Assembly (NCBI RefSeq): GCF_002119765.1
Contig: NZ_CP021112.1
Coordinates: 2,474,501-2,538,500 of the forward strand
Length of the DNA stretch: 64,000 bases
Direction of reading: 5' to 3'
Source: Pseudorhodoplanes sinuspersici
GTDB lineage: Bacteria; Pseudomonadota; Alphaproteobacteria; Rhizobiales; Xanthobacteraceae
The first letter of the stretch is position 1; every line of letters starts with the position of its first letter. Shown piece by piece: positions 1 to 64,000 of this stretch. The translations under genes were made by a program, and so were the position numbers. The notes under the pieces are model-generated. The model was not told the origin of the DNA. It ran no database searches and was given only the letters and a program-made list of their open reading frames with translations.

Positions 1-107
1 CGATCCAGTATGTGAACCGATTGTCGGATTTTCTGTTCGTTGCCGGGCGTCATGCCAATGACAGGGGCGACAAGGATGTGCTGTGGCAGCCGGGGCAGAA
101 CCGGTGA
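1..107 (+). CDS. ATP:cob(I)alamin adenosyltransferase, C-terminal fragment cut by the window edge
   Basis: Reading from base 3, the frame gives 34 residues ending at a TGA at 105-107. The tail contains NRLSDFLFVAGRHAND and ends DVLWQPGQNR. The RLSD-x-LF helix followed by a W-x-PG tail is how PduO-type corrinoid adenosyltransferases end; these transfer adenosyl from ATP to cob(I)alamin to make coenzyme B12. The same gene often precedes etfBA in Bradyrhizobium relatives, which supports the call. Only the end is visible, so activity cannot be judged. Confidence 0.72.
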   Translation, partial: IQYVNRLSDFLFVAGRHANDRGDKDVLWQPGQNR

Positions 108-191
108 AGCCACGCGGGACGGACCGGTCGGTTCCGAGGGCGGTTTCTACGCGCGGCTTGGTCATCCATGTTTGACGGAGCAGCCTTGCCG

Positions 192-221
192 TTGACACTC
201 CGCCAATCCGTCTCTTAGTTA
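192..221 (+). promoter_or_regulatory. Candidate promoter for etfB
   Basis: A perfect TTGACA (192-197) lies in the 146-base gap before etfB, followed after 17-18 bases by a poor -10 match (TTAGTT/TAGTTA, 215-221). The -35 match is good and the -10 weak, so this is only the best candidate for etfBA transcription. A GAAGGG ribosome site sits just ahead of the etfB ATG. Confidence 0.35.
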
Positions 222-253
222 GCCGCCGATTTCGCATCTGCGAAGGGTGAAAC

Positions 254-1003
254 ATGAAGATTCTGGTGCCCGTCAAACGGGTTATCGATTACAACGTCAA
301 GGTGCGGGTCAAATCGGACGGTTCCGGGGTCGAACTCGCCAACGTCAAGATGTCGATGAACCCGTTCGACGAGATCGCGGTGGAAGAGGCGATCCGTCAG
401 AAGGAAGCGGGCAAAGCCACTGAGATCGTGGCGATTTCGATCGGACCGGCCCAGGCCTCCGAGACCATCCGCACCGCCCTGGCGATGGGCGCCGACCGCG
501 GCATCCTGGTCAAGGTCGATGCCATGCCGGAGCCGCTGGCGATCGCGAAAATCCTCAAAGGTATCGTTGAGGCCGAGCAGCCTGGCCTCGTGATCATGGG
601 CAAGCAGGCGATCGATGACGATTCGAACCAGACCGGCCAGATGCTGGCGGCGCTGCTCGGCTGGCCGCAGGGCACCTTTGCCTCCAAGCTGGTGATCGAA
701 GGGGATAGCGTCGCCGTGACCCGCGAAGTCGATGGCGGCTTGCAGACGGTGAAGCTGAAAAGCCCGGCGATCGTGACGACCGATCTGCGGCTCAACGAGC
801 CGCGCTATGCCAGCCTGCCGAACATCATGAAGGCGAAGAAGAAGCCGATCGATGAGAAAACGCCAGGCGATTACGGCGTCGATGTGAAGCCGCGGCTTGA
901 GATCCTGAAAACGGTTGAGCCCGGCGGCCGCAAGTCGGGCGTGAAGGTGGCAACGGTGGCTGAATTGGTCGAGAAGCTGAAGAACGAAGCGGGAGTGCTT
1001 TAG
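254..1003 (+). CDS. etfB: Electron transfer flavoprotein subunit beta
   Basis: A 249-residue protein of normal family length. EtfB binds AMP and, with EtfA, forms the soluble FAD heterodimer that takes electrons from acyl-CoA and other dehydrogenases to ETF:ubiquinone oxidoreductase. The AMP-binding stretch [16 protein letters not shown] is at about 115-130. The recognition-loop signature [16 protein letters not shown] is at about 184-199, with the partner-docking Leu inside it. The ATG has a GAAGGG Shine-Dalgarno. The stop abuts the ATG of etfA, so the two are translationally linked. Confidence 0.97.
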
Positions 1004-1948
1004 ATGACGACGCTGCTTCTTGCCAAACATGACAACAAGTCTCTGAAGGACTCGACGCAAAAGGCACTGACGGCCGCCAAGGCGCTCGGTGGCGAGGTCC
1101 ATGTCCTGGTTGCCGGCAAGGACTGCCGCGGCGTTGCCGAGGAAGCAGCGAAGCTCGACGGCGTCGCCAAGGTGCTGCTGGCGGAGAGTGACACGCTTGA
1201 GCATCGGCTTGCCGAACCGCTGGCGGCGCTGATCGTGTCGCTTGCAGGCAATTACGACGCGCTGGTCGCGCCCGCGACGACAACTGGTAAGAATGTGATG
1301 CCGCGCGTCGCCGCCTTGCTCGACGTGATGCAGATTTCCGACATCACCAAGGTGGTCGCGCCGGACACCTTCGAGCGTCCGATCTATGCCGGCAATGCGA
1401 TCCAGACCGTGAAATCGACCGACAAGAAGAAGGTCATCACGGTGCGCACCTCGACCTTCCAGGCGTCCGGCGAGGGCGGCTCGGCCCCGATCGAGACGGT
1501 TCCGGTCCCGGCCGATCCGGCCATTTCCAGCTTCGTCGGCGAGGAATTGTCAAAATCGGACCGGCCGGAGCTGACCTCCGCGAAGATCATCATCTCCGGC
1601 GGCCGGGCGATGCAGAACCGCGAAAATTTCACAAAATATATCGAGCCGGTGGCCGACAAGCTTGGCGCGGCGATGGGCGCTTCGCGCGCGGCGGTGGACG
1701 CCGGCTACGCGCCGAACGACTGGCAGGTCGGCCAGACCGGTAAGGTGGTGGCGCCGGAGCTCTATATCGCGGTCGGCATTTCCGGCGCGATCCAGCATCT
1801 CGCCGGCATGAAGGACTCCAAGGTCATCGTGGCGATCAACAAGGACGAGGAGGCGCCGATCTTCCAGGTCGCCGATTACGGCCTGGTTGCGGATCTCTAC
1901 CAGGCCTTGCCGGAGCTCGACGCCGAGCTTGGCAAGATCAAGCGTTAA
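1004..1948 (+). CDS. etfA: Electron transfer flavoprotein subunit alpha
   Basis: A 314-residue FAD-binding subunit. The C-terminal FAD domain shows SGGRAM (about 198-203), QVGQTGKVV (241-249) and [11 protein letters not shown] (258-268); the last lies in the family signature that runs to the IVAIN strand. The N-terminal half is the Rossmann-like domain that packs on EtfB. It starts directly after the etfB stop, and the following gene is a beta-oxidation-type dehydrogenase, consistent with fatty-acid or butyryl-CoA oxidation. Confidence 0.97.
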
Positions 1949-2031
1949 CGGACCTGAGGTTTAATATCGCGGCCGGTGGTAACACGCTCAGGATCAGCGT
2001 AGAACACCGGCGCGATTTGGCAGAGAGAGAC

Positions 2032-2928
2032 ATGGCGCAGGCAGATATGGCGCAGAGCATTCGCAAGGTCGGTGTGATCGGCGCAGGGCAAATGGGCAGC
2101 GGCATCGCCCATGTCTGCGCGCTGGCCAATTTCGACGTGAAGATTCACGACGTGGCGGCCGACCGCATCAAGCAATCACTGGCGACCATCAACGGCAATA
2201 TGGCGCGTCAGGTCTCCAAGAAGCTGATCTCCGAGGAGCAGCGTCAGGCGGCGCTGCAGCACATCAAGCCGGCGGCATCGATGGACGATTTCGGCGATTG
2301 CGATCTCGTGATCGAGTCGGCGACCGAGAAGGAAGACATCAAGCGGAAAATCTTTACCGAGCTTTGTCCGTCGCTGAGGCCGGATGCAATCCTCGCCACC
2401 AACACATCGTCGCTGTCGATCACACGCCTGGCGGCGTCGACCGATCGGCCCGAGAAATTCATCGGCATCCATTTCATGAATCCGGTGCCGCTGATGGAGC
2501 TGGTCGAGCTTATTCGCGGCATCGCCACTGGCGACCAGACCTTCGAGGCGAGCAAGGAATTCGTCGGCAAGCTGCACAAGACCATCGCGGTTTCGGAAGA
2601 CTTCCCGGCCTTCATCGTCAATCGCATCCTGCTGCCGATGATCAACGAGGCGATCTACACGCTGTATGAAGGCGTCGGTAACGTCGAGGCGATCGATACG
2701 GCGATGAAACTCGGTGCCCACCATCCGATGGGACCGCTCGAGCTTGCCGATTTCATTGGTCTCGATACCTGCCTGTCGGTGATGCAGGTGCTGCACGAGG
2801 GGCTGGCGGATTCGAAATATCGTCCGTGCCCGCTGCTGGTAAAATACGTCGAAGCCGGCTGGCTCGGCCGCAAGACGCAGCGCGGCTTCTACGACTATCG
2901 CGGCGAAAAGCCGGTGCCGACGCGGTAG
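2032..2928 (+). CDS. hbdA: 3-hydroxybutyryl-CoA dehydrogenase
   Basis: A 298-residue NAD(P)-dependent enzyme interconverting 3-hydroxyacyl-CoA (typically 3-hydroxybutyryl-CoA) and the 3-ketoacyl-CoA. The Rossmann motif GAGQMG is at about 17-22. GIHFMNPVPLMELVEL (145-160) carries the catalytic His147. The C-terminal domain has the usual GPLELADFIGLDT stretch and ends with the conserved GRKTQRGFYDY. I chose the ATG at 2032 because AGAGAGA sits upstream; an in-frame TTG at 2017 would add five residues. It follows etfBA by about 80 bases, so it may share their transcript. Confidence 0.93.
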   Translation: MAQADMAQSIRKVGVIGAGQMGSGIAHVCALANFDVKIHDVAADRIKQSLATINGNMARQVSKKLISEEQRQAALQHIKPAASMDDFGDCDLVIESATEKEDIKRKIFTELCPSLRPDAILATNTSSLSITRLAASTDRPEKFIGIHFMNPVPLMELVELIRGIATGDQTFEASKEFVGKLHKTIAVSEDFPAFIVNRILLPMINEAIYTLYEGVGNVEAIDTAMKLGAHHPMGPLELADFIGLDTCLSVMQVLHEGLADSKYRPCPLLVKYVEAGWLGRKTQRGFYDYRGEKPVPTR

Positions 2929-2958
2929 TGTGCGATAGCACTGCAACTCTCTCCGTTC

Positions 2959-2978
2959 ATTCCCGCGCAAGCGGGAAT
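2959..2978. repeat. Palindromic intergenic repeat (ATTCCCGC hairpin)
   Basis: ATTCCCGC (2959-2966), loop GCAA, then GCGGGAAT (2971-2978) form a perfect 8-bp hairpin in the gap between convergent hbdA and the SnoaL-like gene. The consensus 'cattcccgcgcaagcgggaat' is a common short dispersed repeat in Bradyrhizobium-type genomes. It could also act as a bidirectional terminator, although no T-tract follows. Confidence 0.6.
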
Positions 2979-3058
2979 CCAGTCTTACTCAATGCTGCTG
3001 CGAAACGCAGTTCTGGGTGCCCATTTTCGCGGGGACGAGCGGAAAAATCAGCCCTGTC

Positions 3059-3430
3059 TCAGTTCGGCTTCTGCGCGACGAAGCGTCCCTCTTTGTAAGT
3101 CGCCCCGAAATAAACATCGACGGCTTTGATCTGGTCTCCGTCGAAGGTGATGAACTCGGTATTTCTGAAACTCCGTCCGTCGTCCATCGTAAGCTTGTAG
3201 GTCACGAAAGCGCCGTCGCCGTGCTCGGAGATGCGCTCGATGGCGGCGTCCCGGATGCGCTCGCTGTTCGGCCAGCAGCGGGCGAAATATTCAACCCGGT
3301 CGATCGCATCGTCATAGGGGCTGGTGAAGGTGAAGTCCTTGGACAGGGCGTTTTCGACGACCACCCGATCCTTATTTATAAAGGCGGCGAAGTAGCTGCG
3401 AACGACGTCCGCCCGGCTGCGCTGTGGCAT
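3059..3430 (-). CDS. SnoaL-like / nuclear transport factor 2 family protein
   Basis: A 123-residue protein with the cone-shaped NTF2-like fold pattern. An N-terminal helical stretch with VRSYFAAFINKD precedes DFTFTSPYDD, and the middle has a hydrophobic strand VTYKLTMDDG. The end reads IKAVDVYFGATYKEG, where an x-V-YFG strand is typical of SnoaL_2 proteins. Members are small ligand-binding proteins or isomerases, and the substrate here is unknown. A GGGAGA ribosome site precedes the ATG. It lies 38 bases downstream of a GST gene, probably in one operon. Confidence 0.8.
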   Translation of the reverse strand: MPQRSRADVVRSYFAAFINKDRVVVENALSKDFTFTSPYDDAIDRVEYFARCWPNSERIRDAAIERISEHGDGAFVTYKLTMDDGRSFRNTEFITFDGDQIKAVDVYFGATYKEGRFVAQKPN

Positions 3431-3468
3431 GGTCCGTCTCCCTGTCTTTGAAGCGCAACGCGTTTGCG

Positions 3469-4128
3469 CTACGTCGCGTTGTCCTGCGGAAACAACTTGA
3501 AATACGGCTCCGCTTCTTTCAGCACGCGGGCGAAGGACGGCCGCTGCATCAGCCGCTCGAGATAGGCGGCTGCATTCTTGTGGTTTTCCGCAAGCGGCAT
3601 CACCTTGTCGGTGTAGAACAAGGCCGGCGCCGCCGCGCAGTCTGCCATGGTGAAATCGTCGCCCGTGATCCAGGTCTTGCCGTCGATATATTTGTCGACA
3701 AGGCTGCAGGTTATGTCGAGCGTGTTGCGGGCTTCCGCCACGCCCTGCGGATCCTTCTGCCCGGCAGGCCGCAATCGGTCGCCGACCACCTTTTGCATCT
3801 GCATGTTGAGATAGAGATCGAACATCCGGTCGCGCAGCCGCATCTGTAACGCCCGCGCTCCATCCTGCGGAATGAGCTGAACCGGGCCGGGATAATGCAA
3901 CTGCAGAAACTCGATGATGATGCTCGTTTCAGTCACGGTTGCGCCCCGTGTCTCGTCGCGCAGCACCGGAAATTTCCCGATCGGCCACATCTTCCTGAGA
4001 TTTGCGGCTGCGGTCTCGTCCATCAGATCGACGAGATGCGGCGTGAACGGCGTGTCGTTCTCATACAGCGCGGTCAGCACCTTCATGCAGAAGGATGAGA
4101 GCGGATGAAAATACAGCGTGAGGGACAT
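3469..4128 (-). CDS. Glutathione S-transferase family protein
   Basis: A 219-residue GST-fold protein. The N-terminal thioredoxin-like domain starts SLTLYFHPLSSFCMK, with a Ser/Cys region where GSTs bind the glutathione thiol. It continues to KFPVLRD, whose cis-Pro is typical, and TETSIIIEFL. The C-terminal helical domain contains GDDFTMADCAAAPALFY, the usual N-capping box. I start at the ATG at 4128 rather than an upstream in-frame start because the protein then begins at the first beta strand. The position between RibD-like and SnoaL-like genes suggests a small detoxification operon. Confidence 0.9.
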   Translation of the reverse strand: MSLTLYFHPLSSFCMKVLTALYENDTPFTPHLVDLMDETAAANLRKMWPIGKFPVLRDETRGATVTETSIIIEFLQLHYPGPVQLIPQDGARALQMRLRDRMFDLYLNMQMQKVVGDRLRPAGQKDPQGVAEARNTLDITCSLVDKYIDGKTWITGDDFTMADCAAAPALFYTDKVMPLAENHKNAAAYLERLMQRPSFARVLKEAEPYFKLFPQDNAT

Positions 4129-4216
4129 GGTGAGATACCCGCCTTTGACATGTCGGTTGGGTTGCGCGCGCTCAACGATGCGATCCAAGTTTGCCTCTCG
4201 GGAGGCCGCGCTAATC

Positions 4217-4864
4217 CTACGATTTCGTCAATACGATATGCATGGCATTCGGCGTGGTGACGTGTTCGCTGCGCCGATAGCCGAGCTTTGGCAGATCGAG
4301 CCCAGCAAAAAGATGTTCGCCGCTGCCGAGCAAGATCGGAGAGACGGCAAAATGCATTTCGTCGACAAGGCCAGCCTGCAGATATTGCCGGATCGTGGCA
4401 GTGCCGCCGCCGACGCGGATGGTCTTGCCGTGCGCGGCGTCTCGCGCGCGTTCCAGCGCCGCGTGAATGCCGTCGGTGACGAAGTGAAATGTGGTGCCGC
4501 CTTCCATATCGATCGCGGGGCGCGGATGCTCGGTGAGCACGAAGACCGGACAGTGATAGGGCGGGTTGTTGCCCCACCATCCCTTCCATTCGTCATCCGG
4601 CCATTCGCCGCGGCTGGGCGCGAACATATTGCGGCCCATGATCCAGGCGCCGACGTTCTCGAAACCGCGCTTGGCAAAATCGTCATCAATACCCGTTGAG
4701 CCGCCGTCCTGCCCCATGACCATTGTCCGGAATGTGCGGGTACCCAACATCCACTGATGCAGCGCTTCGCCGCCGACACCGAGTGGATTGCCGCGGCTCT
4801 GATCGGGGCCGGCGCCATAACCGTCGAGAGAGATCGTGAAACCGTGAACGCTAAGTTTGGACAT
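4217..4864 (-). CDS. Dihydrofolate reductase family protein (RibD C-terminal-like)
   Basis: A 215-residue protein with the DHFR/RibD reductase fold. It begins KLSVHGFTISLDGYGAG and carries ENVGAWIMGRNMF, the glycine-rich segment GKTIRVGGGTATIRQYLQAGLVDEM (residues about 150-175) and a final VSPILLGSGEHLF. These are the NADPH-binding and dimer features of YwjB/YyaP-like DHFR-family enzymes, whose substrate is usually unknown; it is not the housekeeping FolA. The ATG at 4864 follows an in-frame TTG. It is divergent from an HxlR regulator across a 103-base gap. Confidence 0.88.
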   Translation of the reverse strand: MSKLSVHGFTISLDGYGAGPDQSRGNPLGVGGEALHQWMLGTRTFRTMVMGQDGGSTGIDDDFAKRGFENVGAWIMGRNMFAPSRGEWPDDEWKGWWGNNPPYHCPVFVLTEHPRPAIDMEGGTTFHFVTDGIHAALERARDAAHGKTIRVGGGTATIRQYLQAGLVDEMHFAVSPILLGSGEHLFAGLDLPKLGYRRSEHVTTPNAMHIVLTKS

Positions 4865-4967
4865 CAACGGGTCCTCCCTTGATCAAACTGATTGTGAAAT
4901 GCAACTGGTTGCTCTATAAATAGTCTGATTGCATAACGCAAGCGGTTTTGAACGGGCAGGGCTGGCA
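4865..4967. promoter_or_regulatory. Divergent promoter region with candidate HxlR operator
   Basis: This 103-base AT-richer gap separates the RibD-like gene and the HxlR gene. It holds the palindrome GCAAC-TG-GTTGC (4901-4912), overlapping likely promoter elements (the AT stretch at 4914-4931), and a related AACGCAAGCGGTT around 4936-4948. HxlR proteins commonly bind such sites between themselves and a divergent redox gene. The binding itself is inferred. Confidence 0.45.
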
Positions 4968-5486
4968 ATGAACGAGGCGCATCGATCAGGTTGTCCGATC
5001 AATCTCACGCTGGAGGTTGTGGGCGACCGCTGGAGCCTTCTGGTGATCCGGGACATCATCTTCGGTAACCGGCGGCATTTTCGGGAATTGCTGAACGGTT
5101 CTGAGGAAGGCATCGCCTCCAACATTCTGTCCGATCGGCTGAAGACGCTGCTGGAGCAGGGTATCCTCACCAGGGCAGATGACCCCACCCATAAGCAGAA
5201 GGCGATCTACAGTCTCACTGAAAAAGGCATTGAGCTATTACCAGTGCTGGCACAGATGGCGGCCTGGGGCCGCAAATATCTGCCCGTCACCGAAGAGCTC
5301 AGCATTCGTGCGCAATTACTCGACGAAGGCGGACCGAAGCTGTGGGCCGAGTTCATGGACGAATTGCGCGAGATGCATCTCGGTCCCGGCAAGCGGCTCA
5401 GGCCAAGGCCGCGTGCACCATCCGTCTTCGAGCGGCTGCGGGCGGCCTATGAAGAGGTGGTGGCGCGGCGGGAGAAGAAAGCCTGA
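4968..5486 (+). CDS. HxlR-family winged-helix transcriptional regulator
   Basis: A 172-residue regulator. The HxlR core begins SGCPINLTLEVVGDRWSLL and includes IFGNRRHFRELL, GIASNILSDRLKTLLEQGIL (recognition helix region, about residues 45-65) and YSLTEKG. The C-terminus extends about 70 residues beyond the usual domain and is basic. The start is the ATG at 4968, with a GGGCAGGG site; an upstream TTG in frame is less likely. It probably controls the divergent RibD-GST-SnoaL set. HxlR proteins often sense electrophiles through cysteines, and here the only early Cys is in SGCPI. Confidence 0.9.
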   Translation: MNEAHRSGCPINLTLEVVGDRWSLLVIRDIIFGNRRHFRELLNGSEEGIASNILSDRLKTLLEQGILTRADDPTHKQKAIYSLTEKGIELLPVLAQMAAWGRKYLPVTEELSIRAQLLDEGGPKLWAEFMDELREMHLGPGKRLRPRPRAPSVFERLRAAYEEVVARREKKA

Positions 5487-5498
5487 GGCAATTGACGC

Positions 5499-5783
5499 TC
5501 AGGCTTTGTCGGAATGTCCAAGCTTCCGCTCCGGCGCAACGCGATCGCGGACCAGCTGCTTCAGCTCTTTCATTTCCGGAAAGCGGCCGCGTTCCTTGCG
5601 AGACCAGACGAGGTCGTTCTCAAGACGCACCTCGAACACGCCGCCGGTGGTGTCGGGCGTCAGGATCACCGAGCCGAGTTCTTCGGCAAAGGTGTGCATC
5701 AGCTCCTGCACCATCCAGTTTGCGCGCAAGCCCCAGCCGCAGAGCCGGCAATATGTGATCTCGACGGTTGGGCTTTTCGGCAT
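5499..5783 (-). CDS. SelT/SelW/SelH-type Rdx thioredoxin-like protein
   Basis: A 94-residue protein with the SelW-type start VEITYCRLCGWGLRANWM, giving a C12-x-x-C15 redox motif with Cys where some homologues have selenocysteine. This is followed by GSVILTPDTTGGVFEV and the DLVWSRKERGRFPEMKELKQLVRD tail that is standard for bacterial Rdx proteins. The biochemical role of this family is poorly known, with thiol redox likely. It is the last intact gene of the minus-strand array that starts at 13880, and it ends 12 bases from the convergent HxlR stop. Confidence 0.88.
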   Translation of the reverse strand: MPKSPTVEITYCRLCGWGLRANWMVQELMHTFAEELGSVILTPDTTGGVFEVRLENDLVWSRKERGRFPEMKELKQLVRDRVAPERKLGHSDKA

Positions 5784-5943
5784 CGCGGTCTCGCAGGATA
5801 TCTGCGCGAACTGTTCCGGATTCCATGCGCGAGCGCAACGCCAGAATGAATGCCGCTGTTGCCAGACGACCAAGCGCAGCGATGATGAAGGCAGAGAAAG
5901 CGAAGAAGGTGCCGGCGATCCGGCCGGCACCCAGAGCATTCAT
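5784..5943 (-). pseudogene. DUF1772-like membrane protein, N-terminal remnant
   Basis: From the ATG at 5943 the frame gives MNALGAGRIAGTFFAFSAFI followed by IAALGRLATAA. It matches the first transmembrane helix of DUF1772 (anthrone oxygenase-like) proteins, which carry a G-x-FFAFSAFVM-x-AL pattern. After about 35 residues the similarity stops, and the frame then runs into the SelW-like gene as arginine-rich shadow sequence. I read it as a decayed gene whose 3' part was lost next to the SelW gene. A short intact membrane peptide is the alternative. Confidence 0.4.
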
Positions 5944-5955
5944 CCCGTCCGGACG

Positions 5956-6417
5956 TCAGGCCGCGCGCCCCTGCTGCACAGTTTGCGGACCAGCATCGAG
6001 CATCGCCTGATTGCTCATCGGATCGAACGGTGCCGAGCAATGGTCGTGGGCGATCAGCCAGTGGCCGTCGATCTTGCGCAAGCAGACGGTCGAGCGCAAC
6101 CAGCACCAATGTTCGGTGCCACTCGTGCTGGTGCAGCCGCAATGCATGGTCATGTGACCGAATGCAATGTGCTCGTCCGCCGTGACCGAAAGCTCACTGA
6201 CCTCAATGGTGGCGGGCCCCGCCATGTGCGAAAAGCACATTTCCAGGTGCTTGCTGTAAGCATCGATGCCCTGGAACTGGAAAGCGGAGTGGCAGTCATA
6301 CGACACCATGTCCGGCACGTAGCAGGCCCGAATGGCATCGAGGTTCATCGCGCGGCTGGCTTCGAGCCATTGCTCGAGGCGGGCGTGGACCGCGGCTTCA
6401 TTGCTGCTTGTTGTCAT
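5956..6417 (-). CDS. SnoaL-like domain protein (nuclear transport factor 2 superfamily)
   Basis: A 153-residue NTF2-like protein. An N-terminal helix HARLEQWLEASRAMNLDAIRACY leads into VPDMVSYDCHSAFQFQGIDAY and then VSELSVTADEHIAFGHM. The end has the WLRSTVCLRKIDGHWLIAHDHCSAPFD strand pair typical of YybH/SnoaL_3 proteins (GxWLIxHxH). Unusually many Cys and His residues lie in the putative pocket. The function is unknown. It is 34 bases downstream of the SRPBCC-DUF1579 gene, in the same operon. Confidence 0.85.
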   Translation of the reverse strand: MTTSSNEAAVHARLEQWLEASRAMNLDAIRACYVPDMVSYDCHSAFQFQGIDAYSKHLEMCFSHMAGPATIEVSELSVTADEHIAFGHMTMHCGCTSTSGTEHWCWLRSTVCLRKIDGHWLIAHDHCSAPFDPMSNQAMLDAGPQTVQQGRAA

Positions 6418-6451
6418 CGCTTGCTCCTTGCTCGTGGTGTCGCCAGCGGCG

Positions 6452-7450
6452 TTACTTTTTGCGCCGGTAATGCGCGGTCATGAACTTCATCCATTGACCG
6501 TCCGGGCCTTTTGCCTGTGATGAGAGGACCCAGTGATCCTTGCTCTCGATGGTGACGATGTCCTGATAGGTCGTCATCGTGCCGTCGCCGCTCATGCTCG
6601 GGCCTTCGGTGTCGAGCGTCAGGACCTTGCCGGAGGCATCCAGTGTGCCCTCGTAGAGCCACATGTGAGTCATCATCGATGCGATGAAGCTGCCGACATA
6701 GCGCTGCTTCTGCGGATCGTAGCCCAGCGTGATGATGCTGTTCATCATGCCGCCGCCGGGCATTTCGCCCGAGCCCTCGCTGAGGAACCACAGGCCGCCG
6801 AGCGAGCGCGTGGTGCAGGTGCCGGTGTTTTTCATCGGCGGCTGGTCGGGACCCATCATGCATTCGCCTTCGAAGTCCCATTCGCCAACGAGTTGCTGCA
6901 GCCACTCGTGTTCCTGTTGCGGCTTGGCCATCATCGCGCATTCGGGGGCTTCGGTCATGGTATCAGTCATGTTTTCTCCTGTGAGGTTGCTTCCAAGTTT
7001 GTCGAGGCTCTGGCTCCAGCCGGCATCCATGCCGGCCAGCATTTGCGGGGCGGCCGGTGAGAAACCGGTCGCATGCGCGGTGACCGTCAGCCTGGTTTTG
7101 CCGCCATCGTCTTCGAAGGTGACGGTGGTCAGCGACTCCAGATGCGGGTTGCCGTTGGCATCTTCCGCAACAGCGACGAAGACGATGCGCGAGGGCGAGG
7201 CGATTTCGCGGAACGTGCCGGACATCGGGTAAACCGTGCCATCCGGTGCCCGCATATGGATGAGGATCTTGCCGCCGGGCCGCACATCGAGTTCGCAGAC
7301 CGGATTGGTGAAATGCTGCGGCCCCCACCATTGCGCGAGCTGTTCCGCGTCGATCCAGGCCTTGAATACCTTGTCGCGCGGCGCATCGATGACGCGCGTG
7401 ATCGTCACACTGCGTTCGGCGGTCGGCTTCAGGCTGGTGGCTGCAGTCAT
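6452..7450 (-). CDS. SRPBCC (AHSA1)-DUF1579 two-domain fusion protein
   Basis: A 332-residue protein made of two families usually encoded separately. Residues about 15-158 are an AHSA1/START-like SRPBCC domain, with VIDAPRDKVFKAW, LAQWWGP, a DVRPGG strand and AGWSQSLDKL at the end. Residues about 175-330 are DUF1579, with EHEWLQQLVGEWDFEGE, SLGGLWFLSEGSGEMPG, ITLGYDPQKQRYVG and MWLYEGTLD. The linker has several Met residues (ENMTDTM, CAMMA), where an independent start might once have been. An AGGAGGA ribosome site precedes the ATG at 7450. Ligand binding is likely; the ligand is unknown. Confidence 0.88.
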   Translation of the reverse strand: MTAATSLKPTAERSVTITRVIDAPRDKVFKAWIDAEQLAQWWGPQHFTNPVCELDVRPGGKILIHMRAPDGTVYPMSGTFREIASPSRIVFVAVAEDANGNPHLESLTTVTFEDDGGKTRLTVTAHATGFSPAAPQMLAGMDAGWSQSLDKLGSNLTGENMTDTMTEAPECAMMAKPQQEHEWLQQLVGEWDFEGECMMGPDQPPMKNTGTCTTRSLGGLWFLSEGSGEMPGGGMMNSIITLGYDPQKQRYVGSFIASMMTHMWLYEGTLDASGKVLTLDTEGPSMSGDGTMTTYQDIVTIESKDHWVLSSQAKGPDGQWMKFMTAHYRRKK

Positions 7451-7487
7451 GCGATCCTCCTTTGGGTTTGATGTCGCGTTGAGTCGT

Positions 7488-8021
7488 CTATTGTTGTGCC
7501 AGCGTATTCAGGTCGCGCAGGCCTTTCTCGAATTCGCCGCCGAGCATCTTGTCGATGCTGGTGAATGTGCACATGACCTTCGAGACGATGTTCATCGGCC
7601 CGGACATGCTCCAGGTCACATTCGTGCCGTTGCCGTTTGGAGCGAGGTCGTATTCGACGATGTTGTGCGCGGTCATCGGCCTCGTCATGTCGAGATTGAG
7701 CGTGATCTTCGACGGGGTGGCCTGCGCGATCGTAAGCTTGCCGGCGCCGCTTTCGCTGTCGCCATCCCATTCCAGCGCCGCGCCGGCGCCCGTTTCCGGG
7801 CCGCTGAAGGTCTTCTTCATCGTCTTGCCCTTTTCAAAGGGAGACCATTCGGCGCCCCGGCGCAGATCGGTCAGGATGCCGTAGACCTTTTCCTGCGGGG
7901 CATCGATCGTCATCGCGCGCTGAACGCGGAAAGTGTCCGGCTGCGTGATCGATGCGTAGAGCAGGAGACCGGCAACGGCGACAACCAGAACGCCGATGGC
8001 AATGAGGATTTTTTTGAGCAT
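7488..8021 (-). CDS. Membrane-anchored SRPBCC family protein (tandem copy 1)
   Basis: A 177-residue protein. Residues about 4-26 are a transmembrane or signal-anchor helix (ILIAIGVLVVAVAGLLLY), followed by a polyketide_cyc2-type SRPBCC domain. That domain has TIDAPQEKVYGILTDLRRG, EWSPFEKGKTMKKTFSGPE and ALEWDGD, and ends KMLGGEFEKGLRDL. The START-like domain would sit on the outer face of the cytoplasmic membrane. It is plainly a duplicate of the next gene upstream, sharing LRRG-EWSPFEKG-TMKKTFSGP. A long open frame runs on upstream to 9134, but the protein homology begins at this ATG. Confidence 0.9.
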   Translation of the reverse strand: MLKKILIAIGVLVVAVAGLLLYASITQPDTFRVQRAMTIDAPQEKVYGILTDLRRGAEWSPFEKGKTMKKTFSGPETGAGAALEWDGDSESGAGKLTIAQATPSKITLNLDMTRPMTAHNIVEYDLAPNGNGTNVTWSMSGPMNIVSKVMCTFTSIDKMLGGEFEKGLRDLNTLAQQ

Positions 8022-8053
8022 GACGACTATCCGGTTTGAAAGATTGGCTTCGA

Positions 8054-8623
8054 TTACGCCGCAGCGGTGCGGGAGCCGTCGGGGAGGGATTCCGCCTCGC
8101 GCTCGGCGACGATCTTCAGGTCCTTGAAGCCCTTCTCGAACTGATCGCCGCACATCTTGTCCACGTTCATGAACAGACCCATGACCTTTGACATCATGTT
8201 TGCGCGACCGTGGATGCTCCACGTCATCCTGGTGGCATCGCCCTGCGGTTCGAACGTGTATTCGACGATGTGATTGGCCTTCATCGGCTTGGTCATGTCG
8301 AGATTGAATGTGATCTTCGAGGGCGTGACCGCGGCGATCGTGAACTTTCCGGCGCCGCTCTGTTTGTCGCCGTCCCATTCCAGGGCCGAGCCGACGCCGG
8401 TTGCCGGGCCGCTGAAGGTTTTCTTCATGGTCAGCCCTTTTTCGAACGGCGACCATTCGACGCCGCGGCGAAGATCGGTGACGATGCCGATGATCTTCTC
8501 TCGCGGCGCATGGATGATTGCCGATCGCTCGACCCGGAACGTGTCCGGCTGCATCGATGCGTAGATCAGAAGGCCAATGACGGCGGCGGCCACGACGGCG
8601 AGGATGATGAGAGCGATGGTCAT
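8054..8623 (-). CDS. Membrane-anchored SRPBCC family protein (tandem copy 2)
   Basis: A 189-residue paralogue of the gene at 7488-8021, with the same architecture: an N-terminal helix (IILAVVAAAVIGLLIY) and an SRPBCC domain with HAPREKIIGIVTDLRRG, EWSPFEKGLTMKKTFSGP, ALEWDGD and KMCGDQFEKGFKDL. It carries an extra polar tail of about 12 residues. The ATG at 8623 is preceded four codons earlier by an in-frame TTG. The function is unknown; lipid or hydrophobic ligand binding is typical of the fold. Confidence 0.9.
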   Translation of the reverse strand: MTIALIILAVVAAAVIGLLIYASMQPDTFRVERSAIIHAPREKIIGIVTDLRRGVEWSPFEKGLTMKKTFSGPATGVGSALEWDGDKQSGAGKFTIAAVTPSKITFNLDMTKPMKANHIVEYTFEPQGDATRMTWSIHGRANMMSKVMGLFMNVDKMCGDQFEKGFKDLKIVAEREAESLPDGSRTAAA

Positions 8624-8689
8624 GATGTTCTCCAAAGGCGCGCCTGTTGCGCGAAAATTTTTGACGGGAATGACTGTGCGCGAAGCGCT

Positions 8690-9196
8690 TCAGGTTTTGG
8701 CAAGATAGTCGTCGAGCTTCTCGAACGAGCCGCCATAGCCCTGTTTCATCGAATCGAACATGCCGATGAAGGTCTTGGTTTCCGCCTCCGAGGCATTGAT
8801 CGGCCGGCCGCGCAGCGTCAGCGTCGTCTGGCCGTTCTCTTCGGTCAGGGTCAGCGTGTTTTGTATTTCCAGCGGCCATGTGTCCTTGAGCTGCGGGAAG
8901 GGCGCGCGCGTGATGCCGCCGTCGAGATCCGCGAACGAATTGATGAACACGATGCGTTCCGGGGCGACGATCTCGCGATAGACAAAGCGGCCGAACATGT
9001 CGTGCCCCGGCTGAAACTGCATCGCGTAGTGAAAAATGCCGCCGGGCCGGAAGTCGAATGTCATGATACGGAGCGTGCAGCCTTTTGGACCCCACCATTG
9101 CGCAAGGCTGTCGGCCTCCGACCAGGCTTTCCACACCTTGTCGCGCGGCGCATTGAAGGTGCGGGTGATGACGAGTTCCTGCTGGGTGTCGAGCAT
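8690..9196 (-). CDS. SRPBCC (AHSA1-like) family protein
   Basis: A 168-residue cytoplasmic START-like protein with ITRTFNAPRDKVWKAW, LAQWWGPKGC, FDFRPGGIFHYAM, a central ERIVFINSF strand and a final FDSMKQGYGGSFEKLDDYL helix that lines the cavity. This is the 'AHSA1/activator of Hsp90-like' subfamily that in bacteria accompanies ArsR regulators. I start at MLDTQQ, the ATG at 9196, since upstream codons give no homology. It is one of five SRPBCC domains in this array. Confidence 0.9.
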   Translation of the reverse strand: MLDTQQELVITRTFNAPRDKVWKAWSEADSLAQWWGPKGCTLRIMTFDFRPGGIFHYAMQFQPGHDMFGRFVYREIVAPERIVFINSFADLDGGITRAPFPQLKDTWPLEIQNTLTLTEENGQTTLTLRGRPINASEAETKTFIGMFDSMKQGYGGSFEKLDDYLAKT

Positions 9197-9230
9197 GGTG
9201 TTGTTCCGTGATGGGTTGTGCTGATTGTGC

Positions 9231-9656
9231 TCAGGCTTTTGCCAAAGGATGCGCGAAACTCCAGGCATGGCCGAAGGGATCGAGCACCTGGCCATAGCGG
9301 TCGCCCCAGAAGGCATCCATCGGCGGCATCAGAATGGTGGCGCCGGCATCGGTGGCGCGCTTCACCGCCTCGTCGCAATTGGGCACAAAAAGATGCAGCA
9401 CGAATGTGCTGGCACCGGCCGTTTTCGGGCCGACGATTTTGCCGCCACCGTGTTGCTCGCGGTATTCCGGGAAATCGTCCATCAGGAAGACGCGTGAGCC
9501 GTTCACTTGCAGTTCGGCGTGCATCAGCCGTTTGCCGTCCTCGGCCGGCATGCGCAAGACTTCGGTTGCGCCCAATGCCTTCTTGTAGAAGTCGATGGCA
9601 TCGGCTGCGCCGTCGACGACGAGATGGGGAATGACGCCTTGTGTCTGTTCGGTCAT
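9231..9656 (-). CDS. VOC family protein, PhnB-like
   Basis: A 141-residue glyoxalase/bleomycin-resistance fold protein. It begins VIPHLVVDGAADAIDFYKKALGATEV, the PhnB-type first beta-alpha-beta unit, and has MHAELQVNGSRVFLMDDFPE, HLFVPNCDEAVKRATDAGA and a final WGDRYGQVLDPFGHAWSFA. The metal-ligand-like Glu and His positions of PhnB proteins are present. PhnB-like members are annotated only by fold, so neither glyoxalase nor resistance activity can be assumed. AAGGAG sits upstream of the ATG at 9656. Confidence 0.9.
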   Translation of the reverse strand: MTEQTQGVIPHLVVDGAADAIDFYKKALGATEVLRMPAEDGKRLMHAELQVNGSRVFLMDDFPEYREQHGGGKIVGPKTAGASTFVLHLFVPNCDEAVKRATDAGATILMPPMDAFWGDRYGQVLDPFGHAWSFAHPLAKA

Positions 9657-9763
9657 GGTGATCTCCTTGATAGGTGTGTTGCAGGCGTGGGAGGGCATTC
9701 AGCCGTGCCGCATGGCACGCCCGCCGACATGTGAAGGTTCAGCTCTCGCTTACGACACGTCGA

Positions 9764-10126
9764 TCAGAGATCGATGAAGGTCTTGAAGCCGCCCCAGAAC
9801 ATGCGTTTGGCGTCGAATGGCATTTTCTTCGGATCATTCATCATGTCGGCGAGACGCTTGTCCTTCATCACCTTTTTTATGATGGCATCGCGTTGCTTGC
9901 GCGATTTGTAGGTGATCCAGGAAAAGACCACGACCTCGCCTTTCTTCAGCTTCACGCTCTGCGGAAACGATGTCGATTTGCCGGGCTTCACGTCATCGGC
10001 GACACATTCATGGTAATCGATGGCGCCGTGCTCCTTCCAGACCTTGCCGGCGATTTTGGCGATGCGTTCGTAGTCCTTCAGCTTCTTCTTTGGAACCGGC
10101 AGCACAAATCCATCGACATAGGGCAT
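9764..10126 (-). CDS. DUF1428 family protein
   Basis: A 120-residue protein starting MPYVDGFVLPVPKKKLKDY, the hallmark of DUF1428 (E. coli YbaA-like). It also has GAIDYHECVADDV, VVVFSWITYKSRKQRD and a final MPFDAKRMFWGGFKTFID. The fold is a dimeric alpha/beta barrel-like ferredoxin fold. No activity is established for the family. AAGGAG precedes the ATG. It lies 42 bases after the DUF899 gene, a pairing often seen with SRPBCC and VOC genes. Confidence 0.93.
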   Translation of the reverse strand: MPYVDGFVLPVPKKKLKDYERIAKIAGKVWKEHGAIDYHECVADDVKPGKSTSFPQSVKLKKGEVVVFSWITYKSRKQRDAIIKKVMKDKRLADMMNDPKKMPFDAKRMFWGGFKTFIDL

Positions 10127-10168
10127 TCGAAATCTCCTTGAGTGTTTTTATGGAACGGCTGTAGCTGC

Positions 10169-10966
10169 CTAATTTGAATGGCAACAGGATGACGCTTCGT
10201 CGCCAGCCACCCATCGCCCGGTCGGAGCGACGTGGCCGACAGCACCATAACGGTCATGATGCCGCACCCAGTCGGTGAGATCGAAATTCGGGCCTTGCTC
10301 GTTGCGGCCCTTGGGCGTGAGATCGAGCAGCATATACGAGCCGAGCACTTCCTCGCCGCCCCGGCCGAAGGTCGAGTAGGTATGGAAGATGTCGCCCTTC
10401 TCGTCCTTGTAAAAGATACTGAAGCCGGACAGGTCTTCCAGCGGAACTTCGGTTTCCTGGTAATTGTAGAAGGCCTTGCCGCTTTTCATCTGCTCGGGTG
10501 TGAACGAGACATCGAAATCGTAATTGAAGTCGCTGCCGAAGGACGACACCCACCTGAAGCGCCAGCCCATCCGCGTCTTGAAGGCCTCGATCTCGGCAAG
10601 GGGAGCGCGCGCAACGGATACGAAGCTGACATCGTGATGCTCGATATGCTGGAGCGCAGCTTCGACGTGATCGACCTCGAATGAACAGCCGACGCAGCCG
10701 TCCTTCTGTCCCGGCGCCAGCATGAAATGCTTGACGATGAGCTGGCTGCGGCCATCGAACAGGTCGGCGAGCGTCTTCTTGCCATCCGGCGTGTCGAAGA
10801 CGTAGGTCTTCTCGACCTTGACCCATGGCAGGTCGCGGCGCTTTGCGCTCAGCTTGTCGCGCAGGTGAGTCATTTCCTTTTCTTCCGCGAGCAGAGCCTT
10901 GCGCTCTTTCAGCCAGGTGTCGCGGGATACGATGCGATGGTTCGTGGCATTGCTGACATCGGTCAT
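10169..10966 (-). CDS. DUF899 family thioredoxin-like protein
   Basis: A 265-residue protein of the DUF899 family. The N-terminus RIVSRDTWLKERKALLAEEKE is followed by a thioredoxin-like core with FDGRSQLIVKHFMLAPG, and a Cys pair at C91 and C94 within KDGCVGCSFEVDH. Later parts are RWVSSFGSDFNYDF, a strand FSIFYKDEKGDIFHTYSTFGRG and LLDLTPKGRNEQGP. The tail ends in a Cys-Cys-His cluster. Redox or peroxidase-like action has been suggested for this fold but is not established. GTAAGGAGG precedes the ATG at 10966. Confidence 0.93.
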   Translation of the reverse strand: MTDVSNATNHRIVSRDTWLKERKALLAEEKEMTHLRDKLSAKRRDLPWVKVEKTYVFDTPDGKKTLADLFDGRSQLIVKHFMLAPGQKDGCVGCSFEVDHVEAALQHIEHHDVSFVSVARAPLAEIEAFKTRMGWRFRWVSSFGSDFNYDFDVSFTPEQMKSGKAFYNYQETEVPLEDLSGFSIFYKDEKGDIFHTYSTFGRGGEEVLGSYMLLDLTPKGRNEQGPNFDLTDWVRHHDRYGAVGHVAPTGRWVAGDEASSCCHSN

Positions 10967-10980
10967 GGGTGCCTCCTTAC

Positions 10981-11253
10981 TCATTGTGCGTTTTGCGGGA
11001 CCATGACAGCGGCGATGCGGCGGACGCTGTCGGCGGTATTCGTGCAGATCGGCTGCTCGATGATCTCGGCGAAGATCGAGCGATCGTTGGCCAAGGCACG
11101 GCTGCGATAATGGTCGATATGTTCGGCGATGAGGATCGCGCCGCTGAAGGCTGTTGCCGCCAGCGCGACGGCTGAGCCGAGGCGCAGCGCCAGCTGTGCG
11201 CCGGCGCGCCATATCCAGGCGGAAGCAAGAACAAAGAAGCTGCAGCAGATCAT
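10981..11253 (-). CDS. Small hypothetical membrane protein
   Basis: A 90-residue frame from the ATG at 11253 (a TTG at 11268 is possible). It starts with two hydrophobic stretches, CCSFFVLASAWIW and LGSAVALAATAFSGAILIA, then a polar tail with two Cys. I do not recognise the family. Its spacing (30 and 14 bases to neighbours) and direction fit the operon, which favours a real gene, but composition alone could give such a frame in GC-rich DNA. Confidence 0.5.
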   Translation of the reverse strand: MICCSFFVLASAWIWRAGAQLALRLGSAVALAATAFSGAILIAEHIDHYRSRALANDRSIFAEIIEQPICTNTADSVRRIAAVMVPQNAQ

Positions 11254-11283
11254 GGCGTCGTTCCCCAAACGTATTCGCCGTTG

Positions 11284-11664
11284 TTACATTCCGACCGGTG
11301 TCATCCAGCCGATCCCGGCTCCACCGGGCTGTTTCAGAATGGCGATGCGGCCCACATCCGGCACATCGAAAATCGGCCGCATCAATTGCGCGCCGGCTTT
11401 GACGGCCTTGGCGACGCGTGCGTCGACGTCGTCGACCGCGAGATAGGGCATCCATCCCTCAGGGACACCATCGAACTCCGGCGAGGTCAGCGGGAAGATC
11501 CCGGCGACCGGCTTGCCGTCATGGATGGCGCACCAGTAAGTGTCGCCCCGGTCCATCGGCATGGACACGAACGTCCAGCCGATGGTGTCTTGATAGAACC
11601 GCTTGTCGCGCTCGACGTCGCGGCTCGTGAGTTCGTTCCAGTGAAAGGTGCCGTGCTGTGGCAT
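11284..11664 (-). CDS. VOC family protein
   Basis: A 126-residue glyoxalase-fold protein. MPQHGTFHWNELTSRDVERDKRFYQDTIGWTF is the first module, of the PF00903-like type found in putative lactoylglutathione-lyase relatives with an FHWNEL start. Later features are YWCAIHDGKPVAGIFP, PYLAVDDVDARVAKAVKAGA and a final GRIAILKQPGGAGIGWMTP. It is distinct from the PhnB-like VOC gene at 9231. The ligand is unknown. The ATG at 11664 is used; the upstream TTG adds four residues. Confidence 0.9.
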   Translation of the reverse strand: MPQHGTFHWNELTSRDVERDKRFYQDTIGWTFVSMPMDRGDTYWCAIHDGKPVAGIFPLTSPEFDGVPEGWMPYLAVDDVDARVAKAVKAGAQLMRPIFDVPDVGRIAILKQPGGAGIGWMTPVGM

Positions 11665-11697
11665 GGCGAACTCCAAACTTTCTTTGCGAAACGCCGT

Positions 11698-12327
11698 TCA
11701 GGCGGCCTGTGCTTCCCGCGCCGGGAAGGGATCGCGCCAGGCAGGAATCTCCTCGAGCACGGATTTCCAGCGAACGACGTTCTTGAAATCATCGAGCGGC
11801 AACTGGATACGATCGGCGTAAGGCAGCGTCACCGATACCGCGAAGTCAGCAACCGTCAGGTGATCGCCGAGAAGGAATGTCCGGCCGGCGAGGTGATCGT
11901 CCAGCACGGCGGCGAATTGCTTGAAGAACCCGGTGGATTCATCGACCGCCTTGGTATCGGGCTCACCGAGACCAAACTTCGGCTTGATGATGTAATTGAA
12001 ATACAGATTGCCGGTGTGGCGCGTGAAGTGTTCTGAATTCCAGGTCAGCCACTTCAGAACGTCGATCTGCTTCTCGGGATTTGACGGCCAGAGATCCGAC
12101 TTCGCCTTGCGGGCGAGGTGGCACATGATGGCGTTGGCTTCCCACAGCTTGGTGTCGCCATCTTCCAATGCCGGCACCTTGCCGTTCGGATTGATCGCGA
12201 GGTAATGCGGCGTCTTGTGTTCGCCCTTGGCGAGATCGACGCGGACGAAGTCCGCCGGCGCATCGACATACTTGGCGACCGCGCAGGCCTTCTGCGGGTT
12301 GATGGTTTCAAAGTAATAGAGCTTCAT
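11698..12327 (-). CDS. Glutathione S-transferase
   Basis: A 209-residue GST. The thioredoxin-like domain has MKLYYFETINPQKACAVAKY, with a Pro-x-x-Cys-like active region, then INPNGKVPALED (cis-Pro) and LWEANAIMCHLA, the Glu-Ala(Ser) gamma-glutamyl binding pair. The C-terminal domain has RTFLLGDHLTVADFAVSVTLPYAD, with the N-capping box. This arrangement is typical of soluble bacterial GSTs that conjugate electrophiles or act as peroxidases. It is 52 bases downstream of a second GST in the same orientation. Confidence 0.93.
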   Translation of the reverse strand: MKLYYFETINPQKACAVAKYVDAPADFVRVDLAKGEHKTPHYLAINPNGKVPALEDGDTKLWEANAIMCHLARKAKSDLWPSNPEKQIDVLKWLTWNSEHFTRHTGNLYFNYIIKPKFGLGEPDTKAVDESTGFFKQFAAVLDDHLAGRTFLLGDHLTVADFAVSVTLPYADRIQLPLDDFKNVVRWKSVLEEIPAWRDPFPAREAQAA

Positions 12328-12379
12328 GACTTCTCTCCAATCCAGCGTTAAGCGAACAGTTTTTCCAGCGCGGCTCTGC

Positions 12380-13024
12380 TCACGCAGCCACTTTGAAGTC
12401 GGTGATCTGTGCATTGAGCGCGCGTTCAAAAGCGGGCCTCGCAGTGCAGCGCTTGACATAAGTCGCAAGGCGCGGGTCACTCATCACGATGTCGGTGTGA
12501 CCGAGAATCCTGAGCACCGTGGTCATCATCAGGTCGCCGGCGGTGAAGCGTTCGCCATCGAGGTAAGGCTTGTCGCCGAGCGCCTTGGAGAGTCCGGCAA
12601 GGCGCTGCTGCGCGAACTGCACGGCGCCTGGACGTCGCAGCTTGGCCCATTCCTGATCTCTGTAGAACAAGTCGATCAAAGCCACATTCATGAGGAAGGG
12701 CTCGATGGAATTGAGCGCGGCGATCAGCCATTGTGTCGCCCGCGTTCGTTCTTTTGGCTGCCTCGGCAGCAGTATCTCACTCCGCTCACCGATGTAGAGC
12801 ACGATGGCTCCCGATTCGAAGAGTACGAAGCCGTCTTCTTCAAGGATCGGCACCTGACCAAACGGCTGCAGCGAGCGATAATCGGGCTTGTCCTGATCGC
12901 CCTGTTCGAGGAGGCGCGTCCGGTAAGACAGGCCAGCCTCTTCCAAAGCCCAGCGCGCACGCAGATCGCGCACCTGGCCCTGAGCGAAATCCGGAACCCA
13001 TTTGAAAGCAGAAATCGTGATCAT
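12380..13024 (-). CDS. Glutathione S-transferase family protein
   Basis: A 214-residue GST-fold protein, divergent from its neighbour. Its N-terminus is FKWVPDFAQGQVRDLRARWALEEAGLSY, then SLQPFGQVPILEEDGFVLFESGAIVLYIG (cis-Pro and Glu-Ser pair). The C-terminal domain includes GDKPYLDGERFTAGDLMMTTVLR and ARPAFERAL. The start ATG at 13024 has GAAGGAACG upstream; a long open frame extends further upstream to 13609 but only as a shadow of the SRPBCC gene. The substrate is unknown. Confidence 0.92.
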   Translation of the reverse strand: MITISAFKWVPDFAQGQVRDLRARWALEEAGLSYRTRLLEQGDQDKPDYRSLQPFGQVPILEEDGFVLFESGAIVLYIGERSEILLPRQPKERTRATQWLIAALNSIEPFLMNVALIDLFYRDQEWAKLRRPGAVQFAQQRLAGLSKALGDKPYLDGERFTAGDLMMTTVLRILGHTDIVMSDPRLATYVKRCTARPAFERALNAQITDFKVAA

Positions 13025-13101
13025 CTGGTACGTTCCTTCGGTTTTCCGCAGCGTCAACGCCGGGCTTGACATAGGTCGAGAGGGCCGCGCGGCCTGACCG
13101 C

Positions 13102-13551
13102 TCAGGCGAAAAGCCGCTCCAGTTTGTCGAGCGAACCGCTCCAGCCGCGCTTGTGGCCGTCGCGGGCGGGTTCGTCGAAGAATTTCTCGTGCAGGAGCGT
13201 GAGCAGCGAGCCTTCGCCGTCGGGCTTGATCGTGACGGTGACGAGCGACTCGCGCTCCTTCATCGTGTGCCAGGCCCACGTGAAAACGAGTTTCTCGTTC
13301 GGCACCACCTCGCGATAGATGCCGCCGACCTGATGATATTCGCCGTCTTCGGTGTGGAAGCCGATGTTGAAGCCGCCGCCGACGCGCAGATCGATCTCTG
13401 CTTTCGTGACGGGACCGGAATCGGGCCCAAACCAGCGCACTATTTTTTGCGGGTCGGTCCAGGCGGCGTAGACTTTTTTCGCTGGCGCATTGAGACGACG
13501 TTTGAGGGTGAGGCTGGGTTTGACGGCGTCGTTGGTTTGGGCGAGGGACAT
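13102..13551 (-). CDS. SRPBCC (AHSA1-like) protein paired with the ArsR regulator
   Basis: A 149-residue START-like protein. It has LKRRLNAPAKKVYAAWTDPQKIVRWFGP, a central IDLRVGGGFNIGF strand pair, KLVFTWAWHTMKERESLVTV and the terminal helix GHKRGWSGSLDKLERLF. ArsR-AHSA1 pairs are very common in soil bacteria. The coding sequence begins inside the 3' part of the ArsR gene, overlapping it by 112 bases in another frame, so translation is probably coupled. Confidence 0.92.
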   Translation of the reverse strand: MSLAQTNDAVKPSLTLKRRLNAPAKKVYAAWTDPQKIVRWFGPDSGPVTKAEIDLRVGGGFNIGFHTEDGEYHQVGGIYREVVPNEKLVFTWAWHTMKERESLVTVTIKPDGEGSLLTLLHEKFFDEPARDGHKRGWSGSLDKLERLFA

Positions 13552-13880
13552 GACTCTTCCTCCACGAAAGCGGCAAGACGATCGAGCTGCTGCGACCAGA
13601 ACTGCGCATACCGGTTCAACCACCGCATGGCGTCCTCCATGGGCGCTGCTGTGAGTTCGCAAGTGACAACCCGTCCCGACTTCGAGCGGTGGATCAGCTT
13701 GGCATCCGACAACACGTCGAGATGCTTCATGATCGCCGGCAGGGAGACCGGGAAGGGTTTAGCCAGTTCGCTCACGGACATGCCGTCCTGCTCGGCGAGC
13801 CGCGCCAGAATGGCGCGGCGTGTCGGGTCGGAAAGCGCCGCAAACGTGCTGTTCAGTGGGTCATTTTGATAGTAAACCAT
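13440..13880 (-). CDS. ArsR/SmtB-family winged-helix regulator
   Basis: A 146-residue regulator. The winged helix covers about residues 5-95: FAALSDPTRRAILARLAEQDGMSVSELAK, then a recognition helix SLPAIMKHLDVLSDAKLI and the wing RSKSGRVVTCELTA. RYAQFWSQQLDRLAAFVEEE is where most relatives end. Here the frame continues about 37 Pro/Ser/Lys-rich residues into the SRPBCC gene, probably through loss of the usual stop. Metal-binding cysteines of classical ArsR are absent. As first gene of the array it is the likely repressor of the operon. Start ATG 13880. Confidence 0.92.
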   Translation of the reverse strand: MVYYQNDPLNSTFAALSDPTRRAILARLAEQDGMSVSELAKPFPVSLPAIMKHLDVLSDAKLIHRSKSGRVVTCELTAAPMEDAMRWLNRYAQFWSQQLDRLAAFVEEESCPSPKPTTPSNPASPSNVVSMRQRKKSTPPGPTRKK

Positions 13881-14060
13881 GTGGTTAAGTATAGGGATGT
13901 GAGAGTGAGCGTCAAGCGGGAATTTCAGAATCCGCGAGAAATCGAAAAAGAGGATTTGCAAGAATGCGTTAGCGGTGTGTTAGGCGGATCGTAACGCTCT
14001 TTGCTCATTCTGTTCGCGGTGCGATGTGACCTAGGATGGCTGAAAGTGGCTGGCATTCAG

Positions 14061-14312
14061 ATGAAGAAGATGAACTGGGTGAAGCCGCAATCAGCCTATG
14101 ACAGCATGCAAGCGTGGCGTGCCAAGCGTCAGGCTGCCGTGGCGGAGTTCGAGTCGCTGTCGACGGCCACCGCGAGCGCCTTTAGTGCGGCGTGGTCCAA
14201 CCAGATCAGCGGTCTTGGAGAGCTTGCCGCCAACGCGGCGCTACAGCGTGTTTCTGCCGAAGGCAAAGCCAAGATCGATGCGGCCACAAGCTCAATCGAC
14301 GTGAGCGCGTAG
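14061..14312 (+). CDS. Hypothetical protein paired with the YjfB-like gene
   Basis: An 83-residue, Ala/Ser-rich, mostly helical protein with KPQSAYDSMQAWRAKRQAAVAEFE and LQRVSAEGKAKIDAA. I do not recognise a named family. It lies 22 bases upstream of a YjfB-type gene in the same direction, so the two are probably cotranscribed and perhaps both belong to flagellar biology. The start is the ATG at 14061; an earlier in-frame start at 14001 gives an unlikely N-terminus. Confidence 0.65.
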   Translation: MKKMNWVKPQSAYDSMQAWRAKRQAAVAEFESLSTATASAFSAAWSNQISGLGELAANAALQRVSAEGKAKIDAATSSIDVSA

Positions 14313-14334
14313 GACCAAAGGACGCAATCGGAAT

Positions 14335-14535
14335 ATGGATGTTACCGCTCTCGCTGCCGCTTATGCCGGCGCGCAAACCTCCCAGGTGCAGATGGCTGCC
14401 GCGGCCAGGATGATGAAGATGAATGCCGAGGCGCAGGCCTCGATCATTCAGGTCATCGAGGCCGCGCAGGAGAATATGCAAACCGTCGCCGCGACGGCGG
14501 CCGGGATCGGCGAGAATCTCGATATTTCCGTGTGA
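14335..14535 (+). CDS. YjfB-family putative motility protein
   Basis: A 66-residue helical protein: MDVTALAAAYAGAQTSQ, then QMAAAARMMKMNAEAQASII and the end GENLDISV. The start 'MD-(I/V)-xAL' and the end 'G-x-x-(I/L)-DI-x-V' are the pattern of the YjfB family (PF14070), associated with motility in Bacillus and other bacteria, though its molecular role is unclear. No flagellar gene lies nearby in this window. Confidence 0.7.
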   Translation: MDVTALAAAYAGAQTSQVQMAAAARMMKMNAEAQASIIQVIEAAQENMQTVAATAAGIGENLDISV

Positions 14536-14587
14536 TTCCGCGGTTATTCGCCGATGATTCCACGGCTATTTGCCAGGCTTCCCGCGG

Positions 14588-15250
14588 TTATTTGCCGAGC
14601 GCCGTCTGTATGAATTTCACAGCATCGCCGCTGGCCCATTCGGCAGGGCCGGCCAGCGTCGCGACTTCGCAGCCGTTCTTGTCCACCAGCAATGTGGTCG
14701 GCATGCCAAAGGCGCGGCCTTTCTCCTTCAAGACCTGAAAGATGCGTGCGGTCGGATCGGCATAATAGGCCAGCGAGGTAATGCCGTTATCTTTCAGCCA
14801 GGTTTTCGCCTTTTCCGGATCGCGAGTATCGATATTGACCGCGACGACCTCGAAGTCCGTGCCGCCCAGCTTCTTCTGCAGTTCGTCGAGCGCCGGCATT
14901 TCCTTTTTGCACGGCGCGCACCAGGTGGCCCACAAATTCAGGAGGACCGTCTTGCCATTCCAGTCGGCCAGCTTGCGGTCCTGCCCGGAGGCGTCGCGGA
15001 AGGCGAGATCTGTTACCTGAATAGGGGACTTGGCCGGAGCCAGCGCCGCCACTTCGCCGCGGGCCAGTGGCTGCAATTTCTGCGCAAGCTGCGCGGCCGG
15101 CTGGCAGGCCTGCGGAACCGCCGGATTGCGCATGACCATGCCGATCCCGTATATCCCCGCCAGCCCCGCGGCGACGCCGGCGATCCCGCCCAGAAGCATG
15201 ACAGTCACGCGCTTTTTTGCGAGGTCCCGGGCAGACATTGGCGAAGTCAT
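14588..15250 (-). CDS. tlpA: TlpA thiol:disulfide interchange protein
   Basis: A 220-residue membrane-anchored thioredoxin. A transmembrane helix lies at about 16-38, and the periplasmic domain carries the active site WCAPC (C111, C114) in [26 protein letters not shown] holds the cis-Pro. In Bradyrhizobium TlpA is a periplasmic reductant needed for cytochrome oxidase (Cu-A/ScoI) maturation and lies next to argH, exactly as here. It is divergent from argH across 27 bases, so the promoters overlap. A Cys at about 49 (PQACQ) matches the extra structural disulfide known in TlpA. Confidence 0.95.
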
Positions 15251-15277
15251 GGAATTCAAAACCTTAAGGTCACGGTC

Positions 15278-16669
15278 ATGAGCAACAAGATGTGGGGCGG
15301 CCGTTTTTCGTCGAGCCCCGATGCCATCATGGAGACGATCAACGCCTCCATCGACGTCGACCGGCACCTGTATCGTCAGGACATCGCCGCCAGCAAGGCC
15401 CATGCGGCAATGCTCGCCGACCAAGGCATCATTACGGCAGGTGACGCAAGCCAGATTGCCGGCGGTCTGGACACGATTCTGTCAGAGATCGAGGCGGGAA
15501 AATTCAATTTCCAGCGTGCGCTGGAAGACGTGCATATGAACGTGGAATCGCGGCTGGCCGAATTGATCGGGCCCGCCGCCGGCCGCCTGCACACCGCCCG
15601 TTCACGCAACGATCAGGTGGCGACCGATTTCAAGCTCTGGGTGCGCGATACCATCGACGGCATCGATGCCGCTCTGGCGGATTTCCAGATGGCGCTGACC
15701 GAGAAGGCCATCGAGCATGCCGATACGGTGATGCCCGGCCTGACGCACCTGCAGACCGCGCAGCCTGTGACATTCGGTCATCATCTGCTCGCGTATGTCG
15801 AGATGATGGAACGCGACCGCGGCCGCTTCACCGATGCACGCAAGCGTTTGAATGAATCGCCGCTGGGCTCGGCAGCGCTCGCCGGGACGTCGTTTCCGCT
15901 CGATCGCGAAAAGACCGCCAAGGCGCTCGGCTTCGACCGGCCGACGGGCAATTCGCTCGATGCCGTGTCGGACCGTGACTTCGTGATGGAAGCGCTGGCG
16001 GCTGCAACGATCTGCGCCGTGCATCTGTCGCGTCTCGCCGAAGAGATCGTGATCTGGACCTCACCGCTGACCGGCCTGATGCGGTTGTCGGACAAGTTCA
16101 CCACCGGCTCCTCGATCATGCCGCAGAAGCGCAATCCGGATGCGGCGGAGCTGGTGCGCGCCAAGACCGGCCGAATTGCCGGCGCACTGCAGTCCATTGT
16201 GATGGTGATGAAAGGCCTGCCGCTCGCCTATCAGAAGGACATGCAGGAGGACAAAGAGGGGGCGATGGATGCGCTCGGTGCCCTGTCGCTCTGCATCGCC
16301 GCCATGACCGGCATGGTCCGGGATATCGAACCGGACGCGGCTCGCATGAAGAAGGCGGCCGGTGAGGGCTATGCGACCGCCACCGACCTCGCCGACTGGC
16401 TGGTGCGCGAACTCAACATCCCGTTCCGGCAGGCGCACCACATCACCGGGTCGATCGTGGCGGAGGCCTCCAAGGCGGGCCTGCCGCTGCACCGGGTGCC
16501 ACTCGAGACCATGCAGGCCATCGAGCCGAAAATCACCGATGAGGTGTTCAAGGTGCTGTCCGTCGACCGCTCGGTGCAAAGCCGCGACAGTTATGGCGGC
16601 ACCGCCCCCAAGAATGTCCGCCTGCAGGGCAAGCGGTGGTTGAAACGGCTGGAAAAGGGCCGGTCGTGA
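15278..16669 (+). CDS. argH: Argininosuccinate lyase
   Basis: A 463-residue enzyme of the fumarase/aspartase superfamily that splits argininosuccinate to arginine and fumarate, the last step of arginine synthesis. It begins [11 protein letters not shown], has [17 protein letters not shown] and [21 protein letters not shown], and the signature [11 protein letters not shown] at about residues 276-286, with the catalytic Ser in the mobile loop. The frame is open far upstream, but the family start is the ATG at 15278. Confidence 0.98.
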
Positions 16670-16740
16670 GGTCTCAGTGGACGGGAAGAAGAAATTTCGC
16701 CTTGTTCGGACGCTCTGATATGGTCCGCGCCGGTTTGGGG

Positions 16741-17010
16741 ATGCTTTTTGTGACTCGGATTTCGCCTGCCTTATTATACCGTTTTGCCGCTGTTGGTCTG
16801 CTCATGCTGGCCCTTGGTTTGTCGGCCTGTGGCCGCAAAGGTCCGCTGGACGCGCCTCCGGGCGGGCTTGCAGCCGATGCGGACGGCTCGCTGGACAACG
16901 AGACCGATCAGGGCGGCGATGAAATCAAGTATCGACGCAGCAAGTCGAAAAGCTTGCCGATTATCAGAGGCCCCAATAAGCCGATTCCACTCGACGTCCT
17001 GATCGACTAG
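16741..17010 (+). CDS. lptM: LptM-like lipoprotein (YifL family)
   Basis: An 89-residue lipoprotein precursor. A hydrophobic signal stretch FAAVGLLMLALG leads to a lipobox LSAC and then GRKGPLDAPP, the hallmark of LptM, the small lipoprotein that helps LptD mature in the LPS translocon. The rest is a charged low-complexity tail. The place between argH and lysA is conserved in alphaproteobacteria. The start is uncertain: ATG 16741, GTG 16750 (with GGGGA at better spacing) and ATG 16720 are all possible. Confidence 0.85.
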   Translation: MLFVTRISPALLYRFAAVGLLMLALGLSACGRKGPLDAPPGGLAADADGSLDNETDQGGDEIKYRRSKSKSLPIIRGPNKPIPLDVLID

Positions 17011-17011
17011 A

Positions 17012-17056
17012 GCATGATGCCGAAAAGCGCGAAGCGGTTTTCGGACGACATCATGC
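17012..17056. repeat. Palindromic Hyphomicrobiales intergenic repeat, first unit
   Basis: GCATGATGCCGAAAA (17012-17026) pairs with TTTTCGGACGACATCATGC (17038-17056), with a small bulge, around the loop GCGCGAAGCGG. This 'gcatgatgccgaaaag..aagcggttttcgg' sequence is a dispersed palindrome I know from many Bradyrhizobium/Rhodopseudomonas intergenic regions. It begins directly after the lptM stop and may also stabilise or terminate that message. Confidence 0.75.
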
Positions 17057-17073
17057 GCTAACTTATGAGAATC

Positions 17074-17121
17074 GATCACGTTTATGACTTTGGGTCGATT
17101 CGGCCCAAAATCATCGTGATC
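17074..17121. repeat. Palindromic intergenic repeat, second unit
   Basis: GATCACG (17074-17080) and CGTGATC (17115-17121) close an extended stem that continues through TATGA/TCAT and TTTGGG/CCCAAA around a TCGATTCGG loop. It accompanies the first unit at 17012-17056 in the typical two-hairpin layout of this repeat family, placed in the 135-base gap between lptM and lysA. Confidence 0.7.
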
Positions 17122-17145
17122 TAGACTGTCAATTTTGAGATCAAC

Positions 17146-18411
17146 ATGCACCATTTCGACTATCGCAACGGCGCCCTTCACGCCGAAGCGGTAGACCTCA
17201 CCACGCTCGCCGCGCAGGTCGGCACGCCCTTCTATTGCTATTCAACGGCGACGCTTGAGCGGCATTATCGCGTATTCGCGGACGCCTTCGCCGATGTGCC
17301 GTCAATGGTCTGCTACGCGGTGAAGGCCAATTCCAACCAGGCGGTGATCGCGACGCTGGGCCGGCTCGGCGCCGGCGCCGATGTCGTCTCAGGCGGCGAA
17401 TTGCGCCGGGCCAGAGCGGCCGGTATCCCGGCCAAGAAGATCATGTTCTCCGGCATCGGCAAGACCGCCGAAGAACTGGCGCTCGCGCTCGAGGAAGACA
17501 TCTTCTGCGTGAATGTCGAATCCGAGCCCGAGCTGGAATTGCTGTCGCAGATCGCCGCGAGCAAGGGCCGCACGGCCGCCATTTCCATCCGCGTGAACCC
17601 CGATGTCGACGCGAAAACGCATGCGAAGATCGCGACCGGCAGATCCGAAAACAAGTTCGGCATTCCGATCAGCCGCGCGCGCGAGGTGTATCGTCACGCG
17701 GCGCAGCTTCCGGGCATTCATGTCGCCGGCGTCGATATGCATATCGGCAGCCAGATCACCAATCTGTCGCCGTTCGCCGACGCCTTCGCATTGCTGTCGG
17801 ATTTCGTTCTCGAATTGCGTTCGGATGGACACACGATCTCGCATGTCGATCTGGGCGGCGGGTTGGGGATTCCCTATCGCGAGGGCGATGAGATCCCGCC
17901 GGACCCTGTCGCTTATGCAAAGGTGGTGAAGCAGGCGACACGCGATCTCGGCTGCAAGCTGATTTTTGAGCCCGGCCGCCTGATCGTCGGTAATGCCGGC
18001 ATCCTCGTCACGCAGGTGCTGTTCGTGAAGCACGGCGAGGCCAAGACCTTCGTGATTGTCGATGCCGCCATGAATGATCTGATCCGGCCGACTTTGTACG
18101 AGGCCCATCACGATATCCTGCCGGTGAAGCAGGCCGCTCCGGGCGTCGCGACCATCCGGGCAGATATTGTGGGACCGGTCTGCGAGACCGGCGATTACCT
18201 CGCGCTCGGTCGCAGGATGCCGGAACCAAAGCCAGGCGATCTGCTGGCGGTGATGACCGCGGGGGCTTATGGCGCTGTGCAGGCTGGAACCTACAATACG
18301 CGTGCGCTCGTCCCCGAGGTCCTGGTCAACGGCGATGCCTGGTCGCTGGTGCGGCCGCGTGTGGAGGTTGAGACCCTGATCGGCCTGGACCGGATGCCGC
18401 CCTGGCTCTGA
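17146..18411 (+). CDS. lysA: Diaminopimelate decarboxylase
   Basis: A 421-residue PLP enzyme that decarboxylates meso-diaminopimelate to lysine. YAVKANSN holds the PLP lysine K60. HVDLGGGLGIPY (glycine loop) and CETGD (from C346, contributed across the dimer) complete the active site. EPGRLIVGNAG is the phosphate-binding segment. It has normal length and is the third gene of the conserved argH-lptM-lysA run, but with a repeat-filled gap before it, so it may have its own promoter. Confidence 0.98.
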   Translation: MHHFDYRNGALHAEAVDLTTLAAQVGTPFYCYSTATLERHYRVFADAFADVPSMVCYAVKANSNQAVIATLGRLGAGADVVSGGELRRARAAGIPAKKIMFSGIGKTAEELALALEEDIFCVNVESEPELELLSQIAASKGRTAAISIRVNPDVDAKTHAKIATGRSENKFGIPISRAREVYRHAAQLPGIHVAGVDMHIGSQITNLSPFADAFALLSDFVLELRSDGHTISHVDLGGGLGIPYREGDEIPPDPVAYAKVVKQATRDLGCKLIFEPGRLIVGNAGILVTQVLFVKHGEAKTFVIVDAAMNDLIRPTLYEAHHDILPVKQAAPGVATIRADIVGPVCETGDYLALGRRMPEPKPGDLLAVMTAGAYGAVQAGTYNTRALVPEVLVNGDAWSLVRPRVEVETLIGLDRMPPWL

Positions 18412-18558
18412 CGGCGGCCCTTCCTGATCGGGCGGTTCTGGCATTTGGCCTGCGGCTTGCTTAATTCAGTCCATGTTTCGTGACTAACTGGCGTGGAGAC
18501 GCATGTTAGGCTCGTGCGTTGGGATGAGTCCCGGGGCCGCTTCATCAGGAACTGAGCA

Positions 18559-21159
18559 TTGGCCGAAAAATCCAGCCAACAGTCTGAAAACGCTAGAAAT
18601 TCCGCCCAGCGCGAGGTTGATATCCTGTTGTCGCGCGGGATTTCACGGGCCCGCTGGTCGATTCTCTGGGAGCGCATCTGGCCCCCGCTCGCGGCTTTGG
18701 CGACGGTTATCGGCCTGTTTTTCGTATTGTCATGGCTCGGCCTCTGGCTGTGGCTGCCGCCATTGGGCCGCGCAGCGGGCGTGGTGATATTCGGGTTGCT
18801 GGCACTTGCGGCATTGTCACCCTTTGCCTTTGTCCGCAGGCCGAGCATTGCCGATGCCCTGACGCGTCTCGATCAGCGCAGCGGGCTACCGCATCGCCCT
18901 GCTGTCGCTCTGACCGACCGGCTGGCCACCAACGAGGGCGATGCGATGACGCAGGCGTTGTGGCGCGCGCATGTCGAGCGCGCCCTCGCTGCCGCCCGCA
19001 AGCTCAAGGCCGGCTGGCCATCCCCCCGTCTCTTGCTGCACGATCCGGTGGCGCTGCGCGCCCTCGTGCTGGTGCTGTTCGTTGCAACCTTCTTCGCGGC
19101 GGGTGGCGATCGCCAACGCCGTGTCGCGGCCGCTTTCAATTGGCAGGGCGTGGTGTCGCCGGCGAATTACCGTATCGATGCCTGGGTGACACCGCCGCAA
19201 TATACGGCGCGCCCGCCAGTCATCTTGCCGGGGTTGCGACCGGGTGAAACGGCGCGGCCCACTGCAGCGCTTGCCGTTCCGACAGGATCGGTTCTGGTGG
19301 TGCGCGCCAGCGGTGCGACGGGGCTCAACGTCACCTTGCGTGGCGGCATTGCGGCTGACGAAAGTGCCAAACCAGCGGCCGAGGCCGCGCCTGCGGCTGG
19401 CACCGAAGAGCATCGTTATGTGATCACTGAGCAGGGCGCGGTCACATTGCGCGGCGCTGGCGATCCGATCACCTGGTCATTCACCGCAATTCCGGATCGC
19501 GCACCGACGATCGCACTGACGAAAGACCCCGAGCCGCAGGCGCGCGGCTCGCTGATGCTGAACTACAAGATCGAAGACGATTACGGCGTGACCGAAGCGC
19601 GCGCCAATTTCGCGCTGAAACCGCAACAATTCGACGATACCGGCATGAAGCCGGGAGGCTTCAAGGGCGCGCGGCCATTATTTGAAGCACCCGATATGCC
19701 GCTGGTTCTGCCACAGGCGCGCACGCGCAACGGCACCGGCCAGACGCTGCGTGATCTGTCCGATCATCCTTGGGCCGGCGCGGATGTTCAACTGACCTTG
19801 AGTGCGACTGACGAGGGCGGCAACGAAGGGCGATCCGAGTCATTCGACATGCGGTTGCCGGAGCGGCTTTTCACCAAGCCGATGGCGCGAGCGCTGGTCG
19901 AGCAGCGGCGTATTCTCGCCCTCGATGCAGAGACAAAGCCGCGGGTGCTGACAGCGCTGGATGCACTCGGGATCGCGCCGGAAGTCTTCCAGATCGAAGC
20001 TGGTGTCTATCTCGGCCTGCGCTCGATCTATTGGCAATTGACGCGCGCGAAATCCGATGACGCGCTGCGCGATGTCGTCGCCCGCCTGTGGGACATGGCC
20101 GTGCGGATCGAGGACGGCAATATTTCCGATGCCGAAGCCGCGTTGCGCGCTGCGCAGGAGGCGTTGCGTCAGGCGCTGGAGCGTGGTGCCAGCGAGGAGG
20201 AAATCAAAAAGCTCACCGAAGACCTGCGCGCCGCACTCGATAAATTCCTGCAGGCCATGGCGGAGGAGATGCGGAAGAATCCGCAGATGGCACGGCCGCT
20301 GGATCCGAACATGCGCCAGCTTCGGTCTCAAGATTTGCAGGACATGGTCAAGCGCATCGAGGAGCTTGCACGTTCCGGAGCAAAGGAGGCGGCGCAACGT
20401 CTGCTACAGGAACTGCAGCAGATGCTCGAAAATCTCCAGACGGCGCGGCCAGGCCAGCAGGATGGCGAGGACAGCGACGACATGATGTCGGCGCTCGACG
20501 AGCTCGGCAACATGATCCGTGAGCAGCAGCAATTGCGCGATCGCACGTTCCGTCAGGGGCAGGATCAACGTCGTGATCGTCAGCGTGGTCAACAGGGCCA
20601 GCAGGGACAACAGGGTCAGCAAGGTCAACAAAACCAGCAGGGCATGGGCGAATTGCGCCAGAACCAGCAAGCCCTGCGTGAGCAACTCCAGAAGTTGCTG
20701 GAGCAGTTGCGCCAGCGTGGCATGGGCCAGCAGGGCGAGCAGGGCCAGAACGGCATGGAGCAGCTCGGCCGTGCTGGTGAGGCCATGGGCGAGGCTGAGG
20801 GCCAACTCGGCGAGGGGGATGGCGAGGGTGCAGTCGGCTCGCAGGGGCGTGCGCTGGAAGCGTTGCGCCGTGGTGCCCAAGGCATGGCGCAAGCGATGCA
20901 ACAGCAGCAACAGGGCATGGGTCAGGGGCCCGGGCAGCCTGGCCGCAACGGGCCTGCGCGCGCGCAGCAGGACACCGATCCGCTGGGGCGGCCGCTACGC
21001 GGTCGTGATTATGGCGACGATACGACAGTGAAAGTGCCGGGTGAGATCGACGTGCAGCGGGCACGGCGCATTCTGGAAGAATTACGCCGTCGCTTCTCGG
21101 ATCCTGCTCGGCCGCAGATCGAACTCGATTATATCGAGCGTCTGCTCAAGGATTTCTGA
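18559..21159 (+). CDS. TIGR02302 / DUF4175 family membrane protein
   Basis: An 866-residue protein that starts at a TTG with AGGA nine bases ahead. Three membrane segments (about 43-66, 71-91 and 166-183) precede a large extracytoplasmic region beginning with a beta-rich domain (NYRIDAWVTPPQYTARPP). A long coiled region follows, with DLQDMVKRIEELARSGAKEAAQRLLQELQQMLE. A Gln/Gly-rich stretch at about 665-800 includes tandem GQQ units. The ending RRILEELRRRFSDPARPQIELDYIERLL is family-typical. TIGR02302 follows lysA in many Hyphomicrobiales. Its function is unknown; envelope association is inferred. Confidence 0.93.
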   Translation: MAEKSSQQSENARNSAQREVDILLSRGISRARWSILWERIWPPLAALATVIGLFFVLSWLGLWLWLPPLGRAAGVVIFGLLALAALSPFAFVRRPSIADALTRLDQRSGLPHRPAVALTDRLATNEGDAMTQALWRAHVERALAAARKLKAGWPSPRLLLHDPVALRALVLVLFVATFFAAGGDRQRRVAAAFNWQGVVSPANYRIDAWVTPPQYTARPPVILPGLRPGETARPTAALAVPTGSVLVVRASGATGLNVTLRGGIAADESAKPAAEAAPAAGTEEHRYVITEQGAVTLRGAGDPITWSFTAIPDRAPTIALTKDPEPQARGSLMLNYKIEDDYGVTEARANFALKPQQFDDTGMKPGGFKGARPLFEAPDMPLVLPQARTRNGTGQTLRDLSDHPWAGADVQLTLSATDEGGNEGRSESFDMRLPERLFTKPMARALVEQRRILALDAETKPRVLTALDALGIAPEVFQIEAGVYLGLRSIYWQLTRAKSDDALRDVVARLWDMAVRIEDGNISDAEAALRAAQEALRQALERGASEEEIKKLTEDLRAALDKFLQAMAEEMRKNPQMARPLDPNMRQLRSQDLQDMVKRIEELARSGAKEAAQRLLQELQQMLENLQTARPGQQDGEDSDDMMSALDELGNMIREQQQLRDRTFRQGQDQRRDRQRGQQGQQGQQGQQGQQNQQGMGELRQNQQALREQLQKLLEQLRQRGMGQQGEQGQNGMEQLGRAGEAMGEAEGQLGEGDGEGAVGSQGRALEALRRGAQGMAQAMQQQQQGMGQGPGQPGRNGPARAQQDTDPLGRPLRGRDYGDDTTVKVPGEIDVQRARRILEELRRRFSDPARPQIELDYIERLLKDF
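20587..20640 (+). repeat. In-frame 9-bp tandem repeat coding Gly-Gln-Gln
   Basis: Six consecutive 9-base units of the form GGN-CAR-CAR (the last is AAC-CAG-CAG) encode a GQQ array inside the TIGR02302 gene. Synonymous differences between units show it is not freshly expanded, but it is a place where repeat number could vary between strains. Confidence 0.75.
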
Positions 21160-21171
21160 CGCGCATTGCTG

Positions 21172-21810
21172 TCAGGGCTCGGATAACAACAGCGCTTTGA
21201 TCGCGCGTTTGACGTGACGGCGCAGCTGCGCGTCGTCCGGCATGGGAATGTTCGCGACCAGACGGCCCATCTGCAATTCTGTCAGGATCATGCCGTGAAA
21301 ATGGCGGGCGAAGGCGTCGGCGCTCCCTTTCGGAATGCGCGCTTGCTTGTCGAGCAGGAGGAAGATCTTGGACAGCGCCTGATAAACCGATTGCGGACCG
21401 TCTACATAGAATGCCTGTGCAACCTCGGGAAAGCGCATCGCCTCGGCAATCACGATTCGGTGGCACAAGATGCCGTCCTCGGAGAGCACGCATTTCAAGA
21501 ACTGGGTGCCAAAATTTAACAGGGTTGCAACAGGATCTTCACTGACGGGTATCGGATGCATGATCGGTTGCAGTGTTCTCCTGCATCGCTGCCGTATCGC
21601 CTCGGAGAAAAGCGCCTCCTTCCCGCCGAAGCCGCGATAGATGTCAGTCTTTGACCCACCGCTTCGCGCAATGATGTCATTGATGCTCACATTGTCGAAG
21701 CCTTTCCGGAGGAAGAGGTCGCCGGCGGCCTCCAGGAACTCCTCGCGACGTTTCGCTGCCTTCGCCGTCTTTGCCGCAGCAGGTGTTTTAGAAATGGCAT
21801 CCTGAGGCAT
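21172..21810 (-). CDS. TetR/AcrR-family transcriptional regulator
   Basis: A 212-residue repressor. After an Ala/Lys-rich lead, the helix-turn-helix covers about residues 20-65: RREEFLEAAGDLFLRKGFDNVSINDII, then ARSGGSKTDIYRGFGGKEALF. The ligand domain contains CHRIVIAEAMRFPEVAQAFYVDG, as in the TetR_C_33/AefR-type group. The ATG at 21810 is preferred over an in-frame TTG at 21834. Two strong palindromes lie 42-108 bases upstream, in the gap facing the RidA-like gene, so it probably represses itself and that operon. Confidence 0.92.
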   Translation of the reverse strand: MPQDAISKTPAAAKTAKAAKRREEFLEAAGDLFLRKGFDNVSINDIIARSGGSKTDIYRGFGGKEALFSEAIRQRCRRTLQPIMHPIPVSEDPVATLLNFGTQFLKCVLSEDGILCHRIVIAEAMRFPEVAQAFYVDGPQSVYQALSKIFLLLDKQARIPKGSADAFARHFHGMILTELQMGRLVANIPMPDDAQLRRHVKRAIKALLLSEP

Positions 21811-21850
21811 CGGCAAAGTTTCCAAAATTCTCAATTGACAGCAAAAGAAA

Positions 21851-21869
21851 GTAATGTACGTTACATTAC
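21851..21869. promoter_or_regulatory. TetR operator candidate 1
   Basis: Arms GTAATGTA and TACATTAC, each 8 bases and perfectly complementary, flank a CGT centre. The core 17 bases are identical to operator 2. It is nearer the tetR start (21810), so binding would block tetR transcription. Confidence 0.8.
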
Positions 21870-21895
21870 TAACTTGTGAGGGCCCCGCGACTACA

Positions 21896-21918
21896 TAATA
21901 ATGTACGTTACATTATTA
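21896..21918. promoter_or_regulatory. TetR operator candidate 2
   Basis: Arms TAATAATGTA and TACATTATTA (10 bases each, perfect) flank the same CGT centre. The centres of the two operators are 47 bases apart. It is nearer the rightward RidA-like gene, so it would control that promoter. Confidence 0.82.
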
Positions 21919-22075
21919 AAGGTAACGGACCCCAATTGACACAGCGGGGAAGACATCGCGGCTCGGGAGATTTCGGGGTCGCGGGAAAGTCCAAGGTGCA
22001 ACTTTAGAACAAATGGTGCCGCGCCGTTCCGGCGCGCCTAATGCTGCGCGCAATTTTCTAACCGAGGGGATAATC

Positions 22076-22471
22076 ATGAGCGTTCAGAAGACAATACTCG
22101 AACCGTCATGGGAGGCGAAATACGCCTATTCGCCGGCGGTCATTACCCAAGGCGGAAAGACAGTCTGGCTGGCCGGACATGTCGGCTTCGTCGACGACAA
22201 CGGAGCCCCGCTGGAGGGAAACTTCGATGCCCAAGCGCGGCAGGCTTTCAAGAATCTTGAAAAGACGCTGCAACGGGCGGGCGGAAGTCTTACGGACATC
22301 GTCTGGATGACTGTCGCCATTTCCGATGGCCGGTATTCGCAGCGGTTCAGCGATATCCGCAAAGAAATCTATGGCAAGGATTTTCCCGCGAGCACGTTGC
22401 TGACAGCTGCGGCCTTCGCCGCCGCCGAGATTATGGTGGAGATAACTGCCATCGCAGTCGTCGCCGAGTAA
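22076..22471 (+). CDS. RidA-family protein lacking the catalytic arginine
   Basis: A 131-residue YjgF/YER057c/UK114-fold protein: YAYSPAVITQGGKTVWLAGHVG, ARQAFKNLEKTLQRAGGSLTDIVWMTVAISD and a final IMVEITAIAVV. True RidA enzymes, which deaminate reactive enamines and imines, have an Arg in a P-A-R-S motif near the end. Here the aligned segment reads PASTLLTAA, so the Arg is missing and deaminase activity is doubtful; it fits the Rid2-7 type subgroups instead. GAGGGG precedes the ATG. It is the first gene to the right of the TetR operators. Confidence 0.9.
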   Translation: MSVQKTILEPSWEAKYAYSPAVITQGGKTVWLAGHVGFVDDNGAPLEGNFDAQARQAFKNLEKTLQRAGGSLTDIVWMTVAISDGRYSQRFSDIRKEIYGKDFPASTLLTAAAFAAAEIMVEITAIAVVAE

Positions 22472-22526
22472 CAGGTCGTAGCCGGCTCACAGGCCGGTCA
22501 CCGACACCTCATTGCTAAGGTTTGCC

Positions 22527-23492
22527 ATGTCGCCCAACCAGATCGCCGCGGGTGGCCCGCTGGAACTCGTAGTATTCCCCGGCGGCTTCAACTGGCCGCT
22601 CTTCGTCGCCAATGAAAAGGGTTTTTTTGCCGGCAATGGCGTGGCCGTGAATATCACGCCGACGCCCGACTCCAAGTTTCAGTTGGTGGGGCTGATCGAA
22701 GGCCGGTTCGATATCGCTTTGACCGCAATCGACAACGTCATCGCCTATTCGGAGGGGCAGGGCACTGCGAAGACCGAACATAAGCCGGATATCTTCGCCT
22801 TCATGGGCAGCGATAGCGGATTTCTTCGGTTGGTGTCTGTCCCGGAAGTCACGCGTGTCGCGCAACTTGCCGGTAAGCGACTAGGGGTCGACGCGCTCAC
22901 CACTGGATATGCCTTTGTACTCCACAAGCTTCTGGAGCTGGCGGGGATCAGACGGGAGGATGTCCAGTTTGTACAGGCCGGCGGCGTCAAGAGCCGCTAC
23001 GACGCGTTGCTGCGGAGGGAATTTGAGGCGACGCTACTCGTTACGCCCTTCGAAGCGATGGCCGAGGCAGAAGGCTTCCACCGGCTGGCCAATGCGTCAC
23101 AGGCGCTTGGCGCATATCAAGGTGTCGTCGCAGCCGCGCGGCGCCCGTGGGCGCGCGCGCATGTCGATGAGGTCGTCGAATTTATTCGCGGCTATCGTGC
23201 CGCGCTCGACTGGCTCTTCGATCATGCGAACAAGAGGGATGCGATTGAGATACTCAAGCGCAATGTGCCGGGCATGGACAATACCGTAGCTGGGAAATCA
23301 CACGATTTCCTTCTCGACCCAGGCACGGGCTTCTTCAAGGATGCCCGCCTCGACGCCGAAGGTATTGCGAAGGTCGTTGCGCTTCGCAGTGAATACGGAG
23401 AGCCGCGCAAGCTGCTGGCCGATCCCGCAAGTTACTATGACATCGATTACCTGGCGAAGGCAGCTGGGTACAGCCCTGATCATATGACCTGA
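22527..23492 (+). CDS. NMT1/SsuA-like periplasmic-binding-fold protein without signal peptide
   Basis: A 321-residue protein of the NMT1/THI5-like (PBP type 2) fold: VFPGGFNWPLFVANEKGFF, FDIALTAIDNVIAY, AGKRLGVDALTTGYAFVLHKLLELAG, and DYLAKAAGY at the end. Family members normally bind nitrate, sulfonates or pyrimidines outside the membrane, but this one begins SPNQIAAGGPLELVV with no hydrophobic signal, and no permease or ATPase gene is adjacent. There is no cysteine, so the CCCFC site of THI5 HMP synthase is absent. A cytoplasmic sensor or enzyme role is possible. It is 55 bases after the RidA-like gene. Confidence 0.85.
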   Translation: MSPNQIAAGGPLELVVFPGGFNWPLFVANEKGFFAGNGVAVNITPTPDSKFQLVGLIEGRFDIALTAIDNVIAYSEGQGTAKTEHKPDIFAFMGSDSGFLRLVSVPEVTRVAQLAGKRLGVDALTTGYAFVLHKLLELAGIRREDVQFVQAGGVKSRYDALLRREFEATLLVTPFEAMAEAEGFHRLANASQALGAYQGVVAAARRPWARAHVDEVVEFIRGYRAALDWLFDHANKRDAIEILKRNVPGMDNTVAGKSHDFLLDPGTGFFKDARLDAEGIAKVVALRSEYGEPRKLLADPASYYDIDYLAKAAGYSPDHMT

Positions 23493-23505
23493 TCGTGTCC
23501 ACGCG

Positions 23506-23886
23506 TTAGTGGAGCTTCTTCGGCGCTGCCAAGGCTTCGCGCACCGCGCCGCAAATCGTCGCCAATGTGAACGGCTTGGTGATCACGTCGTGGATCAGCA
23601 TTTCCAGCCCCGATGCGCGTTCACGCTGGTCGGCATAGCCGGTCATCAAAAGGATCGGCAAAGCCGGATAGTCGCGACCGGCTGCGAGCGCCAACGCAAT
23701 GCCGTCCATGATCGGCATGCGGATATCCGTCAGCAGCAGATCGTAGCGGCCTTGGTCGCGTGAGAGCGTATCGAGGGCTGCCGCGCCGTCGCAATTTTGC
23801 ACGACTTCATGGCCGTCCTGCATGAGCGCCCGCGCTACAAGTACACGTAACGAGTCTTCGTCTTCGGCCAACAAAATTCGCGCCAT
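23506..23886 (-). CDS. Single-domain response regulator (CpdR-like)
   Basis: A 126-residue receiver domain with no output domain. The acidic pocket is E8-D9, the phospho-acceptor D54 sits in LLLTDIRMPIMDG, the switch Thr is T82 in MTGYAD and the conserved Lys is K104 in ITKPF. The start MARILLAEDEDSLR resembles CpdR, the alphaproteobacterial ClpXP adaptor, but CpdR identity is not certain from sequence alone. The stop is 13 bases from the convergent NMT1-like gene. Confidence 0.88.
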   Translation of the reverse strand: MARILLAEDEDSLRVLVARALMQDGHEVVQNCDGAAALDTLSRDQGRYDLLLTDIRMPIMDGIALALAAGRDYPALPILLMTGYADQRERASGLEMLIHDVITKPFTLATICGAVREALAAPKKLH

Positions 23887-23892
23887 GCTCCC

Positions 23893-24798
23893 TCACATCA
23901 ATTCGGTCTGGGCGTCGCGCCGGTTAAAAAATCGGACGGTGACGCTGATGGCATCCGCCGGCGGCGACGCCAGCCGTGAACGGAAGTTGAGGATTTCGCC
24001 AGGCGGCAGCAACGCGCGATTCGGTCGCGCGGTCCATGCATAGATTTCCTTACCGGCGCTATCAATGACGCCGAAACGCAGACGTGGCACCTCGGTCAGC
24101 CGGCCGGCCGTACTGACGATGTTGCCTTCGACGACCAGCATTGTCTGGCCGTCCTCAGTCTCGCGGACGGTCTTGATGTTGTCGAACACAAGCCCCCGCA
24201 AATTCACCGGCAGCCCGATAGCCGCATACAATGATGCCGTTTGTGGCAGGATACGCACCACCTGATGCCGTGCGACCACGAGCCCGCCAATCACAGCGAG
24301 CATGGCGCAGATTGCAACCGGAAGGCTGGGTTTGAAACCAAAGCGCCGACGTGCCATCTGACGCTGCGCCGTCCGGCGTGCAGCAAGGCTTTCAATGTCT
24401 TGCCCACCGTTGAAATCGCTCTTCGGATCCAGCGGCGGAACAATGGATGGACCCGCCTGCATCCGCGGTCCATCGGGAAATCCGGTGTTGTGGGGGGCCC
24501 CCGTGTCGAAGCCTGGTTCTTTGGTTTTATTGAAGATGTCCGTCTCGTCCAGGGGCTGGTCCCATACCGGACGGCTGGACGCGGTCAGGCCGATTTCCAC
24601 CACATCGTCCAAAGCCGGCCGGATCATTGACGGGGCCGCCGCCGCGAGGGAAGGCTCGTCCGCCTGGAACACCGGCTGCGGGGGTTCTGCGAACCAGACG
24701 TTGTTGCAATTGACGCAGCGAACCGAGCGCCCCTTCTGCCCGAGACTTTCGGGGGTGACGCGGTAGGATGTTTCACAATGGGGGCAGACGATATCCAT
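23893..24798 (-). CDS. Zinc-ribbon (MJ0042-type) membrane protein
   Basis: A 301-residue protein. The N-terminal MJ0042 zinc ribbon has C5-x-x-C8 and C28-x-x-C31 (CPHC, CVNC). A disordered Pro-rich region follows, then one transmembrane helix at about 159-176 and an extracytoplasmic DUF3426-like domain with VFDNIKTVRETEDGQTMLVVEGNIV-type strands. Such proteins sit beside ftsE in Bradyrhizobium relatives. The function is unknown. It is followed after 6 bases by the response regulator, so the two probably share a transcript. Confidence 0.88.
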   Translation of the reverse strand: MDIVCPHCETSYRVTPESLGQKGRSVRCVNCNNVWFAEPPQPVFQADEPSLAAAAPSMIRPALDDVVEIGLTASSRPVWDQPLDETDIFNKTKEPGFDTGAPHNTGFPDGPRMQAGPSIVPPLDPKSDFNGGQDIESLAARRTAQRQMARRRFGFKPSLPVAICAMLAVIGGLVVARHQVVRILPQTASLYAAIGLPVNLRGLVFDNIKTVRETEDGQTMLVVEGNIVSTAGRLTEVPRLRFGVIDSAGKEIYAWTARPNRALLPPGEILNFRSRLASPPADAISVTVRFFNRRDAQTELM

Positions 24799-24959
24799 CG
24801 TTGATTCGGTCCGTAAGAATTTCCGGGGCCCGATGCTAGCGGCCGTCCGTTAACGAATCGGAAACCATAAAAGCGCTTGCTGCACCGGCTGGTGGGTGGG
24901 ACTCAAAAGGACGGGGTCTTGGGCAGCTTGGGAACTCTGGCGGAGACAGGACACTAGGC

Positions 24960-25619
24960 GTGGTCCGATTCGAAAATGTCGGTTTGCGATACGGAATGGG
25001 GCAGGAGGTTCTGCGCGACCTTACCTTCCGCATCGAGCCGCAATCGTTCCAATTCCTCACCGGCCCCTCTGGAGCCGGAAAGACCTCGCTTCTGAAACTG
25101 CTATTCCTGTCGCTGCGGCCGACGCGCGGACTGATCTCAATCTTTGGCCGGGATACCTCGACACTGGACGGCGACGGCTTGTCCGCCTTGCGCAGGCGGA
25201 TCGGCATCGTGTTCCAGGATTTCCGCCTTCTTGATCACATGACGACGTATGAGAATGTCTCCCTGCCGCTCCGCATCATGGGGCGCGACGAAAACACCTA
25301 TCGCGCCGAGGTGGTCGAACTGCTGCAATGGGTCGGGCTTGGCCATCGCATGTGGGCGTTGCCGCCGGTGCTATCGGGCGGAGAAAAGCAGCGTGCGGCG
25401 ATTGCACGGGCCGTGATCGCGCGGCCGCATCTGTTGCTCGCGGACGAGCCGACCGGCAATGTCGATCCGAGTCTTGGCAAGCGCCTGTTGCATCTGTTCC
25501 AGGAATTGAACAGATCCGGCACCTCGATTGTGATTGCCACCCACGATATCGCTTTGATGGATCAATTCGACGCACGCCGCCTCGTGCTGCATGGCGGCCG
25601 GCTGCATCTTTATGATTGA
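24960..25619 (+). CDS. ftsE: Cell division ATP-binding protein FtsE
   Basis: A 219-residue ABC ATPase. Walker A GPSGAGKTS is at 35-43, the Q-loop is in FQDFRL, signature LSGGEKQR is at 138-145 and Walker B LLLADEP at 158-164. With FtsX it forms the complex that links division-site ATP hydrolysis to activation of periplasmic cell-wall hydrolases. It uses a GTG start with AGGA ahead, and overlaps ftsX by 8 bases. Confidence 0.95.
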   Translation: MVRFENVGLRYGMGQEVLRDLTFRIEPQSFQFLTGPSGAGKTSLLKLLFLSLRPTRGLISIFGRDTSTLDGDGLSALRRRIGIVFQDFRLLDHMTTYENVSLPLRIMGRDENTYRAEVVELLQWVGLGHRMWALPPVLSGGEKQRAAIARAVIARPHLLLADEPTGNVDPSLGKRLLHLFQELNRSGTSIVIATHDIALMDQFDARRLVLHGGRLHLYD

Positions 25620-26577
25620 GAAAATCATGGCGCAGGCGCGCAATATATCCGATCAGCCAGCGGCGGGAAACGCACCGCTGCCGACGATCGAATCGTCGAT
25701 CGTTCCGCATCAATCGATTGGCGGGCGGGCACTGATGGCAGTCGTTGCGATCATGACGTTCCTCGCGTCGCTGACGACCGGAGCCGTCATGCTGGTGCGC
25801 GCCAATGCCGCGGACTGGCAAACCGAAGTTCTGCGCGAAGTGACGATCCAGATCAGGCCGGGCGCCGGCCGCGATCTTGAAGCTTCGGTGAAAACGGCTG
25901 TGGACATTGCGCGCTCATTCTCCGGGATCTCGGACGTGCGCCCCTACTCAAAAGAAGAATCGGCGCAGCTTCTTGAGCCTTGGATCGGCTCCGGCCTCGC
26001 GGTCAGCGATCTTCCCGTCCCGCGGGTCATCATCGTCAAGCTCGCGTCCGGGGCGCAGCCAGATATTCCAGCCATGCGCAAGGCGCTGACCGACAAGGTG
26101 CCGGGCGCTTCGCTTGATGACCATCGGGGTTGGATCGACAGAATGCGGGCGATGAGCGATTTTGTGGTGGTTGGCGGTATTATCGTGCTTGGGCTTGTGA
26201 TCGCTGCCACGATCCTCTCGGTCAGTTTCGCGACCAGCGGTGCGATGGCGGCGAATCGGCCGGTCATCGAGGTGCTGCATTTCATCGGTGCGCGTGATCG
26301 TTTCATCGCCGGCCAGTTTCAGCGGCATTTCCTCTGGCTGGGCCTGAAGGGCGGAGCGATCGGCGGCGCCGCGGCTATTCTGCTATTCGCGCTGATCGCC
26401 CCGATCGAAGCCATGATCCGTGGCACAGCGGGGGCGGAGCAGTTCGCGGCCCTGTTCGGCTCGATTACCATGGGTGCAACCGGATATGTTGTCATCCTTC
26501 TGCAGATCATCCTGATCGCGGCGGTCGCGGCGGAATCTTCGCGCCGGACCGTGAATCAGACCATCGCCTCGATCTGA
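25612..26577 (+). CDS. ftsX: Cell division protein FtsX
   Basis: A 321-residue membrane protein, the permease-like partner of FtsE. The first transmembrane helix is at about 40-62 (ALMAVVAIMTFLASL region), followed by an extracytoplasmic loop with EVTIQIRPGAGRDLEASVK and three C-terminal helices (VVGGIIVLGLVIAATI, GGAIGGAAAILLFALIA, GYVVILLQIILIAAV). SFATSGAMAANRPVIEVLHFIGA is the conserved cytoplasmic coupling segment. ATG 25612 overlaps the ftsE end; ATG 25627 is an alternative. Confidence 0.93.
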   Translation: MIEKIMAQARNISDQPAAGNAPLPTIESSIVPHQSIGGRALMAVVAIMTFLASLTTGAVMLVRANAADWQTEVLREVTIQIRPGAGRDLEASVKTAVDIARSFSGISDVRPYSKEESAQLLEPWIGSGLAVSDLPVPRVIIVKLASGAQPDIPAMRKALTDKVPGASLDDHRGWIDRMRAMSDFVVVGGIIVLGLVIAATILSVSFATSGAMAANRPVIEVLHFIGARDRFIAGQFQRHFLWLGLKGGAIGGAAAILLFALIAPIEAMIRGTAGAEQFAALFGSITMGATGYVVILLQIILIAAVAAESSRRTVNQTIASI

Positions 26578-26633
26578 CCTGCTCGTGCTGCAGCGGACTG
26601 GATTTCACGCGATGCTTGGACGAGATTGAGGGT

Positions 26634-27290
26634 ATGTCTTCAGCCAGGTCACAATCCCAACCCTCAGCAAAAAGCAGCCGCTGGAGTCGCATTGTGTTGC
26701 GGTTCGCGCGATGGTGTACCGCTGTGATTCTGCTGCTCCTGTTCGCGGTTGCCGGTGGTTTTCTATGGTTCCTGAGCGGCGTACCGGTCAGCGAGATCAT
26801 CCTGAGCAGCCGGGCCGACGGCATCGTCGTTCTCACCGGCGGCGCCTCACGGATCGAGGATGCGATCGAACTCCTGGCGAAAGGCAACGGGCAACGTCTG
26901 CTGATCTCCGGTGTCAACCCGTCCACCAGCGAGCGCGAAATCACACGCTTGAAGCCAGAGCACGGCAACATCATCACCTGTTGCGTCGATCTCGACCGCA
27001 CCGCAGTCAACACCATCACCAATGCCACCGAGACACGGCGCTGGGCCAAGAATCGCGGTTTCAAATCCTTGATCGTCGTGACGTCGAACTATCACATGCC
27101 GCGGGCGATGGCTGAATTGTCACATCAGCTTCCCGATATTTCTTTGGTTGCCTTTCCGGTCGTCAGCGAACAACTGAAAGCGGGCTGGTCGAGCGGCCCT
27201 ACGCTCCGTCTCCTCTTTGTCGAATACGTGAAGTATATGGCCGCGATCGCGCGCATGCGGGTGCCGATCCTCGACCGGATGTTTGCGTGA
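26634..27290 (+). CDS. YdcF-family (DUF218) membrane protein
   Basis: A 218-residue protein with one N-terminal transmembrane helix (AVILLLLFAVAGGFLWFL) and a DUF218 domain. That domain has DGIVVLTGGASRIEDAIELL, LLISGVNPSTS, CCVDLDRTAVNTITNATETRRWA and VVTSNYHMPRAMAEL. YdcF/SanA-like proteins act in the envelope; the enzymatic role is unclear. The position between ftsX and plsC is conserved in related genomes. GAGGGT precedes the ATG at 26634; a TTG at 26616 is less likely. Confidence 0.9.
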   Translation: MSSARSQSQPSAKSSRWSRIVLRFARWCTAVILLLLFAVAGGFLWFLSGVPVSEIILSSRADGIVVLTGGASRIEDAIELLAKGNGQRLLISGVNPSTSEREITRLKPEHGNIITCCVDLDRTAVNTITNATETRRWAKNRGFKSLIVVTSNYHMPRAMAELSHQLPDISLVAFPVVSEQLKAGWSSGPTLRLLFVEYVKYMAAIARMRVPILDRMFA

Positions 27291-27311
27291 TCCTTTAACT
27301 GGGTAAGAGTC

Positions 27312-28055
27312 GTGATCCTTCTTCGATCCATCGCTTTCAATATCGTCTTTTATCTCGTGCTGTTCGTGTATCTGATCGCGGCTTTGCCAACCCTGTTGAT
27401 GCCGCGGGGCGCAATTTTGGCGATGGTGAAGAATTGGAGCGCTCTCAATTTAACAATGCTGCGCGTGATGTGCGGCCTGACATACGAATTTCGTGGTATC
27501 GAGAAAATTCCGGCCGGCGCCGTGCTGGTCGCATCCAAACACCAATCGATGTGGGAAACCTTCGCTCTTCTCACGATCCTTAAGGACCCTGCTTATATCC
27601 TTAAACGCGAATTGATGTGGATTCCGTTCTTCGGCTGGCATGCCTGGAAGGCGCGCATGATCCCGGTCGATCGCGGGGCGCGGTCGCAAGCGTTGGCCAG
27701 TATGACGGCACACGCGAAAAAGGAAGTCGCGGCTGGTCGCCAGATCATTATTTTCCCGGAAGGCACACGGCGCGCGCCCGGCGCCGAACCGAAATACAAG
27801 TTCGGTGTTGCGTTCCTTTACAACGCTCTCGATATTCCCTGCGTACCGGTCGCGCTGAATTCCGGCGTGTTCTGGCCGCGTCGCTCGATCATGCGTTATC
27901 CAGGCGTCGTGCGTGTCGAGTTTCTCGATCCGATCGCACCGGGGCTCGACCGGCAGACGTTTTTCAATCAATTGCAAAATGATGTGGAGACTGCGACGGC
28001 AAAGCTTGTCGCAATGGCCGATCGCGACGTTGGCCTCACGCACCGTGATGGCTAA
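27312..28055 (+). CDS. plsC: 1-acyl-sn-glycerol-3-phosphate acyltransferase
   Basis: A 247-residue membrane-bound acyltransferase converting lysophosphatidic to phosphatidic acid. The catalytic HX4(D/E) motif is H77-QSMW-E82, with Glu instead of the more usual Asp. The substrate motif FPEGTR is at 148-153. An N-terminal hydrophobic segment covers about 8-28. It uses a GTG start 21 bases after the ydcF stop. Its stop overlaps the stop of the convergent chaC-like gene. Confidence 0.94.
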   Translation: MILLRSIAFNIVFYLVLFVYLIAALPTLLMPRGAILAMVKNWSALNLTMLRVMCGLTYEFRGIEKIPAGAVLVASKHQSMWETFALLTILKDPAYILKRELMWIPFFGWHAWKARMIPVDRGARSQALASMTAHAKKEVAAGRQIIIFPEGTRRAPGAEPKYKFGVAFLYNALDIPCVPVALNSGVFWPRRSIMRYPGVVRVEFLDPIAPGLDRQTFFNQLQNDVETATAKLVAMADRDVGLTHRDG

Positions 28056-28630
28056 GTCGTCACCTGCGCGTCGTGCAGATGCGGTCCCTTCAGCCGTTCT
28101 GCCAAGGCATGCAACTCGGCATCGCGGCAACCGAGCGATTCCAGCTCGGCAACCGTTGCCAGCACATATTCGGGATTTGGGCCTGACCGACCATGTCCCT
28201 GACGGATCAGGTTCAGCCGCTCGTCGATGCTGAGCTTGCCGGCATATTGCGGATGGCCGCGGTCTACTACGTATGTCAGGGCTTGCACGCGGCGCTCCGG
28301 TTGCCCGAGCAGAGTTACACCACGCATCATTTCGAGATAGACCGAGGTCGCCTGTTCGCGCTCGCGCAAATAATGGATCGTTGCGTCCCTCTCCGCTGGG
28401 GCGACGCGAAAGGCGATGCCGCGGCACGCCCCGCCGCGGTCTAGACCAAGGACAAGACCTGGCCGTTCCGGTGTGCCACGATGTACGAAAGAATAGACGC
28501 AAAGCGACCGGTGCAGGCCAGTCACGCGGGCCGGAACCCGCTCGGTGAAGGCAAAGCCGGGCCGCCATAGCAGAGAGCCATAGCCAAACACCCATAAATC
28601 TTCTGGAATTTGATCTGGAGCGAGTTTCAT
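28052..28630 (-). CDS. ChaC-like gamma-glutamylcyclotransferase
   Basis: A 192-residue protein of the ChaC family, which cleaves glutathione to 5-oxoproline and Cys-Gly. The conserved start VFGYGSLLWRPGF gives the YGSL substrate loop at 17-20. RSLCVYSFVHRGTPERPGLVLGL is the family core, and a Glu in YLRERE (88-93) is in the position of the catalytic acid. It ends with GPNPEYVLATVAELESLG. The ATG is followed upstream by the palindromic element at 28632. Confidence 0.93.
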   Translation of the reverse strand: MKLAPDQIPEDLWVFGYGSLLWRPGFAFTERVPARVTGLHRSLCVYSFVHRGTPERPGLVLGLDRGGACRGIAFRVAPAERDATIHYLREREQATSVYLEMMRGVTLLGQPERRVQALTYVVDRGHPQYAGKLSIDERLNLIRQGHGRSGPNPEYVLATVAELESLGCRDAELHALAERLKGPHLHDAQVTT

Positions 28631-28631
28631 A

Positions 28632-28709
28632 CCAGTGTGGCGGTTCAGAAGTCCGCATCATTCCCGCGGCGAGTTCGAAATGCGGACTTCTGAACCAAAG
28701 CCACACTAG
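28632..28709. repeat. CTAGTG-ended palindromic element, copy 1
   Basis: A 78-base inverted repeat. The outer ends are CCAGTGTGG (28632-28640) and CCACACTAG (28701-28709). Inside, GGTTCAGAAGTCCGCAT (28642-28658) is perfectly complementary to the segment at 28680-28696. The centre is unpaired (about 21 bases). It has the look of a miniature non-coding mobile or REP-like element and is paired with copy 2 after a 13-base gap. Confidence 0.8.
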
Positions 28710-28722
28710 ATTCAATGAGTTG

Positions 28723-28797
28723 CTAGTGTCCTTCGATTCCGAAGTTCGTATAAGAGGCGGCCGCGAAAGGATACGAACTTCGGAATTGGGACACTAG
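28723..28797. repeat. CTAGTG-ended palindromic element, copy 2
   Basis: A 75-base inverted repeat with ends CTAGTGTCC (28723-28731) and GGACACTAG (28789-28797). The inner arm ATTCCGAAGTTCGTAT (28736-28751) is a perfect complement of 28771-28786. It shares the ends and the TTC-x-GAAGT-x-CG-x-AT arm pattern with copy 1 but differs in sequence, so the pair are related rather than a recent duplication. Confidence 0.8.
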
Positions 28798-28984
28798 TGA
28801 CTTGCGAGCATATGGGAATTAGCACGGCGTTTCCAAACATCGAAACGCCGCATTCACCCATCCTCACTCGGGGGGTATTTTGACGCGTTTTTACGCGAAC
28901 CGGCCGTCGCCGGACGAAGCCGGCTATGGCCGGCGAAGGCCGGTACTCACTTCGCTCGAAAACGCTCTATTCGGATTTGAGTCC

Positions 28985-30112
28985 ATGGATCAATACCGTC
29001 CCGCGCCGCCCCGTGGCGTAGAGGTGCCCCGCCGCCGGTCAATTGGCTGGCTCATCCCTTCATTGATTCTCGTGATTGTCGCGGCGGGTTGGTGTGCGTT
29101 CTGGTTTTACGCCGCCGATCGGGCCAAGGGCCTGATTGCCGGCTGGATCGAGCGCGAACAGCGGTCCGGCCGTATCTATACGTGTGGCGATCAAAGTCTC
29201 GGCGGCTTCCCGTTCCGAATCGAGTTTCGTTGCAACAATGCCGGCGCGGAGTTGCCGAAAGCCCGGCCGCCAGTGACGCTCACGGCATCCGGTATTCTCG
29301 CCGCGGTTCAAGTCTACCAGCCGACGTTGCTGCTGGCGGAAATCGAGGGACCGCTTGCGATTGCCGACCCCGGTCAGTCCCCGAAGATGACGGCGAACTG
29401 GTCGCTGGCGCAGATCAGCCTCCGCGGTACGCCGCGCGCTCCGCAGCGAGTCTCCTTCGCCGCCGATAACATGACAGTAGATCGCAGCGGTACCGATCAG
29501 CCGGAACGCTTGTTTGCCGCAACCCATGCCGAGCTTCATGGCCGTCTGGCGTCGGGCACAGTGACAGAAAATCCAGTCATCGATGTTGCAACGACCGTGA
29601 CGGCTGCGACCGCACCAGGCTTGCATCCACTTACGAAGCAACCGACCGATTTCAATGGCGATGCGCAGCTCGTGGGTTTGCGCAATTTTGCGCCGAAGAC
29701 CTGGCCTGAGCGTTTTCGCGAAATCCAGCAAGCCAATGGCCGCATCGACATTCGGAATGCGCGGTTGCGGCAAGGCGATCTGCTGGCGGTCTCGAACGGC
29801 ACGCTGAAACTGACACCGTCGGGTTATCTCGACGGCGAATTGCAGGTCACGGCGACGGGGGTCGAGAAAATTCTGCCCGCCCTAGGCGTGGAGGCCTTGG
29901 CCCGCCAGGGCGGCAGCCGAAACGAAAGGCTGGGCGCCGCGCTGAAACTTCTCGACAAGATGGCGCCTGGTGCGATTGCCGGCGCAGTGTCGTTTCTCGG
30001 GGAGCCGGCGGAACTGGAAGGACGCAAGGCAACCAAGATGCCGCTGCGCTTCAAGGATGGCGTTGCAACGCTCGGTCCGGTGAAGCTCGGTCAAACGCCG
30101 CCACTATATTGA
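28985..30112 (+). CDS. DUF2125 domain-containing protein
   Basis: A 375-residue protein from the ATG at 28985. An N-terminal transmembrane helix (LIPSLILVIVAAGWCAFWFY) is followed by a large extracytoplasmic DUF2125 region with GRIYTCGDQSLGGFPFRIEFRC, LTASGILAAVQVYQPTLLLAEIEGP and a final LRFKDGVATLGPVKLGQTPPLY. The family belongs to the AsmA-like beta-rich envelope proteins by appearance; its function is unknown. A TTG at 28880 with a GGGGG site could add 35 residues. Its stop abuts the convergent dehydrogenase stop. Confidence 0.85.
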   Translation: MDQYRPAPPRGVEVPRRRSIGWLIPSLILVIVAAGWCAFWFYAADRAKGLIAGWIEREQRSGRIYTCGDQSLGGFPFRIEFRCNNAGAELPKARPPVTLTASGILAAVQVYQPTLLLAEIEGPLAIADPGQSPKMTANWSLAQISLRGTPRAPQRVSFAADNMTVDRSGTDQPERLFAATHAELHGRLASGTVTENPVIDVATTVTAATAPGLHPLTKQPTDFNGDAQLVGLRNFAPKTWPERFREIQQANGRIDIRNARLRQGDLLAVSNGTLKLTPSGYLDGELQVTATGVEKILPALGVEALARQGGSRNERLGAALKLLDKMAPGAIAGAVSFLGEPAELEGRKATKMPLRFKDGVATLGPVKLGQTPPLY

Positions 30113-31093
30113 TCAGTCGTCGTCCGACGCATAAGGCCGTGCAATCGGCGCCATCGGCAGCGGCGCATGCTGGCGGCCGAAATCTGGCACTGCTGAATCC
30201 TGACCGATATTGACAATGCCGCGACGGATTGCACGCGTGCGGGCGAAATGATCGAACAGCGCATTGCCGTCGCCGCGGCGGATCGCGCGCGTGAGCTTCG
30301 ACAAGTCCTCATTGAACGTGCCAAGCATTTCCAGCACCGCGTCCTTGTTGTGCAGGAACACATCGCGCCACATCGTCGGATCGGACGCGGCGATGCGTGT
30401 GAAATCGCGGAAGCCGCCGGCGGAGAATTTCAGCACTTCGGATTCCGTCACCTCACCGAGTTCATTGGCGGTGCCAACGATGGTGTAGGCAATCAGATGC
30501 GGCAGGTGGCTTGTGATCGCGAGGACGAGATCGTGATGCTCCGGCGTCATCACCTGAACATTGGCACCAATCTTTTCCCAAAAGGCGCGCAGCGTTTCGA
30601 CAGCAGGTTCTTCAGTGCCTTGCACCGGCGTCAGAATGCACCAGCGGTTCACGAACAATTCTGCAAATCCGGCATCCGGACCCGAATTCTCAGTGCCGGC
30701 GACTGGATGTGCGGGAATGAAGTGCACGCCAGCCGGCACGAATGGCGACATGTCGCGCACGACCGAGCCTTTCACCGAGCCGACATCGGACAGGATTGCG
30801 CCCGGCTTAAGGTTCGGCGCGATCTCCTTCGCGACCGGTCCACTGGCGCCGACCGGAATCGAGACGATGACAAGATCGGCGTCACGCACCGCTTCGGCAT
30901 TGGTTTCTGTCACCTGATTGGCAAAGCCGAGTTCGCGGATCCGTTTGCGCGTTTCCGGCGAGCGTGCCGTAGCGACGATCGTTTTCGCGGCGCCGGACGC
31001 GCGTGCCGCGCGCGCAATCGATCCGCCGATCAGGCCGGTGCCGATCAGCGCGAGGCGGTTGATGATGGGCGCGTCAGTCATAACGTCAGGCAT
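30113..31093 (-). CDS. tyrC: Prephenate/arogenate dehydrogenase
   Basis: A 326-residue NAD(P)-dependent dehydrogenase of tyrosine synthesis (prephenate to 4-hydroxyphenylpyruvate, or arogenate to tyrosine). The Rossmann motif GTGLIGG is at 18-24. DVGSVKGSV, PAHPVAGTENSGP and LAITSHLPHLIAYT, with the catalytic-region His residues, are the family marks. Substrate preference cannot be told. It is the last gene of the chorismate mutase-hisC-tyrC run, 12 bases after hisC. It has no ACT domain. Confidence 0.93.
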   Translation of the reverse strand: MPDVMTDAPIINRLALIGTGLIGGSIARAARASGAAKTIVATARSPETRKRIRELGFANQVTETNAEAVRDADLVIVSIPVGASGPVAKEIAPNLKPGAILSDVGSVKGSVVRDMSPFVPAGVHFIPAHPVAGTENSGPDAGFAELFVNRWCILTPVQGTEEPAVETLRAFWEKIGANVQVMTPEHHDLVLAITSHLPHLIAYTIVGTANELGEVTESEVLKFSAGGFRDFTRIAASDPTMWRDVFLHNKDAVLEMLGTFNEDLSKLTRAIRRGDGNALFDHFARTRAIRRGIVNIGQDSAVPDFGRQHAPLPMAPIARPYASDDD

Positions 31094-31105
31094 GCGTCAT
31101 GAGCA

Positions 31106-32206
31106 TCACTTGCTCATGAATTCGGTGAGCGTCTTGACTACCAGACGATTGGCTTCCTCCGTGCCGACCGTCATGCGCAGGCAATTCGGCAGCTTGTAAG
31201 CCCGCACCGCCCGCATGATGAGCCCGCGCGAGGTCAGCAGCGCATCAGCTTCCGCCGCCGTTTTGCCGGGTGTTTCCGGAAAATGCAGCAGCAGGAAATT
31301 AGCGACACTCGGCGTCACCTTGATGCCGAGCTTGCCGATTTCCTCGGTCAGCCAAGGCAGCCACTTCTCATTGTGCGCGCGGGCCTTTTCAATATGCGCC
31401 GTATCGCCAATCGAGGCGACGCCTGCGGCGATAGCCGGTGCGTTGACGTTGAACGGCCCGCGAATGCGATTGAGCGCATCGACGATGTGAGCCGGGCCAT
31501 AGATCCAGCCGAGTCGCAGGGCAGCAAGCCCGTGAATCTTCGAGAAGGTGCGCAGCATTACGACATTCTCAGATGTCGCGACCAGTTCGATGCCAGCCTC
31601 GTAATCGTTGCGCTTCACATATTCGGCGTATGCCGCATCGAGCACCAGCAACACATGCGGCGGCAAGGCCGCATGCAGACGCTTCACCTCGTCGAACGGG
31701 ATGTAAGTGCCGGTCGGGTTGTTCGGGTTGGCGACAAAGACCATCTTGGTCTTCGGCGTCACGGCCTTGATGATGGCGTCGATGTCGGTGGTGAAATTCT
31801 TCTCCGCCGCCACGACAGGCCTCGCGCCCGCACCAAGCGTTGCGATCGGATACATCAGGAAGCCGTGCGTGGTGTGGATCGCCTCGTCGCCATCAGCGAG
31901 ATAGCCGCGCGCCAAAAGGTTGATCAGATCGTCAGAGCCTGCGCCGCAGATGATGCGGTTGGGATCAAGGCCGTAGGCTTTACCGATTGCTTCGCGCAAG
32001 GCGGTCGCCGCGCCGTCCGGGTAATCCTGCAGCTCCTGAGCGACCGACTGATAAGCCGCAATCGCATTCGGGCTCGCGCCCAGTGGGCTTTCGTTTGACG
32101 ACAGCTTGTAGATCTTGTCGACACCCGGCGCGGAGCTCTTTCCCGGCACATAGGCGGCAATGTCGAGCACGCCGGAACGCGGCTGCGGGCGAGTCAAAGC
32201 AGTCAT
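31106..32206 (-). CDS. hisC: Histidinol-phosphate aminotransferase
   Basis: A 366-residue fold-I PLP enzyme. The PLP lysine is K223 in [14 protein letters not shown], with NPNNPTG at 160-166 and D190 in the LDAAYAEY strand. It starts with the [11 protein letters not shown] substrate region. HisC acts in histidine synthesis. Lying between chorismate mutase and the dehydrogenase, it probably also serves as the aromatic aminotransferase in tyrosine/phenylalanine synthesis, as HisC2-type enzymes do; that second role is inferred from context. Confidence 0.94.
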
Positions 32207-32239
32207 GGATTTCCTCGAACAATTCTAACGGGCGCAACT

Positions 32240-33082
32240 CTAACGGGCGACGGTATAGCGTGTCGCATGGCTGCCGACGAGGGCCGTGGAACGGACCGAC
32301 GCGCCGGCTTTCACAAGGGCATCGGTGATAGCAGCAACGGTCTGGCCCTGCGGCACAGAAATCAGCAAAGCTGCCCCGTCGAAAGCGCCGTCCGGTTCGG
32401 CGATGACCTCAGCCAGCGGGGCCAATGTCCGGGCGGCGGCCGCGCCCCAGCCCGATACCCGAACGCTAAAGACCTCGACCTCGGCCGCGACGGCATCGGC
32501 AGCCGGATGCGAGATTGCAAAGACGGGCAATGACGCCGGATGATCGGGTCGCTCCACGAAGGGCAGGCGGGCGATGATTTTCGGCGCGCTCTCACCCTCG
32601 AGCGAGGCCCACCAGGCGCCGGAGCCTGCGACGGATGTGGCCGGCACCAGCGCCAGATCGCCCTTCGAGGCAGCCACCGCTGCAATGGCGCCCACTGCGC
32701 CAATATGCGGTACGAAAGGCACGGTAAAACCGAAATGGAAGCGGACGCTGTCCCGCATCGCTGCTTCGCCAACACTCAAGTCCCCATGGACGGAATAGGG
32801 CGCCTGCACATAGGTAAAAGTCGCGATGATGACCCGCCAGATGCTTTCGACCGTATCGAGCGGCAGGATACCACGGTGCCGCTCCACCAGCTTTCGCATC
32901 ATCGAGGCTTCGCGCGCCGGGCGAAACGCGGAACCGGACTCCTGCGTGCCTTTCACGGCAATAAGATTGGCGATGATCTCACTGCGCTCGATCAAAAGCG
33001 CATGCATCGACGCATCGATACGATCGATTTCGGCGCGCAGGGCGGTCAGCGATGGGGCGTCTTTTTGGGCCTGTTTGGGCAT
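32240..33082 (-). CDS. Chorismate mutase (AroQ) with degenerate prephenate-dehydratase-like domain
   Basis: A 280-residue protein. Residues about 10-95 are an AroQ-type helical chorismate mutase: LRAEIDRIDASMHALLIERSEII, FRPAREASMMRKLV and ESIWRVIIATFTYVQ. The rest resembles the periplasmic-binding fold of prephenate dehydratase, with GDLALVPATS, IIARLPFVERPDHPASLPVFAIS. The TRF catalytic motif of dehydratases is replaced by ARL, so only the mutase step, chorismate to prephenate, seems likely. It heads the tyrosine operon. Confidence 0.85.
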   Translation of the reverse strand: MPKQAQKDAPSLTALRAEIDRIDASMHALLIERSEIIANLIAVKGTQESGSAFRPAREASMMRKLVERHRGILPLDTVESIWRVIIATFTYVQAPYSVHGDLSVGEAAMRDSVRFHFGFTVPFVPHIGAVGAIAAVAASKGDLALVPATSVAGSGAWWASLEGESAPKIIARLPFVERPDHPASLPVFAISHPAADAVAAEVEVFSVRVSGWGAAAARTLAPLAEVIAEPDGAFDGAALLISVPQGQTVAAITDALVKAGASVRSTALVGSHATRYTVAR

Positions 33083-33146
33083 GATGGGCTCGTTAACGAC
33101 GGCTGGGCATTGATAGGTGGGCAGGGCCCCGAAATCAAAGAAAACA

Positions 33147-33180
33147 TTGACTTAATTCACGTTAGGCCTACCTAAAACGG
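33147..33180 (+). promoter_or_regulatory. Candidate promoter/operator for metX
   Basis: TTGACT (33147-33152) is a good -35. The region where a -10 is expected holds a near-palindrome, CGTTAGG-CCTA-CCTAAAACG (33160-33179), which could be an operator in the leader. The remaining leader has a direct repeat, AGCCGGGCTAA and AGCCGGGTTAG (33191-33218). I could not fit a SAM-II riboswitch to it. Confidence 0.3.
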
Positions 33181-33223
33181 TCCGGCCGGGAGCCGGGCTA
33201 AAGCAAGAGCCGGGTTAGCAACG

Positions 33224-34414
33224 ATGGCCGAGGCCAACCTGATATCCACGCCACAGGCGACACCGCGAGAGGCCGATGCGCCGCGCGATTCGCTGGTTGT
33301 GCGTTTTGGTGCGGACCAGCCGCTCAGGCTCGATTCCGGCGTCGAATTGTCGCCATTCCAGATTGCCTACAAGACCTATGGCCAGCTGAATGCCGACCGC
33401 AGCAATGCGGTGCTGATCTGCCATGCCCTCACGGGCGATCAGCATGTCGCCAGCGTGCATCCGGTGACGAAAAAAAACGGCTGGTGGGAGACCATGGTCG
33501 GCCCCGGCAAGCCGATCGATACCGAGCGTTATTTCGTGATCTGCTCGAATGTCGTCAGCGGCTGTATGGGATCGTCGGGGCCGTCGTCGATCAATCCGAA
33601 GACCGGCAAGCCCTACGGCCTCGATTTTCCGGTCATCACCATCCGCGACATGGTGCGCGCGCAGGCGATGCTGATTGATCATCTCGGGATCGAGATGCTG
33701 TTTGCGGTTGCTGGTGGCTCGATGGGCGGCATGCAGGTTCTGCAATGGGCGCAAAGTTATCCGGAGCGTGTCTTCTGCGTGCTGCCTCTGGCTTGCGCCA
33801 CGCGGCATTCGGCACAGAATATCGCTTTCCATGAGGTCGGCCGCCAGGCGGTGATGGCCGACCCGGAATGGCGTGGCGGCCGCTATCTCACCGAGGGCAC
33901 GAATCCACGCCGCGGGCTCGCGGTCGCACGGATGGGCGCGCATATCACCTATATGTCCGATGCGGCGTTGCATCGGAAATTTGGGCGCAAATTCCAGGAC
34001 CGTAATAATCCGACATTCTCGTTCGATGCCGATTTCGAAGTCGAGAGTTATCTGCGCTATCAGGGCAGCTCGTTCGTCGAACGTTTCGATGCGAATTCAT
34101 ATCTGTATTTGACGCGGGCGATGGATTATTTCGACCTCGCTGCCGAGCACGGCGGCGTCCTGGCCAATGCTTTCAGGAATACGCAGACGCGTTTCTGCGT
34201 TGTTTCCTTCACCAGTGACTGGCTGTTCCCGACATCGGAATCGCGTGAGATCGTTCACGCGCTGAATGCCACCAGTGCGCGCGTATCGTTCGCGGAAATC
34301 GTCACCGACAAGGGCCATGACGCCTTTCTGCTCGACGAGCCGGAATTGTTTGCAATCGTCCGCGGCTTTCTCGATGGTGCCGCCAAGGCACGCGGCCTTG
34401 GTATAAAAGAATGA
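33224..34414 (+). CDS. metX: Homoserine O-acetyltransferase
   Basis: A 396-residue alpha/beta-hydrolase-fold enzyme of methionine synthesis. The nucleophile is S166 in GGSMGGMQ, the acid D332 in FTSDWLFP and the base H365 in [18 protein letters not shown] and [14 protein letters not shown] are family signatures. It overlaps metW by 4 bases (ATGA), the standard alphaproteobacterial metX-metW arrangement. Homoserine succinyltransferase activity is known for some MetX-like proteins, so the acyl donor is not fully certain. Confidence 0.96.
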
Positions 34415-35079
34415 ACATGCAAGCCCGCCCTTATCGCGAACTGGCCGCCGCCAATGGTGCGAGAAACACGACCAGCGGGCGCGTCGATCTTTTGGTGGTG
34501 GCGCAGATGGTCGAGCCAGGCTCGCGTGTGCTCGACGTGGGTTGTGGCGATGGCGAGCTTCTGAAGATCCTGACCGAGACCAAAAACGTCGATGGTCGTG
34601 GTATCGAGATTTCGCGCGAAGGCGTCAATTTCTGCGTGGCCAAGGGCCTCGCGGTGATTCAGGGCGATGCCGATACCGATCTGGCCGATTATCCCGACGA
34701 TGCCTTCGATTATGTGATCTTGTCGCAAACGCTACAGGCGACGTGGCAGCCGCGTGTGGTGCTGGAGCACATGTTGCGTATCGGAGAACGCGCAATCGTC
34801 TCCTTCCCGAATTTTGGGCATTGGAAGATCCGGTTGATGCTGCTGCTGTTCGGGCGCATGCCGCGGACGGCCAACCTGCCGGAAACTTGGTACAATACGC
34901 AGAACATTCATTTCTGCACGATCCGCGATTTTCGCGATCTCTGTAACGAGGTCGGCGTAAAAATTGAGACCGCCGTGGCGCTTGACGCGTGGGGGCGCAA
35001 GCTTCGTCTCAACTTCCCGTGGTGGGTCTGGAATCTGTTCGGTGAGCAGGCTGTGTTTCGATTGAGTCGCCGCCGTTAA
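34411..35079 (+). CDS. metW: Methionine biosynthesis protein MetW
   Basis: A 222-residue class I methyltransferase-fold protein, with SAM motif [12 protein letters not shown] at 40-51, [14 protein letters not shown] and the MetW-specific end [18 protein letters not shown]. MetW partners MetX in methionine synthesis in many alpha- and betaproteobacteria and is thought to stimulate it; no methyl acceptor is established. Translation is coupled to metX. Confidence 0.95.
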
Positions 35080-35248
35080 CACTTGTGTCCGCATCTCGCT
35101 GCGCCATGTCGCGGAGGAATGCGCGGGCCATCGCCGGACGTCCTCGAGCATAACTCAGCTTCTTTATTTCAAATTGTAACGCCATGTGATCCCTCCGCCC
35201 GATTGTCGTCGCATTCTCGCCCGCATCCGCCTTCATCGCGCGTTCCGC

Positions 35249-35280
35249 AAACGCCGTCGTGCTCGCCACGGCGGCGTTTT
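35249..35280 (+). terminator. Intrinsic terminator candidate after metXW
   Basis: AAACGCCGTCGTG (35249-35261) pairs with CACGGCGGCGTTT (35267-35279), with one G-T pair, around the 5-base loop CTCGC, and runs into TTTT. It lies 170 bases past the metW stop and 40 before the next start. The 240-base gap holds nothing else I can support. Confidence 0.6.
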
Positions 35281-35320
35281 GCTGAGTGCCGGTCGGCCGG
35301 GCGGGCTGAGCGGTGGGGTA

Positions 35321-36046
35321 ATGAGTACAAGCGTGGGATTATTGATGACCTTTCTATCCAACAAGAAGAAATCAAAGACGTTCGCCGTTACGGCTGCGAT
35401 CGCAACTGCCGTTATATTGACTGCTTTCCATTCGCCGGCCGAAGCTCGGCGCTACAAGCACAAGACCGTGCGGCACAGCGCGGCGGCCGTGGCTCCGGTC
35501 ACGCCATTTGGCTTCAATTTCGGTGTGGCCAGCACCTCTGCGCATCGTGCGGCGCCGCGGACAGCCCATGCGCCTCGTGGCCGCTATGCGCATCGCGCGC
35601 GTCATACGACCCGCTATGCGAGCCGTCGCGGCCAGCGTATCGTGCGTCGCGTCGCGCCCGCCGCAGCGTCGTCGTCATTCGCACCGAGTGCCGGCTTTGG
35701 TTCTTCTAATCTGGTTGCGCAGGCCCGCCGCTACATCGGCACCAACCCGACCGGCATGGGTGCGCTCTGGTGCGCCCGGTTCATGAACATGGTGCTGGAG
35801 CGCGCCGGCCATCGCGGCACCGGCTCCAACATGGCAAGCTCATTTGCGAGTTATGGCCGTCGCATCTCTGGCCCGCAGGTTGGAGCCATCGCGGTGATGT
35901 CGCGCGGCAAGCGCGGTGGCCATGTCGGCATCGTGTCCGGCATCGATGCCTCGGGCAACCCGATCATCATTTCCGGCAATTACAACCGGCGTGTCGCGGA
36001 AGCGAAATACTCGCGCAACCGCATCTATGCCTACGTGATGCCGTAA
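35321..36046 (+). CDS. TIGR02594-like secreted NlpC/P60 or CHAP-type protein
   Basis: A 241-residue exported protein. A signal peptide runs to about residue 45 (FAVTAAIATAVILTAFHSPAEA, with cleavage near AEA). An Arg/His/Ala-rich linker follows, then a cysteine-peptidase-like domain starting NLVAQARRYIGTNPTG. It has a catalytic-type Cys in GALWCARFMNMVLE, His in GGHVGIVSG and Asn in ISGNYN. The arrangement matches TIGR02594/CHAP-like domains, so peptidoglycan cleavage is plausible. The start is ATG 35321 with GGTGGGG; ATG 35345 is an alternative. Confidence 0.82.
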   Translation: MSTSVGLLMTFLSNKKKSKTFAVTAAIATAVILTAFHSPAEARRYKHKTVRHSAAAVAPVTPFGFNFGVASTSAHRAAPRTAHAPRGRYAHRARHTTRYASRRGQRIVRRVAPAAASSSFAPSAGFGSSNLVAQARRYIGTNPTGMGALWCARFMNMVLERAGHRGTGSNMASSFASYGRRISGPQVGAIAVMSRGKRGGHVGIVSGIDASGNPIIISGNYNRRVAEAKYSRNRIYAYVMP

Positions 36047-36119
36047 TGCGCCTGTTTGTGGCGTGAAGTTGTGTTGCGTTGATTCGTTGCGTGCTACGTA
36101 GCGTTGCGTAACAGTATAA

Positions 36120-36162
36120 AAGCCGCAGCCGTCGGCGTATCTGACGGCTGCGGCTTATTTTT
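36120..36162. terminator. Strong bidirectional terminator between convergent genes
   Basis: AAGCCGCAGCCGTC (36120-36133) and GACGGCTGCGGCTT (36143-36156) form a perfect 14-bp stem with a 9-base loop, followed by ATTTTT rightward and preceded by an A-rich stretch (TATAAA) for leftward transcripts. It lies between the TIGR02594 gene and the end of argB, 4 bases from the argB stop. Confidence 0.88.
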
Positions 36163-36166
36163 CGGC

Positions 36167-37042
36167 TTAGCGATGGATCAGCGTGCCGGCGCCGTGATCG
36201 GTGAACAATTCGAGCAGTACGGCGTGCTTCACCTTGCCGTCGAGAATGACGACGCCTTCGACGCCCTGTTCGAGCGCGGTGATGCAGGTTTCCACCTTCG
36301 GGATCATGCCGCCGGAAATCGTACCGTCGGCGATCAGCTTGCGGATATCGTTCACCGACAATTCCGGGATCAGCTTCTTCGACTTGTCGAGTACACCCGG
36401 CACGTCGGTCAGCAGCAGCAGCCGCTTGGCTTTTAATGCGCCGGCAATATAGCCGGCAAAAGTGTCGGCATTGATGTTGAAGGTTTCCCCGGCCGGCCCC
36501 GAGGCGATCGGCGCCAGAACTGGGATCAGTTCACGGCCGATGATCTGATCGAGCACGGTGGTATCGATCTTCTCCGGCTCGCCGACAAACCCGAGGTCCA
36601 CCACGTCGGCGACGGAGGCTTCGCTCGGCCCGCCGGCCTTGCGCGCGATCACCATGTTGCCGTCCTTGCCGCAGAGGCCCACCGCCTTGCCGCCAGCCTG
36701 ATTGATGTGGCTGACGATCTGCTTGTTGATCGAGCCGGCCAGAACCATTTCCACGATTTCGACGGTCGCGGCATCGGTGACACGCAGGCCGCCTGAGAAT
36801 TGCGATTTGATTCCGAGACGGCCCAGCATCGCCGCGATCTGCGGGCCGCCGCCATGGACGACCACCGGATTGATGGCGGTCTGCTCAAGCAGCACGATGT
36901 CGCGTGCGAATTCGCGTGCGGCCTCTTCCTCACCCATTGCATGACCGCCGTATTTGATGACCACGGTTTCTTCGTCATAGCGCTGCATATGCGGTAGCGC
37001 TTCGGAGAGGATGCGGGCCTGATCGTGCGGCGAGACGGTCAT
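36167..37042 (-). CDS. argB: Acetylglutamate kinase
   Basis: A 291-residue amino-acid kinase, second step of arginine synthesis (N-acetylglutamate to its 5-phosphate). [10 protein letters not shown] (about 28-37), VVHGGGPQI (62-70), FSGGLRVTD and [17 protein letters not shown] are the nucleotide and substrate loops. The N-terminal helix [17 protein letters not shown] is of the arginine-sensitive hexameric type, so feedback inhibition is likely. It is transcribed away from yihA-DUF423. Confidence 0.97.
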
Positions 37043-37132
37043 TGCAAACGTCCTTGATAGGCTTTTGGCAGGTTCTTTGCTGTCAAGACGGCGCTCTTTT
37101 AGCCGCCGTTCGTGAAATGCGGAAGAGGAGGG

Positions 37133-37495
37133 TCAGGAGCGCAGGGCAAGGAAAGCAGCAAGCGCCAGCAATGCCCAGCCGCCGATCATGACCATGCCGC
37201 CGGTGGGGGCGGCCATCGGAAAGAGCCGGTGCCCGGTATAGGCCCGCAAGGCCAGATCGCCCGAAAACAGAGCCACACCCAGAAGCAGCAGGATTGCTGC
37301 TCCAATTCCCAAGGGTCGATGAACCAGTCCACTGACAATCGCCGCGCAGGTCGCAATCACCGCCGGCGCATGAAACAGCAGCATGTGTCCGGCGCTGTCG
37401 AGACCGCTGCCTGGTTTCGCATGGGCTCCGGCCGCGGCAAAGATGATGCCGATACAACCGAATAGCGCAGCGATACCGATCAAAACCTGCAACAT
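37133..37495 (-). CDS. DUF423 membrane protein
   Basis: A 120-residue protein with four hydrophobic helices: VLIGIAALFGCIGIIFAAAGAHA, MLLFHAPAVIATCAAIVSGL, IGAAILLLLGVALFSGDL and APTGGMVMIGGWALLALAA. The GAHA and LFSGDL motifs with the final APTGG-GWALLA stretch mark DUF423 (YgdD-like). The function is unknown. It is 10 bases downstream of yihA and 90 bases upstream of argB in the same direction. Confidence 0.92.
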   Translation of the reverse strand: MLQVLIGIAALFGCIGIIFAAAGAHAKPGSGLDSAGHMLLFHAPAVIATCAAIVSGLVHRPLGIGAAILLLLGVALFSGDLALRAYTGHRLFPMAAPTGGMVMIGGWALLALAAFLALRS

Positions 37496-37505
37496 CGATC
37501 GTTCC

Positions 37506-38153
37506 TCACCCTCTCCGTTCAGCGATCAGCCGCACGATAGCCGCCCGCAGTTCGGGAATGCCGGTGCCTTCGCGCGACGACGTGGCCAGAACTTCAGGGA
37601 AGGCCGCGGCATTCTTGGCGATCTGGGTGGCGATCTCGTCGATGCGGGCAGCAAGATCTTTTGCAGGCAACTGATCGCACTTGGTCAATACGATCTGATG
37701 GCTGACGGCAGCCTTGCGCAGAAGCTCAAGCGCCGGCTTGTCAGCCTCCTTGATGCCATGACGGGCATCGATCAGCATGTAGACGCGGGCGAGATTGGCG
37801 CGGCCCTGCAGATAGGAATGGATGAGGTCGGTCCAGGCCTTCACCTTGGCCTTGGGCGCTTCGGCATAACCGTATCCCGGCATATCGGTGATCCGCAGGT
37901 CGTCGGGGCCTTGAAAGAAGATCAGTTCCTGCGTGCGGCCGGGCGTGTTGGATGTGCGCGCCAGCGCCTTGCGGCCAGTCAATGCGTTGATCAGTGACGA
38001 CTTGCCGGCATTGGAGCGGCCGGCAAAGGCGATCTCGAGCCCTTTCATCGGCGGCAGCGTCTCCATCGACGCCGCGGCCCAGATGAACTGCCAGTCGCCC
38101 GCGAACAGCTTGCGTCCGGTCTCGATCTCGTTGCGCGTATAACCGGACGTCAT
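37506..38153 (-). CDS. yihA: Ribosome biogenesis GTPase YihA/YsxC (EngB)
   Basis: A 215-residue GTPase for large-subunit assembly. G1 GRSNAGKSS is at 45-53, the switch-I Thr region is SNTPGRTQ (68-75), G3 DMPG at 90-93 and G4 TKCD at 157-160. The open frame continues upstream through yidC as shadow, but the family start is the ATG at 38153. It lies 20 bases downstream of yidC in the rpmH-rnpA-yidC-yihA run. Confidence 0.96.
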   Translation of the reverse strand: MTSGYTRNEIETGRKLFAGDWQFIWAAASMETLPPMKGLEIAFAGRSNAGKSSLINALTGRKALARTSNTPGRTQELIFFQGPDDLRITDMPGYGYAEAPKAKVKAWTDLIHSYLQGRANLARVYMLIDARHGIKEADKPALELLRKAAVSHQIVLTKCDQLPAKDLAARIDEIATQIAKNAAAFPEVLATSSREGTGIPELRAAIVRLIAERRG

Positions 38154-38173
38154 GGCGTTTACCACAAACGCCG

Positions 38174-40015
38174 TCAGGACGACGGCGTTTGTGTCTTCTT
38201 TCGTCCAAACAGCTCGAGGATGTTGTCCCAGAGCTCGATCTTGGCGCCATGCTTCTTCATGATGAAGGATTGCTGCAGCACCGAGAGCGTGTTGTTCCAG
38301 GCCCAGTAGATCACGAGACCGGCTGGGAAGGTGGCCAGCATGAAGGTGAAGATCAGCGGCATCCAGTCGAAGATCATCTTCTGGGTCGGATCCGGCGGCG
38401 CCGGGTTGAGCTTCATCTGGAACCACATCGTCACGCCCATGATCAGCGGCCAGATGCCGAGCATGAGGTGCGGACCGATGACCGGCACGACCGACGGATC
38501 CCAGGGGATCAATCCGAACAGGTTGAAGATTGTTGTGGGGTCGGGGGCGGCGAGGTCGTGAATCCAGCCGAAGAACGGCGCGTGCCGCATTTCGATGGTG
38601 ATGAACAGGACCTTGTAAAGTGCGAAGAAGACCGGGATCTGAACCAGAATTGGCAAACATCCGGCCAGAGGATTGATCTTCTCCTGCTTGTACAATTCCA
38701 TCAGCGCCTGCTGCTGTTTGACCTTGTCGTCAGCATAGCGCTCGCGCAGCTGCATCATCTGCGGCTGCACCGCCTTCATCTTCGCCATCGAGGCATAGGA
38801 TTTGTTGGCGAGCGGGAAGAACACGATCTTGATGATGACCGTGACGATCAGGATCGCGATGCCGAAATTGCCGAAGAACTTGAAGAAGAAGTCCAGCATC
38901 CAGAACATCGGCTTGGTGATGAAATAGAACCATCCCCAATCGATCAGCAGTTCGAAGCGATTGAGCTTCAGCGCGTTGTCGTAGCCGTCGACGACCGAGA
39001 CTTCCTTGGCGCCGGCAAAGAGCCGCGCCTTGGCCGTGCCGGTGCCGCCTGCGGCGATCGTCACCGGGTCGAGCAGATAATCGGTCTGATAGGCCTTGCG
39101 GTTGTTCAGGTCGCGGGCCGAGAAATTGACCTTCAGTTTGGCGTCGGTTTCGGGCAGCAAAGTCGCCGCCCAGTATTTGTCTGTGATGCCGAGCCAGCCA
39201 TTGGTGACGTCGAACGAGACCTGCTTTTCCGATTCGATCTTGCTATAGGAAAATTCCTGCAGCCCCTTGTCGCCCATCACGCCAACCAGGCCTTCGTGCA
39301 GGATGTAATAACCGAGCACTTCCGGCCTGCCTTGGCGCGAGATCAGCGCGTAAGGGTAGAGCGTCACCGGCTCGCTGCCGCGGTTGACGACCGTATCATT
39401 GAGCGTGAACAGGTAATTTTCGTCGACCGCGATGGTGCGGCGGAATTCGAGGCCCTCACCGTTGTCGTAAGTCAGTGTGATCGGCTTGCCGACCGACAGC
39501 GCGCCGCGGCCTTCCTGGGTCCAGACCGTGTTGTCATCGGGCAATTTGGCTTTGGCACCCGCGGCATTGGTCCAACCAAATTGTGCGTAGAACGGATGTG
39601 CACTGCCGGACGGAGCCAGCAGCACGATCGGCGGTGAGTTCGGGTCGACCGTTTCGCGGTATTTGACCAGCGCGATGTCGTCGATGCGACCTCCCTTCAG
39701 CGAGACCGAGCCCTTCATGGTGGGGGTATCGATCAAAACGCGGGGTGAGGTTGCGAGTGCGGCCTCGCGCGTCAGGTTGCCTCCGGCCGTCGCTTGCCCC
39801 GGCACCTGCGGCGTCGTGCCGGATTGCTGGGTCCCTGGCTGCGGCGTCGTGCTCGGGGTCGTCTGCGTCTGCTGCTGTTGTTGCGCCTGTTGCTGCTGCA
39901 CCTGCTGCTGCCGCTGCTTTTCCAGTTGCGGCATGCCGACGAAATACTGCCAGCCAATGATCACGAGCACGGAGAGCCCGATCGCGAGCAGCATATTCTT
40001 CTGGTCGTTAATCAT
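38174..40015 (-). CDS. yidC: Membrane protein insertase YidC
   Basis: A 613-residue insertase of the gram-negative type. Transmembrane helix 1 is at about 8-24, then a Gln/Thr/Pro-rich linker at 31-75 with runs of Gln. A large periplasmic beta domain follows (to about 365). The conserved core has FGNFGIAILIVTVIIKIVFFPLANKSY, CLPILVQIPVFFALYKVLF (with the groove region) and FPAGLVIYWAWNN near the end. It inserts and folds inner-membrane proteins with or without Sec. No yidD gene is present between rnpA and yidC. Confidence 0.97.
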   Translation of the reverse strand: MINDQKNMLLAIGLSVLVIIGWQYFVGMPQLEKQRQQQVQQQQAQQQQQTQTTPSTTPQPGTQQSGTTPQVPGQATAGGNLTREAALATSPRVLIDTPTMKGSVSLKGGRIDDIALVKYRETVDPNSPPIVLLAPSGSAHPFYAQFGWTNAAGAKAKLPDDNTVWTQEGRGALSVGKPITLTYDNGEGLEFRRTIAVDENYLFTLNDTVVNRGSEPVTLYPYALISRQGRPEVLGYYILHEGLVGVMGDKGLQEFSYSKIESEKQVSFDVTNGWLGITDKYWAATLLPETDAKLKVNFSARDLNNRKAYQTDYLLDPVTIAAGGTGTAKARLFAGAKEVSVVDGYDNALKLNRFELLIDWGWFYFITKPMFWMLDFFFKFFGNFGIAILIVTVIIKIVFFPLANKSYASMAKMKAVQPQMMQLRERYADDKVKQQQALMELYKQEKINPLAGCLPILVQIPVFFALYKVLFITIEMRHAPFFGWIHDLAAPDPTTIFNLFGLIPWDPSVVPVIGPHLMLGIWPLIMGVTMWFQMKLNPAPPDPTQKMIFDWMPLIFTFMLATFPAGLVIYWAWNNTLSVLQQSFIMKKHGAKIELWDNILELFGRKKTQTPSS

Positions 40016-40033
40016 GAACTCCGGCTCGCAGGT

Positions 40034-40393
40034 TCAGGGATTTGGTTGCGCATCTCTTTTGGATCGGCGCTTGGCATGGACGCGCGCAATTGCGCGCTGG
40101 TAATCCTCAATCAATGCGGAAAAATCCGCAGATAACGCGGCCCGTCGTCCGACGAGCACATAATCATGGCCCGGGCGCAATGCATCCCCGGATTTCAGTC
40201 TCACGACCTCGCGCAAACGCCGGCGCACACGGTTGCGCTCGACGGCATTTCCGACCTTTTTTGAAACGGTGAAGCCGACCCGGACCGGACCCGGTTCCCG
40301 GCGGTCACGCGCCTGCAGAACGAAAGTAGCGGCCGGAACCTTGATTCCGCCCGCAGCGGCCAGAAAGTCCGCTCGTTGCCTGAGGCGCTCCAT
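40034..40393 (-). CDS. rnpA: Ribonuclease P protein component
   Basis: A 119-residue basic protein that helps RNase P RNA mature tRNA 5' ends. RVGFTVSKKVGNAVERNRVRRRLREVVR (about 38-65) is the RNR motif, preceded by the usual LRQRADFL start. It is 32 bases downstream of rpmH and 18 bases upstream of yidC, the classic chromosomal arrangement. Confidence 0.96.
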   Translation of the reverse strand: MERLRQRADFLAAAGGIKVPAATFVLQARDRREPGPVRVGFTVSKKVGNAVERNRVRRRLREVVRLKSGDALRPGHDYVLVGRRAALSADFSALIEDYQRAIARVHAKRRSKRDAQPNP

Positions 40394-40425
40394 TGGCCAT
40401 CACGACGGCCTTGCGGCCGCCGGAT

Positions 40426-40560
40426 TTAAGCGCTCAGACGCTTGCGGCCGCGGGCACGGCGCGCGGCGATCACCTTGCGGCCGCCGACAGTGGCCATGCG
40501 GGCGCGGAAGCCATGGCGGCGCTTGCGCACGAGCTTGCTCGGTTGATAGGTCCGTTTCAC
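40426..40560 (-). CDS. rpmH: 50S ribosomal protein L34
   Basis: A 44-residue protein beginning at a [43 protein letters not shown]. This is standard L34. The open frame continues 24 codons upstream, but these are leader sequence. It is the first gene of the rpmH-rnpA-yidC-yihA run, with a strong promoter about 110 bases upstream. Confidence 0.98.
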
Positions 40561-40670
40561 GGGGTCGTTCTCCGCTGGTCGCGGCGCAATGCCGGATGTG
40601 TCGGGTGGTTCGCGTCGGCCGCTCGTCCGCAAAAAGGATGCGGGGCCGCCGACGTCGGAATTTGGGGCGG

Positions 40671-40700
40671 CTTATAAGGGAATAATGCCGCTTTCGTCAA
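40671..40700 (-). promoter_or_regulatory. rpmH: Promoter of rpmH
   Basis: Read on the minus strand, TTGACG (40700-40695) and TATAAG (40676-40671) are separated by 18 bases. This is a near-consensus housekeeping promoter for an alphaproteobacterium and fits the high expression expected of a ribosomal protein gene. Confidence 0.75.
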
Positions 40701-40970
40701 TGCGACCGGTGGGTCGATAGGGGCCAAACGGCGTTTAGTTTGCCCCGGCCTCATCTGGAACATCCCGGGCTTTCAGGCTAGAAATCCGATGACCCGAATA
40801 TTATTACGCTACAACGAATGGTGGTGACGGGCCCACCAAGCCACAAGTCCCCAAAAAGTGCCGTAAACGACATCCTAAAGTCCTGTTTGACGTGCTATAA
40901 GTTGCGCCGCATCATATAATTGTTGCAGAGCTTGGGTGGGTCCTGGATAGGCTCCGTTTGGCGCGACAAG
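40701..40970. other. Intergenic region between rpmH promoter and histidine kinase
   Basis: No credible gene or RNA seen. It includes TTGACG (40887-40892) and TATAAT (40915-40920), which are 22 bases apart and so too far to form a normal promoter together; either might serve the histidine kinase with a weak partner. The remainder is unremarkable. Confidence 0.4.
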
Positions 40971-42434
40971 ATGGCCGACTTCGATGATCAGTCCGGCCCG
41001 GTCCGTGTGCCGCGGTTCGGGCTTTCCGGAAAGCTCCTCGTCCTCACGGTGCTGTTCGTGATGATCGCGGAGGTGATGATCTATGTCCCTTCGGTCTCCA
41101 ATTTCCGCCTCAACTGGATGAACGACCGGCTGGCGGCGGCACGGACGGCAGCGCTCGTTCTCTATGCTGCCCCGAGCGGGATGGTGCCGGACGATCTGGC
41201 GCGCGACATTCTCAACAATATCGGCGCGCAAGCTGTGGCGATGAAGACCGGCAACACGCGCCGGCTTTTGGCCGTCACCGAATTGCCGGAAGAGATCCAT
41301 CGCAATTACGATATGCGCGACGTCACCTGGATCGAGGCGATCCGGGGCGCCTATTACGGCCTGACTGATCCGGCGTCGACGGTGATGCGGGTCATCGGTT
41401 CGGCGCCGCGGGATGGCGAATTTCTCGAAATTCTCATGCAGAACGGTGCGTTGCAGCGCGCGATGTTGCGCTTTTCGGGTAACGTGCTGATTGTCTCGCT
41501 GATCATTTCAGCTTCGACATTGGCGCTGGTCTATCTGGCACTGCATTTCATGTTCGTGCGGCCGATGCGGCGGATCACTCGCAATATCATGTCGTTCCGG
41601 GCCGATCCCGAGAATCCATCGCGCACGATCAAGGTGTCGCAACGAAATGACGAGATCGGCGTCACCGAACGCGAACTGGCGACGATGCAACGCAACCTGA
41701 CATCGATGCTGCATGAGCGCAGCCGTCTCGCCGCGCTTGGTCTTGCCGTGTCGAAGATCAACCATGATCTCCGTAATATGCTGGCATCCGCGCAACTCGT
41801 TTCCGACCAGTTGTCGACAGTGCGCGATGCACGGGTGCAACGGTTCGCGCCGAAGCTGGTGCGCACGCTCGAACGTGCGATCGATTTCTGTCAGTCGACT
41901 TTGTCCTATGGCCGCGCGCAGGAAGCACCGCCGGACCGCCGGATGATCTCCCTGGAAGCACTGGTGGACGAGGTGCGCGAGAATCTGGGTTTCGGCAGGG
42001 ACAGCAGCATCGGCTGGATCGTCTCGATCGAACGCGGCCTCGAGGTCGATGCCGATCACGATCAGATTTTCCGGGTGCTCCTGAATCTCGCCCGCAATGC
42101 CGCGCAGGCCCTGGAGGCGCGGGCGCCGAACAATGCGCTGCGGGACCAGATCCGCATGACCGGACGGCGCGAAGGCGGTGTGGTGGTGATCGAGGTGTCC
42201 GATACCGGCCCGGGCTTTTCGCCGCGTGCGAAGGAGCATCTGTTCGAGGCCTTTTCCGGCTCGACCCGCCCGGGCGGGACCGGGCTTGGCCTGGCCATTG
42301 CGGCGGAACTCATCCGCGCCCATGGCGGCGAGATCGGGCTGGTCGAGGGCACGATCGGCGCAACTTTTCACCTCACGATCCCGGACCAGGCGGTCGATCT
42401 GGATGCCTGGCGGGAGGAACGGGCCAGCGCCTGA
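40971..42434 (+). CDS. Sensor histidine kinase with HAMP domain
   Basis: A 487-residue membrane kinase. Transmembrane helices at about 20-40 and 171-193 bracket a periplasmic sensor region of about 130 residues; HAMP is at 194-247. The dimerisation helix has H265 in KINHDLRNMLAS, the phosphorylation site. The ATPase domain has LNLARNAAQ (N box), DTGPGF (G1) and GGTGLGLA (G2). No response regulator is adjacent, so it is an orphan whose partner and signal are unknown. ATG 40971 is preferred over the TTG at 40920. Confidence 0.93.
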   Translation: MADFDDQSGPVRVPRFGLSGKLLVLTVLFVMIAEVMIYVPSVSNFRLNWMNDRLAAARTAALVLYAAPSGMVPDDLARDILNNIGAQAVAMKTGNTRRLLAVTELPEEIHRNYDMRDVTWIEAIRGAYYGLTDPASTVMRVIGSAPRDGEFLEILMQNGALQRAMLRFSGNVLIVSLIISASTLALVYLALHFMFVRPMRRITRNIMSFRADPENPSRTIKVSQRNDEIGVTERELATMQRNLTSMLHERSRLAALGLAVSKINHDLRNMLASAQLVSDQLSTVRDARVQRFAPKLVRTLERAIDFCQSTLSYGRAQEAPPDRRMISLEALVDEVRENLGFGRDSSIGWIVSIERGLEVDADHDQIFRVLLNLARNAAQALEARAPNNALRDQIRMTGRREGGVVVIEVSDTGPGFSPRAKEHLFEAFSGSTRPGGTGLGLAIAAELIRAHGGEIGLVEGTIGATFHLTIPDQAVDLDAWREERASA

Positions 42435-42544
42435 TTTCCCGGGCAACGCCCCCCGATGCTCGGAAAACCCTTGCCATTCCGGAGCCGGGGCGATAGCTAT
42501 CCGGCCGTTGCGTTGGCCGTTCAAGCGCCTCTCTTACGCAGCAC

Positions 42545-42621
42545 GCGCCCGTAGCTCAGCTGGATAGAGCACCAGACTACGAATCTGGGGGTCAGGAGTT
42601 CGAATCTCTTCGGGCGCGCCA
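42545..42621 (+). tRNA. tRNA-Arg (anticodon ACG), CCA encoded
   Basis: The 7-bp acceptor stem GCGCCCG pairs with CGGGCGC (42611-42617), then G and encoded CCA (42619-42621). The D arm is GCTCAGCTGGATAGAGC; the anticodon stem CCAGA/TCTGG holds the loop CTACGAA with anticodon ACG; the T arm is AGGAG-TTCGAAT-CTCTT. All positions fit tRNA-Arg reading CGU/CGC (ICG after editing). tRNA 3' ends are frequent integration sites, and accessory genes follow on this side. Confidence 0.97.
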
Positions 42622-42629
42622 TTTGGTGC

Positions 42630-42764
42630 TCATCTGCGAACACCGCCGGCGACGACGTTCTGCTCGACAATTGCGTGTTCCAAATGGGTTTTGTCGCCAA
42701 TGATGCGGACAGTCTCGTCAACAACCTCGACACTATCGAGGTCTTCCGAATAGCTGCGACCCAT
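42630..42764 (-). pseudogene. Short frame resembling a site-specific recombinase C-terminal tail
   Basis: A 44-residue frame (start ATG 42764) begins GRSYSEDLDSVEVVDETVRI and continues IGDKTHLEHAIV, ending VAGGVRR. The 'ETVRIIG-x-K-x-x-LE-x-AI-x' pattern resembles the very end of serine-recombinase proteins that lie beside tRNA genes in alphaproteobacteria. It would then be the last trace of an integrated element's recombinase. The similarity is short and from memory, so this may be chance. Confidence 0.35.
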
Positions 42765-42810
42765 GCCTCACCGATTCACCTTCAAAAAAACGGTGAATCA
42801 CAAAATCTGG

Positions 42811-42837
42811 AAAACGGAATCTGAGGATTCCGATTTT
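42811..42837. terminator. Hairpin with T-run downstream of tRNA-Arg
   Basis: CGGAATC-TGAG-GATTCCG (42815-42832) is flanked by AAAA upstream and ATTTT downstream, giving a terminator-like hairpin for either direction. A second hairpin, GATTCACC/GGTGAATC (42773-42799), lies just before it with an A-rich loop. They separate tRNA-Arg from the convergent dehydrogenase gene. Confidence 0.5.
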
Positions 42838-42881
42838 ACGTCCGGCGCTTTAGCTCTTGGCTATCAAGCCGAAAAAGAGTC

Positions 42882-43838
42882 TCAGGCGATCACGCGGATC
42901 GGCTGTCCCGACAGCCAAGCCTCGATGTCCTCAACGACACCCGCGAAATAGGTCTGGTAACTGTTCTCGGTGACGTAGCCGAGATGCGGAGCCGCGACCA
43001 CATTGGCGAGACTGCGAAAGGCGTGATCGAGCGGCAGCGGCTCTTGGTCGAAAACGTCAAGACCGGCGCCGCCAAGCCGTCCGCTCGATAATGCGGCAAT
43101 TAACGCCGCCTCGTCGACGATCGGTCCGCGTGACGTGTTGAGCAGGATCGCGCCGGGCGGCAGCAGGGCGAGTTCGTCCGCCCCAATCAGGCTGCGTGTC
43201 TCCTGATTAAGTGGAATGTGGATCGAAAGCACGTCGCTACTGGCGAGCAAGGCCTGCAGCGACGGCGCATGGCCGATGCCAAGCGCGTCCGCGCGGCCCA
43301 TCGCCTGGCTGCGGCTCCAGCCCTTGACCTCCATGCCAAAAGCCTTGCCATAGGTCGCGACGCGCGAGCCAAGCGTGCCGAGACCGATGATGCCGAGCCT
43401 GAGGCCGCTGAGATCGCGTCCAACCGTCAGCTGCCAGGGGCCGCCACGCCGGAGGTTCTCGACCTCGCGCGGGAGATGTCGAACGAGTGCCAGCAACAAG
43501 GCCCAGGTCATTTCGGCGGCCGAACCGGAAAAGTTCTCGGTACCGCAGACTGTAATGCCGCGCGCAGTCGCGGCGGCAGTGTCGATTGAGGAGTTACGCA
43601 TCCCCGTGGTGATCAGCAGCTTGAGATTGGGCAGCCCAGCCAGGCGCGCGGCATCGAAGCGAGTGCGCTCGCGCATCGCCACGACGATGTCATAAGGCGC
43701 CAGTGCCGCCAGTAGCTCCGCCGTATCGGCGATGTGCTCGCGGAACGGTGTGAAGGCGACGCGGCCTTCGAGCCGAGCGAAATCAGCCCGGGACAGCGCG
43801 GCGTCCTGATAATCGTCGAGCAGGGCGCAGCGCAGCAT
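42882..43838 (-). CDS. D-2-hydroxyacid dehydrogenase family protein
   Basis: A 318-residue NAD-dependent dehydrogenase. The Rossmann motif GLGTLG is at 152-157. The catalytic set is Arg in LLNTSRGPIVDE, Glu in DVFDQEPLP and His in APHLGYVTE. The N-terminal part has AMRERTRFDAARLAGLPNLKLLITTGMRN, as in the phosphoglycerate-dehydrogenase-like subgroup. Which 2-hydroxyacid is used is unknown. It is the last gene of the ABC-importer operon, one base after livF, so it likely acts on the imported compound or a product. Confidence 0.92.
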   Translation of the reverse strand: MLRCALLDDYQDAALSRADFARLEGRVAFTPFREHIADTAELLAALAPYDIVVAMRERTRFDAARLAGLPNLKLLITTGMRNSSIDTAAATARGITVCGTENFSGSAAEMTWALLLALVRHLPREVENLRRGGPWQLTVGRDLSGLRLGIIGLGTLGSRVATYGKAFGMEVKGWSRSQAMGRADALGIGHAPSLQALLASSDVLSIHIPLNQETRSLIGADELALLPPGAILLNTSRGPIVDEAALIAALSSGRLGGAGLDVFDQEPLPLDHAFRSLANVVAAPHLGYVTENSYQTYFAGVVEDIEAWLSGQPIRVIA

Positions 43839-43839
43839 G

Positions 43840-44598
43840 TTATGGCGTCCGTTCGGTTGCGGCGGTGCCGAGATAGCGACTCGATATCGCCTCCCGGTCC
43901 ATCAACGTCGCGGTCGGACCTTCCAGCGTGATCGCGCCATTCTCGAGGACGTAACCATAGGAGCCGTGGCGCAAGGCCAGCGTCACGTTCTGTTCGACGA
44001 CCAGGATCGCAAGTCCGCTCTCGCGGTTGATCCGGCCAAGGATGGCGAAGATGTCGCGTGCGACCAGCGGCGCCAGGCCAAGCGAAGCCTCGTCGACCAG
44101 CAGGAGTCGCGGTGCCCCGACCAGTGCCCGGCCGATGGCGAGCATCTGCTGCTCGCCACCGGACAGGAAGCCTGCCGGTGTCGTCCGGCGCGGCTTTAAT
44201 TGCGGGAACCAGGCATAGACGTCGTCGAAATCCCGGCTCGCCCGGCGCTTTCGGCCGCTGAGCGCAAAGGTTGCGGCGGCGAGGTTTTCTTCCACCGTCA
44301 TGGCCGGGAAGACGTGACGGCCCTCGCGGACATGCAGCAGGCCACGTTGCGCCAATTGGTGCGACGGGACCCCGGCGATGTCCTCGCCGAAGAAGCGGAT
44401 CGTGCCGCGGCTGATCCGACCGTTCTCGAAGGGTAGGATGCCTGAGGCCGCCTTCAGCACGGTCGACTTGCCGGCGCCGTTGGCGCCGAGCAGGACGGTG
44501 AAGCCGCCCTCCGGCACCATAAGCGAGATGCCCGATAGCGCCTGCACGGAGTCGCCATAGCTGACGTCGAGCGTCGAGATGTCGAGGGTGGCCGTCAT
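43840..44598 (-). CDS. livF: Branched-chain amino-acid type ABC transporter ATPase (LivF)
   Basis: A 252-residue ATPase. Walker A is GANGAGKST (about 38-46), the signature FLSGGEQQM and Walker B LLLVDEAS. LLHVREGRHVFPAMTVEENLAAA is characteristic of LivF. The substrate of the importer need not be an amino acid; in catabolic clusters such systems carry aromatic or other carboxylic acids. It lies 4 bases after the binding-protein gene. Confidence 0.94.
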   Translation of the reverse strand: MTATLDISTLDVSYGDSVQALSGISLMVPEGGFTVLLGANGAGKSTVLKAASGILPFENGRISRGTIRFFGEDIAGVPSHQLAQRGLLHVREGRHVFPAMTVEENLAAATFALSGRKRRASRDFDDVYAWFPQLKPRRTTPAGFLSGGEQQMLAIGRALVGAPRLLLVDEASLGLAPLVARDIFAILGRINRESGLAILVVEQNVTLALRHGSYGYVLENGAITLEGPTATLMDREAISSRYLGTAATERTP

Positions 44599-44602
44599 GG
44601 CG

Positions 44603-45808
44603 TCATTCGGTCTTCTGGAAGCCGCCGACTGGCGTCACGGTGAACTGTCCGTTTGGCCAGGAATAGCGGTAGATCACGCCATAGGGGATGCGTTGCTTCT
44701 CGAAGGAGATCGGCGTGCCGAAGATGCCGCCCGAATCCCAGTTCTTCAGCGCGTTGATCTCTGCCATCAGCGTGTCGCCGTTCAGCGGCTTGCCGGCGTC
44801 GATCGCTCTGCCGATCACCTCGCGCAGGATCATCGCGGTGGCCCAGCTCTGCATGTAGCCGATATTGGCGTAGCCGGTGTAGGGCTTGGCGGTCCAGGTC
44901 TTGAGGTAGCCGTCGATCACCTTCAGCATCGGCTCTTGGCGGTCCTTCAGTGCAAGCTCTACCGAGACAGTGCCGAGATAGCCGTCGACCGCCGCGCCGA
45001 TGCCGCTGACGACGTCGGGATGCGAGCCAAAAAGCGTGCCCATGAAGGGCGCCTTGACGCCATATTCACGCGCCAGCTTGGCGATCTCGGGCCAGATGTT
45101 GCCGGCATAGCCGTGGAAGATCACATAGTCCGGCTTCGCGTTGCGAAGCTTGATCGCATGGGCGGTCACATCGACGCCGGTGAACTTGGTCTCTTCCTCG
45201 AGCACGATGTTGATGCCCATGGTCTTGGCCATGGTGCGGGCATTATCGAGCGGGTCGCGCCCGAATTCGGAGGCCGAATAGACGATCGCGACCTTTGGCG
45301 GGGTAGCCGCGCCTTGCGCCTTGATGTGCTTGAACAGCAGTCCGATCATGTCGGAATAGGTCGGCCCGACCAGGAAATGATATTTGTACTTGGCGACGTC
45401 GATCAGGTCGGAACTCGCGCCAGTATTGGCCATCAGCACCTTGTAGCGCTCGTTATTCTCGGGTGAGATCGCGCGCACGAATGGCGTGCCGTCGCCGGCC
45501 GCGAAGGTCAGATTGCCGTCGGCGGCGGCCTTCTTGAAGCCAGCGACGCCGAGTTCGACCTTGTACTCGTCGTCGTAATAGGAAGCGTCGATCTTGCGGC
45601 CTCTGATGCCGCCATTCTTGTTGATGTAGTCGATTGCGTGCTGCCAGCCGAGCTGCTGCGCCTGCCCGGTGACGGCGAGCGGGCCTGACAGGGGCACGGG
45701 GATCGAGAATTTCAGGTCCTGCGCCGCAGCCGGCGCGCTCATCAGGCAAGCCCCCAGCGCAAGCGGAGCAGCGAGCCAAAAGGTCTTGGTCATCCAGTGG
45801 GTCGTCAT
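44603..45808 (-). CDS. ABC transporter substrate-binding protein (LivJ/LivK type)
   Basis: A 401-residue periplasmic protein. The signal peptide is at about 1-29 (WLAAPLALGACLMSAPAAA, with cleavage after AAA-Q). The Peripla_BP_6 fold starts LKFSIPVPLSGPLAVTGQAQQLGWQHAIDYIN and has VAGFKKAAADGNLTFAAGDGTPFVRAISP. The ligand is unknown; family members in catabolic operons bind aromatic acids, amides or short-chain acids. Its gene lies between livM and livF, which is an unusual place. Confidence 0.93.
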   Translation of the reverse strand: MTTHWMTKTFWLAAPLALGACLMSAPAAAQDLKFSIPVPLSGPLAVTGQAQQLGWQHAIDYINKNGGIRGRKIDASYYDDEYKVELGVAGFKKAAADGNLTFAAGDGTPFVRAISPENNERYKVLMANTGASSDLIDVAKYKYHFLVGPTYSDMIGLLFKHIKAQGAATPPKVAIVYSASEFGRDPLDNARTMAKTMGINIVLEEETKFTGVDVTAHAIKLRNAKPDYVIFHGYAGNIWPEIAKLAREYGVKAPFMGTLFGSHPDVVSGIGAAVDGYLGTVSVELALKDRQEPMLKVIDGYLKTWTAKPYTGYANIGYMQSWATAMILREVIGRAIDAGKPLNGDTLMAEINALKNWDSGGIFGTPISFEKQRIPYGVIYRYSWPNGQFTVTPVGGFQKTE

Positions 45809-45855
45809 CGTGGTCTCCTCCTCGGGGTCTTGCCGGATGGCGCTCTGAGGCGCCT

Positions 45856-46896
45856 TCAGCCCTCCGGCCGGGAATCGAAGGTCTCGGTCCGCCCGAATGC
45901 TCGCTCGACCAGCCCGACCAGCCCGCGCGGCTCGAACAGCAGGAAACCGATGATCAGCGAGCCGAAAATGATCTCGCGCAAGGGCGCGATCAGGCCGGCA
46001 AGGTCGGCGCCCTTGCCGACCGCTGTCAGTCCGTATTGCAGCAGCTCCGGCATCAGGGTCATGAAGACCGCGCCCAGGATCGAGCCGAGGATCGAAGCGC
46101 GCCCACCGACGACGACTGCCGCCAGGAAGAAGACCGAGACCAACAGCGTGAACTGGTCGGGCGTAACGATGCGCAAAAAGGCGGCGCCGAGTGCGCCGGC
46201 TGCACCAGCGAAGGCGGCGCCGAGGCCGAAGGCGAGTAGCTTGGTGCGCACTACGTTGATGCCGAGCACTTCAGCTGCGTAGTCACGCTCGCGCACGGCG
46301 ATGAAGGCGCGTCCGATGCGGGTGTGGAACAGATTCCGCGCCGCCACCAGCAGCGCCACCATGATGGCGATGGCGACGTAATAGAATCCCGTCTCGCCCA
46401 TGCCGAACACATCGAGTCGAGGCAGCGACAGGCCGCGATCGCCGCCGGTCACGCTCGTCCATTGCTGGAAGATGAAGTAGAGCGAGTATTGTGCCGCCAG
46501 CGTTGCGATGGCGAGATAGACGCCCTTGATCCTGAGCGCGGGAATGCCGAAGACAAGCCCGACGGCGAAGGCCGCGAGCGCCCCGCCTGCAACATTGACC
46601 AGCAGCGGTGTGCCCAGATGCAACCACATCAGGCCGCTGACATAAGCGCCGACGCCGAGAAAAGCGGAATGGCCGATCGACAGCAGGCCGGCATAACCGA
46701 CGGTGAGGTTCAGGCCGACGGTCGCGATGATGTTGATCGCGATGAGCGAGGCCATGTAGACGAAATAAACTCCCGCGAAGGCGGGAAAGAACACCAATCC
46801 CAAGCCGAGCATTAGCCACAGACCAAGCTGGACGCGCGGCGAGATCCGCAGACCGAGGCTCGCGGGCGCGGAAAGGGTCGTGCTTGCGCTGGCCAT
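45856..46896 (-). CDS. livM: Branched-chain amino-acid type ABC permease (LivM)
   Basis: A 346-residue permease with about ten hydrophobic segments. LNLTVGYAGLLSIGHSAFLGVGAY is the classic LivM box, and the coupling segment is GRAFIAVRERDYAAEVLGINVVRTKLLAF. The C-terminus LLFEPRGLVGLVERAFGR is typical. It starts at ATG 46896, overlapping the livH stop by one base; the longer open frame upstream is a shadow of livH. Confidence 0.94.
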   Translation of the reverse strand: MASASTTLSAPASLGLRISPRVQLGLWLMLGLGLVFFPAFAGVYFVYMASLIAINIIATVGLNLTVGYAGLLSIGHSAFLGVGAYVSGLMWLHLGTPLLVNVAGGALAAFAVGLVFGIPALRIKGVYLAIATLAAQYSLYFIFQQWTSVTGGDRGLSLPRLDVFGMGETGFYYVAIAIMVALLVAARNLFHTRIGRAFIAVRERDYAAEVLGINVVRTKLLAFGLGAAFAGAAGALGAAFLRIVTPDQFTLLVSVFFLAAVVVGGRASILGSILGAVFMTLMPELLQYGLTAVGKGADLAGLIAPLREIIFGSLIIGFLLFEPRGLVGLVERAFGRTETFDSRPEG

Positions 46897-47783
46897 CAGA
46901 TGCGCTCGATCCGGTTTTCGCCGAACAGCCCGGTCGGTTTCACCACCATGACCAGCAGGACGACGAGATAGGGCAAGAAATTCTGCCAGGCGGCGCCGAG
47001 ATAGGCCCCGACAAGTGTCTCCATCCAGCCGATCAGGAGGCCAGCGATGCAGGCGCCGCCGACGCTGGTCATACCGGCGAGCATGACGACGGCGAGCACG
47101 TTGAACGCGACGAGGCCGAGCTGCGGCGTCACCCCATTGACCGATCCCGCGATGATGCCCGATGCGGCGGCGAGCATGCCGGCGAGGATCCAGGTCAACG
47201 AGAACACGCCCCGGATGTTGATGCCGAGCCCTTCGGCCGTGACCTGGTCGGAGGAGGTTGCGCGGATCGCCAGGCCTGCGCGCGAGAAGCGATAATAGGC
47301 GACGAAGCCCGCCGCGATCAGGCTGACGCCGACGAAGCCCCAGGCAAGCTTGCCGGGGATCAGCAGTTCGCCGATGAAGATCGGCTTGCGCGGCAGGATC
47401 TCGGAGAGCTGGAGCACGTTCGGTCCCCAAAGCAGCGCCGCAACGCCGCGGATGATCGAGCCGACACCGAGCGTCACCATCACCAGCACGACGGCGGGCC
47501 GGCCGAGCAGGTGTCGCAACAGGCCGCGCTCGATTGCAAGCGCCAGTACCGCGGAGCCGGCGAACGCCGCCGCAAGCCCTGCCATCCAGCCGAGCCCGAG
47601 CTGCTGGTCGGCCATGAAGAACAGATAGGCGCCGAACATCATCATCTCGCCCATGGCGAAATTGAAGACGCTGCTCGACTTGAAGATGATCACGAAGCCA
47701 AGCGCAGCCAGCACATAGATGCTGCCCGAGGCGATGCCGATGATGCTGTATTCGATAAACTGGAGCACGCTCTGATCGCTCAT
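46896..47783 (-). CDS. livH: Branched-chain amino-acid type ABC permease (LivH)
   Basis: A 295-residue permease. IIGIASGSIYVLAALGFVIIFKSS and VFNFAMGEMMMFGAYLFF form the LivH start; the coupling loop is AIRATSSDQVTAEGLGINI. The end GLFGENRIERI is the common LivH tail. It overlaps livG by 4 bases (ATGA), so translation is coupled. Confidence 0.95.
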   Translation of the reverse strand: MSDQSVLQFIEYSIIGIASGSIYVLAALGFVIIFKSSSVFNFAMGEMMMFGAYLFFMADQQLGLGWMAGLAAAFAGSAVLALAIERGLLRHLLGRPAVVLVMVTLGVGSIIRGVAALLWGPNVLQLSEILPRKPIFIGELLIPGKLAWGFVGVSLIAAGFVAYYRFSRAGLAIRATSSDQVTAEGLGINIRGVFSLTWILAGMLAAASGIIAGSVNGVTPQLGLVAFNVLAVVMLAGMTSVGGACIAGLLIGWMETLVGAYLGAAWQNFLPYLVVLLVMVVKPTGLFGENRIERI

Positions 47784-48547
47784 GCTGCGCCAAGATAGGC
47801 TTCGATCACGTCTGGATGCCGGCGCACCATGGCGACGTCGCCGGCGGCGATGACCTTGCCGAAATTCAGCACGACGACATGGTCGGACAGCCCCATCACC
47901 GCCTCCATGTCGTGGTCGATCAACAGGGTGGTAACGCCACCCGTGCGCATGAAGCTGCGGATCGCCTCGGCCATGCGGCGCTTTTCAGGTGGCGGCATTC
48001 CTGCGAAAGGTTCGTCCAGCATCAGCAGTCGTGGCCGCATCACCATGGCGCGCGCCAGTTCGAGCCGCTTCTGCTGGCCATAGGGCAGTCCTGCGACCGG
48101 CCTGTCACGAATCTCGGCAAGCCCGAGTGGCTCAAGAATCTCTTCGTCGATGCGGCGCGTCAGCGCGGCCTCTTCGCCTGCCGCCGGCCCCAGGAAGACG
48201 CTGGCGCTGAGCAGGTTTGCCCGGAGGTCGGCATGGGCGCCGAGCTTAATGTTCTCCAGGACGCTCAATCCCTGGAACAGAGCGATGTTCTGAAAGGTGC
48301 GGGCGATCCCCATGCGGGCTCGGGCATTGCTTGGTGTCGCCAGGAGGTCGTGTCCATCATAACGGGCCGTGCCAGCATTGGCCCGGTAGAAGCCGGAAAT
48401 GACGTTGAACAGGCTGGTCTTGCCCGCACCGTTTGGGCCGATCACGGCCGTGACGCTATGCTCGCGCACCGACGCCGAGACGTCCGACAGCGCCTGGATG
48501 CCGCCAAAGCCCAGGGTAATTCCCTCAAGTGTCAGCAAATCCCGCAT
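47780..48547 (-). CDS. livG: Branched-chain amino-acid type ABC transporter ATPase (LivG)
   Basis: A 255-residue ATPase. Walker A is GPNGAGKTS (about 36-44). IARTFQNIALFQGLSVLENI carries the Q loop. The signature is degenerate, GLPYGQQKRLE (LPYGQQ instead of LSGGQ, normal for LivG). Walker B is LLMLDEPFAGM. It is the first gene of the minus-strand operon livG-livH-livM-binding protein-livF-dehydrogenase and is divergent from the MBL hydrolase. Confidence 0.95.
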   Translation of the reverse strand: MRDLLTLEGITLGFGGIQALSDVSASVREHSVTAVIGPNGAGKTSLFNVISGFYRANAGTARYDGHDLLATPSNARARMGIARTFQNIALFQGLSVLENIKLGAHADLRANLLSASVFLGPAAGEEAALTRRIDEEILEPLGLAEIRDRPVAGLPYGQQKRLELARAMVMRPRLLMLDEPFAGMPPPEKRRMAEAIRSFMRTGGVTTLLIDHDMEAVMGLSDHVVVLNFGKVIAAGDVAMVRRHPDVIEAYLGAA

Positions 48548-48622
48548 ACGCCGGCGCCCATCCCCCCGAAACTCCGAATCGGCGCTGATCCGCGACCCGT
48601 GTCATTGAAGCGGAACGCTAAC

Positions 48623-48661
48623 GGCATGGCGGGGGTACCAAAATGAGAAAGAAGCGCAAAG
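48623..48661. promoter_or_regulatory. Candidate LysR-regulon box between livG and MBL gene
   Basis: In the 192-base divergent gap, GGCATGGCGGG (48623-48633), AATGA (48641-48645) and GCAAAG (48656-48661) appear in the same order as in the lysR/maoC divergent gap (50575-50609). The exact shared 11-mer makes a common operator plausible. Binding by the LysR protein at 49634-50557 is inferred. Confidence 0.45.
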
Positions 48662-48739
48662 CATCATTGTGCCATGTGCAACGCTGCTGCCCGCGCGGCG
48701 CTGTACCCTCCACACAAGCAACATCGGGAGAACGATAGA

Positions 48740-49621
48740 ATGATTAGAGTCGGCGATTTCGAGATCACGCGGATCGAGGAGATGGTGCTGGCCGAACCGG
48801 CCGCTACCTTCGCCGGCTTCGACGCGGCTGCGCTCTCTCAGCACCGCCATTGGCTGGTGCCGGACTATTTCGACGAGGCCGCAAATGCCTTCGTCACCTC
48901 GATCCATGTCTGGCTGGTCAAGACCCCAACGCTGACGATTTTGGTCGATACCGGTGGTGGTAATGACAAGCAGCGTCCCGCCTCGCCCCGCTTCCACCAG
49001 CGCCAGGCCCCCTTCCTGGACAAGCTTGCCAAGGCCGGCGTTACGCCCGAGTCTGTCGACATGGTCATTCTGACCCATCTCCATGTCGACCATGTCGGCT
49101 GGAATACGCAACTGGTCGACGGGCGCTGGCAGCCGACCTTTCCACGTGCGGCCTATGTCATGTCGAAGAGCGAGGTCGCCTGTCGCGATCCTAAGGCCGG
49201 AGCTGCCGACCAGCCCCCGGCCTTGCATCAGCCTTTCATCGACAGCGTCGAACCGATCCTGGAGGCCGGTCTCGCGCGTCTTGTCGACGGTGACGAGACC
49301 CTGGCCGAGGGCATCGATCTGATGCCGGTCCCCGGTCATGCACCGGGCCAGATGGCAGTGCGCCTGCGCTCGCGCGGCGAGGAGGCCGTGTTTATCGCCG
49401 ATGTCATGCATCAGCCGATCCAGGTTCCTATGCCTGAGATCAACAGCAAATATTGCGAGAATCAGGACCTTGCGAGGGCGACCCGGGCGCGCATCCTTGC
49501 CTATGCGGCCGACACCGGCGCGATCATTCTGCCCGGCCATTTTGGTCGGCCCTACGGCGGAACAGTCGAGCGCGATGGAGCGGGAAAGTATCGCTTCCGC
49601 CCGCTTGCAACGATGCCATAA
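48740..49621 (+). CDS. Metallo-beta-lactamase-fold hydrolase (lactonase-like)
   Basis: A 293-residue MBL enzyme. The zinc motif is H113-x-H115-x-D117-H118 (LTHLHVDHVGW), with further ligands in PGHAPGQM and FIADVMHQ, and the final His in LPGHFG. The start is IRVGDFEITRIEEMVLAEP. The shape resembles lactonases of the AHL-lactonase/AttM group more than beta-lactamases, so opening of a lactone is a fair guess, not proven. GGGAGA precedes the ATG at 48740. It is divergent from livG. Confidence 0.9.
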   Translation: MIRVGDFEITRIEEMVLAEPAATFAGFDAAALSQHRHWLVPDYFDEAANAFVTSIHVWLVKTPTLTILVDTGGGNDKQRPASPRFHQRQAPFLDKLAKAGVTPESVDMVILTHLHVDHVGWNTQLVDGRWQPTFPRAAYVMSKSEVACRDPKAGAADQPPALHQPFIDSVEPILEAGLARLVDGDETLAEGIDLMPVPGHAPGQMAVRLRSRGEEAVFIADVMHQPIQVPMPEINSKYCENQDLARATRARILAYAADTGAIILPGHFGRPYGGTVERDGAGKYRFRPLATMP

Positions 49622-49633
49622 GCGATTTCGGCT

Positions 49634-50557
49634 TTAGGCCAGTCGCTCTCGGAAGACCGAGACGAGGTGGTCAACGAAGAGTTTGACCTTCGTCGTCGCC
49701 TGTCTTGTCTTCTGGTAGACGGCATAGACGCCATTCTCGAATTCGATATGGCTGACTTGATGCTCGGGGAAGAGCCGCACGAGCTCCCCGCTTGCCAGTT
49801 CGTCCTGGATGGACCAGTCCGGCATCAGCCCGACCCCGAGCCCGGCCTTGATCATGCGCAACAGGCTCTGGCCATTATCGGTCCGGAAACTGCCATCGAC
49901 CGGGACCTCGAGGACCCGGTCGTCATCGCTGCGGAAACGCCAGACCGTCTGTCCGAGGTTGACCCGATAGGTCAGACAGTTATGTGCGGCGAGATCGCCC
50001 GGCTGCAGTACTGGCGGATGACTGGCGATATAGCTTGGCGCGGCGCAGACGATGCGGGCGCTCGATGTCAACTTGCGGGCGATCAGCGAGGAATCGACGA
50101 GTTTACCGATGCGGATATCGACGTCGAAGTTCTGCTCGACCAGCGCCACGACACCGTTCGAGAGCGCTAGATCTACCGTGATATCGGGATAGCGTGCCAG
50201 AAAGGCGGGCAAGGCAGGCACGATGACATGCTCGCCCACCAGCATGCGCGAATGCACCCGCAGGACGCCGCGTGGGGCGGCTTGCATCTGGGCGACGCTG
50301 TCGTTGGCCTCGGCGAGGTGCTGCAGGATCTGCTCGACCTGCCGGAAATAAGTCTCGCCTGCCTCGGTCAGCGCGAGCTTGCGGCTGCTGCGGTTGAGCA
50401 GCTTTGCATCGAGTTGGGTCTCCAGCGCTGTCATGTGGCGCGAAACCGATGCCGGCGAATAGCCGAGATTGCGCCCCGCCGCCGACAGGCTGCCACTATG
50501 CACGACACTGACGAACAGCTTCAGCGTTCGGACCCATTCCACGCGCGGTCCCTCCAT
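49634..50557 (-). CDS. LysR-family transcriptional regulator of the catabolic block
   Basis: A 307-residue regulator. The helix-turn-helix is at about 8-66: LKLFVSVVHSGSLSAAGRNLGYSPASVSRHMTALE, then LLNRSSRKLALTEAG. The effector domain has LRVHSRMLVGEHVIVPALPAFLARYPDI and GVGLMPDW, as in the CrgA/DmlR-like group. The ATG at 50557 is used. It is convergent with the MBL gene and divergent from the MaoC-CaiB operon, the usual place for a pathway regulator. Confidence 0.93.
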   Translation of the reverse strand: MEGPRVEWVRTLKLFVSVVHSGSLSAAGRNLGYSPASVSRHMTALETQLDAKLLNRSSRKLALTEAGETYFRQVEQILQHLAEANDSVAQMQAAPRGVLRVHSRMLVGEHVIVPALPAFLARYPDITVDLALSNGVVALVEQNFDVDIRIGKLVDSSLIARKLTSSARIVCAAPSYIASHPPVLQPGDLAAHNCLTYRVNLGQTVWRFRSDDDRVLEVPVDGSFRTDNGQSLLRMIKAGLGVGLMPDWSIQDELASGELVRLFPEHQVSHIEFENGVYAVYQKTRQATTKVKLFVDHLVSVFRERLA

Positions 50558-50560
50558 TTT

Positions 50561-50609
50561 TTGCAAAGCTGTAAGGCATGGCGGGCCATGCCGCAATGAA
50601 GATGCAAAG
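50561..50609. promoter_or_regulatory. Divergent lysR/maoC operator region
   Basis: TTGCAAAGCTG (50561-50571), a perfect palindrome GGCATGGC-GG-GCCATGCC (50575-50592) and a second GCAAAG (50604-50609) lie immediately upstream of lysR. The two GCAAAG copies are 41 bases apart, about four helical turns. This is a likely LysR binding region for autoregulation and for the rightward operon. Confidence 0.55.
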
Positions 50610-50733
50610 ATAGCTGCCCACCCGCCCCCACGTGGCAGCTTTGCGAATCCGGAAAGCATGCTCTCCGCCGGCCGACGATTCCGCTTGTCGGACGCCCTTG
50701 CTAGGACTGCCCAACCTTACGGAGGAGGCGCAC

Positions 50734-51192
50734 TTGGCAGTCGGCCGTTATGTGAGCGATCTGGATACGGGCGATGTGCTCGGGCCGGTGGAGTATGTGC
50801 TCAGCCCGTTCGTGATCCGGGAATATGCGCATGCCAACGAGATGCATCACCCATTCTTCCAGGGGTTGCGCGAAGGGCTCGTCATGCCGCCGACGCTGAT
50901 CCATCTCGACAAGCTGCGACTCTACAACCACGCCTGTCCAGCCGGCACCGGACCGGATGCGCGCATCCACTATGAGTACGACTGCACCATGCATGAGCCG
51001 GTGAGGGTCGGTGCGCGCCTCTCTGTCGGCGGCCGCGTCACGCAGCGCTTCACCAAGCGCGGACGCGACATGATGATCATCGAGATGGAACTGCACGATA
51101 TTTCTAACGGGCACCTTCTGGTCAGCTACCGCGACACCGTGCTGCTGGCTTACGCCCAGAAGGACGTTGCGAAAGAGGCCGCCGCATCATGA
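50734..51192 (+). CDS. MaoC-like hotdog protein, first of a pair
   Basis: A 152-residue hotdog-fold protein. It starts at a TTG with the very strong site GGAGGAGG five bases ahead (the longer frame from 50632 lacks one). Features are VGRYVSDLDTGDVLGPVEYVLSPFVIREYAHANEMHHPFF, MPPTLIHLDKLRLY, ARIHYEYDCTMHEPVRVGARLSVGG and a final YRDTVLLAY. It resembles the FAS1-like dehydratase half of MaoC enzymes. The D-x4-H hydratase dyad is not plain, so it may be a structural partner of the next protein. Confidence 0.82.
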   Translation: MAVGRYVSDLDTGDVLGPVEYVLSPFVIREYAHANEMHHPFFQGLREGLVMPPTLIHLDKLRLYNHACPAGTGPDARIHYEYDCTMHEPVRVGARLSVGGRVTQRFTKRGRDMMIIEMELHDISNGHLLVSYRDTVLLAYAQKDVAKEAAAS

Positions 51193-51644
51193 CCGGACCC
51201 CGTCTCCCTTTGCAGCCCGGTACCGAGATTCGCACCGCACCACGTCCGATGACGCGCGAGCGCATGCGTTGGTATGTCGATGCACAGCCAACCATCGGCG
51301 CCGATGACGGCCGCATCCACACTCAGCCGCCGACCATCCATGACGACGACGCTTATGCCCGTAAGAACGGGCTGCCCGGCATCATCGCCGACGGCATGAT
51401 CTCGACCAACTGGATCCAGGGCCTGCTCTGCGATCTGTTCGGTGAGGCCGTCGCCAGCCGCAGCCGCCTGCGAACAAAATATATCGCACCGATCTACGAG
51501 GATCAGATCGTGATCGCGGCGGTCCGAGTGACTTCGGTCGCGCAGGCCGTGGCCGGCGTGACAAGCTACGCGCTCGATGTCTGGTGTGAGGACGATGCCG
51601 GCAAGAAGCTCACGGTCGGAGAGGCACTGGTTCATGTCGCCTAG
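51189..51644 (+). CDS. MaoC-like hotdog protein, second of a pair
   Basis: A 151-residue MaoC-fold protein, overlapping the previous gene by 4 bases. It has MRWYVDAQPTIGADDG, IHDDDAYARKNGLPGIIADGMISTNWI (hot-dog helix with ADGM where hydratases have the AHGM-type motif), RTKYIAPIYEDQIV and VWCEDDAGKKLTVGEALV. A heterodimer of two small MaoC proteins would resemble known two-subunit enoyl-CoA hydratases. The active-site His at the usual place is replaced by Asp, so the activity is uncertain. Confidence 0.82.
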   Translation: MTGPRLPLQPGTEIRTAPRPMTRERMRWYVDAQPTIGADDGRIHTQPPTIHDDDAYARKNGLPGIIADGMISTNWIQGLLCDLFGEAVASRSRLRTKYIAPIYEDQIVIAAVRVTSVAQAVAGVTSYALDVWCEDDAGKKLTVGEALVHVA

Positions 51645-52872
51645 GCCGGGTGCGCTCGATGGCATTCGCGTGCTTGATTTCTCCCGCGTTTTTGCGGGGC
51701 CGGATTCGACCCAGATCCTGGGGGATTTTGGCGCCGACGTGATCAAGGTCGAGGAGCCGACGCGCGGCGACGATGCGCGCTATTTCGGCGCGACCCAAGA
51801 TGAGCTTGCGGCCTTCGGAGGCATCAGCCCGTCCTTCCTCGCCTTCAATCGCAACAAGCTGTCGCTTGCGCTCGATCTCGGCTGCGAGGCGGGGCGCAGT
51901 GTCGCCCGCCGGATCGCTGCCAATGTCGATGTCGTGCTGAATAATTTCCGGCCTGGCGCGATGGCGAAATGGGGCCTCGGCTATGACGACCTGAAAGCGC
52001 TCAATCCGCGCCTGGTCTACGCGACCTTCTATGCCTATGGCGCGGAAGGGCCGCTCGCCGATTTTGGAGCCAATGACTTGGCGCTTCAGGCCCATTCAGG
52101 GCTGATGAGCATCACCGGCGATGCCGACCGGCCGCCGGTGCGCTGTGGCACCGCGGCGATTGATCTGCATGCCAGCCTCGGCCTGGTCAGCGCGATTTCG
52201 CTGGCGCTGTTCCACCGTGAGCGGACCGGCGTGGGCCAGGAGGTCGATACTTCGCTGCTGCTCTCTTCGGCCCATCTGATGAACTATTTTTACGCAGACT
52301 ACTGGATTAGCGGGAATACCCATGGCCGGATGGGGACCGCCAACCATCTCAGCGTTCCGAATCAGGCCTTTCCGGCCTCCGACGGCATGGTCATCATCAT
52401 CGCGCCCAATGACGAGATGTGGCTGCGTTGCGCTCGCGCGCTAGATGCCGCTGCTCTCGATCGGCCGGAATTCCTGCACTCCAGCGCCCGGCTCTCGCGC
52501 CGGCACGAGGTTGTTGCGGCATTGAGCGCGGTGACGTCGAGACTAAGCTGTGCCGAAATCGTTGCGCGGCTTGGCGCCGTCAAAGTCAACGTCGCCAAGG
52601 TCAACGATATCGGTGAGGCAGCCGACCATCCGCAATTGGCCGCGGTCGGCGGCGTTGTCAGTTACGAGCGCCATGGCAAGCGGATTAAGGCAGTAGGCTC
52701 ACCGTTCCGCATGGCGGCGACACCGGGCAGCGTCCGCCGCCCCGCCCCCGAGATCGGCGAGCACACCGACGAAGTGCTGGCGCAGTTCGGTTTGAGCGAG
52801 GCGGAAATCGCTGACTACCGGCAAGGCGGCGCTTTCGGGAGAATCGCCGGCGCGCCGAGAGAGCCGTCGTGA
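51634..52872 (+). CDS. CaiB/BaiF-family (class III) CoA-transferase
   Basis: A 412-residue enzyme. It has GALDGIRVLDFSRVFAGPDSTQILGDFGADVIKVE, LDLGCEAGRSVARRIAANVDVVLNNFRPGAMAKWGLGYDDL, and D148 in GANDLALQAHSG at the position of the catalytic Asp that forms the acyl-enzyme anhydride. HRERTGVGQEVDTSLL is the family segment. It moves CoA between carboxylic acids, here presumably activating the pathway substrate. It overlaps the previous gene by 11 bases. Confidence 0.94.
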   Translation: MSPRPGALDGIRVLDFSRVFAGPDSTQILGDFGADVIKVEEPTRGDDARYFGATQDELAAFGGISPSFLAFNRNKLSLALDLGCEAGRSVARRIAANVDVVLNNFRPGAMAKWGLGYDDLKALNPRLVYATFYAYGAEGPLADFGANDLALQAHSGLMSITGDADRPPVRCGTAAIDLHASLGLVSAISLALFHRERTGVGQEVDTSLLLSSAHLMNYFYADYWISGNTHGRMGTANHLSVPNQAFPASDGMVIIIAPNDEMWLRCARALDAAALDRPEFLHSSARLSRRHEVVAALSAVTSRLSCAEIVARLGAVKVNVAKVNDIGEAADHPQLAAVGGVVSYERHGKRIKAVGSPFRMAATPGSVRRPAPEIGEHTDEVLAQFGLSEAEIADYRQGGAFGRIAGAPREPS

Positions 52873-53636
52873 TGCTTACTCCCCCGCTCCAGTCGCTCAA
52901 AGACGAGATCATCGGCCTGCGCGGCTACTGGCACCGCTTCCACGAAGGGTTGATCGCCTGGTCGCCACCCTTTCTCAAGGCCTATCTCGCCTTCCAATCG
53001 GCGCCGTGGCGCTCCGGCGCCCTCGAACCCATGGTGCGCGAATTCATCTACATAGCCGTCGATGGCGCGGTGACGCATCTCTATGCAAGCGGCCTGCGCC
53101 GTCACATGGACGATGCGCTGCGGCTCGGCGCAACCCGCGACGAGATCCTGCAGGTCATCCTGCTCACCGCCAGTGCCGCCGCCCATTCGACACATGAACT
53201 CGGCTTCTCGATCCTGGCTGAGGAGATGCCGGACGCAGTTGCCCCCAAACCCGACCGGAGGCACGCCGCGCTGCGCGAAGATTACCGTGCCGCGACCGGC
53301 TCATGGCCCGCTGTCGGAGATGCCGTGCTCGCGCTGGCTCCGGAGTTTGCCGAGGGGTTTCTTGGCTACCGGCAGGCGGCGTGGCAAGCCGGCCCCTTGC
53401 CGAATAAGACCAAGGCGCTTGTCCTGCTCGCTTTTCATGCCTCGCCGACATTGCTGAATCGCGAGGGTGCGCGCCATTACATGCGGGAGGCAATCCGCTT
53501 CGGCGCCAGTGCCGCCGAGATCTCCGAGGTGTTGCAACTCGCCAGTGCGATCGCCGTCCATACCTGCACCTATGCGGTGCCGGCGTTGATGGATGCTGTG
53601 GCCGAGTTCGAGGCCAGAGCCGCAGCTGGCGCCTGA
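52872..53636 (+). CDS. Two-domain carboxymuconolactone decarboxylase-like protein
   Basis: A 254-residue all-helical protein with two CMD/AhpD-like repeats. The first (about 35-115) has LEPMVREFIYIAVDGAVTHLY and RRHMDDALRLGATRDEILQVILLTA. The second (about 150-235) has LPNKTKALVLLAFHASPTLL and RHYMREAIRFGASAAEISEVLQLASAI. The Cys-x-x-Cys of AhpD peroxidases is absent. True gamma-carboxymuconolactone decarboxylase is about half as long, so the reaction is open. It shares one base with the CoA-transferase stop. Confidence 0.88.
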   Translation: MLTPPLQSLKDEIIGLRGYWHRFHEGLIAWSPPFLKAYLAFQSAPWRSGALEPMVREFIYIAVDGAVTHLYASGLRRHMDDALRLGATRDEILQVILLTASAAAHSTHELGFSILAEEMPDAVAPKPDRRHAALREDYRAATGSWPAVGDAVLALAPEFAEGFLGYRQAAWQAGPLPNKTKALVLLAFHASPTLLNREGARHYMREAIRFGASAAEISEVLQLASAIAVHTCTYAVPALMDAVAEFEARAAAGA

Positions 53637-53651
53637 GTGGCCTTGTGCATC

Positions 53652-53668
53652 TTGCAAAGGTGCTTTGC
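53652..53668. promoter_or_regulatory. GCAAAG palindrome upstream of the crotonase gene
   Basis: GCAAAG-GTG-CTTTGC (53654-53668) is a perfect inverted repeat; TTGCAAAGGTG (53652-53662) matches TTGCAAAGCTG at 50561-50571 at 10 of 11 positions. It lies in the 138-base gap between the CMD-like gene and the crotonase gene, so the second half of the cluster may have its own LysR-controlled promoter. Confidence 0.45.
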
Positions 53669-53774
53669 GTTCACTCGGCGCAGAGCCTGCTTGCTGATTG
53701 GTGGCCATCAGCGTTTGTCTTCTGCCGATGCGCCAACGCGCATGCCAGTTCTCTGATCGATAGAAAGTGCCCCG

Positions 53775-54548
53775 ATGCCGTTCCAGAACTTCAAGGTCGA
53801 GGTCGCCGACTTCATCGCAATCGTGACTTTCGATCGCCCGCCCGTGAACGCACAGAATCGGGAGGCGCGTGAGGAGGCGATCACGGTCTTTGATCAGCTC
53901 AGTGATCGCGACGATGTCCGGGTCGTGGTGCTGACCGGCGCGGGAAAGACCTTCTCGGCCGGTGCGGATGTCAAGGAACGCGTCGGCATGGTGCAGGAGC
54001 CGGGGGATTATCTTCGACATAACCGGCTGACGCGCGAGTTCTTCTATGCCGTGGCGGACTGCACCAAGCCCGTGATAGCGGCGGTCAACGGGCCCGCCAT
54101 CGGCGCTGGGCTTGCCTTGATGTTGGCTTGCGACATCATGCTGATGTCGGACACTGCCTATGGCGTGATGCCGGAGGTCGATGTTGGGCTTTCGGGTGGA
54201 CAGAGCTTCATCATGGAGCATCTGTCTAAGTCGAAGGCGCGCTGGATGTATTTCACAGGGGCCAAAGTGCCGGCCCAGGAGTTCTATCGGCTTGGCATCG
54301 TCGAGCAGATTCTGCCGACTGAGGCATTGCTGCCGGCGGCCCTGGACATTGCCCGCATTATCGCGGCCAAAAGCCCGGTGGCGGTTCAGGCAGCCAAGCG
54401 CGGCTTCAATACGGTTGCCGAGATGCCGGTGCGGGAAGGCTATCGCTACGAGCAGTCGATCACGGTCGCACTCTCGCACAGTGAGGATGCGAGGGAGGCA
54501 CAGAGGGCCTTTGTCGAGAAGCGCAAGCCCGTGTTCACGGGGCGGTGA
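53775..54548 (+). CDS. Enoyl-CoA hydratase/isomerase (crotonase) family protein
   Basis: A 257-residue crotonase. The oxyanion-hole segments are SAGADVKE (61-68) and AVNGPAIGAGLALMLACDI (103-121). E134 in MPEVDVGL aligns with the first catalytic Glu of enoyl-CoA hydratase. The second catalytic Glu (helix before the FTG turn) is replaced by Trp in SKARWMYFTG, so simple hydration is doubtful; isomerase, hydrolase or lyase chemistry is possible. The C-terminal helix FVEKRKPVFTGR is typical. Confidence 0.92.
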   Translation: MPFQNFKVEVADFIAIVTFDRPPVNAQNREAREEAITVFDQLSDRDDVRVVVLTGAGKTFSAGADVKERVGMVQEPGDYLRHNRLTREFFYAVADCTKPVIAAVNGPAIGAGLALMLACDIMLMSDTAYGVMPEVDVGLSGGQSFIMEHLSKSKARWMYFTGAKVPAQEFYRLGIVEQILPTEALLPAALDIARIIAAKSPVAVQAAKRGFNTVAEMPVREGYRYEQSITVALSHSEDAREAQRAFVEKRKPVFTGR

Positions 54549-54576
54549 CTTGCGCAAGATTACAGATGCCGTGGCC

Positions 54577-56187
54577 ATGAAAGCTGAAACATTTGACTAT
54601 GTCATTGTCGGAGCGGGGTCCGCTGGTTGTGTGCTGGCCAATCGACTGACGGCGCATACGGCGGACTCTGTGTGCCTGCTCGAAGGCGGCGGGCGCGACA
54701 ACTGGATCTGGTTTCATATTCCGGTCGGCTACTTGTTCGCGATCGGCAATCCACGCTCGGATTGGATGTTCAGGACCGAGCCGGTGCCGGGGCTGAATGG
54801 CCGCGCGCTCAACTATCCACGCGGCAAGGTGATCGGCGGGTGTTCAGCAATCAACGCGATGATCTACATGCGCGGCCAGCGTGAGGATTACGATCGCTGG
54901 CAACAGCTTGGTCTTGTCGGCTGGGGTTGGGACGATGTGAAGCCGTTCTTCCTCAAACAGGAAGACCACTTTCTCGGTGCAAGCGAACATCATGGCAGCG
55001 GTGGCGAATGGCGGGTCGATCAGCCGCGCATGCGCTGGGACATTCTGGATGCCTTTGCGGATGCAGCAGTTGAAAGCGGTATTCCGCGTACCGGGGATTT
55101 CAATACAGGCGACAATGAAGGCATCGACTACTTCCAGGTCAATCAGAAGAACGGCCGGCGTTGGTCGGCAGCGCACGGTTTTTTGCGCCCTGCATTGCAA
55201 CGGTCCAATTTGAATCTGGAAACCGGTGCGCTCGCCACCAGGATTCTGTTTGAAGACGGGCGCGCTGTTGGCGTCGAATTCCTGCAGAACGGCGAGAAGA
55301 GACAAGTTCGAGCGCGACGCGAGGTGATCCTCTCGGCCGGAGCGGTCGCAACGCCAAAGTTATTGCAGCTATCGGGAATTGGCCCGGGCGGTTTGCTGCA
55401 GCAGCACGATATCGAGGTACTGCGCGATTTGCCGGGTGTGGGAACGAATTTGCAGGACCACTTGCAATTGCGGCCAATCTACAAGGTTGAAAGCGTCCGC
55501 ACGCTAAACGAGCAATACAGATCGTTTCTTCGCAAGGCGCTGATGGCGTTCGATTATGGCCTGCGCCGGCGCGGCCCTTTGACCATGGCACCCTCGCAAC
55601 TCGGCGCTTTCACGCGGTCGTCGGCAGAATATGAAACCCCAAACCTACAGTTTCATGTGCAGCCGTTATCGCTCGACAAGTTCGGCGACGATCCGCATCC
55701 GTTCCCGGCGTTTACGGCCAGCATCTGCAATCTCCGGCCAACAAGCCGGGGAACAGTTGAAATCCGTAGTGTCGATCCCGCCGCTGCGCCGGCGATTCAG
55801 CCCAACTATCTGTCGACCTTTGAGGATCGGCGTGTAGCCGTCGATGCATTACGTCTGGTCCGGCGTGTCGTATCAGCACCGTCATTGCAGAAATTCAGAC
55901 CGCAGGAATACAAGCCGGGCGCGCATCTCACGAGTGATGATGAGCTTTTGAACGCTGCTGTGGATGTCGGGACAACGATCTTTCATCCCGTTGGTACCGC
56001 AAAAATGGGTGCTGAGGATGATCCTATGGCGGTGCTGGATGGTCGCTTGAACGTTCGTGGTATATCCGGATTGCGTGTTGTGGACGCATCGGTGATGCCA
56101 ACGATCACCAGCGGAAACACGAATTCGCCGACGATGATGATCGCGGAGAAGGCTGCCGCGATGATCCGCGAAGATCGCAGCGCCTGA
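54577..56187 (+). CDS. GMC-family FAD-dependent oxidoreductase (choline dehydrogenase-like)
   Basis: A 536-residue flavoprotein. The FAD motif FDYVIVGAGSAGCVLANRL is at about 5-23. YPRGKVIGGCSAINAMIYMRG is the GMC signature 1 and EVILSAGAVATPKLLQLSGIGP signature 2. The C-terminal catalytic His region is TIFHPVGTAKMG, with ITSGNTNSPTMMIAEKAA. It oxidises an alcohol to an aldehyde or ketone; the substrate is unknown. The open frame begins far upstream at 54181 as a shadow. The ATG at 54577 begins at the Rossmann fold; its ribosome site is poor. Confidence 0.94.
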   Translation: MKAETFDYVIVGAGSAGCVLANRLTAHTADSVCLLEGGGRDNWIWFHIPVGYLFAIGNPRSDWMFRTEPVPGLNGRALNYPRGKVIGGCSAINAMIYMRGQREDYDRWQQLGLVGWGWDDVKPFFLKQEDHFLGASEHHGSGGEWRVDQPRMRWDILDAFADAAVESGIPRTGDFNTGDNEGIDYFQVNQKNGRRWSAAHGFLRPALQRSNLNLETGALATRILFEDGRAVGVEFLQNGEKRQVRARREVILSAGAVATPKLLQLSGIGPGGLLQQHDIEVLRDLPGVGTNLQDHLQLRPIYKVESVRTLNEQYRSFLRKALMAFDYGLRRRGPLTMAPSQLGAFTRSSAEYETPNLQFHVQPLSLDKFGDDPHPFPAFTASICNLRPTSRGTVEIRSVDPAAAPAIQPNYLSTFEDRRVAVDALRLVRRVVSAPSLQKFRPQEYKPGAHLTSDDELLNAAVDVGTTIFHPVGTAKMGAEDDPMAVLDGRLNVRGISGLRVVDASVMPTITSGNTNSPTMMIAEKAAAMIREDRSA

Positions 56188-56547
56188 TGAAGCAGGACCA
56201 TTAGAGTATCGCGGCTCCAACCTGCGCCAGAGACGACCACCCGAGAGGCGGGAGCCCATGTCAACGCAGAAACCTCAATATCCTTCATAGTGTTGAGAAT
56301 CTAAATTATAGATATATTTCAATAACATAGATGTTCGCAATTTTATTCCGACCGGCGCGCCACTCATTGACTTGATAAACAATCTGTTTCGTGATCGAGC
56401 GCGACAGTGGCCGCAGACTAAAAAATCCATTTAGTCTGCGGAAATTTCCAAAGATTTCTTGCAGCGGTCACGCTCGAGGATCGCAGCCTGCAAGCCGCCG
56501 CTCCCGATGCAATAAGATCGGCGCCACTTCTGCAAGATGTCGAGACG
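56188..56547. other. Non-coding, partly AT-rich boundary region
   Basis: No credible gene. The stretch 56285-56350 is far richer in A and T than the rest of the window, with TATAGATATATTT-like sequence. It marks the right edge of the catabolic block before the transposase remnant, as is common where horizontally acquired DNA joins the chromosome. Confidence 0.5.
56411..56441. repeat. Perfect 12-bp hairpin
   Basis: CCGCAGACTAAA (56411-56422) and TTTAGTCTGCGG (56430-56441) pair perfectly around the 7-base loop AAATCCA. It may be a terminator-like structure or the end of a decayed mobile element, since it lies about 105 bases before the IS3 fragment. Confidence 0.65.
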
Positions 56548-56712
56548 CGGCGGCGTGCCAAGCTCCGTCAAATCGATGTGCTGTTGCGCAGGGGCGGACG
56601 ATCGGTCAAGCCTGCAAGGAAACCGAGATAGCGGAGCAGAGCTACAACCGGTGGCGCAATGAGTACGGAGGCTTGGAGATCGAGCAGGCCAAACGCTTCA
56701 GGCGGCTTGGTC
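56548..56712 (+). pseudogene. IS3-family transposase OrfA fragment, frameshifted
   Basis: One frame reads RRRAKLRQIDVLL; after a shift near 56590-56600 another reads AQGRTIGQACKETEIAEQSY followed by NRWRNEYGGLEIEQAKRFRRL. Joined, they match the helix-turn-helix part of IS3/IS407-group OrfA. Both ends and all of OrfB are missing, so this is a dead relic. It lies between the GMC gene and the fds regulator. Confidence 0.82.
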
Positions 56713-56851
56713 GCTCATGTCATAGCCAAACCCTATGGGACTCGGATCGCAAGCATAATAGCCACCGCCAATTGATCGATAGCCGTTGGAGCCTTGCTAC
56801 ATAGCGTCTGTCGTAGCTTATGCGTGACCGAAGCTGGTAATGCTCTTCGGT

Positions 56852-57778
56852 ATGATCGAAAAACTCGAATATCTCATCGCGCTGGCTCGTGAACGCCATT
56901 TTGGCCGGGCTGCTGAAGTCTGTGGTGTCAGTCAGCCGACATTGTCGATCGCTATCAGGACCCTTGAGGATTCGTTCGGGGTGCTTCTGGTGCAGCGGGG
57001 TGGGGCGCGGTTTCGCGGCTTCACGCCGGAGGGCGAGCGTGTTCTCGAGTGGGCCCGCCGCATCGTTGCCGATACCCGGGCGATGCATCAGGAGGTCGAT
57101 GCGCTCAAGCGCGGCCTCTCGGGACACCTGCGGATCGCCGCCATTCCTACTGCCCTTGCGATGAGCGCGATGCTGACGACGCCTTACCGCGCGAAGCATC
57201 CCGATGTGAAATTCAGCATTCTCTCGCAAACCTCGATCGAGGTGCTGGGCATGATCGACAATCTCGAAGTCGATGCCGGCATCACCTATCTCGACAACGA
57301 ACCCTTGGGGCGCGTCAGCACGGTGCCCTTATACGAGGAGGAATACAGGCTTCTGACCTCGCCGAGCGGCGCGCTTGGCAATCGCGATCAGGTCACCTGG
57401 GCTGAGGTCGGCAAGGTGCCGCTCTGTCTTTTGACGCCAGCCATGCAAAACCGGCGGATCATTGATCGTCTGCTGCGCGCGGCCGGTGTCGAGCCATTGC
57501 CGACACTCGAATCCAATTCCATGATTGTGCTGTTTGCTCATGTGCGCACCGGGCAATGGGCCAGCATCATGCCAGCCAAGCTCGCTGATACGCTCGGTTT
57601 GACCGATAGCATTCGCTCTATTCCGATCGTCGAGCCGGCTGCCACACATGCCGTGGGATTGGTTATTCCTGAGCGCGAAGTCACGACACCATTAATCGGT
57701 GCGTTGATCACCGAAGCGCGGCAGCTTGCAGGCGTGTTGTCGAAGCCGTCTTTACAAAATGGGGTTTTCGTCCACTGA
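56852..57778 (+). CDS. LysR-family regulator of the formate dehydrogenase operon
   Basis: A 308-residue regulator. The helix-turn-helix IEKLEYLIALARERHFGRAAEVCGVSQPTLSIAIRTLED (about 2-40) and LLVQRGGARFRGFTPEGERVLEWARRI match the LysR proteins that precede fds operons. The effector domain has GHLRIAAIPTALAMSAML. It is co-directional with fdsG, 153 bases ahead. ATG 56852 is preferred over ATG 56840 by comparison with the family. The control of fds is inferred from position. Confidence 0.92.
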   Translation: MIEKLEYLIALARERHFGRAAEVCGVSQPTLSIAIRTLEDSFGVLLVQRGGARFRGFTPEGERVLEWARRIVADTRAMHQEVDALKRGLSGHLRIAAIPTALAMSAMLTTPYRAKHPDVKFSILSQTSIEVLGMIDNLEVDAGITYLDNEPLGRVSTVPLYEEEYRLLTSPSGALGNRDQVTWAEVGKVPLCLLTPAMQNRRIIDRLLRAAGVEPLPTLESNSMIVLFAHVRTGQWASIMPAKLADTLGLTDSIRSIPIVEPAATHAVGLVIPEREVTTPLIGALITEARQLAGVLSKPSLQNGVFVH

Positions 57779-57798
57779 GCGGCAATGTTTACATTCTT

Positions 57799-57859
57799 CA
57801 ATCGATTGATTGCTGGCGGCTATAATTGCCGCCAATTATGTTTCCCAATCGATCCATTG
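57799..57859 (+). promoter_or_regulatory. Twin CAAT-N6-ATTG boxes upstream of fdsG
   Basis: CAATCGATTGATTG (57799-57812) and CAATCGATCCATTG (57846-57859) match at 12 of 14 positions, both have inverted CAAT/ATTG ends six bases apart, and their starts are 47 bases apart. They lie between the LysR gene and fdsG, as expected for LysR recognition and activation sites. Confidence 0.6.
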
Positions 57860-57931
57860 TGCCCACGGCATTGATTAAGCGGAGCTTTCATCTAGTTTTT
57901 CTGCATTCTGATCTGCAGAAGAGTGGAAGCC

Positions 57932-58405
57932 GTGCCTTTATTCGAACCTTGGAATGTCGATCGCGCCTCGGCGATCATTGCGGAGTTCAGGGATCGCGAA
58001 GGGCCGATGCTGCCGATCCTGCATGCATTTCAGGACACATTCGGGTGTATCCCTGAAGACGCCGCGCCGCTGATTGCTGATAAGCTCAATCTATCGCGCG
58101 CCGAAGTGCATGGCGTCATCACCTTCTATCATGACTTCCGGCGCAAGCCCGCAGGTCAGCATGTTCTGAAAGTCTGCCGGGCTGAAGCCTGTCAGTCGAT
58201 GGGGTGCGATGCGCTGATCGCGCGTGCTGAGACGAAGCTCGGTGTGTCGCTGGGTGAAACGACGGCAGACGGGCGCGTGACGTTCGAATCTGTCTATTGT
58301 CTCGGCCTTTGTGCAACAGCGCCGTCAGCGATGCTGGATGGCCGCGTGGTCGGCCGCCTCAATGAAAGACGGATCGATGCGCTCCTTGCGGAGGTGCAGC
58401 GATGA
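57932..58405 (+). CDS. fdsG: NAD-dependent formate dehydrogenase gamma subunit
   Basis: A 157-residue NuoE-like [2Fe-2S] protein. Cluster ligands are C82 and C87 (VCRAEAC) and C123 and C127 (CLGLC). LPILHAFQDTFGCIPEDAAPLIA and RAEVHGVITFYHDFR are the thioredoxin-like family segments. It passes electrons within the soluble FdsABG complex. I start at GTG 57932 with AGAAGAG seven bases ahead; GTG 57923 is an alternative. It overlaps fdsB by 4 bases. Confidence 0.95.
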   Translation: MPLFEPWNVDRASAIIAEFRDREGPMLPILHAFQDTFGCIPEDAAPLIADKLNLSRAEVHGVITFYHDFRRKPAGQHVLKVCRAEACQSMGCDALIARAETKLGVSLGETTADGRVTFESVYCLGLCATAPSAMLDGRVVGRLNERRIDALLAEVQR

Positions 58406-59961
58406 GCATTCGTGTCTTCATCCCGCGTGATGCGGGCGCCATTGCGGTCGGAGCTGACGAGGTCGTTGTGGCGCTGGAGAAGGCTGCAAAAAGGCGCGGT
58501 CTTTCGATCGAGATCGTGCGCAACGGATCGCGCGGTTTGTACTGGCTTGAGCCGATGGTGGAAATCGCGACCGGCAGAGGTCGCATCGCTTATGGCCCGG
58601 TGGATGCGGGCGATATCGATGAGCTCCTCGATGCCGGCATGCTGGACGGCGGCGCACATCGTCTCTGCCTTGGGATCACCGACGATATTCCCTGGCTGAA
58701 GCGGCAGACCCGTCTCACGTTTGCGCGCTGTGGTGTTATCGATCCGGTCTCGCTCGACGACTACCGCGCGCATGGCGGCTATCGCGGGCTCGAGCGTGCG
58801 TTGACGATTGGTCCGGAAGCCTCTGTCGAGGAAGTCTTCCAGTCCGGTCTGCGCGGGCGCGGTGGCGCCGGCTTTCCGACCGGCATCAAGTGGCGCACGG
58901 TGGCGCAGACCATCGCGCCGCAGAAATACATCGTCTGCAATGCCGACGAAGGCGACAGCGGCACCTTCGCCGATCGCATGATCATGGAAGGCGATCCGTT
59001 CGTGCTGATCGAAGGCATGACGATTGCCGGCATCGCCGTTGGCGCCACCAAGGGCTATATCTATTGCCGCTCGGAATATCCGCTGGCGATCGCGGTGATG
59101 AATGACGCGATCCGTGCCGCCCGCAGCAACGGGATGCTGGGCGCGTCGGTCTGCGGCTCCGATTATATGTTCGATCTCGAAGTTCGGTCGGGCGCCGGCG
59201 CTTATGTTTGCGGTGAGGAAACCTCGCTGCTGGAGAGCCTCGAAGGCAAGCGCGCGCTCGTTCGCGCCAAGCCGCCGCTGCCGGCGCATCAGGGTCTGTT
59301 CGGCAAGCCGACCGTCATCAACAATGTGCTGTCGCTCGCCACCGTGCCGATCGTTCTTGATAAGGGGCCGGAGTTTTACAAGGATTTCGGCATGGGCCGT
59401 TCGCGCGGCACGATGCCGATCCAGCTCGCTGGCAATATCAAACATGGCGGCCTGTTCGAGGTGGCCTTCGGCATCACGCTCGGCGAACTGGTCGAGGAAA
59501 TCGGCGGCGGCACCGCCAGCGGCCGTCCGGTGCGCGCGGTGCAGGTCGGTGGTCCGCTCGGCGCCTATTTCCCGCCGTCGCTGTTCGACACCCCGTTCGA
59601 TTACGAAGCCTTTGCCGCGCGCGATGGCCTGATCGGTCATGGCGGCATCGTCGTATTCGACGATCAGGTCGATATGGCCAGGCAGGCGCGGTTCGCGATG
59701 GAATTCTGCGCGATCGAATCCTGCGGCAAGTGCACGCCCTGTCGTCTCGGTTCGACGCGCGGCGTCGAGACCATCGACCGGATCATCAAGAATGAGAAGC
59801 GCGCTGAAAATCTCGTCGTGCTGGAAGACCTTTGCAACACCATGAAGTTTGGGTCGCTGTGTGCGCTGGGTGGGTTCACGCCTTATCCAGTCATGTCAGC
59901 GCTCACCCATTTCCCTGAAGATTTTGGCGCAGCCCCCACACGTCCGGAAGCTGCGGAATAG
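58402..59961 (+). CDS. fdsB: NAD-dependent formate dehydrogenase beta subunit
   Basis: A 519-residue NuoF-like diaphorase subunit. An N-terminal thioredoxin-like part is followed by the FMN/NADH domain with SGLRGRGGAGFPTGIKW and CNADEGDSGTFADR, then AYVCGEETSLLESLEG. The [4Fe-4S] ligands are C441, C444 and C447 (SCGKCTPCR) and C487 (SLCALGG). It reduces NAD+ with electrons from formate. The reverse-strand open frame of 448 codons over this gene is a GC-rich shadow. Confidence 0.96.
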   Translation: MSIRVFIPRDAGAIAVGADEVVVALEKAAKRRGLSIEIVRNGSRGLYWLEPMVEIATGRGRIAYGPVDAGDIDELLDAGMLDGGAHRLCLGITDDIPWLKRQTRLTFARCGVIDPVSLDDYRAHGGYRGLERALTIGPEASVEEVFQSGLRGRGGAGFPTGIKWRTVAQTIAPQKYIVCNADEGDSGTFADRMIMEGDPFVLIEGMTIAGIAVGATKGYIYCRSEYPLAIAVMNDAIRAARSNGMLGASVCGSDYMFDLEVRSGAGAYVCGEETSLLESLEGKRALVRAKPPLPAHQGLFGKPTVINNVLSLATVPIVLDKGPEFYKDFGMGRSRGTMPIQLAGNIKHGGLFEVAFGITLGELVEEIGGGTASGRPVRAVQVGGPLGAYFPPSLFDTPFDYEAFAARDGLIGHGGIVVFDDQVDMARQARFAMEFCAIESCGKCTPCRLGSTRGVETIDRIIKNEKRAENLVVLEDLCNTMKFGSLCALGGFTPYPVMSALTHFPEDFGAAPTRPEAAE

Positions 59962-59971
59962 GAGAGGCCCG

Positions 59972-62848
59972 ATGTCGCTCGTTCATGAGATTGATTACGG
60001 CACGCCCCGCTCGAAGTCGGAAAAGATGATCGAACTGACCATCGACGGTCAGACCATAGCGGTGCCGGAAGGCACCTCGATCATGCGCGCGGCGATGGAG
60101 ATGGGCACACAGATCCCCAAGCTCTGCGCTACCGATATGCTGGACGCTTATGGCTCCTGCCGCCTGTGCCTGGTCGAGATCGAAGGCCGCCCCGGCACGC
60201 CCGCCTCCTGCACCACGCCGGTGATGCCCGGCATGGTGGTGAAGACGCAGACCCAGCGCCTGCAGCAGCTGCGCAAGGGCGTGATGGAGCTTTACATCTC
60301 CGACCATCCGCTCGACTGCCTGACCTGTTCGGCCAATGGCGATTGCGAATTGCAGGACATGGCCGGCGCGGTCGGCCTGCGCGATGTGCGCTATGGCTAT
60401 GACGGCGAGAACCACGTCTTCCCGAAGCAGGATGGCGTCGCCAACGAGAACTGGCTCGCCAAGGACGAGAGCAATCCGTATTTCACCTACGATCCGTCCA
60501 AATGCATCGTCTGCATGCGCTGCGTGCGCGCCTGCGAGGACGTGCAGGGCACCTTCGCGCTGACGATTTCCGGCCGTGGTTTTGAGAGCCGCGTGTCGGC
60601 CGGCATGAATGAAAGCTTCCTCGGTTCGGAATGCGTGTCCTGCGGCGCCTGCGTGCAGGCCTGCCCGACCGCGACTCTGAACGAGAAGAAGGTGATCGAG
60701 GTCGGCGCGCCGGAACATTCGGTCGTCACCACCTGCGCCTATTGCGGCGTCGGCTGCGCCTTCAAGGCGGAGATGCGCGGCGAAGAACTGATCCGCATGG
60801 TGCCTTACAAGGACGGCGAGGCCAATCGTGGCCATTCCTGCGTCAAGGGCCGCTTTGCGTGGGGCTATGCCACCCACCGCGAGCGCATCCTCAATCCGAT
60901 GATCCGCTCCAGCATCCATGAGCCGTGGCGCGAAGTGAGCTGGGACGAGGCGATCAATTACGCCGCCTCCGAGTTTAAGCGCATCCAGGGCCAGTACGGC
61001 AAGAATTCCGTCGGCGGCATCACCTCGTCACGCTGCACCAACGAAGAAACATTCCTCGTGCAGAAGCTGATCCGCGCCGCCTTCGGCAACAACAATGTCG
61101 ATACCTGCGCGCGCGTATGCCATTCGCCGACCGGCTATGGCCTCGGTCAGACCTACGGCACCTCGGCCGGAACGCAGAATTTCGACTCGGTCGAGGAGAC
61201 CGATGTGGCGCTGATCATCGGCGCCAATCCGGCTTCCGCGCATCCGGTCTTTGCATCGCGCTTGAAAAAGCGGTTGCGGCAGGGTGCAAAGCTGATCGTG
61301 ATCGATCCGCGCCGCACCGAGATGGTGAAGTCGGCGCATATCGAGGCAGCTCAGCATCTCGCTTTGCTGCCGGGCACCAACGTCGCGGTCGTCACATCGC
61401 TCGCGCATGTGATCGTGACCGAGGGCCTCTACAACGAGGCCTTCATCCGCGAGCGTTGCAACTGGGAAGAATTCCAGCATTGGGCCGAATTCGTCGCCGA
61501 TCAGCGCCACAGCCCGGAGGAAGTCTCGAAAGTCTCGGGCGTCCCCGCGCAGACCATCCGCGATGCCGCGCGCCTTTATGCGACCGGCGGCAATGCCTCG
61601 ATCTATTACGGCCTCGGCGTCACCGAACACAGCCAGGGCTCGACCACGGTGATGGCGATCGCCAATCTCGCCATGTGCACCGGCAATCTCGGCCGTCCCG
61701 GCGTCGGCGTGAACCCGCTGCGCGGCCAGAACAACGTGCAGGGTGCGTGCGACATGGGCTCGTTCCCGCATGAACTGGCGGGCTATCGGCACATCTCGCT
61801 CGACGAGCCGCGCCAGCTGTTCGAGATGGATTGGGGCGTGTCGCTCGACAAGGAGCCGGGCCTGCGCATTCCGAATATGCTCGATGCTGCCGTCGATGGC
61901 ACCTTCAAGGGCATCTACATCCAGGGCGAGGACATCCTGCAATCTGACCCCGACACCAAGCATGTGTCGGCCGGCCTTGAAGCAATGGAATGCGTCGTCG
62001 TGCAGGATCTGTTCCTGAACGAGACCGCGCGCTTCGCCCATGTGTTCCTGCCGGGCTCGACCTTCCTCGAAAAGGACGGCACCTTCACCAATGCCGAACG
62101 CCGCATCCAGCGCGTGCGCAAGGTGATGTCGCCCAAGAACGGCTATGGCGATTGGGAGATCACGCTGATGCTCTCCAAGGCGCTCGGCTATGAAATGCAA
62201 TACGACCATCCCTCGCAGATCATGGACGAGATCGCACGGCTGACGCCGGGCTTTGCCAATGTCTCCTACGAGATGCTGGACGAGCGCGGTTCGGTGCAAT
62301 GGCCGTGCAATGACAAGGCGCCGGAAGGCTCGCCGATCATGCATGTGAACGGCTTCGTACGCGGCAAGGGTAAGTTCATCATCACCGAATATGTGGCGAC
62401 CGATGAACGCACCGGCCCGCGCTTCCCGCTGCTGCTCACCACCGGCCGCATCCTGTCGCAATACAATGTCGGCGCACAGACACGTCGCACCGAGAATTCG
62501 ATGTGGCATGCCGAGGACGTGCTGGAAATCCATCCGCATGATGCCGAGCAGCGCGGCGTGCGTGATGGCGACTGGATCAAGCTGAGAAGCCGTGCCGGCG
62601 AAACCACCTTGCGCGCGCAGATCACCGATCGCGTGTCGCCGGGCGTCGTCTACACGACCTTCCATCACCCGGACACGCAGGCCAACGTCATCACCACCGA
62701 CTTCTCGGACTGGGCGACCAATTGTCCGGAATACAAGGTGACGGCGGTGCAGGTGACGCCGTCCAACGGCCCGTCGGACTGGCAGCGAGAATATGAGGAA
62801 TTCTCGCGGCAGAGCCGCCGTATCGCTCCGATGGAAGCCGCTGAGTAG
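59972..62848 (+). CDS. fdsA: NAD-dependent formate dehydrogenase alpha subunit (molybdenum)
   Basis: A 958-residue molybdopterin enzyme oxidising formate to CO2. In order: an N-terminal plant-type [2Fe-2S] domain (YGSCRLCLVEIEG), a NuoG-like HPLDCLTCSANGDC cluster, two [4Fe-4S] ferredoxin motifs (CIVCMRCVRAC, CVSCGACVQAC), the bis-MGD [4Fe-4S] site CAYCGVGC, then the catalytic domain with the Mo ligand C383 followed by H384 (RVCHSPTGYG). The Mo ligand is Cys, not selenocysteine. It lies 10 bases after fdsB with a GGAGAGG site. Confidence 0.97.
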   Translation: MSLVHEIDYGTPRSKSEKMIELTIDGQTIAVPEGTSIMRAAMEMGTQIPKLCATDMLDAYGSCRLCLVEIEGRPGTPASCTTPVMPGMVVKTQTQRLQQLRKGVMELYISDHPLDCLTCSANGDCELQDMAGAVGLRDVRYGYDGENHVFPKQDGVANENWLAKDESNPYFTYDPSKCIVCMRCVRACEDVQGTFALTISGRGFESRVSAGMNESFLGSECVSCGACVQACPTATLNEKKVIEVGAPEHSVVTTCAYCGVGCAFKAEMRGEELIRMVPYKDGEANRGHSCVKGRFAWGYATHRERILNPMIRSSIHEPWREVSWDEAINYAASEFKRIQGQYGKNSVGGITSSRCTNEETFLVQKLIRAAFGNNNVDTCARVCHSPTGYGLGQTYGTSAGTQNFDSVEETDVALIIGANPASAHPVFASRLKKRLRQGAKLIVIDPRRTEMVKSAHIEAAQHLALLPGTNVAVVTSLAHVIVTEGLYNEAFIRERCNWEEFQHWAEFVADQRHSPEEVSKVSGVPAQTIRDAARLYATGGNASIYYGLGVTEHSQGSTTVMAIANLAMCTGNLGRPGVGVNPLRGQNNVQGACDMGSFPHELAGYRHISLDEPRQLFEMDWGVSLDKEPGLRIPNMLDAAVDGTFKGIYIQGEDILQSDPDTKHVSAGLEAMECVVVQDLFLNETARFAHVFLPGSTFLEKDGTFTNAERRIQRVRKVMSPKNGYGDWEITLMLSKALGYEMQYDHPSQIMDEIARLTPGFANVSYEMLDERGSVQWPCNDKAPEGSPIMHVNGFVRGKGKFIITEYVATDERTGPRFPLLLTTGRILSQYNVGAQTRRTENSMWHAEDVLEIHPHDAEQRGVRDGDWIKLRSRAGETTLRAQITDRVSPGVVYTTFHHPDTQANVITTDFSDWATNCPEYKVTAVQVTPSNGPSDWQREYEEFSRQSRRIAPMEAAE

Positions 62849-62853
62849 GGCGA

Positions 62854-63687
62854 ATGGTCCCGTCTTTTTCAATCGTTCCCCGCAAGTCGTGGCGTGCTGA
62901 GGCGGCGCGTCCCGGCATGACGAACGGGATGCGGGGAATTCCGGAAGAGACGGCCATTGTCTTGACCTACAACGGCGGTTCGCATGCGGTGATGATGGCT
63001 TCGCCGCAGGATCTGACAGACTTCGCGTATGGGTTCAGTCTTCACGAAGGTATCGTGACGAGACACGAAGACATCGCCAAACTCGACATCGTCGAACATG
63101 CCGAAGGTATCGAATTGCGGATGTGGCTGAGTGAGGACCATTCGCAAAAGCTAAACGAACGGCGGCGGCATATCGCCGGGCCGACCGGCTGCGGGTTATG
63201 CGGGCTGGAAAGTCTGTCCGATGCGATGCGGCCTGCGCCTTTCGTGTCGGGCAGCGGCTTTGTCATGTCGCCGCGCCAGATCATGCAGGTCCTGTCCGCC
63301 ATGCCGCGCCTGCAGAACCTCAATCTGCAGACTCGTGCCGTTCACGCAGCGGCCTTCTGGGAGCCGTCGGCTGGTCTTGTCGCCTTGCGTGAGGATGTCG
63401 GCCGTCACAATGCGCTCGACAAGCTTGGCGGCGCTTTGGCTCGCATGGGGCGCTCCGGCAGCGGCGGCGCAGTGTTCGTCACCAGCCGTGTGTCGGTCGA
63501 AATGATCCAGAAGAGCACGGTGATCGGTGCGCCGGTCATCGTCGCCATGTCGGCGCCAACAGCGCTCGCCGTGCGGACCGCGGAGGCAGCCGGGATCACG
63601 CTGGTGGCCGTCGCCCGTGATGATGGATTTGAAGTCTTTACTCACCCTGTGCGTATCGAAGAGGATGTTGCCGCCCATGTCGCTTGA
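62854..63687 (+). CDS. fdhD: Formate dehydrogenase accessory sulfurtransferase FdhD
   Basis: A 277-residue protein (called FdsC in some operons) that transfers sulfur from the cysteine desulfurase to the molybdenum cofactor and binds bis-MGD. The active cysteines are C113 and C116 in TGCGLCGLES. REDVGRHNALDKL and the FVTSRVSVEMIQKS segments are family marks. It starts 5 bases after fdsA. Confidence 0.96.
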   Translation: MVPSFSIVPRKSWRAEAARPGMTNGMRGIPEETAIVLTYNGGSHAVMMASPQDLTDFAYGFSLHEGIVTRHEDIAKLDIVEHAEGIELRMWLSEDHSQKLNERRRHIAGPTGCGLCGLESLSDAMRPAPFVSGSGFVMSPRQIMQVLSAMPRLQNLNLQTRAVHAAAFWEPSAGLVALREDVGRHNALDKLGGALARMGRSGSGGAVFVTSRVSVEMIQKSTVIGAPVIVAMSAPTALAVRTAEAAGITLVAVARDDGFEVFTHPVRIEEDVAAHVA

Positions 63688-63922
63688 TCAGCCGCATGAC
63701 AAGTCGTCCGAGAAACTGGTTTATATGGCCAACCAGATCGGCAATTTTTTCGTCAGTCAGGGAGCGGATGAAGCTGTTGCGGGCACCGCTGAGCACATCA
63801 GGAAGTTCTGGGATCCACGCATGCGATCGACGATTTTCGCACATCTCGACAAGGGCGGTGCAGGGCTCGAGCCGCATGTGCGCGAAGCCCTGGTCAGATT
63901 GAAGGATACAGCCTCGACCTGA
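63677..63922 (+). CDS. fdsD: NAD-dependent formate dehydrogenase delta subunit
   Basis: An 81-residue protein with KLVYMANQIGNFFVSQG, AVAGTAEHIRKFWDPRMRSTI and a final GLEPHVREALVRLK, the FdsD family pattern. It is needed for mature FdsABG activity in relatives, but its exact role is unclear. It overlaps fdhD by 11 bases and closes the operon. Confidence 0.94.
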   Translation: MSLDQPHDKSSEKLVYMANQIGNFFVSQGADEAVAGTAEHIRKFWDPRMRSTIFAHLDKGGAGLEPHVREALVRLKDTAST

Positions 63923-64000
63923 GGCGCTGCCTTGCCAAATCCCGTTCTGTTTGCAAAATACGGAAGTTACGCGCAATGGCGCAGGATTTTGCATGCAGCT
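63923..64000. other. Window end downstream of fdsD
   Basis: An ATG at 63976 opens a frame of eight codons (MAQDFACS) that is cut by the window edge; I cannot say whether it is a gene. No terminator is seen after fdsD. Confidence 0.25.

Follow-up and report, generated by a model that had tools for sequence, protein, structure and literature searches.

What holds together a long run of small genes behind a single ArsR-type regulator is the question that this locus raises. The window, meaning the whole stretch of 64,000 nucleotides from Pseudorhodoplanes sinuspersici that was analysed, carries such a run on its minus strand, from 13880 down to 5499. The explanation that we favour, with a probability of roughly 0.6, is an autoregulated, modular small-molecule-response operon with a compressed arsR-AHSA1 head, which carries variable binding and thiol genes at a fixed chromosomal slot.

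Genes and products of the array

An earlier note, made from the sequence alone, had described about fifteen co-directional and tightly spaced genes under one ArsR-type gene, and this description was borne out, as there are 15 ORFs on the minus strand with ArsR first. Families were checked by Pfam, and for 10 proteins also by NCBIfam; all of those that had been named (five SRPBCC, two GST, two VOC, DUF899 with a CxxC, DUF1428, SnoaL and a SelW-like protein) were found. The array, read on the minus strand throughout, starts with arsR (13440..13880), encoding a 146-aa winged helix protein (ArsR/SmtB, SdpR-like) with a disordered C-terminal tail from about residue 110, and AHSA1a (13102..13551), an AHSA1-type SRPBCC protein (Pfam E 2e-30). 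These are followed by two glutathione S-transferases, GSTa (12380..13024; nearest solved structures 2ycd/3lq7) and GSTb (11698..12327), by the VOC protein VOCa (11284..11664), and by an orphan protein of 90 aa with no Pfam or NCBIfam family (10981..11253), relatives of which (37-45% identity) adjoin DUF899 in five other loci (L006, L007, L008, L023 and L030). DUF899 itself (10169..10966; Pfam E 9e-94) precedes DUF1428 (9764..10126; Pfam E 5e-42), a second VOC protein, VOCb (9231..9656), and a second AHSA1-type SRPBCC protein, AHSA1b (8690..9196). The remainder consists of two Polyketide_cyc2 SRPBCC proteins, SRP1 (8054..8623) and its apparent tandem copy SRP2 (7488..8021), an in-frame fusion of AHSA1c with DUF1579 (6452..7450), a SnoaL_3 NTF2-like protein (5956..6417) and an Rdx protein of the SelT-SelW-SelH family (5499..5783; SelW-like, TIGR02174). 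The intergenic distances, from the ArsR end, are -112, 77, 52, 33, 30, 14, 42, 107, 34, 66, 32, 37, 34 and 172 nt.

The last of these gaps is probably occupied by a decayed gene (5620..5943, minus strand), a possible remnant of a membrane gene which we take to be DUF1772-like; it gave no Pfam match and is similar to the beginning of an ORF, apparently intact, in the slot of a relative (L142). This remnant, the orphan at 10981-11253, the DUF1579 half, the 112-nt overlap of arsR and AHSA1 and the operator at the start codon were absent from the earlier note.

Ligand-binding folds are predicted for the AHSA1/SRPBCC, VOC, SnoaL and DUF1579 products, and the two GSTs, DUF899 with its CVGC and Rdx with its CRLC are thiol-linked proteins. 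DUF899 is assigned to the thioredoxin-like clan in Pfam, as also given in the excerpted text of PMC3091736. The DUF1579 half was modelled as a ten-strand barrel resembling the spirocyclases OssO/OlmO and nitrobindin (Foldseek E 8e-9 to 5e-6, TM 0.74-0.78 on target), the AHSA1 half of the same fusion being poorly modelled; no solved structure was related by sequence to DUF899 or DUF1579 at E 0.01. The most likely shared job of these products would be a glutathione/thiol-linked one, in which hydrophobic or electrophilic compounds are captured and detoxified. The role towards an electrophile or hydrophobic compound that the earlier note had suggested is compatible with these folds.

The clustering of families in the array would seem to be more than chance, because 4 of the 11 AHSA1-family places in the complete 5.97-Mb genome are in the array and the families are found together again, on one strand, in relatives. 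With regard to a possible genomic island, the G+C of the array (0.59-0.61) is similar to that of the neighbourhood, the sole tRNA of the window is at 42545, and the nearest named relatives of DUF899 are on Pseudorhodoplanes and Afipia contigs.

One chromosomal slot, variable gene content

The array is located in a slot (2929..14060, no strand assigned; defined by Pfam and by relatives' loci) that is bordered by a 3-hydroxyacyl-CoA dehydrogenase gene (HBD, 2017-2928) with etfA/etfB on one side and by phasin-like and tlpA-argH genes on the other. Within the slot there are also genes for HxlR (4929-5486, plus strand), RibD_C (4217-4864), a GST (3469-4128) and SnoaL_2 (3059-3430), the last three on the minus strand. 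HBD was detected in 145 of 149 family genomes. The slot was sampled at 80 hand-picked HBD places in 79 genomes (all same-genus genomes with a match, then at least one per genus, two contig-end HBD omitted), with up to 17 kb taken on the array side; 68 of the 80 were closed, meaning that ArgH was within reach. A slot gene was counted as a member if it matched one of the window's proteins at E 1e-6, its family being that of the best match; some members, such as VOCb at 27-30% identity, are probably non-orthologous.

At least one array family was present in 29 of the 68 closed slots and none in the other 39. When open slots are included, 33 of 80 had some array family and 26 of these had ArsR together with AHSA1a; the ArsR-AHSA1 pair stands first in the slot arrays wherever it is present. 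The median length from HBD to ArgH was 3.9 kb with array genes versus 1.3 kb without. Other slot genes, named by eye, include a further VOC family, a CxCG-type protein and the DUF1772-like ORF.

The complete fifteen-gene set was found in the window only. Conserved co-occurrence in other genomes, which the earlier note had suggested as a check, was seen for the families, which recur as a group and mostly in the same order, and not for the full set; absence of the gene set as a unit elsewhere, which the note had named as counting against it, was not what we saw, as the families recur together in related genomes. Its reading of size and mixture as the mark of a dedicated system is not supported, with relatives carrying variable subsets at the slot. 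Because these subsets are in the same slot, the array looks like the fullest version seen of a modular operon that would gain and lose genes at a fixed site, rather than a fixed fifteen-gene system.

A possible, if doubtful, alternative is that the array has no common job, and that a permissive slot gathers stress and binding genes with unrelated substrates behind one promoter. Composition differs widely among the relatives, one slot (L158) was filled with unrelated material, which shows what the slot can take, and gene trees agree weakly with ArgH: the Spearman correlation of array-protein with ArgH distances was 0.2-0.35 in six families, and 0.93 for AHSA1b in six genomes only. However, the same few families return, all 162 of 162 slot members are on the array strand, and the order is recurrent. 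Family pairs agreed with the window in 377 cases and disagreed in 36 (random order mean 207, maximum 259 of 2000), or 164 versus 36 with the head pair removed (random mean 100, maximum 135), and as these figures are inflated by shared ancestry they show a common order and not many independent events; the disagreements are chiefly VOCa and GSTb swapped with their neighbours. Beyond the slot, ArsR-AHSA1-DUF899 is met again in Paraburkholderia and others.

The weak tracking of ArgH by most gene trees suggests that genes were also swapped, and inheritance of the array could thus be partly vertical and partly by exchange. ArsR orthologues (E 1e-30) were found in 58 of the 149 family genomes; positions compared by eye put 39 inside the slot and 16 either on a different contig or more than 100 kb away, with 3 unplaced. 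One genome of the same genus (G005) has a bare slot and the array elsewhere (L069/L003). ArsR matched 89 plasmid records, two of which cover at least 80% of the query; both are Caballeronia megaplasmids, where no gene is annotated.

The head of the array

Upstream of arsR, the promoter scan identified TTGACG-16-TATACT on the minus strand, with the -35 hexamer at 13910..13915, kept in relatives, and the -10 hexamer, also seen in relatives, at 13888..13893. As the -10 hexamer ends 7 nt before the ATG, the arsR mRNA is probably leaderless. A palindrome, ACTTAACC-N4-GGTTTACT (13871..13890, minus strand), lies over the -10, the start site and the arsR start codon; its consensus is ACTTAACC-N4-GGTTAAGT, so that the right arm is GGTTAAGT and the window copy is GGTTTACT. 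The right arm also sets the N-terminus of ArsR, as MVKY or MVYY. All 57 aligned long-overlap relatives have a TTGAC-type hexamer at -35 to -37 of the ATG, followed by TAxACT at -13 to -8 and TTAACC-N2-ATGGTTAAGT. Because the loose pattern that was used to gather these 57 relatives includes part of the operator motif, some of the invariance at the fully fixed operator positions follows from the search itself; this does not apply to the -35, the outer letters of the arms or the right arm. Counted by pair, the operator was detected in 57 of the 58 with a long overlap and 7 of the 9 with a short one (64 of the 67 clade members described below); the pattern missed L195, L201 and L098, the last of these a one-letter variant.

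That ArsR is the single regulator at the head, as the earlier note had it, is in agreement with its first position and with the one exact match to CTTAACC-N4-GGTTNA in the genome, which is at arsR. Seven one-mismatch matches were at background level (reversed control 10). A regulon beyond the array was dropped as a candidate, the genome having no further exact operator match. Between 5400 and 14100 there are three sigma-70-like sites, and the sole minus-strand one precedes arsR; neither the promoter-like total (3 vs 2.2) nor that of terminator-like sites (10 vs 8.7) is above shuffles, and the two minus-strand terminator-like sites, near 5920 and 9404, are at background level.

ArsR/SmtB membership of the protein is supported by NF033788 (70.9 bits, cut-off 55) and by HTH_20 and HTH_5, both over cut-off, and the structure model has the order H-H-H-H-beta-wing-H, in which the winged helix is modelled confidently as far as about residue 109, pLDDT being below 50 for 113-138. 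Metal-sensing ArsR proteins of the alpha3 type carry a CxC cysteine pair in the recognition region. Metal sensing is out here, as the recognition region is without the pair and the protein has Cys74 and Cys111 only. Cys111 derives from the AHSA1 start codon.

The tail and stop of arsR lie within codons 1-37 of AHSA1a, giving a 112-nt dual-coding overlap (13440..13551, minus strand). The fetched loci together gave 90 unique ArsR-AHSA1 pairs, and the overlap was at most 29 nt in 32 of these and 91-154 nt in the other 58. A tree of the regions outside the overlap placed the 58 long pairs and 9 short ones in one clade (SH-aLRT 98), which includes Xanthobacteraceae, other alphaproteobacteria and Burkholderiaceae (betaproteobacteria); the whole tree needs six changes between short and long states in a quick search. 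A Shine-Dalgarno core was upstream of the AHSA1 start in 58 of 58 long pairs, with starts chosen by that rule.

It is improbable that the long overlap is an accident of annotation or codon bias, in which the stop in TGATG is lost and reading continues to a chance stop. A single base does set the state, as an A at the first base of AHSA1 codon 2 gives the stop (TGATG) and a 4-nt overlap; A follows the AHSA1 ATG in 0 of 58 long pairs (by necessity), 4 of 9 short pairs and 18 of 31 other AHSA1 genes. Long same-strand overlaps are also a known class, according to the sections consulted of PMC2174442 and PMC2542354. However, synonymous resampling of the clade (n=67; pooled codon usage, sequences treated independently of phylogeny) gave 10.8 long overlaps, with a maximum of 19 in 300, versus 58 observed, and 26.2 overlaps of 30-88 nt, with a minimum of 19, versus none observed. 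After clustering at 65% identity, 18 of 18 sequences were open versus 2.8 expected, in a long set selected for being open, for which reason the clade-wide resampling is the fair test.

The position of the stop also argues against an accident. In 55 of 58 long pairs the arsR stop is within two codons of one AHSA1 alignment column, whereas in 40 other AHSA1 genes the arsR-type frame is open to that column in 4 and a stop is there in none. The third frame served as an internal control; 51 of 58 long pairs and 19 of the 40 other genes have it open, therefore low stop density explains part of the openness and not the difference or the fixed stop. The stop is on CTA, ATA, TTA or GTA of AHSA1 in 30 of 58 long pairs (13 of 27 slot pairs), codons that are rare elsewhere (30 of 1227 Ile/Leu/Val codons beyond AHSA1 codon 50). 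With respect to selected dual coding, the frame and stop go beyond the synonymous null and synonymous change is not slowed, fourfold third positions giving 0.439 within the overlap versus 0.441 outside (column test p 0.35). Taken together, the overlap appears to be kept by selection. An ArsR-AHSA1 fusion through -1 ribosomal frameshifting, for which the arsR frame of the window offers A_AAA_AAG, 33 nt ahead of its stop, is very hard to credit and was rejected, as slippery heptamers are in 5 of 58 long pairs only and no stable RNA structure was found over the window's overlap (z -0.16).

Tail identity was 0.470 versus 0.405 ± 0.006 expected (control segment 0.324 versus 0.316 ± 0.007). Selection for a basic tail was rejected, since the charge of the tails is lower than in synonymous resampling (6.8 vs 10.7; above the null in 3 of 51). 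Because fourfold sites are unslowed, tails are somewhat more alike and less basic than the null, and pLDDT is low, selection seems to keep a disordered tail of given extent and not its letters, with residues weakly constrained. In some lineages the tail is dispensable, since 9 of the 67 clade members are without the long overlap and 6 of these have hardly any tail; the other three (L191, L199 and L200) carry their own tail upstream of AHSA1. It is tempting, if rather unlikely, to see the tail as a docking peptide for AHSA1 and AHSA1 as a ligand-binding co-sensor, the overlap locking the two together in evolution, so that the pair would be a sensor head that is portable and gathers detoxification genes behind itself at the fixed slot.

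The proposed operon and known systems

In the modular operon that we propose, ArsR would occupy the palindrome over the -10 box and its own start codon, silencing the single promoter, until a ligand releases it and the whole array is co-transcribed from the arsR promoter. The head is compressed, with the operator in the first arsR codons, the AHSA1 ribosome-binding site in arsR and the ArsR tail in AHSA1, and the GST, VOC, DUF899, DUF1428 and further SRPBCC genes behind it may have been gained or lost in evolution at the slot. The slot, its order, the conservation of the operator, the overlap and the selection on its open frame and stop are sequence-level results. The kind of operon is ordinary; this version is extraordinary in its modular content, start-codon operator and apparently selected overlap.

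The same operon, from a bare slot to fifteen genes, is a natural series that lends itself to tests of the core function and of the order in which genes were gained. The overlap could be a clear case of a long same-strand overlap kept by selection in cellular genomes, with the clade-mates that have none as built-in controls, and the operator predicts which relatives share regulation of the poorly known DUF899, DUF1428 and DUF1579. Among the papers listed by full-text literature searches, none dealt with the ArsR-AHSA1 overlap or with the slot, leaving aside one search too broad to weigh as a negative.

The closest comparison is with Rv2034-Rv2035-Rv2036 of M. tuberculosis, in which, according to the portions consulted of PMC3338718, an ArsR autorepressor is followed by a polyketide_cyc2 (SRPBCC) gene, the coding sequences are described as overlapping, and the site bound by Rv2034 is an 8-4-8 palindrome at the start codon of its own gene (CCGTAAGT-N4-ACTTACGG, footprint -30 to +8 around the start codon). 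With its 8-4-8 palindrome at its own start codon, the array's ArsR is predicted to be an autorepressor of this kind. The operator arrangement is therefore of a known kind on that account, while the half-site (ACTTAACC in the array), the third gene and the number of genes (three versus fifteen) differ. The ArsR core is also similar to the SdpR-type autorepressors (NCBIfam NF033789), scoring 67.6 bits, below the 100-bit cut-off.

ArsR-AHSA1-DUF899 triplets in Paraburkholderia, Caulobacter, Rhodococcus and others share the head pair and DUF899 with the array. They are short, and those outside Paraburkholderia fall in different ArsR-AHSA1 clades, where the overlap does not exceed 29 nt. The long same-strand overlaps of bacteria share with the array a length of about 100 nt, and the sections consulted of PMC2174442 and PMC2542354 do not name the ArsR-AHSA1 pair. 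Compared with the overlaps in those sections, the one in the array differs in being retained by a single ArsR clade in two classes, with the position of the stop fixed.

Coding constraints and fusion within the array

At position 111 of ArsR (window 13546-13550) there is a Cys, and some relatives carry a Trp. The choice of Cys or Trp at this position is dictated by the ATG of the downstream AHSA1 gene, because the TG of that start codon begins the arsR codon. Further along the array, a single ORF (window 6452-7450) carries AHSA1 joined in frame to DUF1579; in relatives from the same chromosomal slot the two are separate or only one of them is present.

ORFs without a family in the array region

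The orphan protein of 90 aa (window 10981-11253) has a Cys-Cys on its N-terminal side, a His-x-x-His-Tyr and a C-terminal Pro-x-Cys motif. Its relatives adjoin DUF899 in five other loci (L006, L007, L008, L023 and L030).

The ORF at 5620-5943 has no family, and its start is similar to that of a seemingly intact ORF for a membrane protein found in slot L142. The ORF of the window is probably a member of the array that has now decayed.

Other genes of the slot

Slot L158, at 8.5 kb, contains other kinds of genes and none of the array families. Within the slot in the window, at 3059-5486, an HxlR regulator (plus strand) faces RibD_C, GST and SnoaL_2 genes (minus strand); HxlR, RibD_C and GST are found together again in locus L096, with 84, 83 and 67% identity, respectively. 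A small plus-strand ORF between the array and tlpA (window 14061-14312), called phasin-like from resemblance only, occupies the same position in several slots, with 34-47% identity.
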